Counted from the first letter of the stretch, positions 1-39,717 are shown. The stretch is 39,717 nt of DNA from an uncultured Pseudomonadota bacterium (GCA_903844155.1 CAIMSU010000028.1:1-39717); one strand, 5' to 3'. Program-made: numbers and translations. Notes: a model not told the origin generated them from the letters alone.

Positions 1-110
1 TCTCTGACGGTGCGGGGTGGGTCGGGCACGGGTCTCCAGACCCTCGGATTCGGCTGGCCTTCGGGCCCGTCGGATGAGAGGGCGAACGATCGAGAGCCGA
101 AGCAGGTGTC

Positions 111-138
111 AGCCCCCCGTGCGCAAGCGCGGGGGGCT
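111..138 (+). terminator. GC-rich hairpin with GNRA tetraloop, probable terminator
   Basis: A 28-nt inverted repeat folds into a 12-bp stem (one T-G wobble) closed by a GCAA tetraloop; the arms carry runs of six C and six G. It is followed by a loose T-containing tail (TTCAACCGTTTT). It lies about 100 nt before the first lipoprotein gene, so it most likely ends transcription of a gene left of the window, or attenuates the downstream gene. Positions 1-110 hold no convincing gene. Confidence 0.6.
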
Positions 139-236
139 TCAACCGTTTTCCGATCCGTCGAAAAATGTCGACCGGGCCTTCAAAACGGTAGTCGTTGGTC
201 GCCCTCCTGCGCTATACGCGGCGCTTGGAGGCCGAC

Positions 237-938
237 GTGCGTAGTACCTTCGCCCCTCTCGCCACGTGCTCGTTGCTTGGGCTCTCGCTGTCCGGCTGCT
301 TCGGGCTCCAGAACAACGTGACGTCCGAGACGGGAGTCTTCGGGGACTCGGGCATGTCCGCGGCGCTTGCGGACTCCGCCACGCCCACGACCGTCGCCCT
401 GTCCGGGAAGCTCTATGTCATCGCGCCCGCTGACCTCAACCTCGTCGACCCAGCCGGTCTGAACGACCTCTTCCACGCCGCATTGAAGGACAACGTGCTG
501 GTCTACGTGGCGCAGGAGTCCCAGACGTCGTTGACGCTGGACCTCTCGCTCGCGGGGTCGGACGGCAAGCAGAACCCGTGCGAGAAGGTTCGGACGTTGC
601 CCACGGCGCAGTGGGAGAACCCCACGTTCGTGGCGGGTCCAGGTGAGATGGATGTGAGCTTTGCCGGCACCCCTGCAACGCTGCGCCACCTGACGGTCTC
701 GGGGACGTTCGACCAGTACGCGTTCAACTGGCGCGACGGGTCGCTGACGGCGCAGTTGGATGGCCGGGAGCTCTCCTCGGCGCTGGGTGGCGCGGACGCC
801 TGCACGCTCGTCGCGAACGCCGGCGGGAGCTGCGAGGCTTGCGACGATGGCGTCGTGGCCTGCGTCACGCTCACGTTCGCGGGCGTCGTCGCTTCGCAGT
901 CCAACGACAGCTACGACACCTCGCCGACCTGCCAGTAA
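237..938 (+). CDS. Hypothetical secreted lipoprotein
   Basis: The product is 233 residues and of unknown function. The N-terminus is a lipoprotein signal: a short Arg-containing start, a hydrophobic Leu/Ser stretch and an LSGC lipobox, so the mature protein should be lipid-anchored in the envelope. The GTG at 237 is preferred over the TTG at 195 because it puts the hydrophobic core close to the start and has GGAG about 7 nt upstream. The mature part has no recognised domain; it looks beta-rich, with a Cys cluster near the C-terminus (CEACDDG, then two more Cys), suggesting disulfides. It converges on the S41 protease gene with only 6 nt between the stop codons. Function is unassigned. Confidence 0.75.
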   Translation: MRSTFAPLATCSLLGLSLSGCFGLQNNVTSETGVFGDSGMSAALADSATPTTVALSGKLYVIAPADLNLVDPAGLNDLFHAALKDNVLVYVAQESQTSLTLDLSLAGSDGKQNPCEKVRTLPTAQWENPTFVAGPGEMDVSFAGTPATLRHLTVSGTFDQYAFNWRDGSLTAQLDGRELSSALGGADACTLVANAGGSCEACDDGVVACVTLTFAGVVASQSNDSYDTSPTCQ

Positions 939-944
939 CGGCGG

Positions 945-3866
945 TCAGCGCATCCGGCCGGCTTCACCTGGGACCGGTCCGGTCGCTGTGGCACCGGGGC
1001 GGAACACGTTGACCGACCGCGTCGTGACGAGGCCATCGGTGTCGCGGACGTAGACGACGAGCACGTTGCGGCCCTCTTCGAGCGCGGTGGTCGCCGAGAA
1101 CGGCACGCTCTTCAGCGGCGTCCCGTCGCCGCCGCCGGCGTACGCGAGCTTCTGGTCGCCGCGGTAGACGATGACATCGCGGATGCCCTTGTCATCTGTC
1201 GCAACGCCGGAAATTGTCACTTCGCCCTCGGCGCTCGTTGAGTCGGGTGCGCGGGTGATGGTGATGTTCGGCGTCTCAACGCTGCCCTTCGGGAGCGCCT
1301 GCCCGACGACGAACGCCAGCGGCAGGTTCTGGGCGTAGGCGTCGTAGAAGCCCGCCTCGTCGATGCCAGCGTAGTCGTAGCGCTGGCTCTCGAACATGCG
1401 GAGCTGCATCGGAACGTCCGCGCCCTCCGTCGGCGCCGTCGCCAGCTTGAACGACAGTTCCCCGCTGCCGCTCGCCGCCTTCGCGAGCTGATCCACCTCA
1501 AACGTGGACTTCCCCGGGACGACCTCGACGGCCTTGCCGACGCCGTCGCCCTTGCGGATGTCGAACGACAGCTTGCCGCCGGGGCCGGCTCCCAGGTTCG
1601 TCGGCGTGACTGTGAGCGTGAGCGTCTCGCCCACCTGCAGGATGCCGTCGCCATTCCCGCCGGCCTTGTCGTCGACCGACCAGGTGAATCCGTAGCGTGG
1701 GAGGTCCGGGCCTTTCGCCGTCACCAGCGTGTCCGCCGTCGACAGCACCGTACGATTACCATCCTCCAACGAGAGCTTTACACCAGCGACGCTGGTGGGG
1801 TAGGACTCGGGGAGGCGTGCTTTCGTCACGTAGCTGCGGGTCGCGCCGGGCTCGATGCGACCGAGGTAGAACTCCAGATCCCCCATGTTCTCGTCGGCCG
1901 ACCTGGTCTTGACGACGGCCTGACAGATCGGCTTGGTGCCCTTGTTCGTCACGCTCACGGTGAGCGCTTCCAGCGTGCCGGCCACGAGGACGTTGTCGGT
2001 GCCCGCGGTCAGCTTGAGGTCGACGGGTGGATTTGCGGGGTTGGTGCACGGCGTCCAATCGATGCCCTGGGCCTTGAACGCCCCCTCGATGCGGGTGAGC
2101 TCGGCCTTCGCGCGCGTCGTCACCACACCGCTCGCGTCCTTCAGCACGTCTGCCCGCCCCTTTCCGTGTGCTGCCAGCAACACGTCCCGGGCGAACAGCA
2201 CCTCGAAGTCCTTGGACACGTCCGCACGATCGGTCAGGGGCGCGGCGCTCGCGTCCGGGTCGGGGTCCGGCGCGAGGTAGCGCACGTCGTAGACCGTGGG
2301 CTCCTGCTCGAGCACGGCGTTGTTCAAGTGCCCGGCGAGGTCTGTCTCGCGCAGCACGTGATCCCGGTAGAACAGGGAGATCCGCGGGCCGGAGACCTGC
2401 CCGGGCATGTCCTTGACGTCCTTGGGCGGGTAGATGACCGAGCGATCAAGCTGGATGTCCGCGGGGATGCCGACGTTCTGGATCGAACGATCGCCGGGGG
2501 TCAGGTAGCGGGCGGTGGTCAGCTTGAGCTTCGCGTCCTGCGCATCACCCGTCGCGAACGGCCAGAGGTTCTGCACGGAGCCCTTGCCGAAGCTCCGCTC
2601 GCCGATGATGACGGCGCGCTCGTTGTTCCGCAGGGCCCCAGCGACGATCTCCGCTGCCGACGCCGAGTTCCCGCTCATCAGCACCGCCATCGGCCAGTTG
2701 ATGTCCGTCGGGTCCGCCTTCGCCTCCTTCACGTCGCGATGCGAGCCCTCGCGCTCGACCGTCGAGACGATCTCACCCTTGGAAAGGAAGGTATCGCTGA
2801 CCTCGATCGCCTGGTGCAGGTAGCCGCCGGGGTTGTCGCGCATGTCGAGCACGATGCCCTTCACGCCCGCCGCGCCGGCGTCCCGCTGCAGCTTGGCGAG
2901 CTCCTCGTCGAGCTGCACCTTGACCTGCTCGTGGAAGCTGCCGATACGGATGTACGCGATGTTCCCGTCGAGCAGCTTGGACCAGACCTTGCTCGGCTTG
3001 ATCTGGTCGCGGACGATGGTCAGGTCCTTCGGCTGCGTGAACTCGGGACGGTTGATGGTGATGGTGACGGGGGTGCCGGGCTGGCCGCGCATCTTCGAGA
3101 CCGCGTCGTCCAGATCCATGTTCAGCGTGCTCTCGCCCTCGATCTTGAGGATCTCGTCGCCCGCCTTGATGCCCGCGCGGTAGGCCGGCGTGTCCTCAAG
3201 CGGGTATTCGACGGCCAGCTCGCCCTTGAGCGCGTGGATGGTGATGCCGAGGCCGCCGAACTCGCCGTCGTTGTCCTCCTCCATCTTCTTGGCGCTCTCC
3301 GGGGGCAGGAACACCGAGTGCGGGTCCAGGGTGGAGAGCATCCCGTTGATCATCGCGTACTCGATCTCGGGGAGCGGGACCTCCTTCGGGTCCACGTGCG
3401 CCTCCAGGATCGCCGCGACGCGACCGAGCGTGTCCTCGATCGCCGGGAACGACGTTGGGGGCTGCACCGTGAGCACGGTCGTGTAGTTGCCGACCGCCAC
3501 GTGGAGCGAGGTGCCCTGGCCTTCCAGGCGGAGCAGCACGTCCGGGACACGCTTTTCGACACCGGTCAGCGCCGCCGAGAGCATGATGGGGTAGTCGATC
3601 CGGTCGGGATCAACGTACTGCGTCGAGATGTAGTCGACGCTTCGGTGAAGGCTTTTCAGCGAGGAGAGGCTGTAGCCGGTGCCGAGGGCGGTGAAGCTCG
3701 CGGGGAGGAAGCGGGAGAGGCCTGTCGCCCCTCCGCCGTCCGCGAGCGCATCGTCGTTGCCAGCCGAGGCGACGGCGGCCTCGGACGTGGCCGCCACGTG
3801 GTAGCCGATGAGGACGAGGGAGGTGAGCACGCCGAGGGAGGCTGCGGTGCGGACAAGTCGGAGCAT
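945..3866 (-). CDS. S41 family C-terminal processing protease (CtpA/Prc-like) with Ig-like C-terminal region
   Basis: A 973-residue periplasmic or envelope serine protease that would cleave exported proteins near their C-termini. An N-terminal hydrophobic segment (about residues 8-24) anchors or exports it. The S41 N-terminal segment contains LDPHSVFL near 180-187, a PDZ domain follows at about 200-285, and the catalytic core carries the Ser403/Lys428 dyad (NSASAAEI and SFGKGSVQ) with the family's usual 25-residue spacing. The last roughly 400 residues are an extension with repeated beta-sandwich-like units (CARDB/Ig-like), absent from ordinary CtpA (about 400-500 residues). The ATG at 3866 is chosen because upstream starts (to 4019) would run into the divergent PBP1A gene and give an Arg/Pro-rich tail before the signal. 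A TATCTT -10-like element sits 9 nt upstream. Facing PBP1A suggests a role in cell-wall enzyme turnover; that is inference. Confidence 0.9.
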   Translation of the reverse strand: MLRLVRTAASLGVLTSLVLIGYHVAATSEAAVASAGNDDALADGGGATGLSRFLPASFTALGTGYSLSSLKSLHRSVDYISTQYVDPDRIDYPIMLSAALTGVEKRVPDVLLRLEGQGTSLHVAVGNYTTVLTVQPPTSFPAIEDTLGRVAAILEAHVDPKEVPLPEIEYAMINGMLSTLDPHSVFLPPESAKKMEEDNDGEFGGLGITIHALKGELAVEYPLEDTPAYRAGIKAGDEILKIEGESTLNMDLDDAVSKMRGQPGTPVTITINRPEFTQPKDLTIVRDQIKPSKVWSKLLDGNIAYIRIGSFHEQVKVQLDEELAKLQRDAGAAGVKGIVLDMRDNPGGYLHQAIEVSDTFLSKGEIVSTVEREGSHRDVKEAKADPTDINWPMAVLMSGNSASAAEIVAGALRNNERAVIIGERSFGKGSVQNLWPFATGDAQDAKLKLTTARYLTPGDRSIQNVGIPADIQLDRSVIYPPKDVKDMPGQVSGPRISLFYRDHVLRETDLAGHLNNAVLEQEPTVYDVRYLAPDPDPDASAAPLTDRADVSKDFEVLFARDVLLAAHGKGRADVLKDASGVVTTRAKAELTRIEGAFKAQGIDWTPCTNPANPPVDLKLTAGTDNVLVAGTLEALTVSVTNKGTKPICQAVVKTRSADENMGDLEFYLGRIEPGATRSYVTKARLPESYPTSVAGVKLSLEDGNRTVLSTADTLVTAKGPDLPRYGFTWSVDDKAGGNGDGILQVGETLTLTVTPTNLGAGPGGKLSFDIRKGDGVGKAVEVVPGKSTFEVDQLAKAASGSGELSFKLATAPTEGADVPMQLRMFESQRYDYAGIDEAGFYDAYAQNLPLAFVVGQALPKGSVETPNITITRAPDSTSAEGEVTISGVATDDKGIRDVIVYRGDQKLAYAGGGDGTPLKSVPFSATTALEEGRNVLVVYVRDTDGLVTTRSVNVFRPGATATGPVPGEAGRMR

Positions 3867-3875
3867 CGTAGGTGG

Positions 3876-3881
3876 AAGATA
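3876..3881 (-). promoter_or_regulatory. Possible -10 element of the S41 protease gene
   Basis: On the minus strand the hexamer TATCTT (4 of 6 to TATAAT) lies 9 nt before the chosen ATG at 3866, and no Shine-Dalgarno is visible. A very short or absent leader is implied if this is used. It lies in the 136-nt divergent gap shared with the PBP1A gene. Confidence 0.35.
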
Positions 3882-4002
3882 GGTCCGGCGTGGCCGGTGC
3901 GCAAGGGAGAGCACCCGGGTCGTCGGAAACGAGACGATCCGGGACGACGCTCGCCCGGGAGCGGGCCGCCTTGCGTGGCCAGCCGGGCTATGGGGCCGCG
4001 CC

Positions 4003-7000
4003 ATGGCGCTGAAGATCACCTGCCCGCACTGCGGCCGAAAGCATCCGCTGGAGGAGCCGTTTCCGCTCCCCGGCAGCGAGCGGCAGTGTGCATGCGGGCG
4101 AACGCTCTCGATCTCCTATCCCATCGGGATGATGGAGCGGCTCAAGGCGGCGGGAAAAACGTTCCTCGAACCGGGTGATGCGGGCCCGGCTGTTCCGGCG
4201 GCGGAGCCACCCGGGGCGACCCTGCCGGCCTCGCCGGGGTTGCGGATCCCGCGGCCAGCGCCGTCCCCGGCGCCCGAGGCTACCGCCGCTCTCCCGGGCA
4301 GCGGGCTTCGGGCCCGTCCGCCCGCCCCGGTTGTGCCGGAGTCGACCGCGGCCCTCCCCGGCGGTGGCCTGCGGGCCAGAACTGCCGAGTCGAAACCTGT
4401 CGATCTGCCGCCGCCCCCGCGCGTGGCGCCGCGCATCGAGCCTGGGTCTGCCGCCGAGCGCCCGACCCAGGGCGAGCGCCTCACGCCCTCGGGTCGCCCG
4501 ACCGAGATCGAGCGGCCGCGACCGGAACGTACGGAGCTTGATGGGTCCAACGCCGGTTTTGCCGAGGCTGATGCGGGCGCCACGTTGCCGCCATCCACGC
4601 CCAAGCGCATCGCCGTCCCTGTCCCGACGCCCGCGAGGGCGACCGCGGCCAGGCCCGCGCCACCGGCCGCCCCCGTCAAATCGCCGCCCCCGTCGGCCCG
4701 CCCTGCAGAGACCAGGGCGCCGAAGGAACTTCCGGCGAAAAGGGGTTGGCGAAAGTGGCTGCCGCGCATGCTCGGCGGCGGCTCGGTGCTGACACTGCTG
4801 CTGATCATCGCCGGTGGTGCCGGGGGCTACGGCGGGTTCGTCTACTTCAGCCGCGACCTGCCGACGGTCGAGACGCTTCGGAACTACCGGCCGCCAACCG
4901 TCACGACCGTCTACGACAAGAAGCAGCGGTTGCTCGGGGAGATCTACGACGAGCGCCGCTACGTCGTGCCGCTCGAGAAGATCCCGGCGCAGGTGCAGCA
5001 GGCGTTCATCTCGGCGGAGGACGCCGACTTCTACCACCACAACGGCGTGGACTACTGGGGCATCGTGCGCGCGGTGTTGCGCAACGCGTCGGAGGGCAAG
5101 AAGGCGCAGGGGGCGAGCACCATTACCCAGCAGGTCACACGAAACTTCCTGCTGACGAACGAAAAGACGTACACCCGCAAGATCCGCGAGGTGCTGCTCG
5201 CCTGGCGCATCGAGGACACGTTCGACAAGGCGCACATCCTCTACCTGTACTTGAACCAGATCTACCTTGGTTCCCACGCGTACGGCGTTGAGGCCGCCTC
5301 GCGGGTGTACTTCGGAAAGCACGTGGAGGAGCTTGATCTCGCCGAGGGCGCCATCCTCGCCGGGCTTCCGCAACGGCCCAGCGACTACAGCCCGCAGCGG
5401 CACTTCGAGAAGGCCAAGGCGCGCCAGAAGTACGTGCTCGGGCAGATGGTGAACAACGGCTACATCACCAAGGCACAGGAGGACGCCGCCCTCGCCGAGC
5501 CACTCCACGTCGTGGAGAAGACCAATGAGTTCCTGACGACTGCGCCGTGGGTGACGGAGAGCGTGCGCATTCACCTGGTCGAGGCTTACGGCGCGGACCG
5601 CGTGTTGAACGACGGCCTCTCGGTCGACACGACCGTGGACCTCGACCTGCAGCAGATCGCGCAGAACGCCGTGACGGACGGCGTGACCGCGCTCGACAAC
5701 AAGCGTGGTTGGCGCGGCGCGGACGTGCATCTGGAGGAGGCGGCGATCGCCCCGAAGATCGCGGAGTTGACGAAAACCGAGCCCGAAGGCGCTGAAGGCG
5801 AGCGCTACGACGGCGTGGTCACGGACGTCCAGAAGGCACACCTGATCGTCGACATCGGCGGCGTGCAGGCGATCGTGCCGCTTGCGTGGACCGAATGGGC
5901 CTACAAGCCCGATGCCAAGCGGGACGCAGCGCATCGCAAGCAGGACGACCTCACGCGCTCGTTTGCGCGCGGGGATGTCGTACGGGTCGAGGTGCAGAAC
6001 CACGACTTCCACGAGGCCAAGCCGCTCGCCGACTACACGCTCGCTGGCGCAGGGCCGTTCGTGGCGGCCACGATCTACCAGGCGCCGGATCTCGAGGGCG
6101 CGCTGTACAGCTACCGCCTGGACGACGGGGGTGTGCTCGCCATGGTGGGCGGGGTCGACTACCGCGAGACGAAATTCAATAGGGCTACCCAGGCTTCTCG
6201 CCAGGTCGGGTCGACGTTCAAGCCCATCGTCTACACCGCGGCCATCGAGTCCAAGAAGTTCACGCCCGGCACCATCCTTCAGGACGCACCGCTCATCTTC
6301 AACACCCTGCACAAAGAGGTGTGGAAGCCCGAGAACTACGACACCGACTACCTCGGCGACATCACGCTGCGTCGCGCGCTGGCGATGTCGCGAAACGTCT
6401 GCACCATCCGGGTGCTGGATGAGCTCGGCATCGACTCGGTCCTGCAGCTGGCAACCCGGCTCGGCATCACCAGCCATCTCGAGCCCGACCTCTCGACCGG
6501 TCTCGGCTCCGGCTCGCTGACGATGCCCGAGATCACCCGCGCGTACTCGGCGTTTGCGACGATCGGCCGGCTCGTCGAGCCGCACTTCATCGAGAAGGTC
6601 ACCGACCGCGACGGCGCCGTGCTCGAGCAGTACCAGAAGCCCGCCGAGTGGAAGCGCGTCCTCGACCCCGAGGTCGCCAGCATCGCCAACTGGCTCCTCC
6701 AGGAGGTCGCGTCCAACGGCACAGCGGCGCACGCGCAAGCGCTTGGGCTGCACGTCGCCGGAAAGACCGGAACAACCAATGAATTTCACGACGCGTGGTT
6801 CGTTGGCTTTACCCACGACGTCATCTCCAGCGTCTGGGTCGGCTACGACCAGCCGCGCAGCATCGGCGAGTCCTCAACGGGCGGCCACGTCTCGCTGCCG
6901 ATCTGGATGGAATTCATGAAAGCCGCGAACCCCAAGGCCGACGACAAGCCGTTTGCGCTCTCCGGCGGCCTGCAATGGGTCTCCATCGACGAGAAGACCG

Positions 7001-7116
7001 GCCGACCGATGGAGGGTGGCAAGTCCATGCCCTTCCTGCCGGGCACGGCACCGACCGGCGCGATGACCGTCGCCGGCCAGAAGACGACTGAAGACCTCCT
7101 CACGACCGAGTTCTGA
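4003..7116 (+). CDS. Class A penicillin-binding protein 1A with N-terminal zinc ribbon
   Basis: A 1037-residue bifunctional peptidoglycan glycosyltransferase/transpeptidase that polymerises lipid II and cross-links stem peptides. In order: a zinc-ribbon-like finger (Cys7, Cys10, Cys29, Cys31); a 200-residue Pro/Ala-rich cytoplasmic linker; a transmembrane helix about 256-280; a GT51 glycosyltransferase with Glu339 in EDADFYHH and GASTITQQV; an OB-like insert; and a transpeptidase with Ser737-T-F-Lys740, Ser796-R-Asn798 and Lys921-T-G. All catalytic motifs are intact, so it should be active. The long cytoplasmic head is unusual: standard PBP1A proteins have only a short cytoplasmic tail. The head resembles the MJ0042-type fingers found on other Myxococcota envelope proteins. 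It is divergent from the S41 protease and is followed 3 nt later by a small lipoprotein gene. Confidence 0.95.
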   Translation: MALKITCPHCGRKHPLEEPFPLPGSERQCACGRTLSISYPIGMMERLKAAGKTFLEPGDAGPAVPAAEPPGATLPASPGLRIPRPAPSPAPEATAALPGSGLRARPPAPVVPESTAALPGGGLRARTAESKPVDLPPPPRVAPRIEPGSAAERPTQGERLTPSGRPTEIERPRPERTELDGSNAGFAEADAGATLPPSTPKRIAVPVPTPARATAARPAPPAAPVKSPPPSARPAETRAPKELPAKRGWRKWLPRMLGGGSVLTLLLIIAGGAGGYGGFVYFSRDLPTVETLRNYRPPTVTTVYDKKQRLLGEIYDERRYVVPLEKIPAQVQQAFISAEDADFYHHNGVDYWGIVRAVLRNASEGKKAQGASTITQQVTRNFLLTNEKTYTRKIREVLLAWRIEDTFDKAHILYLYLNQIYLGSHAYGVEAASRVYFGKHVEELDLAEGAILAGLPQRPSDYSPQRHFEKAKARQKYVLGQMVNNGYITKAQEDAALAEPLHVVEKTNEFLTTAPWVTESVRIHLVEAYGADRVLNDGLSVDTTVDLDLQQIAQNAVTDGVTALDNKRGWRGADVHLEEAAIAPKIAELTKTEPEGAEGERYDGVVTDVQKAHLIVDIGGVQAIVPLAWTEWAYKPDAKRDAAHRKQDDLTRSFARGDVVRVEVQNHDFHEAKPLADYTLAGAGPFVAATIYQAPDLEGALYSYRLDDGGVLAMVGGVDYRETKFNRATQASRQVGSTFKPIVYTAAIESKKFTPGTILQDAPLIFNTLHKEVWKPENYDTDYLGDITLRRALAMSRNVCTIRVLDELGIDSVLQLATRLGITSHLEPDLSTGLGSGSLTMPEITRAYSAFATIGRLVEPHFIEKVTDRDGAVLEQYQKPAEWKRVLDPEVASIANWLLQEVASNGTAAHAQALGLHVAGKTGTTNEFHDAWFVGFTHDVISSVWVGYDQPRSIGESSTGGHVSLPIWMEFMKAANPKADDKPFALSGGLQWVSIDEKTGRPMEGGKSMPFLPGTAPTGAMTVAGQKTTEDLLTTEF

Positions 7117-7119
7117 CCC

Positions 7120-7578
7120 ATGCTTTTCTTCCATTTGTGGCTCGCGCTCGTCGCCTGCACGACCTCCGCGACCAGCTACCCGACCGGCTGCGAGCTCCCC
7201 GCCCCGGTCGCCGAGGCCTCCGCCCACCCCGGCGACACCGTCTGGATCGACGCGACCGGGATGACGTCGACGAACGACACGGTGGTGACCGTAGCCACTG
7301 CCGTCGCTTCCGTCCGCGACGTCCAGCGCATCGGGTGCGACGACTACGACACCTGCCGGACGACGAACACGTGCACGGTTTGCGGCGATTGCGACGCGTG
7401 CGCGACCGAAGCGTCGGCGTGCGTCGAGCGGGTCAAGTTCACGGTCCCCGATGTCGGTGCTGGCGACCAGGTCGTGACCGTGAGAAACGGCTTTGGGACC
7501 AGCCGGGATGGCGTGCTGACGGTGCTCGCACCGCCGGTCGACACGGGGACGGACAGCGCGGCGGACAGCGTTCCATGA
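7120..7578 (+). CDS. Small Cys-rich lipoprotein
   Basis: The product is 152 residues and unrecognised. A very short signal (about 12 residues) ends in an LVAC lipobox. The middle holds a dense Cys cluster (CDDYDTC, then CTVCGDCDAC) that could form disulfides or bind metal, followed by a beta-rich segment reminiscent of IPT/TIG or Ig-like folds (VPDVGAGDQVVTVRNGFG). The C-terminus is the acidic Thr/Asp/Gly/Ser-rich tail common in lipoproteins of this lineage. It starts 3 nt after the PBP1A stop and its stop overlaps the ATG of the next gene (ATGA), so the three genes probably form one transcript. Function unknown. Confidence 0.75.
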   Translation: MLFFHLWLALVACTTSATSYPTGCELPAPVAEASAHPGDTVWIDATGMTSTNDTVVTVATAVASVRDVQRIGCDDYDTCRTTNTCTVCGDCDACATEASACVERVKFTVPDVGAGDQVVTVRNGFGTSRDGVLTVLAPPVDTGTDSAADSVP

Positions 7579-8891
7579 CGCTGGTGCTCCTCGTCCTCGC
7601 CTGCACGGGGAAGAACGCTGCGGACGACTCCGGGCCAGCGGCGCCGTCGCTCATCGAGGAGCAGCCGGTTTGCGCCAGCCCGGACGTGACGATGGTCCCC
7701 TTCGACCCGGGCGACGGGTCCACCGCCTACACCGCCACGACGGAGCACTACGCGCTCACCATCGAGGGCTTTGATGAGGACGAGACCCTCAACCTCGCCA
7801 GCCTCGCCGAGACCTCCTGGGGTGCCCTCTCGAACTTCTTCGGCTCCGACGTCCCGGGTCCGTTGCAGGTCGAGATCGCGGCGGACGACGCCGGCTTCCA
7901 GGCCATGCTCGCGGCGGACGGGATCACCGGGGTCGACGGTGCCGGTGGCTACTACGACCCCGGCACCGGCAAGGCCTACCTGTTCCGTCAGCCCACCGCT
8001 TACTACAGCCGCGTCCTGATGATCCACGAGATGGTGCACCAGTACCAGGACAAGGCGGACGGCATCGGCGGCCTGCCGTTCTGGTACGTCGAAGGGCTCG
8101 CGGAGGCGTTGAGCCGGCACCACTGGGACGGGAGCTGCGTGCAGCTTCGCGTGCGACCGCTCCTGAGCTGGGAGGACATGGCCGCACAAGCGCAGGCCGA
8201 GCTCGACGCGGATGGGCAGGCCGGGCCCGACCTCGTCACCGTCCTCGGGGGCAGCACCCCCTCGCGCGCGCTCTCGCAGGAGCTGGTGCGGGTGCTGACG
8301 AGCGAGCCGGATCTGGCGCCTGGCTTCGCCACCTGGCGCGTGGACGTCCGTGACGGCAACGTCAGCGCCGTGGACCCGGACGCGTTCGCGGCCGACGTTG
8401 TCTCCGTCGACGATCTCACAACGGCGCTCCTCGCCTTCGTCCCCAGCGACCAGGAGCCAATGTCGCCGGTCTACCTGGACTGGATCCCGGAGGGGGCAGA
8501 TCGGGCGCTCGGGTTCGCGTCCGCCAGCTCCGCAGCGCGCGTGAAAGGCGCCGTCACCTCGTTTGCGTCCACCGTCGCCTGGCCCTCGACGGGCGACGTC
8601 GGCTCGGTCTACGGCTACGACGACAGCACCGGTGACGTGGAATTCGCCTTCCTCGCGGCCGATGGCACCGTCTCACGGTTCGCGGTGATCGGGGGCGCTG
8701 TCACCTGGGACAACTACGGATCGGTGGCCCACAGCGACACGGTCAAGTGGTCGCAGGCGGCGGCAGACGGCACGACCACGGTCTCGATCGGCGGCGGGAG
8801 CGTCGATCTCCCTCGGTCACTCCCGGCTGCCGGGGGGCTCGCGCTCTACGGCGCCACGGCCGATTTTTCGGCGATCACCTGGGGGTCGTGA
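7575..8891 (+). CDS. HExxH metallopeptidase-like lipoprotein (peptidase MA-like)
   Basis: A 438-residue putative zinc peptidase anchored in the envelope. A short signal ends in an LVLAC lipobox, followed by an acidic linker. The gluzincin signature is complete: His151-Glu-Met-Val-His155, then the third ligand Glu173 in YVEGLAE, with the residues before it (PFWY) typical of peptidase MA/DUF1570-like proteins. The C-terminal 200 residues are beta-rich and unassigned. The ATG at 7575 is chosen over the long upstream frame because it gives the lipobox and forms the 4-nt ATGA overlap with the previous stop, implying translational coupling. The end overlaps the convergent downstream gene by 17 nt. 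Possible substrates are envelope proteins; that is inference. Confidence 0.85.
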   Translation: MTLVLLVLACTGKNAADDSGPAAPSLIEEQPVCASPDVTMVPFDPGDGSTAYTATTEHYALTIEGFDEDETLNLASLAETSWGALSNFFGSDVPGPLQVEIAADDAGFQAMLAADGITGVDGAGGYYDPGTGKAYLFRQPTAYYSRVLMIHEMVHQYQDKADGIGGLPFWYVEGLAEALSRHHWDGSCVQLRVRPLLSWEDMAAQAQAELDADGQAGPDLVTVLGGSTPSRALSQELVRVLTSEPDLAPGFATWRVDVRDGNVSAVDPDAFAADVVSVDDLTTALLAFVPSDQEPMSPVYLDWIPEGADRALGFASASSAARVKGAVTSFASTVAWPSTGDVGSVYGYDDSTGDVEFAFLAADGTVSRFAVIGGAVTWDNYGSVAHSDTVKWSQAAADGTTTVSIGGGSVDLPRSLPAAGGLALYGATADFSAITWGS

Positions 8892-9318
8892 CCCCGTCGG
8901 CAGGCAGACCGATCTCGGGATGGGCGGCGACGAACTCGGCCAGTTGCCGGCGGATGTCGCCGACCGCGGAGAGCACGCTCGCAACGGAGCGGCGGACGAT
9001 GGCGTCGTGTGCGATCGCCGCATGCAATTGGATGGTGCGCGATTCCAGGGTGTCGACGATGGGCTCGACCGCGGCGATCATCGCCCGCAGTTCCGCGTTG
9101 TCGAGCAGCTCGCCGTCGTTCTCAAAAAGCGGCGCCAGCGCAAGCTTGAGCGACGCCGCGCCTTCCTCGACGGGCGTGAGTGGATCGCCGGCGCGCCGTT
9201 CACCAGGGCGTTGGGCGTCCAGCTCCGTGAGGATGTCCACCATCCCAAAAATGACCCAAACCACGTTCGCGAGGGCGTGGCGAAAGTCGCGGAGCACTGG
9301 ACGGGGGAGGTTGGGCAC
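8875..9318 (-). CDS. Small helical protein with H-box-like N-terminus
   Basis: The product is 147 residues, has no signal peptide, and is predicted almost entirely helical from its Ala/Leu/Glu pattern. Residues near the start (LRDFRHALANVVWVIFG) look like the phospho-accepting helix of a histidine kinase DHp domain (F-R-H-x-L-x-N), but no ATPase domain is present, so it could be a phosphotransfer or scaffold protein, or the match could be chance. The start is GTG at 9318; no good Shine-Dalgarno is seen. It is divergent from the hydrolase gene by 68 nt and overlaps the metallopeptidase 3' end. Without it the interval would be an unusual 490-nt gap, which supports it being real. Confidence 0.6.
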   Translation of the reverse strand: MPNLPRPVLRDFRHALANVVWVIFGMVDILTELDAQRPGERRAGDPLTPVEEGAASLKLALAPLFENDGELLDNAELRAMIAAVEPIVDTLESRTIQLHAAIAHDAIVRRSVASVLSAVGDIRRQLAEFVAAHPEIGLPADGVTTPR

Positions 9319-9386
9319 GGACGAGGAGTATCAAGGAACGCCAACGGCGGTGGTTGGTTAGCTCACCCTCCCCAAGGAATTCTCGC

Positions 9387-10241
9387 GTGCCCTTTTTGCT
9401 CGCTCATGACGTTCACGGCGCGCCGATCGTGGCCGGCGCCGACTCCCAAGTCGCGTTCGTGCTCCACGGAATTCTTGGAAATCGCAACAATTGGCGCACG
9501 TTCGCCCGTCGCCTCGCCGCCGGCCTGGCGGCGAGCGCTGGCAGGCCCTGGTCGGTGGTGACTGTGGACCAGCGGCACCACGGCGACTCTGCGGTCCCGC
9601 CTGGGAGTGACCCGGGACGCGACAGCATCGCCGGGTGTGCCGACGATCTGGCAGCGCTCGCGGACTTTCTCGGCGTTCGACCAATGATGACGGTGGGACA
9701 TTCCTTCGGCGGCAAGGTGGCGCTCTGCCACGCGGACCGTCACCCGGACGGCCTGGCTGAAGTCTGGGTCCTGGATTCGCCGCCGGGGCCGGCAGCGGCG
9801 AGCCGGGCGGAGATGGACAACGAGGTCCTGCGCGTCATTCAGGCGCTGCGCGACGTCCCTACGCCGCTCGAACGCCGTGAACACATCGTCCGCGAGCTGC
9901 TTGCGCGGGGCCTGCCGGAGCCGATGGCGCTGTGGATGACGACGAACCTCGGGCAGACCGCCGGGGGCTTTGAGTTTCGGTTCAACCTCGAGGGCGCGGA
10001 GCGGATGATCGCCGACTATTTTGACTGGGACGGCTGGCCGACGCTGCTGCGACCCCGGCTCGCGCCGCGCATCGAGATCGTGCGAGCGGAACGGTCGGAT
10101 CGCTGGGACGAGCCGACGCTCGCCCGCCTGCAAGCGCTGCATGGCGACGTTCCAACCCGGCTGCATGTCCTGCCGAACGCCGGCCACTGGCTGCACGCAG
10201 ACAACCCGGGCGGCCTGCTCGCCATGATGCTCGGGTCCTGA
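9387..10241 (+). CDS. Alpha/beta hydrolase (YbfF/esterase type)
   Basis: A 284-residue cytoplasmic serine hydrolase of the alpha/beta fold; the substrate is unknown. Visible motifs are the oxyanion HGILGNRNNW near 27-36, DQRHHGDS near 61-68 (typical of YbfF-like esterases), nucleophile Ser106 in GHSFGG, and the C-terminal His267 in NAGHWLH. GTG at 9387 is chosen because AAGGA lies 8 nt upstream and the protein then starts close to the first beta strand (FLLAHDVHGAP); the longer TTG form at 9354 adds 11 unconserved residues. The gene ends 3 nt before the stop of the convergent FAD gene. Full-length with an intact catalytic set, so it should be active. Confidence 0.9.
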   Translation: MPFLLAHDVHGAPIVAGADSQVAFVLHGILGNRNNWRTFARRLAAGLAASAGRPWSVVTVDQRHHGDSAVPPGSDPGRDSIAGCADDLAALADFLGVRPMMTVGHSFGGKVALCHADRHPDGLAEVWVLDSPPGPAAASRAEMDNEVLRVIQALRDVPTPLERREHIVRELLARGLPEPMALWMTTNLGQTAGGFEFRFNLEGAERMIADYFDWDGWPTLLRPRLAPRIEIVRAERSDRWDEPTLARLQALHGDVPTRLHVLPNAGHWLHADNPGGLLAMMLGS

Positions 10242-10244
10242 CGG

Positions 10245-11636
10245 TCAGACCGGCAGCCGCTCCACGCTGTCGTCAAACGCCGCCGCCGCCGCGGCCCCGG
10301 CCTGGATCGCCGACTCCAACGAGGCGGTGAAGTACGGCGCCAGACCGTTCAAGCTCGTCGCCACGTACACCTCCGCGCCCGCTGACTTCACGGCGAGGGG
10401 CCCGTGTCGGATGATCTGCGTCGCGGACGAAATGCCGTACAGGGTGGCCTCGATGGGCCGGGGCAGCGTGGCGTCGACGAGCCGCTCGTCCTCCCACAGG
10501 ATGCGCGCGAGCTCCTCCGGCGCGTGATCCTGGGCACGCGTACCAAGTCGGGGGTGCAGGAAGTCCGTGACGATGCTCACGGAGCCGACGACGACCGTGA
10601 CCGCCGGCGGCCGAAGGTGCGCCTGGTACTGCGAGTGCTGGACGAGGATCGGGTGCCAGCCGCGCCGGACGTTGTGACCGCCGAGGGGCAGGTCATTCGG
10701 GAGCGGGCGGTCGAAGAACCAGGCGAGGCCGAGGTGCTCGTACACCGACTCCGCCAGCATCGTGCGGAGCGTTTCGCGGGTGTGTCCGAAGCCCGTCGTG
10801 ACCTCGTCGCCCGACCGCATGAGCAACTCCGACAGCGCCGGTGGTGGCAGGGCGAGGAAGACGGCGTCTGCCGCGACGTTTCCGGCGGCCGTCTCCAGGA
10901 CGAGGCCCTTCGGCTGCCCGGGGGCGCGCGCCTCACCCGCCGTGGCCAACGAGGTCACGGGCGTGCTCGGGCGGATCTCGACGCCGAGCCGTTCCAGCTC
11001 CCGCTGCCAGGTGCTCACGAACCCGTCGGCGGCGTTCGGCGGCTGGGAGTTCCAATGCAACCCCCCGTCCGCCCCGAAGACGATGGATCCAAGGTTCGAC
11101 TGGGCGCGATGGTACAGCTCCCAGACGCTCATCCGCAGCGTCCCCGCGATGCCGCCGAGCGCCGTCGCACGCATCCACGCCCGCGCCGCCTCGCCCATGT
11201 TCTGCTCATCCAGCCAGTCCTGCACGGAGATCGAGCGATAATCCCGTAGCCCCGAGGCGTGCAGGAGGAAGCCACGGGTCAACTTCGCGCGGTCGGCGAA
11301 GCTGCAGTCGTGGAGGAACGGGCGCAACCAGTGGCGCATCAGGTCGTGGCGCGGGGTGAAGTGGTCCTGCCAGTTCGCGCCGATCAGCTTCAGCAGCGCC
11401 GGTGCGGTGTGGTAGGACGACTGGAACACCTTGCAGGAGTTCTCGGCCACCATCTTGCCTTCGCCGTCGAGCGTGCAGGCCCAGAGCCCGCCGAGGCCCG
11501 GACCACGCTCGTAGACCGTCACTTTGTGTCCCGCTCGAGCGAGGAGCAACGCGGCGGTGAGGCCGCTTGGCCCACCCCCGACTACCGCGACGGTGCGCGG
11601 CAGACGGGTGCTGGCGGGCGGGCGTGCCGAGTTCAC
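10245..11636 (-). CDS. FAD-dependent amine-oxidase-like oxidoreductase
   Basis: A 463-residue flavoprotein with an N-terminal Rossmann dinucleotide fold: GGGPSG at 20-25 followed by the acidic strand end YERGPGLGG that contacts FAD ribose. The body (VAADAVFLALPPPALSELL) is typical of the amine oxidase/protoporphyrinogen oxidase superfamily, and a C-terminal FAD-closing segment near TSLNGLAPYFTASLESAIQAG ends with the helix that contacts flavin. The substrate cannot be told from sequence; polyamines, carotenoids or other amines or polyenes are all possible. The GTG at 11636 is selected because it places the Rossmann fold close to the N-terminus; upstream codons are Arg-rich and overlap the divergent gene. 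No clear Shine-Dalgarno. Confidence 0.88.
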   Translation of the reverse strand: MNSARPPASTRLPRTVAVVGGGPSGLTAALLLARAGHKVTVYERGPGLGGLWACTLDGEGKMVAENSCKVFQSSYHTAPALLKLIGANWQDHFTPRHDLMRHWLRPFLHDCSFADRAKLTRGFLLHASGLRDYRSISVQDWLDEQNMGEAARAWMRATALGGIAGTLRMSVWELYHRAQSNLGSIVFGADGGLHWNSQPPNAADGFVSTWQRELERLGVEIRPSTPVTSLATAGEARAPGQPKGLVLETAAGNVAADAVFLALPPPALSELLMRSGDEVTTGFGHTRETLRTMLAESVYEHLGLAWFFDRPLPNDLPLGGHNVRRGWHPILVQHSQYQAHLRPPAVTVVVGSVSIVTDFLHPRLGTRAQDHAPEELARILWEDERLVDATLPRPIEATLYGISSATQIIRHGPLAVKSAGAEVYVATSLNGLAPYFTASLESAIQAGAAAAAAFDDSVERLPV

Positions 11637-11769
11637 GAGGAAGGCTCGTAATCCGAAAAGGGCCCGGAGGGTGCCGTCTCCCGGCTGAACGTGGCGCGGC
11701 TGGAGTCCGATGCGGATCGCTCGGACCCGGGGGCGAGCGCGCAGGGCGTTTCGGGATAAGCGGGCGCCG

Positions 11770-13275
11770 ATGTCCCTTTCCTCCCGTCTGTTCCTGGCCT
11801 TCGCGCGCGCGTGGCAGGCGTTGGAGCAGCTTGGGCGACAAATCCGCCAGCGTCTGCGTCGGCGGCAACGGGAGATCGAGGCCGGCGCCCGGCAGCTCGG
11901 CCTGCAGCTCCTGGACGCCATCGATGATCTCCCGTTTGTCCCGACGCTTGTGTCGATCCCGCCGGTCGCCAACCAGTACTACGGCCACGGCGCCTTCATG
12001 GGCGCGGCCCCAGCCATGCTCGCTGACGATCGATGGCGCTCGATCCTTGCCTTTCTCATGCCGGACGTCTACGTGCAGGTGGACGAGGCGCTCAAGGGCG
12101 GCGCGGCAAACGGGGCGTTGATCCCGATGTTCGAGAACAACCCGGTGATGTGCGGCTTCGGGTGCTGGAAGGGCCTGGAACGACGCGCGGGTGGCAAGGC
12201 GAGACCGGCGGGCGATTTATCGGGGATGGAGTGGGATTTATTCGTTGAGAGCGCGGCCGTGGAGGCCTGGGAGCAGACCCCGGGCGACCTGGAAGACCCC
12301 CGTCGGGAGGCGCTGGTGGACACGATCGTGGACCGCATCGTCATTGCGCATGCGTCGACCGCCGACACCGTGCAGGAGAACGCGGGGGTTTGCCAGTATG
12401 CGGACGTACGGCGGACCCCGAAGACGCGGATGGGCGGCGTTGAAGCTGCGGCCTGGATGGACCTCTTCGGCCGGTCACTGCGGCTGGCTGGCGCGCCGGA
12501 CCTGCGCGCGGCCATGGAGCGGATGGCCACGGAGCCGCGGGTGGCTGGCCCGGACGAGTGCGTTCGAAACACGTTCGCAGTGCCCATCCCGATGAGCGTG
12601 GTCGTGGCCGAGTACGCGGCGTTGGCCGCCCGACGGGGCGCTCCAGGCAGCGCGTCGTTCTCGGTGGTGCTGGAGATGAAGACGCTCCGCAGCACGCCGG
12701 AGTTCTTCTCGGCCATCGTTCGCGCCCTCAACCGGCGCGGCGTGCACGTCGCGGCGGTCTGCTCCTTCTCCGACGACGAGATCCGGGGTGTCTCCGGGCA
12801 GGCCCAACGCATCGGTGGCGCCACGCTCCCCGGGCCACGCCAGATCCGGTTCTTCCACTACGCGGGCGACCTGCAACAGGCCTGTGACCTCGGGCAGCTC
12901 GCGGTGGGTCAGGGCGTGCTGTTCAACGGCGCCACGCTGCTCACCCACCTGCCCGACCAGACCCCCCACTACGCGCCACGCGAGGCCGTGATCAAGGCCC
13001 TCCACGGCTACGCGCGCCAGCACGGCATCGACGTTGGCGTGTACGTCCAGGAGGGCGACTGCGATGCCGAGGCCGCCGCCGTGCTCAGCGCAACGGTCGC
13101 GAGCCATCCCCAGACGTTCGCGCTCGGTTTTGCGTGGGGTGGGTTGCTCGACGAGGCCCACATCCCGGCGGACGGGAGCGACCGGCGCGGCCTTGGCAGC
13201 CAGGCGATGCTCGGGATGATCGGCCGGGCCCGCGATTGGGAGATCGTGGAGGTCGAGGCGTTGACCGAGCCATAG
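11770..13275 (+). CDS. Unrecognised 501-residue soluble protein
   Basis: I do not recognise this family. There is no signal peptide. About 60 N-terminal residues form an Arg/Gln/Leu-rich amphipathic helix (possible membrane-surface or coiled-coil segment), followed by a globular domain with alternating strands and helices. Notable pieces are NNPVMCGFGCWKG (paired Cys), QENAGVCQYADVRRTPKTRMGG, and a C-terminal half with strand-helix alternation (VAAVCSFSD, IRFFHYAGD, VGVYVQEGDCD) that could be a TIM-like or Rossmann-like fold. An in-frame ATG at 11710 has GGAG 4 nt upstream and would add 20 Arg-rich residues; 11770 is my preference. It is divergent from the FAD gene (133 nt) and is followed 59 nt later by the Tat aminotransferase. 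Confidence 0.75.
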   Translation: MSLSSRLFLAFARAWQALEQLGRQIRQRLRRRQREIEAGARQLGLQLLDAIDDLPFVPTLVSIPPVANQYYGHGAFMGAAPAMLADDRWRSILAFLMPDVYVQVDEALKGGAANGALIPMFENNPVMCGFGCWKGLERRAGGKARPAGDLSGMEWDLFVESAAVEAWEQTPGDLEDPRREALVDTIVDRIVIAHASTADTVQENAGVCQYADVRRTPKTRMGGVEAAAWMDLFGRSLRLAGAPDLRAAMERMATEPRVAGPDECVRNTFAVPIPMSVVVAEYAALAARRGAPGSASFSVVLEMKTLRSTPEFFSAIVRALNRRGVHVAAVCSFSDDEIRGVSGQAQRIGGATLPGPRQIRFFHYAGDLQQACDLGQLAVGQGVLFNGATLLTHLPDQTPHYAPREAVIKALHGYARQHGIDVGVYVQEGDCDAEAAAVLSATVASHPQTFALGFAWGGLLDEAHIPADGSDRRGLGSQAMLGMIGRARDWEIVEVEALTEP

Positions 13276-13318
13276 CGCCCACCGGCGGTGGATGCTCCGT
13301 GGAAGCGCGCGGAGGCCG

Positions 13319-13327
13319 TGGTACCCT
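13319..13327 (+). promoter_or_regulatory. Extended -10 (TGG-TACCCT) for the aminotransferase gene
   Basis: TGG plus TACCCT forms an extended -10 (TGn-TAnnnT) ending 7 nt before the ATG at 13335. No Shine-Dalgarno exists between, so transcription would begin at or next to the start codon, giving a leaderless mRNA. The same arrangement occurs before other genes in the window. Confidence 0.45.
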
Positions 13328-13334
13328 CGCTGCC

Positions 13335-14615
13335 ATGCCCGACCTCTCCCGTCGCTCCCTGCTCGCAGCCGGTGTCTTTGCGTCCCTGACCGTGGCTCGG
13401 CCGGCGCTTGCAAAGCCTGCGCCCATCGCCGCGCCGCCCGGTCCCGGCGCGCCAGACGACGAGGACTTCTGGCGCGAGATCCAGGGGGCTTTCACCCTCG
13501 ATCGGACCATGATCAACCTCAACAACGGCGGTTGCTGTCCCACACCGCGCGTCGTCCACGAGGCGTACAAGCGTTACCTCGATCAGACGAACGAGGCGCC
13601 GCCCTATGAGATGTGGGAGCTGCTCGAGCCCGGCGTCGAGACCGTTCGACGAAACCTCGCCGAAGAGGCGGGTTGTGACCCCGAGGAGCTCGCCATCACA
13701 CGCAACGCAAGCGAGGGGCTCCAGATCGCCCAGTTGGGCCTCGACCTGAAGCCCGGCGACGAGGTCCTGACCACCGACCAGGACTACCCCCGCATGCTCG
13801 ACACCTGGGACCAGCGCGCCCGCCGCGACGGCATCGTCGTGAAAAAGCTCTCGTTCCCTGTGCCTCCGCCCTCAGACGCCGACCGGGCGGTGCAGTTGAC
13901 GGCGCTCTTTGCGGGGGGCATCACGGACAAGACAAGGGTGATCCACCTCTGCCACATCACCAACCTCACGGGCCAGATCTTCCCCGTGCGGGCGATCTGC
14001 GACCTTGCGCGTGAGCGGGGCATCGTCACGATCGTGGACGGCGCCCATGCCTTCGCACATTTTCCCTACAAGCTCTCGGACCTCGGGTGTGATTATTATG
14101 GGACCAGCCTGCACAAATGGCTGCTCGCGCCGGTGGGGACTGGCTTTCTGTGGATGCGAAAGGACCGCATCGAGAAGCATTGGGGCATGCAGCCGACCAA
14201 CATCGCGAAGGCCGCCGACATTCGAAAGTTCGAGGAGATCGGGACACACCCCGCCGCTGCCCACGACGCGATCGCGGAGGCGCTGGTCTTTCACCAGGGG
14301 ATCGGCAGCGCCCGCAAGATCGCGCGCCTGCGGTGGTTGCGCGCACGCTGGTCCCAGGCGTTGCTCGCGCGCGTGCCCGGGTCGAAGATGCTGACCTCCG
14401 CCGACCCCGCTCAGGGCGGTGCCATCGGCACTTTCGCCATCGACGGCGTGGACGTCACCAAGCTCGTCCCCTACCTCTGGTCCAAGTGGCGCATCCAGGC
14501 CACGCCGATCGTCCACGCCCAATTCCAGGGCGTCCGCATCACCCCGAACGTCTACACGACGACGGGGGAGCTGGACACCCTGGTGGACGCGGTCGCGGCG
14601 TACAAGCCCGGATAG
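13335..14615 (+). CDS. Tat-exported class V aminotransferase-like PLP enzyme
   Basis: A 426-residue fold-type I PLP enzyme of the class V aminotransferase/isopenicillin N epimerase-like group. Residues 1-26 are a twin-arginine signal (SRRSLL, hydrophobic core, ALA cleavage), so the folded, PLP-loaded enzyme should be exported to the periplasm. The PLP Lys is Lys261 in TSLHKWLLAP; the upstream VDGAHAFAH supplies the Asp/His that contact the ring, and ITRNASEGLQ contacts the phosphate. The ATG at 13335 is chosen over the frame running from 13134 because it begins the Tat signal and lies just after an extended -10. Related secreted proteins occur in Actinobacteria and Myxococcota; the substrate is unknown. 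PLP supply in the periplasm requires folding before export, which the Tat route allows. Confidence 0.88.
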   Translation: MPDLSRRSLLAAGVFASLTVARPALAKPAPIAAPPGPGAPDDEDFWREIQGAFTLDRTMINLNNGGCCPTPRVVHEAYKRYLDQTNEAPPYEMWELLEPGVETVRRNLAEEAGCDPEELAITRNASEGLQIAQLGLDLKPGDEVLTTDQDYPRMLDTWDQRARRDGIVVKKLSFPVPPPSDADRAVQLTALFAGGITDKTRVIHLCHITNLTGQIFPVRAICDLARERGIVTIVDGAHAFAHFPYKLSDLGCDYYGTSLHKWLLAPVGTGFLWMRKDRIEKHWGMQPTNIAKAADIRKFEEIGTHPAAAHDAIAEALVFHQGIGSARKIARLRWLRARWSQALLARVPGSKMLTSADPAQGGAIGTFAIDGVDVTKLVPYLWSKWRIQATPIVHAQFQGVRITPNVYTTTGELDTLVDAVAAYKPG

Positions 14616-14749
14616 GTGCCTTTCGGGGCTCCGACTCGCTTACGCCGGCCGACCGTGCCGGTGTCCGAGGTGGTCCCGGTGTCAGCGTTGCTCGTGGAGT
14701 CGGCGTTCGTCAGGGCGCCGTGACGCCGCGCGTTTCGGGCGGGCGACTC

Positions 14750-14758
14750 TGGTAGACT
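14750..14758 (+). promoter_or_regulatory. Extended -10 (TGG-TAGACT) for the MopE-repeat gene
   Basis: TGG plus TAGACT matches the TGn-TAnnnT pattern and lies 21 nt before the ATG at 14780. It is the only promoter-like element in the 164-nt gap after the aminotransferase gene; the rest of that gap (14616-14749) holds no gene I can support. The -35 region is weak. Confidence 0.4.
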
Positions 14759-14779
14759 ATGCGAAATCCGGAACCCCCA

Positions 14780-17290
14780 ATGCGCACGTCCCTCCTCGTC
14801 GCCCTCGCCCTCCTCCCCCTCGTCGCGTGCCGCAGCAAGGCGGACACCGGGGTTGACAGCGTCACCATTCCCGGAGATTCGGCGATCAACGTGGATTCTC
14901 ATTTCGACGACACCGGGTCTGGCGACAGCGCCGTGCCCGTGGACGCCGACGGCGACGGATACACCAGCGTCGCGTCCGGCGGCGACGACTGCGACGACAC
15001 CAACCCCGCCGTGTTCCCCGGTGCCGCCGAGGTCTGCGACGGCATCGACAACGACTGCGATGGGCTCATCGACGACGCCGATCCGAACGTCAGCGCGACC
15101 ACCACCTGGTATGCGGATGCTGACGGCGACGGCTATGGCGACGACGCAACTGGCGTGGAGGCGTGCACCCAACCTTCCGGGACGGTCGGGCTAGGCGGCG
15201 ACTGCAACGACGCGGACCCGGCCTACAACCCTGGCGCCACGGAGTCGGATTGCACCGATCCCAACGACTACAATTGCGACGGCTCGGTCGGCTACGCGGA
15301 CGCCGATGGCGACGGCTTTCCGGCCTGCCAGGACTGCAATGATGCCGATGGCACCATCAACCCCAACGCGGCCGAGGTCTGCGACGGCAGCGACAACGAC
15401 TGCGACGGGTTGGTCGACGACGCCGACCCGGGCATCACCGGGCAGGGGTCCTGGTACACCGATGCCGATGGTGACGGATACGGCGCTGATAGCCCCGTCA
15501 CCCTCGCGTGTACCCAACCCGCCGGCACATCTGCGCTTGCTGGTGACTGCGACGACACCGATCCGGCCTACAACCCTGGCGCCAGTGAGACGGACTGCAC
15601 CGACCCGCACGACTACAATTGTGACGGTTCAACCGGCTACGCCGACGCCGACGCCGACGGGTTCGCTGCCTGTCAGGACTGCGACGACACCAACGCTGCG
15701 GTGAACCCGCTCGCGACCGAGATCTGCGACGGCATCGACAACAATTGCGACGGGACCGTCGATGAGGCCACCGCCAGCGACGCGACCGTCTGGTACGCCG
15801 ACACCGACCACGACGGCTACGGCGGCACCACCAGCACCACCGCCTGCGATCCGCTGTACGGCTACGTCGCGACGTCCGACGACTGCAACGACGGCGACAA
15901 CAACATCCACCCCGGCGCCACCGAGATCTGCGACGGCGTCGACAACAACTGTGACGGGTCGATCGACGAAGCCGGCGCTGTCGGCGCCGGGACCTGGTAC
16001 GCCGACGCCGATTCCGACGGGTACGGCAATGCGTCGTCCGACACCGTCTCCTGCTCCCAGCCAGCGGGCAGCGTCAGCGATCACACCGATTGCGACGACA
16101 CAAACGCCGCCGTGAACCCCGCTGCCAGCGAGGTCTGCAACAGCGTGGACGACGACTGCGACGGCCAGGTGGACGAGGGCGCTTCGGACGCTGCAACCTG
16201 GCATCCCGACGCGGACAGCGACGGATACGGCAGCTCGGCCGTCTCGGTCACCTCCTGCAGACAACCCTCCGGCGACGTCGCCGACGGCACCGATTGTGAC
16301 GACGCGCAGGCCAGCATCAACCCGGCTGCCGCTGAGATCTGCAACCACTTCGACGATGACTGCGACGGCGTGGTCGACGAGCCCGACGCGACCGACGCGA
16401 CCGTCTGGTACACCGACATTGACGGCGATGGCTACGGCGATGACGCAACTGCCGTTTCCTCCTGCACAAGGCCCGTCGGTGCCGTGGCGAAGGGCGGCGA
16501 CTGTGATGACACGGACGACGCGACCTACCCAGGCGCGCCCGAGTACTGCAACGGCGGCGACACCAACTGCGACGGCGTCGTCATCGATGTGTGCAACAGT
16601 TGCCTCGCCATCCTCGAAGCCGGCGAGTCGACCGGCGACGGCGTCTACAACATCGACCCCGACGGCTCCGGCGCCGATGTGGACGTCTACTGTGACATGA
16701 CGACAGACGGCGGCGGGTGGACCCTCGTCCAACGCACGGTTTGGGACTGGACCGAGAGTGAGCTCCTCGACACCGGCTACGCCACCTGGTACGGCTCCAC
16801 CCTCGGCGACGCGAGCCCCGGCGGCGCCTTCCGACTTGCCGGCGAATACTGGGACGATCTCAACGTGGATCTGGACCACATGCTCGTCCACGTCTCACGC
16901 GACGCAGCGTCGGGCGGTGATTGTGACCCGCTTTACTACCTTGGCACGGACGGCCAATACACGATCACGGACACCAGCGCGAGCCTGACCGGGCTCTCGT
17001 CGGGCGTCTACATGACCAACTCCACGGAGCTGTCCACGACCGACTCCGGGCCCTCGAGCTACTGCCCGAGCGGCTACGACGCCGACCCCTGGTTCTACAG
17101 CGATTGCTGCACCACCTGCCCCACGTTCAAGGGCGGATACTGGGCGGACGAAGCCCATCCCATGGCCAGCTACATCAGCGATACCGCTGATCTGAACGGC
17201 AACATCGACGCGGATGTGTGCCCGTCCGGTGCGGCAGTGAGCAGCTCCGGGTACGAGGGCGTGAACGACATGGAGTACTACTTGCGGTAG
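14780..17290 (+). CDS. Giant MopE-type repeat lipoprotein with fibrinogen-like GGGWT domain
   Basis: An 836-residue surface lipoprotein. The signal ends in an LVAC lipobox. Residues about 55-610 are tandem Asp/Cys-rich units of the MopE/thrombospondin-type metal-binding kind: six units of the CDGxDNDCDGxxDD type alternating with DADGDGYG calcium-like loops, two variant units with DCTDPNDYNCDG, and a final CNGGDTNCDG. The last 220 residues form a fibrinogen-related domain starting at VYNIDPDG and carrying the YCDMTTDGGGWTL hallmark, usually a sugar- or protein-binding module. Role: probably calcium-stabilised stalk plus adhesive head on the cell surface (inference). The ATG at 14780 is preferred to 14759 because it starts the lipoprotein signal. 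The stop abuts the stop of the convergent sister gene with zero spacing. Confidence 0.9.
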   Translation: MRTSLLVALALLPLVACRSKADTGVDSVTIPGDSAINVDSHFDDTGSGDSAVPVDADGDGYTSVASGGDDCDDTNPAVFPGAAEVCDGIDNDCDGLIDDADPNVSATTTWYADADGDGYGDDATGVEACTQPSGTVGLGGDCNDADPAYNPGATESDCTDPNDYNCDGSVGYADADGDGFPACQDCNDADGTINPNAAEVCDGSDNDCDGLVDDADPGITGQGSWYTDADGDGYGADSPVTLACTQPAGTSALAGDCDDTDPAYNPGASETDCTDPHDYNCDGSTGYADADADGFAACQDCDDTNAAVNPLATEICDGIDNNCDGTVDEATASDATVWYADTDHDGYGGTTSTTACDPLYGYVATSDDCNDGDNNIHPGATEICDGVDNNCDGSIDEAGAVGAGTWYADADSDGYGNASSDTVSCSQPAGSVSDHTDCDDTNAAVNPAASEVCNSVDDDCDGQVDEGASDAATWHPDADSDGYGSSAVSVTSCRQPSGDVADGTDCDDAQASINPAAAEICNHFDDDCDGVVDEPDATDATVWYTDIDGDGYGDDATAVSSCTRPVGAVAKGGDCDDTDDATYPGAPEYCNGGDTNCDGVVIDVCNSCLAILEAGESTGDGVYNIDPDGSGADVDVYCDMTTDGGGWTLVQRTVWDWTESELLDTGYATWYGSTLGDASPGGAFRLAGEYWDDLNVDLDHMLVHVSRDAASGGDCDPLYYLGTDGQYTITDTSASLTGLSSGVYMTNSTELSTTDSGPSSYCPSGYDADPWFYSDCCTTCPTFKGGYWADEAHPMASYISDTADLNGNIDADVCPSGAAVSSSGYEGVNDMEYYLR

Positions 17291-20506
<3,216 letters not shown>

Positions 20507-20526
20507 GGGGAACCAAGGGTTGAGGG

Positions 20527-20532
20527 ATGATA
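20527..20532 (-). promoter_or_regulatory. -10 element for the minus-strand MopE-repeat gene
   Basis: TATCAT on the minus strand (5 of 6 to TATAAT), preceded by GCGG, ends 20 nt before the ATG at 20506. It lies in the 52-nt gap after the permease gene and gives the repeat gene its own promoter. No strong Shine-Dalgarno follows. Confidence 0.45.
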
Positions 20533-20558
20533 CCGCGGCCGGGCGGCCTGGTGGTGCG

Positions 20559-21797
20559 CTACGTCCAATGGGTCAGGGGAGGGCGAAGAACGGCCCAGGT
20601 AGCGACGGCAACGACATAGAGCAGCGCGGCGGCGGGCAGACCGACCGAGACCCACACCGGGAACGACTGGTCGAATCGCGCGCTTCCACCGAGCGCGAGC
20701 GCGCCGAGCAGGATCCCGGGCAGGGCGACGCGGTGGCGGTCGGGCAGCCCGGCGAGCTGCGTGGAGGCGCAGAGACAGGAGGCGGCCGCCAGCAGGGCCA
20801 GAGGGTTGAAGGTTGGGCCGTCGGGGGCGAATGGGGCGCTGAGCAGCCATCCCAGCGCTGCGATCAGCAGGGTGCGGGCCAGCGCAGCGAGGAGCACGGT
20901 GGCGACGACGCGTTTGCGAGAGATCGGCAACCACGCCAATGGCTCCAGGCTCGATGGACGCGGGCCCCCACGCCAGCTCGGAGGCAAGACGGGCACCAAC
21001 GCCGCGATTCCGGCAGCGCTCCCGCCACCGATCACGGCGGCCTGGGCGATCGGGCATCCAACGAGCCAGGGCCCGACTGTCAGCGCGGCCCCCAAACCGG
21101 CGCTCATCAGGAATGTCTGGGCGTAGTACCTGCCGAGGACGTGCCGGGCAGGCCCCCCCGCCGGTGGGGCGCGGGGCATCGTGCGCGGGTCGGACGTCGT
21201 GCGCTGAAGGGCCAGCGGGAGCGCTGCGGCGCACCACACGAGCGCTGCGAGCACGGAACGATCCCCGGAGACGAGGGGGACGGCGACGAGGCCGGCGAGG
21301 CCGATCCCGCCTGGCCAGGTCACTGTGAGCGCCCGACTCGCGCCGATCGCGAGAAATGGTGCCCATACCAGGCAAAGCGGCACCAGCAGGGGCGCCAGAG
21401 CACGGGGTTCGAACTGCACCGCCGGCGGCCAGACCCACCCCGGCGCCGCCGCAGATCCCCAGGCCAACGCCGCCGTCACCCCGACGGTGGCGCAGAGCAG
21501 CATGACCTCGCCGACGAGGACGACCGACAACAGCCGCGCCTTTGCGGACACCGGGAGGGTCGGCATTGGCGGCGTAGAGTTTGCGCCGGCCCCTCGCGGC
21601 GAGACCGGTCCGCGCAGTCGGAGCCCCAGCACGATCACGGTCATGAGCTGAAACCCCAGCAGAAGGCCGTGAATGGGGCCCTCGTCCGTCCGCGCCAGAC
21701 AGGTGGCAAGCGGGAGGGCGATGATGGCGATCAGCTCCCAGAAGCTCCAGATCCCATTCGGGACGGCGAGGCGAGCGGTGGTGCGGAGCATGATCAT
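20559..21797 (-). CDS. ABC transporter permease-like membrane protein
   Basis: A 412-residue multi-pass membrane protein with roughly ten hydrophobic helices (for example IIALPLATCLA, LLSVVLVGEVMLLCATVGV, ALARTLLIAALGWLL, AALLYVVAVATWAVL). It has no recognised substrate motif. It is the last gene of a three-gene operon with an ABC ATPase and a YtrA-type regulator, so it is most likely the membrane subunit of an exporter for a peptide, antibiotic or cell-wall stressor. ATG 21797 forms an ATGA overlap with the GntR stop, and GGAG lies 5 nt upstream within the GntR gene, indicating coupled translation. Assignment as permease rests on context and hydropathy. Confidence 0.8.
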   Translation of the reverse strand: MIMLRTTARLAVPNGIWSFWELIAIIALPLATCLARTDEGPIHGLLLGFQLMTVIVLGLRLRGPVSPRGAGANSTPPMPTLPVSAKARLLSVVLVGEVMLLCATVGVTAALAWGSAAAPGWVWPPAVQFEPRALAPLLVPLCLVWAPFLAIGASRALTVTWPGGIGLAGLVAVPLVSGDRSVLAALVWCAAALPLALQRTTSDPRTMPRAPPAGGPARHVLGRYYAQTFLMSAGLGAALTVGPWLVGCPIAQAAVIGGGSAAGIAALVPVLPPSWRGGPRPSSLEPLAWLPISRKRVVATVLLAALARTLLIAALGWLLSAPFAPDGPTFNPLALLAAASCLCASTQLAGLPDRHRVALPGILLGALALGGSARFDQSFPVWVSVGLPAAALLYVVAVATWAVLRPPLTHWT

Positions 21798-22162
21798 GGT
21801 GTCTCCAGGAGGCTGAGCGTGAGTGCGCGGAGATCCTCCGCGGAGAGGCCGCGCGACCGGGCGAGGCGCAGCGCGTTCAGCACGGGCCGCCGGAATTCCG
21901 CGATGGCCTGCGCCTTTGCGGCCGCGGCCGCTCCCATCGCGACGAACGTCCCGCGCCCCTGCTGCGAGTAGACCATCCCGCTCTCCTCCAGCGCGTCGTA
22001 CGCCTGCTTCACCGTGATGACCGACACCAGCAGGTCGGCGGCGAGCTGGCGCGCGGAGGGCAGCAGGCTCCCCGGAGCGAGCTGTCCGAGCCGGATTTTC
22101 TCGGCGAGGTCCGCCTCGATCTGCCGGTAGAAGGGGATCCCGTTTGCGGGGTTGAGGATCAT
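21794..22162 (-). CDS. GntR family (YtrA subfamily) transcriptional regulator
   Basis: A 122-residue repressor. Residues 10-75 form the winged helix-turn-helix of GntR proteins (YRQIEADLAEKI, then LPSARQLAADLLVSVITVKQAYDALE, then the wing GMVYSQQGRGTFV). The effector domain is only a short C-terminal helical pair, as in the YtrA subfamily, which controls neighbouring ABC transporter genes in response to cell-envelope antibiotics. It sits between the ATPase and the permease, overlapping each by 4 nt (ATGA). The likely target is its own operon promoter, where an inverted repeat spans the -35/-10 region at 22906-22933. The ligand is unknown. Confidence 0.92.
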   Translation of the reverse strand: MILNPANGIPFYRQIEADLAEKIRLGQLAPGSLLPSARQLAADLLVSVITVKQAYDALEESGMVYSQQGRGTFVAMGAAAAAKAQAIAEFRRPVLNALRLARSRGLSAEDLRALTLSLLETP

Positions 22163-22866
22163 CGGGCGAGGTCCCGCGCGCCCGCGAGCCGCTCTTCGAG
22201 GTTCGGCGCCGATCCCGCGACGTGCGCCGCCGTCCCGTCCGCCGTGATTCGTCCGCTTTCGATCAGAAGGATCCGGTCCGCGATGCGCTCCACATCGTCC
22301 ACCTGGTGCGAGGAGACCAGGACGGTCCGGGTGCCGTCGCGCACCACCCCGAGGATCAGCTCCAGGAGCGCTCGCCGTGAGGGCACGTCGAGCCCGGTGG
22401 CCGGCTCGTCGAGGAGCAGCAGGTCGGGCTTGAATGCCAGCGTCAACAACAGCCGAAGGCGCGTGTGCTCGCCCTTTGAGAGCGTCGAGACGTGTCGGGT
22501 CGGGTCAAGCTCCAGCCGGTCGGCCAGGCTGGCGACCAGCCCATCGTCCCACGTCGGGTAGAACCCTCGCAGAGTGGCGAGGAGCTGGTCGATCTGCAGC
22601 GCCCAGATCGGCATGTCGTCGCTCATCCAGCCCGTCCGAAGGCGTACCTTCTCGCCCTGCGTCCACGGGTCCAGCCCGAACACCCGGACCGTGCCACCGT
22701 CGGCCCGCCGTAGGCCAGCAAGCAGCTCCAGCAGTGTGCTCTTGCCGGCCCCGTTCCGGCCCACCAGCCCGATGACGGAGCCCTGCTCGACCACGAGGTG
22801 CGGGATGTCGAGCGAGAACTTCCCACGACGAAGCTGGAGGTTGTCGATGGCGAAGGGAGACGGCAT
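22159..22866 (-). CDS. ABC transporter ATP-binding protein
   Basis: A 235-residue ATPase subunit. Walker A is GRNGAGKS (36-43), the signature is LSKGE (129-133) instead of the usual LSGGQ, Walker B with catalytic Glu is LLLLDEP (149-155), and the H-loop His is 187 in SSHQ. The LSKGE variant is common in YtrB/BcrA-like exporters paired with GntR/YtrA repressors. ATG 22866 has GGAG 7 nt upstream and is the first gene of the operon, about 30 nt after the promoter. Its stop overlaps the GntR start. The substrate is probably a membrane-active or envelope-targeting compound, by family analogy only. Confidence 0.93.
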   Translation of the reverse strand: MPSPFAIDNLQLRRGKFSLDIPHLVVEQGSVIGLVGRNGAGKSTLLELLAGLRRADGGTVRVFGLDPWTQGEKVRLRTGWMSDDMPIWALQIDQLLATLRGFYPTWDDGLVASLADRLELDPTRHVSTLSKGEHTRLRLLLTLAFKPDLLLLDEPATGLDVPSRRALLELILGVVRDGTRTVLVSSHQVDDVERIADRILLIESGRITADGTAAHVAGSAPNLEERLAGARDLAR

Positions 22867-22901
22867 GGGGGAACTCCGGGGGAGCGTTGCGGGACGAAGT
22901 C

Positions 22902-22930
22902 ATCATACTCGACTATATCAACTGGTGCAA
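22902..22930 (-). promoter_or_regulatory. Promoter of the ABC-GntR-permease operon
   Basis: Read on the minus strand: -35 TTGCAC (22925-22930), 17-nt spacer, -10 TATGAT (22902-22907, 5 of 6 to consensus). The region is strikingly AT-rich for this DNA. The expected transcription start is near 22895, about 29 nt before the ATG. A 28-nt interrupted inverted repeat (TACTTG...CGAGTA, one mismatch in six) covers 22906-22933, fitting a GntR operator that blocks the promoter. Confidence 0.6.
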
Positions 22931-22987
22931 GTAGCAACGTCAAGGCGCCGCGCAGGGGCCGTCAGGCGGACAGGGGCGGCCTCGGGG

Positions 22988-22993
22988 TATGCT
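22988..22993 (+). promoter_or_regulatory. -10-like element before the CXXCH protein gene
   Basis: GGG-TATGCT ends 6 nt before GTG 23000, with no Shine-Dalgarno between. It has the same spacing as other leaderless-type promoters in this window. It lies back-to-back with the ABC operon promoter in a 133-nt gap. Confidence 0.35.
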
Positions 22994-22999
22994 TCCGCC

Positions 23000-24634
23000 G
23001 TGCCCCGCGATGCCGCCACCGTGCTCCGCCGATCTTTCTGCGTTGCGATGCTCGCCGGGTGCGCGAAGGCGCCCTCCGTGGACCCCAACGTGGACGCGCT
23101 CATCCGGGCCTCGATGGCGCTCCGGGGCATCCGACCGAGCGTTGCCGAGCTCGAGTCCGTGCACGCCACCCCGGACGCCGCTCCCGCCATCATCGCAACC
23201 TGGGCAAGCGGCGACGATTTCGGGTCGATGATCCGGGATCTACACTCGACGGACTACCTCGAGCGCTCCGAGGAGCATGAGCTTCCGGCCGCGGGCGTGC
23301 TCGCGAGCGTGGACCCGATCGCGATCAACCGGAGCGTGATGGAGGAGCCGCTGAAGCTGATCGAATGGGTGGTGCGAACGGGCCAGCCCTACAGCGCCAT
23401 CCTGACTACTGGCCAGATGCTCGCGGACCCGACGGTTGCGACGGTGTGGGGGCTGGACGTGCCTGCCGGGGCGAGTCATCCGCTCGATGACGACTGGGCG
23501 CTCACGACCTGGGGTGATGGGCGACCGGCAGCCGGCGTGCTTGTGAGCTCGGCGCTGTGGTTCCGGCACGCGTCCAACGGGCAGAACTACAACCGAAACC
23601 GGGCGAATGCGCTGGCGTCCGCGTTGGTCTGCAACGATTTTCTGGAGGCGGATGTGCCGCTCGACACGGTCGCCTTCACGGACGGGCGCGCCGTGGCCGA
23701 TGCCGTGCGCGAAAACCCGGCTTGCACGGCGTGTCATGCCGACCTCGACCCCATCGGCGCGGCGCTGTTCGCGTTCGTGAACACGCCCCCTGCATCGTCG
23801 ATCCAGGCTGCCTGTGATTCGGCGGCTTCAGGCGCGGGCGCAGCGTTCGGAGGTCCGGGCGCCATCGGGGAGGCGCGGTACGGGTGTTATCCACTTGCTT
23901 CCTACGATTCACGACGAACCGGGGACTACGTCGCCGCGGGTGACCCGGCGCCGGCCTGGTTCGGCACGCCGGTCAGCGGCCTCGCGGACCTGGGGGCGAC
24001 GATCGCGGCCGACCCGCGGTTTCCGACCTGCACTGCGCGCCGCTTTCTTGGGTGGTTCACCCATCGCAGCTACCTGGAGATCACCGACGCGGACGTGGCT
24101 GACCTCGCCGCGGACTTCACCGCGCACGACGACGATGCGGCGCGTCTGGCCGTTCAAGCAGTTTGGACGCCGGCGTTCCAGAACGCCGGCCCCCTGGCCA
24201 TCCGACCTGAGGAGCTGTCACGGCTCGTCTTTGATCTCACCGGTTACCGCTGGCTCGACGGCGACGTGGACCTGCTGGGCTCGGACACCGAGGGCTGGCG
24301 CCTGCTCGCGGGCGGCAGCGACAACTACTACGTCACCACCGTGCCGGACGATGCCAACGCGACGAAGGCGTTGGTCATGGCGCGGGTGGCCGAACAGGCG
24401 GCGATGTTTGTGGTTGAGAGCGACCTCGCGGCGCCAGTGGCGTCGCGCAAGCTGCTCACCCGTCCGGACGACGTGGACGGTCAGATCGCCGACTTGTCCC
24501 TTCGGATCCTCGGGGAGTTCGACCCGGACGTGCCCACGGCGCGCGCGCTCTACACGGGCGCGGGTGGTGGCGCGCACGGCTGGGAGGTGCTCATCGCCGC
24601 GATGCTGCAGGACGCGAGGGTGGCATGGTACTGA
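23000..24634 (+). CDS. Secreted lipoprotein with CXXCH motif (DUF1588/DUF1592-like)
   Basis: A 544-residue exported protein. The signal ends in an LAGC lipobox. The centre resembles the DUF1592/DUF1588 class of secreted proteins: RNRANALASALVCNDFLE followed by CTACHADLDPIGAALFAF, in which CTACH is a c-type haem attachment motif. Only one CXXCH is seen, so it may be a mono-haem protein or a non-haem relative. GTG 23000 is preferred; GTG 23021 is an alternative that starts just before the hydrophobic core. It overlaps the downstream DUF1501 gene by 10 nt, matching known pairs of such families in Planctomycetes and Myxococcota. Redox or polysaccharide-related roles have been proposed for relatives; the function is not settled. 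Confidence 0.75.
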   Translation: MPRDAATVLRRSFCVAMLAGCAKAPSVDPNVDALIRASMALRGIRPSVAELESVHATPDAAPAIIATWASGDDFGSMIRDLHSTDYLERSEEHELPAAGVLASVDPIAINRSVMEEPLKLIEWVVRTGQPYSAILTTGQMLADPTVATVWGLDVPAGASHPLDDDWALTTWGDGRPAAGVLVSSALWFRHASNGQNYNRNRANALASALVCNDFLEADVPLDTVAFTDGRAVADAVRENPACTACHADLDPIGAALFAFVNTPPASSIQAACDSAASGAGAAFGGPGAIGEARYGCYPLASYDSRRTGDYVAAGDPAPAWFGTPVSGLADLGATIAADPRFPTCTARRFLGWFTHRSYLEITDADVADLAADFTAHDDDAARLAVQAVWTPAFQNAGPLAIRPEELSRLVFDLTGYRWLDGDVDLLGSDTEGWRLLAGGSDNYYVTTVPDDANATKALVMARVAEQAAMFVVESDLAAPVASRKLLTRPDDVDGQIADLSLRILGEFDPDVPTARALYTGAGGGAHGWEVLIAAMLQDARVAWY

Positions 24635-25788
24635 AACGTCGGTCCTTCCTGCAGCTGGGACTGGCTGGCGCCGCGCTCGTGGGCCTTCCGCGATGTGGGC
24701 GGGGGGCCGGGAACCTCGTGCTCGTCGGCGCGCGCGGCGGCTGGGACCCTACTTTTGCGCTGGACCCGAAGGACCCCGCGGACGCCGATGGCCCCTCGCT
24801 CTACGCCAGCGGCGCGGCCGACGATCGGGACACCGTCGAGACCTTCTCGGGTATCCCGGTCGTCTGCAACCCCGTCCGGCGCCCGGCGGTCGCGGACTTT
24901 TTTGGCGCCTTCGCCGACCGCTGCGTCGTCGTCAACGGGATCGAGGTCGGCAGCATCGCACATGTGGAGTGTGTACGCCGGATGTGGACGGGTGGAGATG
25001 GGAGCGCGGCGTCGGACTCGCCGGACATCGCCGCGCTGGCGGGCGGACCGCTTCACCCCGGCGCCGTCGTCGGCTGCCTCGACCTCGGCCCTGGCGTGCT
25101 GTCCGGCTCGCTCGCCAGCACGGTCGTCCGGATCGGCCGGACCGGCCAGATCGCCAACCTGCTCGTGCCGACGCAGGGGTTCGCTGGCGACGAGGACGCC
25201 ATCGCCCGCTGGCGTGCGCGTCGGGCGGGGAACTCCCGGCTTCACACCTTGACCATCCCCGACTCGGACGCGGACGCCGCAACGCGGGCAGCCGGCCTCC
25301 CACTGGCGCTGGAGGGCCTCGCCCTGGACCCCACGGACCCGGTCGCCACCGCGGTCGCCGCGCTCTCGACGGGAACCTGCGGGTCGGTGTACGTCGACAC
25401 GCAGCAGCACTGGGACTCGCACACGGACAACAGCGTGCAGGATACCTGTTGGGAGGCGCTTTTTGTGCTGCTCACCTCGCTCGGGCAGGGGCTGCAGCGG
25501 CGCGGCTTGCTCGACAGCACGCTCGTTCTCGTCATTTCGGAGATGGGTCGCCCGCCGGCGAGGAATTCGGCGGGTGGGAAGGACCATTGGCCCGCAACGA
25601 GCGCGCTGCTGTTCGGGGGCGGGATCCGGGGTGCGCGGGTGCTTGGCGGAACCGATGCGAGCCTCGCCCCCCTCGACACCGGGGATGGCCCGATCACCCC
25701 GGCGAGCCTGCTCGCAGGCGTGCTTGACCATCTCGGCGGGGACGCCGCGACTGCGTTCGTCGGCACGTCGCCGCTCGGCCTCGACTGA
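24625..25788 (+). CDS. Tat-exported DUF1501-like protein
   Basis: A 387-residue protein with an N-terminal twin-arginine signal (KRRSFLQLGLAGAALVGL). The body is DUF1501-like, a branch of the alkaline phosphatase/sulfatase superfamily: NLVLVGARGGWDPTF near the start of the mature domain, HWDSHTDN in the middle, a VLVISEMGRPP segment and GGKDHWPATSALLFGGGI near the end are the usual family landmarks. It partners with the preceding CXXCH lipoprotein; ATG 24625 lies inside that gene, giving a 10-nt overlap and likely coupling. The function of the family is unknown; metal-dependent hydrolysis is plausible from the fold. It ends 3 nt before the convergent cyclase stop. Confidence 0.85.
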   Translation: MVLKRRSFLQLGLAGAALVGLPRCGRGAGNLVLVGARGGWDPTFALDPKDPADADGPSLYASGAADDRDTVETFSGIPVVCNPVRRPAVADFFGAFADRCVVVNGIEVGSIAHVECVRRMWTGGDGSAASDSPDIAALAGGPLHPGAVVGCLDLGPGVLSGSLASTVVRIGRTGQIANLLVPTQGFAGDEDAIARWRARRAGNSRLHTLTIPDSDADAATRAAGLPLALEGLALDPTDPVATAVAALSTGTCGSVYVDTQQHWDSHTDNSVQDTCWEALFVLLTSLGQGLQRRGLLDSTLVLVISEMGRPPARNSAGGKDHWPATSALLFGGGIRGARVLGGTDASLAPLDTGDGPITPASLLAGVLDHLGGDAATAFVGTSPLGLD

Positions 25789-25791
25789 GCG

Positions 25792-27783
25792 CTACTTGCT
25801 GGTGAGGGTGTGCGCGCCGTCCCAGGTTGGCGGCGGTGGATCCAGCAGGAAGGCACGCGAGCGCTCGATCATCGTCGTCGACGGGCCGTCGCCAGGCTGG
25901 GCATGGAGCGCCTCGGCAAAATATGCGATGGCGGCCGGAAAATCCCCTGCGCGATGCGCTGCGAGCCCGCGCGTGTACGCGGCCACGCACGTCCGGAGCG
26001 CCGGGGCTACGGCGCCCTTCTCGGCGAGCACCTCGTAGATCCCGACGGCGAGCGTCTTTCCCTTCACCCGCACCCGGTCCAGCTCGCGCGACTCGACTAC
26101 GTCGCCGGCGGCCAGAATGGTCGATTCGGCCACGATGATCCGGGTCCCGTACTCCTTGTTCACGCCCTCGAGCCGCGACGCGAGGTTCACGGCATCGCCG
26201 ATCACGGTGTAGTCCTGCCCCTCCTCGCCGCCGATGTTCCCGACGATCATCTCGCCGGTGTTGACGCCGATCCGCACGGACAGCACGTCCTTGCCCCAGC
26301 GCGCGCTGAGTACGCGCAGCGCTTCGAGGTGGTCGAGCGCGGCGAGGCAGGCGCCCGCTGCGTGGTCTGCGCGAGGAACGGGGGCGCCGAAGAACGCCAT
26401 CACGGCGTCGCCGAGGTACTTGTCGATGGTTCCGCCGCGCGCGACAACCCGGCGGGAGACCTCGGTAAAATACTGGTTCAGCAGGCCGACGACCGCCTCC
26501 GGCTCCAGGGACTCGGAGAGGGTTGTGAACCCGGCGAGGTCCGAGAACAGCACGGACAACTCCCGGCGTTGTCCGCCGAGCGCCTGCGCGTCTGGGTGAT
26601 TGAGCAGGTACTCGACGACCTCGGGGGCGAGGTACTTCTTGAAGGTCGCCCGGATTCGGAGGGACTCGCGGAGCCCCGCGGTCATGACGTTGAACTCGGC
26701 GAACAAACTTCCGATCTCGTCGCGCGAACGGACGACGAGCGTCGTATCGAGGTTGCCGGCGGCGACCCGACGGGCCGCGCCCTCCAGCTCCACGATCGGT
26801 CGCGTGAAGGACTCGGCCAGGAACGCCGCGAGTCCAACGGCGAGTCCGAGCGGCAGGAGCGCCGCGATCGCGAGCAGCAGCGGGACCTGGTTCAGCACCT
26901 CCAGCCCGACGTCGAGGTTTCGGGCGACAAGGACCGTTGCAATGGGGGTTTTGGCGTCGAGGCCCGTGAGCGGGAAGCGCTCCACCAGCCACGTCCCGCC
27001 CGCATCGCCGAGCTCGACGGGAGGCCCGTCGTCGGCCAGGGCGAGGCCGGCTTTGCGCACTGCGTCGGAGAGATCGCCGGCCACGACGCCGTCCGGGCCG
27101 ATGAGCGCGAGTTTTGTGCCGCGGTCCTCGAGCGCTACATCGCGGAGCAGGTCATCCGCGGTGATGCCCTGCACGAACGCGGATCCGGGAACGCCCGAAG
27201 GGGCGGTTGCGGCGGCAAAAACGACGAAGGCGCCGGACGCCGAAGCCGGCAACGGGGCCAGCGCGACGAGCGCCGGATCGTTCGCTCGCACGACCCCGGC
27301 TCCTCGAAAACCGCCGCCTGAATCGTACGCCTGAGCGACGGGCTTGAGCGGCATCGCGTCGCTGCCCCACGCAGCCTTGGACGTGCTCGCGTAGATGACG
27401 CGGCCCTTGTAGTCGGTGAGCGCGAAGAAGCTGCCGGAGCGCGTGCCGGTCCAGTCCCACTGCGCGTCGGCGAGGTCGTCATGCAGCGCCTTGCGACTCG
27501 CGAGGTCGTCCTCGGGACTCGCAAAACCGAAGTCGGACTTGTCCTTGTACTTGGTGACCTTGCGGACCACGTCCTGCACGTTGGAGAACGTGCTGGTGTC
27601 CTCGAACGCCTGATAGCGGAGCCGCAGCGAGGTGGCGAGCTGCGCCCGCGCCGTGAGGAAGGCCTGATTGGCGTCGGCCATCGCCCGGTTTCGCACGATC
27701 GCGACCGAGACCATGGACGTGAGCACGATGGCGACGAGCGCGAACGCGACGAAGAAGAGCGTGAGACGGCCGCGGATGGACAC
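25792..27783 (-). CDS. Membrane class III adenylate cyclase with periplasmic sensor and HAMP
   Basis: A 663-residue signalling enzyme making cyclic AMP. TM1 spans about 7-30, an extracytoplasmic sensor about 31-295 (helix then PAS/Cache-like strands, FFALTDYKGRVIYAS), TM2 about 297-323, HAMP about 324-375, and the catalytic domain about 405-590. Metal-binding Asp415 (FSDLAGFT) and Asp459 (YLGDAVMAFF) are present, adenine-specifying Lys455 and Asp530 (TVIGDAVN) favour ATP over GTP, and transition-state Asn533/Arg537 are in place. A TPR-like tail ends the protein. It is the last gene of a five-gene operon that also encodes a cupredoxin-like protein and an outer-membrane barrel, which suggests the sensor reads an envelope signal connected with them. 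All catalytic residues are intact. Confidence 0.93.
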   Translation of the reverse strand: MSIRGRLTLFFVAFALVAIVLTSMVSVAIVRNRAMADANQAFLTARAQLATSLRLRYQAFEDTSTFSNVQDVVRKVTKYKDKSDFGFASPEDDLASRKALHDDLADAQWDWTGTRSGSFFALTDYKGRVIYASTSKAAWGSDAMPLKPVAQAYDSGGGFRGAGVVRANDPALVALAPLPASASGAFVVFAAATAPSGVPGSAFVQGITADDLLRDVALEDRGTKLALIGPDGVVAGDLSDAVRKAGLALADDGPPVELGDAGGTWLVERFPLTGLDAKTPIATVLVARNLDVGLEVLNQVPLLLAIAALLPLGLAVGLAAFLAESFTRPIVELEGAARRVAAGNLDTTLVVRSRDEIGSLFAEFNVMTAGLRESLRIRATFKKYLAPEVVEYLLNHPDAQALGGQRRELSVLFSDLAGFTTLSESLEPEAVVGLLNQYFTEVSRRVVARGGTIDKYLGDAVMAFFGAPVPRADHAAGACLAALDHLEALRVLSARWGKDVLSVRIGVNTGEMIVGNIGGEEGQDYTVIGDAVNLASRLEGVNKEYGTRIIVAESTILAAGDVVESRELDRVRVKGKTLAVGIYEVLAEKGAVAPALRTCVAAYTRGLAAHRAGDFPAAIAYFAEALHAQPGDGPSTTMIERSRAFLLDPPPPTWDGAHTLTSK

Positions 27784-27815
27784 GGGCGGGGCTTATCGCT
27801 TTTGCGGGGCGCCCC

Positions 27816-28496
27816 TCACGGCACGTAATGCCGCGTCGCATAATCCTGCCCGTCCCACGTCTTGTGGTCAAACGAAAACCGGGTTCGATCCAGGGATAGC
27901 GAGACGGTCGCCACGGCACCCGCGGTGACGGTGACCTTGGCGTGCGCCGGCACCACCGCGCTGCGGTCGTACGCGAACAGATCCCAGGTTCCCGGCGCGA
28001 TGTTGCTGAGGGTGAACGTGCCGTCCGCGTTGGTGTAGGCAAAGCTGGCGTTCGGCAGGACGAGGATGGTCGCCGCCATGTCCGGGTGGATGTCGCAGTA
28101 GATCTCGACGGGCCCGGGGGTGTCGAAGACGTGCGATGGCGGGTCACCGTGGCCGGCGCGGTATTGCCCGAGGTTGAAGCGCGGATCCAGCGAGAAGACG
28201 TTGTGGCTGGTGTCGTAGTCGAGGTTCGGGAAGTCGACGGTCTGGCCGACGACGACGGGGAGCAAGGGCGGGACGTACTTGTGATTCTGCTGGGATAGCG
28301 CCGCGTGTGCCTTGGGCGCCGGCGCGGAGAAGCCAACGAGGTAGGCGACGATTCCAGTCGCTGAGGCAGCGGGCTGGCCCTTTTCGGTGACAGAGACGCG
28401 CCCAGAGACGGCGCCCGTTGTTCCCGTCGCCATCGCGGGGGCGCAGCCGGGTGCGAGCAACAGCAGGAACAAGGCCCTCAAAACTCCACCCCCCAC
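27816..28496 (-). CDS. Cupredoxin-like secreted protein with carboxypeptidase-regulatory-like domain
   Basis: A 226-residue exported protein. A hydrophobic signal (VLRALFLLLLAPGCAPA) has a possible lipobox at APGC. A plastocyanin-like domain holds a full type-1 copper ligand set: His98 (TSHNVFS), Cys134, His137 and Met140 (YCDIHPDM). After it comes a carboxypeptidase-regulatory-like beta-sandwich (FAYTNADGTFTLSNIAPGTWDL). Probable role: periplasmic copper-binding electron carrier or copper buffer. GTG 28496 overlaps the preceding gene by 19 nt; a TTG at 28481 that overlaps the preceding stop (TTGA) is an equally good start and would only shorten the signal. It belongs to the five-gene operon and is 32 nt before the cyclase. 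Confidence 0.85.
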   Translation of the reverse strand: MGGGVLRALFLLLLAPGCAPAMATGTTGAVSGRVSVTEKGQPAASATGIVAYLVGFSAPAPKAHAALSQQNHKYVPPLLPVVVGQTVDFPNLDYDTSHNVFSLDPRFNLGQYRAGHGDPPSHVFDTPGPVEIYCDIHPDMAATILVLPNASFAYTNADGTFTLSNIAPGTWDLFAYDRSAVVPAHAKVTVTAGAVATVSLSLDRTRFSFDHKTWDGQDYATRHYVP

Positions 28497-29200
28497 GAGA
28501 GCCGGAGCACCACCGGGTCCGGGATCGTCGCGCCCAGACCCACGACCCCGCCGGCCGTGATCCAGAACGGGCCGGTGGTGTAGCTCACGTCCGGCCCGGC
28601 CGCGAGGTTCGGGCCGGAGAACGTCGGGATGAACGCGGCGTTTGCGTCCACTTCCCCGCCGAGGCGCAGCGCCCCCGTCACGTTGCCGGTCACCCCGATC
28701 CCGAGGTGGCCGGTGGATTCGCTCGCATCGCTCACGAAGTTCCCGCCGAGGTCGACCGCGGTGTGGACCTTCTTGGAAAGGTCAGTACCAACGGTCAAGT
28801 CCGCCTGGGCCTCCAGCGTCTGGCTCGAGTTCCCGCGCTCCACCGCGAGGCGGAGCATCGGGATGGGCCGCATCACTACCGGCGGCCCGGGCTTGGCCAT
28901 TCGCCAGCGAACCTCGGCGGCGTACCGGGTGAAGTTCGTCGTGCCGTCCGCGTGGGAGTAGCTGACCTCCAGCGGCAGTACCAGCTCGACCTGGTCGGAC
29001 AGGCCGAACGCGACACCCCACCACGACGCCGTCTCGTCGCCGGCACCGCCCGGGGTGCCGATCTTGTCCGTGATCTTGCTCTCCAGCTCCGCGCCGCGGG
29101 CGGGGAGCACCTCGTTGTCCAGCACCTGGTTGAACGGTTCGCGCCCCGCGAACGCGAGCGACGGGAAGAAGAGGGGGAGGGCGACGATGAAGCGCTTCAT
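28478..29200 (-). CDS. Outer-membrane beta-barrel-like protein
   Basis: A 240-residue exported protein. A classical cleavable signal (MKRFIVALPLFFPSLAFA) is followed by alternating hydrophobic strands with aromatic girdle residues (VELVLPLEVSYSH, FTRYAAEVRWRMA, PFWITAGGVVGLG) and the C-terminal aromatic residue expected for BAM-dependent barrels (LRLSWGVEF, ending in Phe). The length fits a small 8-10 strand barrel or a transporter-associated barrel-like protein. Its function is not recognised. It starts 17 nt after the upstream lipoprotein stop and overlaps the cupredoxin-like gene, so the three envelope proteins are probably made together. Confidence 0.8.
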   Translation of the reverse strand: MKRFIVALPLFFPSLAFAGREPFNQVLDNEVLPARGAELESKITDKIGTPGGAGDETASWWGVAFGLSDQVELVLPLEVSYSHADGTTNFTRYAAEVRWRMAKPGPPVVMRPIPMLRLAVERGNSSQTLEAQADLTVGTDLSKKVHTAVDLGGNFVSDASESTGHLGIGVTGNVTGALRLGGEVDANAAFIPTFSGPNLAAGPDVSYTTGPFWITAGGVVGLGATIPDPVVLRLSWGVEF

Positions 29201-29217
29201 GCGCGCATCATACAGGA

Positions 29218-30093
29218 TTACTGCAGCGGGGTGACCTGCACGAAGCGCAACGCAAATTGCCCGGCCATGAACGCCGAGAGGGACTGGCTGACGCCCGTGA
29301 ACTGCGTCGCGTCCGCGCTCTTCATCCCGGCGATGCCGACGACGTAGTTTCCTTCACGCAGGAACGCGTCCCCGCCGACCTCCACGGTCTCCTGTTGCGG
29401 GCCGTGGGTGTAGTCGTAGGTGGAGACGATGTCGTTCGGGAGGTTGTCGAACGTGAGCTTGGAGCGCTGCACGTCGTAGACGGCCACCAGCACGTTGTCG
29501 TACCCCTGGCCCGAAAGGTCGGCCGTGAAGCTGCCCTGGGCCGGCAGGGTGGTCGGCACGGTGACTTCGGGCGCTGCCGGGGTCTTGACCGCAATTCGCA
29601 CGTCGCTGCCGTCAATCTGGGTTGTCACTGTCGCGTCGTCGTTCGCGGCGTAGGCGATGCCGTCGTCCGCGGTCACCAGGTATTTGCCCTTGGTTTCGTC
29701 GGTGAGGGCGAAATTGCCCGGGTTGTCGTTGGACTTGAAGTCGACGACGGCGCCTTCGACCGGGGCGGTGTCGAGCGCCGACGGGTCCGCGATGTAGGCG
29801 AGGAAGACCGAGCACGCGGCGGTGTACTGGAGGAAATCGGAGCCTGAACCGGATAGATCGACGCCCGCAGCCACGTCCAGCCCGACGTATACGCCCTGGG
29901 CGACCGCGGGGGAGACGAGCTCGGCCACGTCGTTGAGCCTACCGCAGCCCGTCGCCAGGCAAAGGGCTGAGATCGCGGCAACGGCGCAGGGGCGAAGCGG
30001 CGTTCCACAGCGAGGCCTGGATCGGCGAGGGCTTGCGCGAGCCGCCCAAAGGAGCCTCGAAAACCCGCTGCTGACCGACCGTGGCGCGTGCAT
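29218..30093 (-). CDS. Hypothetical lipoprotein in the radical SAM operon
   Basis: A 291-residue exported protein of unknown function. The signal is unusual: about 36 Arg/Ser-rich residues precede the hydrophobic core and the LATGC lipobox. ATG 30093 is nonetheless supported by GGGAG 6 nt upstream and by the 15-nt gap after the radical SAM stop; no in-frame ATG, GTG or TTG lies nearer the core. The mature part looks beta-rich (VVDFKSNDNPGNFAL, GSFTADLSGQGYDNVLVAVYD) like a two-domain beta-sandwich. Without a homologue I cannot assign a role; context places it in the envelope with the barrel and cupredoxin-like proteins. Confidence 0.75.
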   Translation of the reverse strand: MHAPRSVSSGFSRLLWAARASPRRSRPRCGTPLRPCAVAAISALCLATGCGRLNDVAELVSPAVAQGVYVGLDVAAGVDLSGSGSDFLQYTAACSVFLAYIADPSALDTAPVEGAVVDFKSNDNPGNFALTDETKGKYLVTADDGIAYAANDDATVTTQIDGSDVRIAVKTPAAPEVTVPTTLPAQGSFTADLSGQGYDNVLVAVYDVQRSKLTFDNLPNDIVSTYDYTHGPQQETVEVGGDAFLREGNYVVGIAGMKSADATQFTGVSQSLSAFMAGQFALRFVQVTPLQ

Positions 30094-30108
30094 TGCCGGC
30101 TCCCGGGC

Positions 30109-31629
30109 CTACTTGGAGTAGATGGGCGAGGGGCCGCTGGACGCGCTGATGACGCTGTGCGTCGAGCCATGGTCGTTGCGGATGTTCGCGAAATCCTTGA
30201 TGTGACCCCAGATCGCCGTGACGCCGCGACGCATGTAGTCGAGATCGTCCATGGAACGGAGATTGCGAAGCTGGTTCGCCAGGAACTTCGGGTGCATGTA
30301 GAGCTTGTAGAACTGCCCGGCCATCTGCACGACCTCGTCCTGATCCATGTCCGTGAGCACGCACGCGGGCTCGGTCATGTCGTAGCGCTCGTAGTCCTTC
30401 GGATCGAAGCGGATCCACCCGTTCTTCTGGCACAAGTCGAAGAGGGGCGTGCCCGGGTAGGGCATCACCACCGTGGCCTGCAGGTGCGCCGCATAGCCGT
30501 TGTACATGAGGTATTTCGCAAGGGACAACGTCTCGTAAGCGTCCTCCTTCGTCTCCCACGGGTAGCCTACCATCATGGTGAGGTGGGGCTGGAGCCCGGC
30601 CGCGCTTGCCATCTTGCAGCCCTCGATGATCTGCTCGCGGGTGAGCGACTTGTCGAGGATGTCGATGGTGCGCTCCGACGCCGACTCGATGCCGAGGATG
30701 AGCTTGCGGAAGCCCGCCTTCTTCATGAGGTGGACGTTCTTCTCGGTGAAGTAGTCGAACCGGAAGTTGCAGTCGAAGACGACCTTTTCGTTGATCTTGC
30801 GGTCGATCATCTCGCCGCAGAGGCGGGTGAGCCAGTTACCCGTCGGGAGCGCGCCGGTGTCGTCGAAAATGTTCTTTGCACCGTGCTTGTTGATGAGCAT
30901 CTCCATCTCGGTGGCGAGACGCTCGGGGGAGACGGTGCGGAACTTCGGGTAGGTGACGGTCCAGGAGCAGAACGTGCAGCGGCCGTAGGGGCAGTCGCGC
31001 CCGGCCATCGTCCACATGAACGGCAGGCGGTACTTCCATTTTTCGAAGTAGAGGTGGGCGTTGGTGAGGTCGCGGTCCCAGAACGGCAGGTCTTCGAGGT
31101 TGCCCTCCTGGTTGTAGGCGCCGCTGCTGACGGGCGTGCCGTCGACCTTTCGCCAGATGCCGCCGCCAAGCGCCGTTCCCTTCGTGATCCAGTCCACCAG
31201 GCTCTGGAGCGAGAAGTCGTAATCGCCGCCCTGGATGCAGTAGTCCGTCTGGGATTGTTCCAGGGTCTCGGCCGGATTTCCGGCGATGTGGTCGCCGAAC
31301 AGCACGCACTGCGCGCCGGGGACCAGCTCCTTGATCCGGTCGACGATCTTCCAGTGCATCTTGATGACCGGGGACTTGGTCTCCATCGCCACCAGCTCGG
31401 GCTTGAAGTCTTCGAGCAACCGCTCGAATTGCGCCTGGTTCTTCTGCTCGGCGATGCAGTCGACCCAGCGCACGTCGTGGCCGTTGGACTGCAGGAGCGT
31501 CGCCGCGGAGGCGGGAATGCAGGGGTAGAGGTAACTTGGCTCATGGAACCACTGGAACTGGCGGTTCTGTGTGAGCATCGGGCTGCCCTTTGCGGACTCG
31601 ATGGGCGGGTAGCAGACGAGGACACGCAT
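30109..31629 (-). CDS. B12-binding-domain radical SAM protein
   Basis: A 506-residue iron-sulfur enzyme. Residues 1-150 form a Rossmann-like cobalamin-binding domain (LVCYPPIES..., VRWVDCIAEQ, LVAMETKSP, CVLFGDHIAG) lacking the DxHxxG lower-ligand His, as usual in this superfamily. The radical SAM barrel follows, with Cys213, Cys218 and Cys221 in the motif RDCPYGRCTFCSW, i.e. CX4CX2C rather than the canonical CX3CX2C; LILGIESASERTID and MMVGYPWE are normal SAM-binding features. Such enzymes methylate or rearrange unactivated carbons, or make ring closures. ATG 31629 has GGAG 6 nt upstream. It is the first gene of a five-gene operon; the substrate is unknown but may be a peptide, lipid or porphyrin. 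Confidence 0.92.
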   Translation of the reverse strand: MRVLVCYPPIESAKGSPMLTQNRQFQWFHEPSYLYPCIPASAATLLQSNGHDVRWVDCIAEQKNQAQFERLLEDFKPELVAMETKSPVIKMHWKIVDRIKELVPGAQCVLFGDHIAGNPAETLEQSQTDYCIQGGDYDFSLQSLVDWITKGTALGGGIWRKVDGTPVSSGAYNQEGNLEDLPFWDRDLTNAHLYFEKWKYRLPFMWTMAGRDCPYGRCTFCSWTVTYPKFRTVSPERLATEMEMLINKHGAKNIFDDTGALPTGNWLTRLCGEMIDRKINEKVVFDCNFRFDYFTEKNVHLMKKAGFRKLILGIESASERTIDILDKSLTREQIIEGCKMASAAGLQPHLTMMVGYPWETKEDAYETLSLAKYLMYNGYAAHLQATVVMPYPGTPLFDLCQKNGWIRFDPKDYERYDMTEPACVLTDMDQDEVVQMAGQFYKLYMHPKFLANQLRNLRSMDDLDYMRRGVTAIWGHIKDFANIRNDHGSTHSVISASSGPSPIYSK

Positions 31630-31767
31630 AGGTAGCTCCGGCGACGGATGGTCGGTTCAGCAAGGTGCCACGGGGATCCCCGGACGGCAAGGGCTTTCTG
31701 GTAAGCGGGGCGACGGGAAGCGAGGGCAGCGCGCGGGAGGTGGCGATCGGCCGAATTCGTGACGGCG

Positions 31768-31783
31768 CCAGAATATTCCCTGG
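31768..31783. promoter_or_regulatory. Near-palindrome in a divergent promoter region
   Basis: A 16-nt near-symmetric element, CCAGAATATTCCCTGG, containing a perfect 8-nt palindrome GAATATTC, lies between the divergent radical SAM and DUF4126 genes. It is AT-rich in an otherwise GC-rich gap and could be an operator or a -10 region. The rest of the 174-nt gap holds no gene. Confidence 0.3.
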
Positions 31784-31803
31784 GTCTCGCGCGTTGACCT
31801 GTC

Positions 31804-32349
31804 ATGACCACGCTCTCCCTGGCCTCTCTCTCCGCTTTCGCATCGCCCCAGTCCTTCGCCGCGGCGACGGCGCTCGGCCTGCTGCTCTCCGTGAGCTGTG
31901 GCCTGCGGGCGTTCCTCGTTCCTTTTGCCCTCTCCGTGGCCGGGTATGAGCACTGGATCACGCTGGGGCCGGACTTCCAGTGGATGGCCAACGGTTTTGT
32001 GGCCGCCACCTTCTCGCTCGCGATCATGATCGAGCTGGTCTCCGACAAGATCCCCGCTGTGAACCACCTGTTCGACTCGGCCCACATCGTCCTCAAGCCG
32101 GTGCTGGCCGCGCTCGCCGGTGCGGCGCTCCTGCAGGGTCCGAACGGCAACCCCATGCTCGCGTGCGTGGTGGGTCTTTGCACGGCGGGGACCGTCGCGG
32201 GGGTCACGCACCTGACCAAGGCCGGCGTGCGGCTCGGTTCGGCGGCCGGCACCGGGGGTGTCGCCACCCCGGTCCTGTCGCTGGTCGAGGATGCCGTTTC
32301 CATCGGGCTCACCGCGCTTCTGGGTTGGGGCGCGGTGCACATCGGCTGA
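31804..32349 (+). CDS. DUF4126 family membrane protein
   Basis: A 181-residue integral membrane protein with about four or five helices (ALGLLLSVSCGLRAFLVPFAL, HIVLKPVLAALAGAALL, VVGLCTAGTVAGVTHLTKAG, TPVLSLVEDAVSIGLTALLG). GLRAFLVPF and the TPVLSLVEDAVS end are the hallmarks of DUF4126. The function of the family is not known. ATG 31804 starts the first natural helix. It is followed 33 nt later by folB; whether they are co-transcribed is unclear, because folB has its own promoter-like element. Confidence 0.85.
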   Translation: MTTLSLASLSAFASPQSFAAATALGLLLSVSCGLRAFLVPFALSVAGYEHWITLGPDFQWMANGFVAATFSLAIMIELVSDKIPAVNHLFDSAHIVLKPVLAALAGAALLQGPNGNPMLACVVGLCTAGTVAGVTHLTKAGVRLGSAAGTGGVATPVLSLVEDAVSIGLTALLGWGAVHIG

Positions 32350-32362
32350 ACGTCGCCCCGCG

Positions 32363-32376
32363 TTTCTTGATACCGC
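32363..32376 (+). promoter_or_regulatory. -10-like element (TGA-TACCGC) before folB
   Basis: TTTCTTGATACC at 32363-32374 contains TGA-TACCGC and ends 6 nt before ATG 32383. The same 12-mer occurs at 36600-36611 before another gene. No Shine-Dalgarno is seen, so a leaderless start at ATG 32383 is likely. Confidence 0.35.
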
Positions 32377-32382
32377 GTGGCG

Positions 32383-32778
32383 ATGCGCGACCGCGTCCAT
32401 GGCCTCGGGTTCTCCTACGACTGCCGCATCGGCTTTCACGAGTACGAGCGCCACATCCGGCAACGGGTGGTGATTGATTTCGAGGCCGAGACGGATTGGC
32501 GCGACGCCGCCCGCGCCGACCGCGCGAAGGACCTCGTCGACTACTACGAGGCCAACCTCGCCATCCAGGCTCTCGTCGCTGGGAAGGAGTACCGGTTGAT
32601 CGAGGCGTTGGCGGAGGATGTCTCCCGCGTCCTGCTGACGAACTTCCCGGTCGACCGCGTGCGGGTGAAGGTGACGAAATCGCCGTTTGACATGCCGAAC
32701 GTCGGAAACGTGGCCGTGGAGTGCTGGCGGGACCGGGCGGATTTTGACCTGCCGGCACGACCGCTTCCCCCACGCTGA
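32383..32778 (+). CDS. folB: Dihydroneopterin aldolase
   Basis: A 131-residue enzyme of folate synthesis that converts 7,8-dihydroneopterin to 6-hydroxymethyl-7,8-dihydropterin and glycolaldehyde. The FolB fold is recognisable: IGFHEYER (substrate-binding Glu), RQRVVIDFE, the catalytic-region Tyr in DYYEAN, EALAEDVSRVLL, VRVKVTK with the catalytic Lys, and NVGNVAVE. ATG 32383 is preferred to the GTG at 32377 because of the promoter-like element 6 nt upstream. The stop TGA shares its A with the next ATG (TGATG), so the following reductase is translationally coupled. Normal length for the family. Confidence 0.9.
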   Translation: MRDRVHGLGFSYDCRIGFHEYERHIRQRVVIDFEAETDWRDAARADRAKDLVDYYEANLAIQALVAGKEYRLIEALAEDVSRVLLTNFPVDRVRVKVTKSPFDMPNVGNVAVECWRDRADFDLPARPLPPR

Positions 32779-33455
32779 TGCGCGTCGTCACGAACACGGC
32801 GATCAGCCTCGACGGTCGCATCGCCGTTGCACCTGAACACGGACGGGGACACGTCGCGATCGGCAGCAGCGTCGACCGCGCCTACATGAGCGTGCTGCGG
32901 GCGCGAGCGGACGCCGTACTGGTCGGTGGGCGCACGTTCCGGGCCTGGCCCCTGCCGTTGGTCCCGGACCCATCGGCGATCGCCCGGTTGCGGGCGGAGG
33001 GTTTTCCCGAGGCGGACAGCGTCGTGGGTTTGGACCGCCCCCGGCTCAACGTCATCGTCTCGCGGACGTTGGAAGTCCCCGCCGCCGGCCGATTCTACGA
33101 GGATCCGCGGGTCATCCCGCTCTTCTTCAGTCCTTCCGGGCGCGATGCCCCGGGGGAGGTGGTCCGCGGCGAGGTGTCGGCGGCCGGCATTGTCGCGGAG
33201 CTCGCGCGCCGTGGCGTGCAGACGCTGCTCATCGAGGCGGGCGGCGCGTTGATCTTCGAGTTCCTGGCGGCCGGGCTGGTCGACGAAGTCAACGTGACGG
33301 TATGCCCGATCCTCATCGGGGGCATCGGCGCACCCTCGCTCGTCGACGGAGCTGGGTTCACCGCGCCCACGATGCCGCGGCTTCGGCTTGATCGCCAGAT
33401 ACGTTGGGGAGACGAGCTCTTTCTGCGCTACTCGACGGTGTCAGGCGCGGCGTGA
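32778..33455 (+). CDS. RibD C-terminal/dihydrofolate reductase-like reductase
   Basis: A 225-residue NADPH-dependent reductase of the RibD-C/DHFR-like fold: TNTAISLDGRIA near the start, RARADAVLVGGRTF as the cofactor loop, LLIEAGGALIFEFLAAGLVDEVNV as the conserved core, and IGGIGAPSLVDG near the end. RibD-C relatives reduce riboflavin-precursor pyrimidines or act as alternative dihydrofolate reductases. Coupling to folB by TGATG overlap favours a pterin or folate role here, but this is inference. It converges with the HD-GYP-like gene and overlaps its 3' end by 15 nt. Confidence 0.88.
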   Translation: MRVVTNTAISLDGRIAVAPEHGRGHVAIGSSVDRAYMSVLRARADAVLVGGRTFRAWPLPLVPDPSAIARLRAEGFPEADSVVGLDRPRLNVIVSRTLEVPAAGRFYEDPRVIPLFFSPSGRDAPGEVVRGEVSAAGIVAELARRGVQTLLIEAGGALIFEFLAAGLVDEVNVTVCPILIGGIGAPSLVDGAGFTAPTMPRLRLDRQIRWGDELFLRYSTVSGAA

Positions 33456-34847
33456 CGGCGCCGCTGTTGCCCGCGCGTGCGCCCGGGGCTCGATCACCTC
33501 GGCGACTGCACCCCCGAGCGCGAGGTCCACGTCGACGTCGCCTGCAGCAACGACGCCCTCGTCCGTCCGGGCCAGCCGGCACCGCGGCCGCGCGAACGTC
33601 GTGGGGCTGCGCACGCCCGAGATCGTGACCACGAGCCGGCCATCCGGTAGCTTCAGCAGGGTCCCGGGGGGGTACTTCCCGATGCGGTTCACAAGGAGCT
33701 GCAGGAGGCCGGGGTCGTAGAGCTTGTGGGTTGCCGCGTTCATGAGCTCGAGCGCGACCGCTGGGCTGTAGAGGGCGCCGCCGGGGCGTGCGCGGGTGAG
33801 GGTGTCGAAGTCGTCGGCGATGTGCACGATGCGGGCGAGGAGGATGGGCGAGAGCGTCAGCGCGTCGTGGTGCTCAAAAGCGATGAGCAGGCGTTTGACC
33901 TTGGCTGGGTGAAAGCCGCGTTGCCGCAGGAGCATGCAGGCGCCGGCGATGGCATGGCGCTCAAACGGGGGCGGGTAGCCGTCCTCGCGCGCGCCGTAGC
34001 CGGCGTCATGAAACATCGCTGCTACGCCCAGATCGGCGAGGACCGGGGGGGTGAGGCCCAGCTCCGCGCCGATGAGGATCGAAAGCGTGCAGACCCTCAG
34101 GGCGTGGCGAGCGGCCGCGGACGGTGCCTGGGTCTGCTCGTCGGCGACCACGGCGTCGCCCCGCGTGGCCTCATCCACGATGTCGTTCACCAACCGCCGG
34201 ACGGGGAGGGGGTTGGGTGTGCGGCCGGCAGCGAGGTTGTCCCACGCGTCTGCGACGAGCCCCGCAGCGCGCCCGAGGGTCTCCTGCACCTCGCGGTGAT
34301 GCGTCGGCGCCGGAGCGACATCGCTCGAGACGCGAAGCCGGTAGAGGCCCTGGACGGTGACCGTTCCCACGCCTGCCTGTCGGATGGCCTCCGTTAGCGC
34401 CCTGAGCGGATGTGGGGCGGCCGGCTTTGCGGCAAGGACATGGAGCAGCGTGCGGATGGCGCCTTCATCCAGCGGCTGCGTGAATTCGATCCCGCCCGAG
34501 CGGTGTGCGCGGAGCTCTTCCTCCAGCGCCGCCGCGCCGCTGCTCCGGTCGTCCATCCGGATGCGTACGTCGTTGAGGTAGACCTGCCCCTCCACGCAGA
34601 CGAGCCGCAGTGGCCCGAGCAGGTCGATCAACGTGCGCAGCGCCGCTGCAAAGTCCCGTGTTGGGGCGGCAAAGGCATCGTTGTCCGGCTCGTGGGTGCG
34701 CATGAGCCGCCACAGGCCCGTGAGCAAGCGGACGGCGATCTCGCCCTGGTCGCGCACCTGCTGGGCGAGGGCCTTGTCCTCCCCCGCGCGCGCGGCGGTG
34801 ATGGCGTGGCCGAGCACCTTCTGGTCGTCATGGAGGTCCGTGCTCAT
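33441..34847 (-). CDS. Degenerate HD-GYP domain protein with an unassigned N-terminal module
   Basis: A 468-residue cytoplasmic protein. Residues 40-140 are an unassigned helix-strand-helix module. The HD-GYP-like domain at 245-400 keeps His248, His280-Asp281 (MFHDAGYG), His298 (ERHAIAGACML), His326-His327-Asp328 and Asp345 (HIADDFDTLTRARP), but the GYP stretch after HHxxxDG is missing and the usual HDIGK Lys is replaced. It may therefore bind metal without normal cyclic-di-GMP hydrolysis, or act on another nucleotide. Its ATG (34847) overlaps the stop of the upstream gene by 4 nt. The N-terminal module recurs in the upstream protein, and both are probably one sensory unit. Confidence 0.85.
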   Translation of the reverse strand: MSTDLHDDQKVLGHAITAARAGEDKALAQQVRDQGEIAVRLLTGLWRLMRTHEPDNDAFAAPTRDFAAALRTLIDLLGPLRLVCVEGQVYLNDVRIRMDDRSSGAAALEEELRAHRSGGIEFTQPLDEGAIRTLLHVLAAKPAAPHPLRALTEAIRQAGVGTVTVQGLYRLRVSSDVAPAPTHHREVQETLGRAAGLVADAWDNLAAGRTPNPLPVRRLVNDIVDEATRGDAVVADEQTQAPSAAARHALRVCTLSILIGAELGLTPPVLADLGVAAMFHDAGYGAREDGYPPPFERHAIAGACMLLRQRGFHPAKVKRLLIAFEHHDALTLSPILLARIVHIADDFDTLTRARPGGALYSPAVALELMNAATHKLYDPGLLQLLVNRIGKYPPGTLLKLPDGRLVVTISGVRSPTTFARPRCRLARTDEGVVAAGDVDVDLALGGAVAEVIEPRAHARATAAPSRRA

Positions 34848-35887
34848 CGTGGCGCGCTCCTCGCCGCCCGCCGGCGCTTGATCATGCAGGCGGTGCAGTG
34901 GCGCTGGAGGTCCACCCCGCCCTTGTCCGACGCAACGCGGATCAGCGCCTCGGGCTCATCGCCTGGCAGGACGGTCAGGCCCGAGACGGCGATGAACTGC
35001 AGGATCGGCGACGCAAGCGCCGAAAACAGCCCCTTCGGCCGGATCCACTCCCGGAACGTGTCGAGCGCTCGCCCCGGGTCAGTCGCGGCCAGGGCCTCCC
35101 CGTACGCCGCCGCTTCGCTTGCTGGCAGGCCTCGTACGGCCACGGTGCGCGCGCGTTCGAGGATCACCGGGAACGCTGCGGCGAGGCGCTTCTGCGTGAT
35201 CAGGGCGAGCGCCCACAAACGCACCTCGTCGTGGCTGGACCCGACGTACGCGCCCAGGAGGAGGGTCGTGCCGTGGGAGACCGGCGCCGCCTCCAGCACA
35301 CGGAGCGCCGCCAGCTCAAAGTCAAGGTCGTTCCTGCCGGATGCGAGCCGAACCGCGTCGACCGCCCGCTGGATCGAGACGTAGCGGAGGGACCGCAACA
35401 GGTCGCAGGCGACAGGCGAACTTGCAGCCAGCATCCGCTCGATCACCTGCTCGCCGTCGCGCAGGACGTACCGCTCGATGAATGTCCGGACAACCCGCCT
35501 CGCTCCGTCGCCGTGCTCCTCTTCCAGCACGTCGGAGAGGGAGCGCAGGTGGTCGCCGGGTAGCATCTGGAGGAGCGCGACGAGCTCAGGCGGCGCGCTT
35601 CGCAGGTCGTCGGGTACGCTGTGGATGAGGCGGCCGATCGCACGGGTGTCGGCGAGGGATGTGAGCAGGCTGTCCCGCTCTCGCAGGTCGTTGGATGCCA
35701 GTGAGGCGCTCGCCAGTCGCTGGACGATCGCGAGCACGATCGGGAGCTGGGCGTCCGTGAGGGTGAAATCCCGGATCTCCCGCAGTTGGGGGACGATCTC
35801 GGAGAATGTGAGGGGGACGGCAGGGTTCTCGACGGCGCGGATGAGGTGGTCGACCAGGCGCAGGCACATGTCGGGGAGGTGCTGCAT
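34844..35887 (-). CDS. C-terminal part of a frame-shifted helical (HEAT-like) protein
   Basis: The reading frame encodes 347 residues from the ATG at 35887. It is almost wholly helical, with repeated helical pairs (LPIVLAIVQRLASASL, DEVRLWALALITQKRLAAAFPVILERA), consistent with HEAT/ARM-like repeats, and ends in HCTACMIKRRR, a possible metal-binding tail. Upstream of the ATG the same frame stays open to 35932 (encoding RRRASRDGLAAEDA) and joins naturally to the upstream segment if one base is restored. The protein is thus probably the C-terminal half of a larger gene beginning at 36459. It may still be expressed alone from the ATG. It forms a 4-nt overlap with the HD-GYP-like gene. Confidence 0.7.
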   Translation of the reverse strand: MQHLPDMCLRLVDHLIRAVENPAVPLTFSEIVPQLREIRDFTLTDAQLPIVLAIVQRLASASLASNDLRERDSLLTSLADTRAIGRLIHSVPDDLRSAPPELVALLQMLPGDHLRSLSDVLEEEHGDGARRVVRTFIERYVLRDGEQVIERMLAASSPVACDLLRSLRYVSIQRAVDAVRLASGRNDLDFELAALRVLEAAPVSHGTTLLLGAYVGSSHDEVRLWALALITQKRLAAAFPVILERARTVAVRGLPASEAAAYGEALAATDPGRALDTFREWIRPKGLFSALASPILQFIAVSGLTVLPGDEPEALIRVASDKGGVDLQRHCTACMIKRRRAARSAPR

Positions 35888-36459
35888 GGCGTCCTCGGCC
35901 GCCAGACCGTCGCGCGAGGCTCGGCGGCGCCGTCAACCCCGACGTCGTCGACCTCCTCGTCCGGCACGAAGCCCTCGACGGCCTCGACGTCGAGGTGTTG
36001 AAAGCCGGCCTTCCAGAGCAGGACCACCATGTCGTCCTCGGCCTGGCGGACGCCGATGTAGCGGATGGACAGGACCTCGAGCAGCTTGAGGATCTCGGGC
36101 CAGGTCACGTCCTCGCGGATGGTGATGCGCCGGACGCCGTCGCGGTAGAGCCGAAAGGCCAGGGAGCGTTCGCGGTCCCGGTCGAGGTAGACGACCTCAT
36201 CGTCCGCGACGAGATCGAACGGCCGAACCGCCAGGGAGAGCGCCCCGTGGGCGCTGGTGTACGCCTCCACGTCCGCGCGAAGCACGTCGAGGAATTGTCG
36301 GATCGCCTCGTTGGACGGGTCGTAGAGCAGGAACGACCTCGCGGCGCGGCTCAGGGCGAGAATCACGTCGTTGGCGGCGCTACCGCGCGCGGTGTGGCCG
36401 AGCCGAAGCTCTCCCGGTTCCTCGGGCGGGGGCTCAACCGGCGGCGGCCGTTCATCCAT
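35443..36459 (-). CDS. N-terminal part of the frame-shifted gene (credible coding to about 35920)
   Basis: The frame from ATG 36459 encodes an acidic Pro-rich start and then a module (ALSRAARSFLLYDPSNE... to ...EILKLLEVLSIRY) followed by an acidic linker ending FVPDEEVDDVGVDGA. Up to about position 35920 it reads like a real protein; beyond that the frame is Ser/Thr/Pro/Arg-rich and simply shadows the downstream helical gene, although it stays open to 35443. Hence a one-base loss between 35932 and 35887 probably splits a single gene. ATG 36459 is preferred to TTG 36489 because an extended -10 (TGG-TACCAT) ends 6 nt upstream. The first 145 residues match the N-terminal module of the neighbouring HD-GYP-like protein. 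Confidence 0.65.
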   Translation of the reverse strand: MDERPPPVEPPPEEPGELRLGHTARGSAANDVILALSRAARSFLLYDPSNEAIRQFLDVLRADVEAYTSAHGALSLAVRPFDLVADDEVVYLDRDRERSLAFRLYRDGVRRITIREDVTWPEILKLLEVLSIRYIGVRQAEDDMVVLLWKAGFQHLDVEAVEGFVPDEEVDDVGVDGAAEPRATVWRPRTPCSTSPTCACAWSTTSSAPSRTLPSPSHSPRSSPNCGRSGISPSRTPSSRSCSRSSSDWRAPHWHPTTCESGTACSHPSPTPVRSAASSTAYPTTCEARRLSSSRSSRCYPATTCAPSPTCWKRSTATERGGLSGHSSSGTSCATASR

Positions 36460-36465
36460 CGCTCG

Positions 36466-36474
36466 ATGGTACCA
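36466..36474 (-). promoter_or_regulatory. Extended -10 (TGG-TACCAT) for the HEAT-like/HD-GYP operon
   Basis: On the minus strand TGG-TACCAT ends 6 nt before ATG 36459, and no Shine-Dalgarno is present, pointing to a leaderless mRNA. An interrupted inverted repeat, CGCCAAA (36484-36490) and TTTGGCG (36522-36528), lies just upstream and could be an operator. Nothing else is evident in the 173-nt gap to the divergent gene. Confidence 0.4.
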
Positions 36475-36632
36475 GACCGTTCGCGCCAAAGGTATCGTTC
36501 AACGCCCGGCTATCGCACTTTTTTGGCGGCACGCAGTGTCGAATTCCCACGCATCGCTGGTGGCCGCGACTGCGTCGGGATGCCGCGCACGGGGGCCGTT
36601 TTCTTGATACCCCCTCGCCCGGAGATGTCGCC

Positions 36633-37361
36633 ATGCTGCGCCCGCGTTTCGTGCTGTGCGCCCTCGCGGCGCTGGCGGGTTGTTCGACGATCCACGGCGT
36701 CAAGCCGGTCGGAAAGGGGATGGTGCGGCCCGAGGTCTCGGAGGGGGGCCCGTTCACCCTGGTCTACGGCGCGCCGATCCCCATCCCGCTCTCGACGCTC
36801 GGCGTCACCTACGGAGTGGACGACAAGACCGATGTCCACGTGGCCTGGCACACGTCAGCCGCGGCGTTCTACAAGGTTTTTGGTGCGGACGCGGGGGCGT
36901 CGCGGGAGCTGCTGACCTGGTCCGGCGCGCGTCCACGGGTGATGGCGGACCTGACCGTGCTCACGTTTGCGGGCGACAACGAGACGACCACGTCGGCGGG
37001 TCAGGGTGGCGGTTCGCCGGGCGGCTTTCGCTTGTTCGTGCAGCCCACGGCCACCGCAAGCTGGGATTGGGGGAAGCACGGGCGCCAGACCGTCTACGGC
37101 TCGCTTACTGGGTTCTTCCAGCCCTTTCCCACGCTTCACCTGCTGCCTGCACTCGCTGTCGGCAACCAGTGGGCCCTGGGCCCGCGCCTTGTGCTCACCA
37201 CCGAGTTGAAGTGGCTGGCGTTCACGCAGAGCAACATCCCGCCGGTGCCGGACTACTACGGGCCCGGGAACATCGGGGCGATCGGATTCAATTTAGGTCT
37301 CAGCTACACAATCGGTCGGCTGCCATCGCCGCCGGCCGCCTCGACCGGAGCGTCCCGATGA
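36633..37361 (+). CDS. Outer-membrane-type lipoprotein
   Basis: A 242-residue exported protein. The signal ends in an LAGC lipobox. The mature region has alternating beta strands typical of barrel or barrel-like proteins (FTLVYGAPIPIPLSTLGVTYGVDDKTDVHVAWH, TVYGSLTGFFQPFP, IGAIGFNLGLSYTIG). The fold suggests a surface or outer-membrane-associated protein of unknown role. ATG 36633 has GGAG 8 nt upstream, and a TGA-TACC element lies further upstream (36606-36613). Its stop overlaps the ATG of the downstream hydrolase (ATGA), implying coupling. Confidence 0.75.
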   Translation: MLRPRFVLCALAALAGCSTIHGVKPVGKGMVRPEVSEGGPFTLVYGAPIPIPLSTLGVTYGVDDKTDVHVAWHTSAAAFYKVFGADAGASRELLTWSGARPRVMADLTVLTFAGDNETTTSAGQGGGSPGGFRLFVQPTATASWDWGKHGRQTVYGSLTGFFQPFPTLHLLPALAVGNQWALGPRLVLTTELKWLAFTQSNIPPVPDYYGPGNIGAIGFNLGLSYTIGRLPSPPAASTGASR

Positions 37362-38194
37362 TCGCCCTCACGCTCGCTGGCAGCCTGATGGGCTGCATGA
37401 CGATGGACAGCTTCTTCTTCAACGGTACGCCCGTCACCTCCTACGCGCTCGGCGGCGACATCATCCCGCCCGAGGACGTCGAGCAGGTCACCTTCACGAC
37501 CGACGATGGCTGGACCGACTACGGCGTGTGGGCGCACCAGCCCGACCCGAACGCCCCGGTGTTCGTCTACTTCCACGGGAACGCCGACAACATCGACCAC
37601 TACTGGCTGAACAACGACGATCCCACCAAGCCCGGTCGCGTCGAATTCTACTGGCAGATGGGCTTCAATACGTTCATCTTCGACTACCGCGGCTACGGGA
37701 TGACGGGCGGCGACCCGACGTACACCACGCTGCAGACGGATGGTGATTCGGCCGCGGAGTACGTCATGTCCGCGACGGGATTGACCAGCGACCAGCTCTA
37801 TTATCACGCGCTTTCCCTTGGCGGTGTCCCTGCGCTCAAGGCCGCCGCCGACTACCCACCGAAGGCGATGTCCACCGAGGATGTGTTCGCCAACATCAGC
37901 ATGATCGTCAACGACGCGAGTGACCTCGATCTGCCCCCCGGTTGGTTTGTCCAGGACGATTGGGACAACGCCGCGGCCGCCGCCGACGTGCACGTCCCGA
38001 TCCTCATCATGCACGGCGACTCGGACACGTACATCAACCCGTACTCGGCCGAGCTGATCTACGCGCAGGCCAACGACCCCAGGGTCATCTGGCATCCGCC
38101 CGGGTGCGATCACGACACCACGCCGGACATCGACCCCACCGAGTACATCGCGCACTTGAACGGCTGGATCTCCGGCGCCGACTGGCCGTCCTGA
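37358..38194 (+). CDS. Alpha/beta hydrolase lipoprotein
   Basis: A 278-residue exported hydrolase of the alpha/beta fold (BEM46/YfhR-like layout). A short signal ends in an LMGC lipobox. The oxyanion motif is VFVYFHGNADN, DYRGYGMTGG follows strand 4, the nucleophile Ser sits in ALSLGG where relatives usually have GxSxGG, the acidic residue is in MHGDSDTYI, and the final His is in GCDHDTTPD. The first glycine of the elbow is replaced by alanine, otherwise the set is intact. The substrate is unknown. ATG 37358 overlaps the preceding stop and has GGAG 7 nt upstream, which argues against the long frame beginning at 36656. Confidence 0.88.
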   Translation: MIALTLAGSLMGCMTMDSFFFNGTPVTSYALGGDIIPPEDVEQVTFTTDDGWTDYGVWAHQPDPNAPVFVYFHGNADNIDHYWLNNDDPTKPGRVEFYWQMGFNTFIFDYRGYGMTGGDPTYTTLQTDGDSAAEYVMSATGLTSDQLYYHALSLGGVPALKAAADYPPKAMSTEDVFANISMIVNDASDLDLPPGWFVQDDWDNAAAAADVHVPILIMHGDSDTYINPYSAELIYAQANDPRVIWHPPGCDHDTTPDIDPTEYIAHLNGWISGADWPS

Positions 38195-38207
38195 CGGGCG
38201 ACATCCG

Positions 38208-39611
38208 ATGAGCCGCTACCGCATCGACGGCGAGGCCCCGGCGGGCCCCGAGCTGATCCGCTACCTCGCCCATGACACACTCGACGACGCCCCGGTCGAG
38301 CTCATCGGCCTCAAACGCCACGTCTGGCTACGCCCCGGCGCTCGGGAGGAATTCGCTGTCGTCGCGGTCGACGGGCCCGCTGCCCTGGCGATCCTGGGAC
38401 GGCTCGACCACGACGGTCACGCGGTGGTGGTCCGTCCGCGCCTGCTGCGCTCGCTGCGGGGCGTCCGACTCACCCCCGACGAAGCGCTCGCCGTGCTCGC
38501 CTGGCTGGCGCCCTCGCTCCTCGGCGCGCCCTTCCGCGGTCGCCTCACCGTCGACGACATCTGGCTCGACCTCGCCGGTCATCCGCGGCTGATGGGCCTC
38601 CTACGCCCCGAAGACGTCGGCCTCCACGCGCCGTCGGTCGAGCCCCCCGAGATCGCCACTGGCGGGATCCACGCGAATTCTGACCTGTACTCGCTCGGCG
38701 CGATCCTGTACGCCGCTGTTGCAGGGGAGGAGCCGACCCGGCCGCCTGCCGATCTGGCGCAAAAGGCAGCCGTCCCGCCTGCAACGGCAGCGACGCTGAT
38801 GCGGCTGCTGCACGCGGATCCGGCCGAGCGGGCCGCCGATCTTCCGCCCGCGGGCGATCCCCCGGTCATCGACCTCCCGGTCGCGAGGAGCCAGGTGCCG
38901 TCGGTGCGATCGGACGCGGGGACGGTCATGCCGGTGCGCCGGGAGCGGTGGCAGGCGGCCGTGGTGGTCGACACGAGCGCGCTCGATCCGGCTGGGCGAG
39001 CCCGGCTGGCGGTGCTGGCAGGAGTGCCCGTTGCGGCGGTGGAACGGGCGGGAAAGCGCGGACTGCCGTTCGTGGTCGGGGCCTGGGCGCAGCTGGCCGA
39101 CGCGGAGCGTGAACTTGGACGGTACACGCGCAGGAAAATCCCCGCGGCGCTTGTGAACACCGTGACGCCGCCGATCGTTCAGTGGGCGCTGACGGGGTTC
39201 CTCGCCGCCGGACTCGGTTTTGCGTCGACAGGCTACTTCCGGTACGCGTTCTGGGGCGCGGCGCTCGCCCTCTTCGGTGGTGCTGTGGCCCGTGTCCGGA
39301 CGGGACTGGGGGTCGCCCGCATCGGTGTTGCCATCCTCGACCGCATCCAGGCGGGGAACGCCGATGATGTCGCGGGGGAGGCGGCGACGGCGCGGGTCGC
39401 GCTCCTTCGGGCGGATCTACCGTCCCATTCGCGCGTCGCGCTGCTCGAAGCGCTGGACGCCGCGGTGGACGACGTCTCCAGCCTCGCTGCGGCGACGGTT
39501 GTGCACCCGGGAAGCGTGAACCAGGCCGAGCTTCGTGGGGCCGAGGGCCGGGCGGCGGCGGCGACGGCGGCGGTGCGGGCGGCGTTGGCCGAGGTCGAGC
39601 GGGGAAGCTGA
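38208..39611 (+). CDS. Membrane pseudokinase-like protein
   Basis: A 467-residue protein. The N-terminal 210 residues resemble a degenerate Ser/Thr kinase: an N-lobe-like beta segment lacking a Gly-rich loop and catalytic Lys, no HRD or DFG, but a recognisable C-lobe (EPPEIATGG, then NSDLYSLGAILYAAVAGEEP, and LLHADPAERA, which parallel the kinase APE, DxWSxG and DPxxR segments). A low-complexity region follows, then a hydrophobic pair of helices near 325-365 and a C-terminal helical Ala/Arg-rich tail. It would be a membrane-tethered scaffold or allosteric partner rather than an active kinase. It starts 13 nt after the hydrolase lipoprotein stop, so it probably shares that operon. Confidence 0.75.
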   Translation: MSRYRIDGEAPAGPELIRYLAHDTLDDAPVELIGLKRHVWLRPGAREEFAVVAVDGPAALAILGRLDHDGHAVVVRPRLLRSLRGVRLTPDEALAVLAWLAPSLLGAPFRGRLTVDDIWLDLAGHPRLMGLLRPEDVGLHAPSVEPPEIATGGIHANSDLYSLGAILYAAVAGEEPTRPPADLAQKAAVPPATAATLMRLLHADPAERAADLPPAGDPPVIDLPVARSQVPSVRSDAGTVMPVRRERWQAAVVVDTSALDPAGRARLAVLAGVPVAAVERAGKRGLPFVVGAWAQLADAERELGRYTRRKIPAALVNTVTPPIVQWALTGFLAAGLGFASTGYFRYAFWGAALALFGGAVARVRTGLGVARIGVAILDRIQAGNADDVAGEAATARVALLRADLPSHSRVALLEALDAAVDDVSSLAAATVVHPGSVNQAELRGAEGRAAAATAAVRAALAEVERGS

Positions 39612-39675
39612 ATAGTCGAACATGCGGCTGGCCGGCGCCTGCTGGGGGATGAAACTGGCGGCCGGCCCGGACCTT

Positions 39676-39717
39676 TGCGCGGGCGGCCGCCGGTACTCCG
39701 GCGCTTCCGCCCGCGCA
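39676..39717. repeat. Large near-palindromic hairpin at the window edge
   Basis: An 11-nt perfect inverted repeat (TGCGCGGGCGG / CCGCCCGCGCA) encloses a second perfect 6-bp stem with a TACT loop (CGCCGG-TACT-CCGGCG), separated by one base on one side and three (CTT) on the other, giving a 17-bp stem overall. The right arm reaches the last base of the window, so its full extent is unknown. It may be a terminator after the pseudokinase gene or a dispersed repeat. Positions 39612-39675 hold no supported gene; an open frame from ATG 39622 runs to the end but has no support. Confidence 0.55.

Follow-up and report, generated by a model that had tools for sequence, protein, structure and literature searches.

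An outer-membrane barrel, a cupredoxin and a sensor cyclase form a conserved bacterial gene unit

LuxP-LuxQ combines a periplasmic accessory protein with a sensor, PcoA and PcoB bring together a periplasmic copper protein and a barrel in copper resistance, and Cyc2 and rusticyanin belong to an iron-oxidation chain with an outer-membrane barrel and a periplasmic cupredoxin. To our knowledge, the signal is not known for the majority of class III cyclases and Cache sensors, and we know of no role assigned in most genomes to the cupredoxins annotated as 'methylamine utilization protein'. The locus studied here encodes a barrel, a cupredoxin and a cyclase with a periplasmic Cache sensor. It resembles LuxP-LuxQ and the VtrA/VtrC co-component systems (PMC9214523) in that a small periplasmic protein, the presumed input, is encoded beside a membrane transducer with a periplasmic sensor; here, however, the accessory protein is a predicted copper-binding cupredoxin, the set includes an outer-membrane barrel, and a class III cyclase, a Ser/Thr kinase or a SpoIIE phosphatase serves as output. 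PA14_37690 of Pseudomonas aeruginosa is likewise a second-messenger enzyme with a cache-like domain in the periplasm and a copper link, but its sensor itself binds copper, its enzyme acts in c-di-GMP signalling and no cupredoxin is mentioned in its description (PMC13277305). The 'methylamine utilization protein' loci of Burkholderiales, known as annotation names, hold a homologous cupredoxin (HMM E about 1e-39), a dCache_3-HAMP transducer directly downstream and an upstream DUF3034 protein that, as a barrel would, ends in an aromatic residue; they differ in cache family and output and include a truncated haemoglobin gene. PcoA/PcoB also pair a periplasmic copper protein with a barrel, the likeness to PcoB being one of fold only, whereas the present module has a cyclase and no multicopper oxidase. 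Cyc2/rusticyanin share the combination of outer-membrane barrel and periplasmic cupredoxin, and relatives of our cupredoxin adjoin monohaem barrel-like proteins; in contrast, our barrel has no haem motif and is partnered by a cyclase instead of a respiratory complex. We found no description of a cupredoxin-cyclase or cupredoxin-Cache module in the open-access literature, a scope that makes this a weak absence.

The window, a 39,717-nt stretch of DNA from an uncultured Pseudomonadota bacterium, belongs to an 8.1 Mb assembly of 375 contigs, in which class III cyclases have 15 matches. Five minus-strand ORFs at 25792-31629 were confirmed with the spacing given in a preliminary description, whose gene identities and strand also proved right. 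A B12-binding radical SAM protein gene (30109-31629; CX4CX2C motif) and a lipoprotein gene (29218-30093; LATGC lipobox) are neighbours of the module, which consists of the outer-membrane beta-barrel gene (OMB, 28478-29200), the secreted cupredoxin gene (CUP, 27816-28496; amicyanin-type loop C-x-x-H-P-x-M, then a CarboxypepD_reg/fn3_3-like domain) and the cyclase gene (CYC, 25792-27783; TM, periplasmic dCache, TM, HAMP, class III cyclase and TPR). The first two junctions measure 15 nt and 17 nt, the third is an overlap and the last measures 32 nt; the cupredoxin starts with GTG at 28496, and an alternative TTG would put its start at 28472 and make the third junction a gap of 5 nt. In Pfam/NCBIfam searches, the radical SAM protein matched Radical_SAM (3.3e-16) with B12-binding below the cut-off, the cyclase matched Guanylate_cyc (2.9e-24), HAMP (2.8e-12) and TPR, and the C-terminal half of the cupredoxin matched CarboxypepD_reg/fn3_3; the lipoprotein and the barrel had no significant match. 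No promoter-like site was found in the stretch, and its two terminator-like matches, fewer than in shuffled sequence, are both intragenic. A single transcript of the five genes is plausible in the window's genome. On the far side of the cyclase gene, a DUF1501 protein gene (24625-25788) converges on it, the two stop codons lying 3 nt apart.

The preliminary description had offered, as one reading, a pathway of all five genes, in which the radical SAM enzyme would modify an envelope component and the cyclase would report its state. The radical SAM gene is old and conserved: among the 63 genomes searched in the order, 34 have the orthologue (61-96% identity), every one of the five genomes of the genus among them. 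Divergent FolB and RibD genes frequently lie upstream of it, and its CX4CX2C cluster motif (GRDCPY[GW][KR]CTFC type) is invariant in 30/30 orthologues. No curated family covers the protein, which falls far under every curated family cut-off, those of the NCBIfam entries HpnJ (141.9 bits, cut-off 577.6) and BchE (96.7 bits, cut-off 481.35) included. In 5/5 genomes of the genus, whether or not they have the module, the radical SAM gene is followed by the gene for the genus-specific lipoprotein, an arrangement absent from the other loci inspected. Conservation of the five-gene order, which speaks for a common pathway, extends to the window and one congener (G029, matching the Lake Baikal locus L003); a peptide-pattern search for close relatives returned a single locus, in a same-genus Lake Baikal 'Myxococcales' MAG that is the nearest named relative, and the three other genomes of the genus have no barrel, cupredoxin or cyclase gene at this place. 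Against such a pathway, the orthologue is missing from 22 of the 24 sensor-carrying genomes of the phylum (the exceptions being the window's and G029), 32 of the 34 order genomes with the radical SAM gene have it without the module, and none of the other module loci inspected has it as a neighbour. On this distribution we reject a single pathway of radical SAM enzyme and cyclase, and we consider the reporting scheme extremely improbable. What stands of the proposed association is its barrel, cupredoxin and cyclase part. The radical SAM gene co-occurs with the other four in just two genomes, both of the same genus, which comes close to the complete lack of co-occurrence that the preliminary description had named as counter-evidence. 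The five genes are probably two adjoining units, the radical SAM and lipoprotein genes forming an independent upstream one.

The barrel, cupredoxin and cyclase genes are a conserved bacterial unit. They occur together in three of the 63 genomes searched in the order (the window's, G029 and G023), and G023 belongs to another family and has no radical SAM gene. A search with nothing but the sensor half of the window's cyclase obtained matches in 14/379 phylum genomes, all of which were also in the cupredoxin search list; the two genes are adjacent in 13, the exception (G139) having its barrel-cupredoxin pair on a different contig from the cyclase. A sensor profile retrieved 25 matches from 24 genomes and 11 families among the same 379, and 24 of these matches lie at most 1.8 kb from a cupredoxin gene, the conserved genetic linkage by which accessory-protein-plus-Cache systems are recognised. 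Because this profile was built from 19 sequences, mostly of cupredoxin-linked loci, and only six candidates were scored per genome, the search with the window's sensor alone is the test with less bias. Chance adjacency of sensor and cupredoxin was discarded, about 0.0015 being expected per sensor match by a rough estimate. Linkage would, however, also be expected if the cupredoxin and barrel were mere targets or electron carriers under cyclase control. The cyclase-linked cupredoxins form two groups. Clade 1 usually comes with the barrel (window, L003, L050, L107-L111, L114 and L117; the set is split in L112/L113, and L118 ends at a contig edge, many of the genomes compared being fragmented assemblies), with intergenic gaps of -4 to about 170 nt, mostly below 65, gene calls outside the window coming from a simple custom script. 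Clade 2 comprises eight loci without this barrel (L119, L120, L122-L127), three of which have an alginate-export-type barrel nearby. At L121, barrel and cupredoxin adjoin a kinase without recognisable sensor.

All four ligands of the His-Cys-His-Met set, which the preliminary description had called intact, were located in the window's cupredoxin (H 28205-28203, C 28097-28095, H 28088-28086 and M 28079-28077). They are invariant in 24/24 cupredoxins of the module set, and the CxxHxxM copper loop was observed in 52/52 relatives examined. By ligand pattern, the protein fits a predicted type 1 copper cupredoxin with an amicyanin-like loop; the closest solved copper domain is 5fc9. The cupredoxin tree groups strongly by partner type, with 16 changes against 35.5 in shuffles, relatedness alone accounting for some of this clustering. 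Nothing on plasmids exceeded 60% identity to the window's cupredoxin.

The part of the cyclase linked to the cupredoxin is its sensor domain (26887-27690, minus strand; residues 32-299), which in an AF2 model (pLDDT 82.7) has the dCache fold, between two TM helices and after a long N-terminal helix. The model aligns with the tandem Cache domains of Mlp24 and PscC over 224-234 residues (Z 13-14, rmsd 3.3-3.6), its dCache matches being Cache domains of chemoreceptors and kinases. On this modelling, the periplasmic sensor is a dCache domain; no Pfam Cache profile match was reported for the window's cyclase at E 0.1, a search in which HMMER filters drop weak matches. The best conserved sensor stretch in clade 1, at about residues 55-113, would be membrane-distal as judged from secondary structure only. 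One alternative is that the dCache itself senses copper or another small ligand, a role proposed for the CHASE4 domain of the cache-like transducer PA14_37690, which binds copper in vitro (PMC13277305), with the cupredoxin as a copper buffer or delivery protein. The sensors contain 1-11 His, 0-9 Met and 0-2 Cys per sequence, and the window's copy has one His, two Met and no Cys; the R-x-W-Y part of the amino-acid-binding dCache motif is absent in 20/20 sensor sequences. This composition speaks against direct ligand sensing, which we judge improbable, and the scarcity of His, Met and Cys in the sensor makes the cupredoxin the likely metal site.

The catalytic domain (26053-26562, minus strand) is of the adenylyl type, with metal-binding Asp415/Asp459, Lys455, Thr526, Asn533 and Arg537. 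This D, D, K, T, N, R set is complete in 12/12 clade 1 sequences, and with the Lys/Thr pair of adenylyl cyclases the clade 1 domains are predicted to make cAMP. Clade 2 cyclases (L119, L120, L122, L124-L127) have Glu/Gln and Gly/Ala at the purine-specifying sites; since this resembles the pair found in Cya2, a guanylyl cyclase with E-G (PMC4215837), they may be guanylyl rather than adenylyl cyclases and make cGMP.

Linkage to the cupredoxin is kept while the output changes, one sensor family being found fused to class III cyclases, Ser/Thr kinases and SpoIIE-type phosphatases. Sensor HMMs placed the domain at the C-terminus of Ser/Thr kinases adjoining barrel-cupredoxin pairs (L115, 5e-52; L116, 1e-45). 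In HAMP-SpoIIE proteins encoded close to cupredoxins it is N-terminal (L131, 7e-17; L142, L135, L133, L128 and L130 weaker), the SpoIIE domain being Pfam-confirmed in L131 and L133 and assigned by sequence cluster in L142, L135, L128 and L130. More distant cupredoxins lie beside dCache_1 histidine kinases and NtrC-like regulators (L053, L134, L136, L138), a CHASE4/dCache_3-like hybrid kinase (L143), a GGDEF-EAL protein (L140) or, in others, respiratory genes. On Burkholderiales plasmids, an EAL gene comes right after the cupredoxin in 6/7 annotated loci (two matches in unannotated records being left out) and a cache-domain fragment in the seventh, and DUF3034 and truncated haemoglobin genes usually precede the cupredoxin, which is annotated 'methylamine utilization protein'. 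The order DUF3034, truncated haemoglobin, cupredoxin and EAL is conserved in the betaproteobacterial plasmid loci L147, L175, L176, L177 and L178. Both betaproteobacterial transducers tested contain dCache_3, HAMP, GGDEF and EAL. The sensor HMMs did not detect these EAL sensors, which makes the loci a parallel case with another sensor family; the barrel HMM did not match DUF3034.

In clade 1 (12 genomes), pairwise cupredoxin divergence was observed to follow that of the sensor (r 0.90) more closely than that of the catalytic domain to which the sensor is fused (0.78), with partial correlations of 0.73 and -0.14, respectively; in clade 2 (7 sequences), the cupredoxin-sensor partial correlation is weak (0.30). 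Such co-divergence is the pattern expected from contact, although fast rates that periplasmic domains share for other reasons could contribute, and the set is small.

We propose that the barrel, cupredoxin and cyclase make up a signalling unit from envelope to cytoplasm, with the cupredoxin as the periplasmic input. Its copper, through occupancy or redox state, would decide whether it docks on the dCache sensor, at the part farthest from the membrane, and this contact would alter cyclase output, cAMP in the window's case, via the HAMP linker; the barrel would pass the cupredoxin's signal (copper or an electron donor/acceptor) over the outer membrane or anchor the cupredoxin there. Linkage, conserved copper ligands, the predicted dCache fold, intact catalytic residues, output swapping and co-divergence are computed results; from them we infer that the proteins dock directly, what the signal is, what the barrel does and in which direction regulation runs, and we give the proposal about an even chance. 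Against it stand the clade 2 loci, all eight of which do without this barrel, and several cupredoxin relatives that serve respiratory chains and adjoin no recognised transducer.

The main rival takes the cupredoxin and barrel as an electron or copper conduit, for extracellular electron transfer or copper handling, which the co-transcribed cyclase regulates while sensing something else and without docking. The barrel, with 12 predicted strands (AF2 pLDDT 81.4), has Foldseek fold matches to FapF, a COG4313 channel, NanC, KdgM and PcoB; the presence of the copper barrel PcoB (E 2.8e-6, ranked under FapF and others) favours a conduit. The most conserved stretch of the barrel is its mature N-terminus, AGRxPFxxxxDxEVLPxRGxELE (residues 18-38; conservation 0.78 against 0.55). 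At ten loci (L051, L053, L055, L056, L132, L134, L136, L138, L139 and L144), the cupredoxin has monohaem neighbours that carry AIPAFARKYxTSCxTCH close to the N-terminus and have an aromatic, barrel-like C-terminus; they resemble Cyc2 fused cytochrome-porins, and several of their genes adjoin Rieske, cytochrome b or multihaem cytochrome genes; these loci are candidate electron-uptake chains. A Cyc2-like barrel query had no match on plasmids. At L131, L133, L135 and L142, a pentahaem cytochrome (C554/C7-like) is encoded between the cupredoxin and the dCache-HAMP-SpoIIE gene, and MauG-type dihaem peroxidases are encoded nearby; together they may be a redox-sensing set. Both the company of respiratory genes and this interposed cytochrome are in keeping with a conduit. 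However, a cytochrome is missing from the core module, the sensor family occurs essentially nowhere apart from the cupredoxin while the output domain varies, and cupredoxin divergence follows the sensor and not the catalytic domain. We hold a conduit without docking to be rather unlikely.

The pairing of related cupredoxins with several kinds of signalling enzyme suggests that they report copper or redox state in a common, as yet undescribed way. In its broadest form, which we advance tentatively, a periplasmic cupredoxin fed via the barrel would be an obligate co-receptor for dCache sensors, and this kind of input would have been connected in evolution to four or more outputs (cyclases for cAMP or probably cGMP, Ser/Thr kinases, PP2C-type phosphatases and c-di-GMP enzymes) as a general redox or copper receptor. 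The conserved pairing with a swapped output gives both the cupredoxin and the Cache sensor a testable role, and a concrete assay would be cAMP production as a function of the copper or redox state of the cupredoxin. If true, cupredoxins would be not only electron carriers but also receptors, with a copper protein as signalling input.
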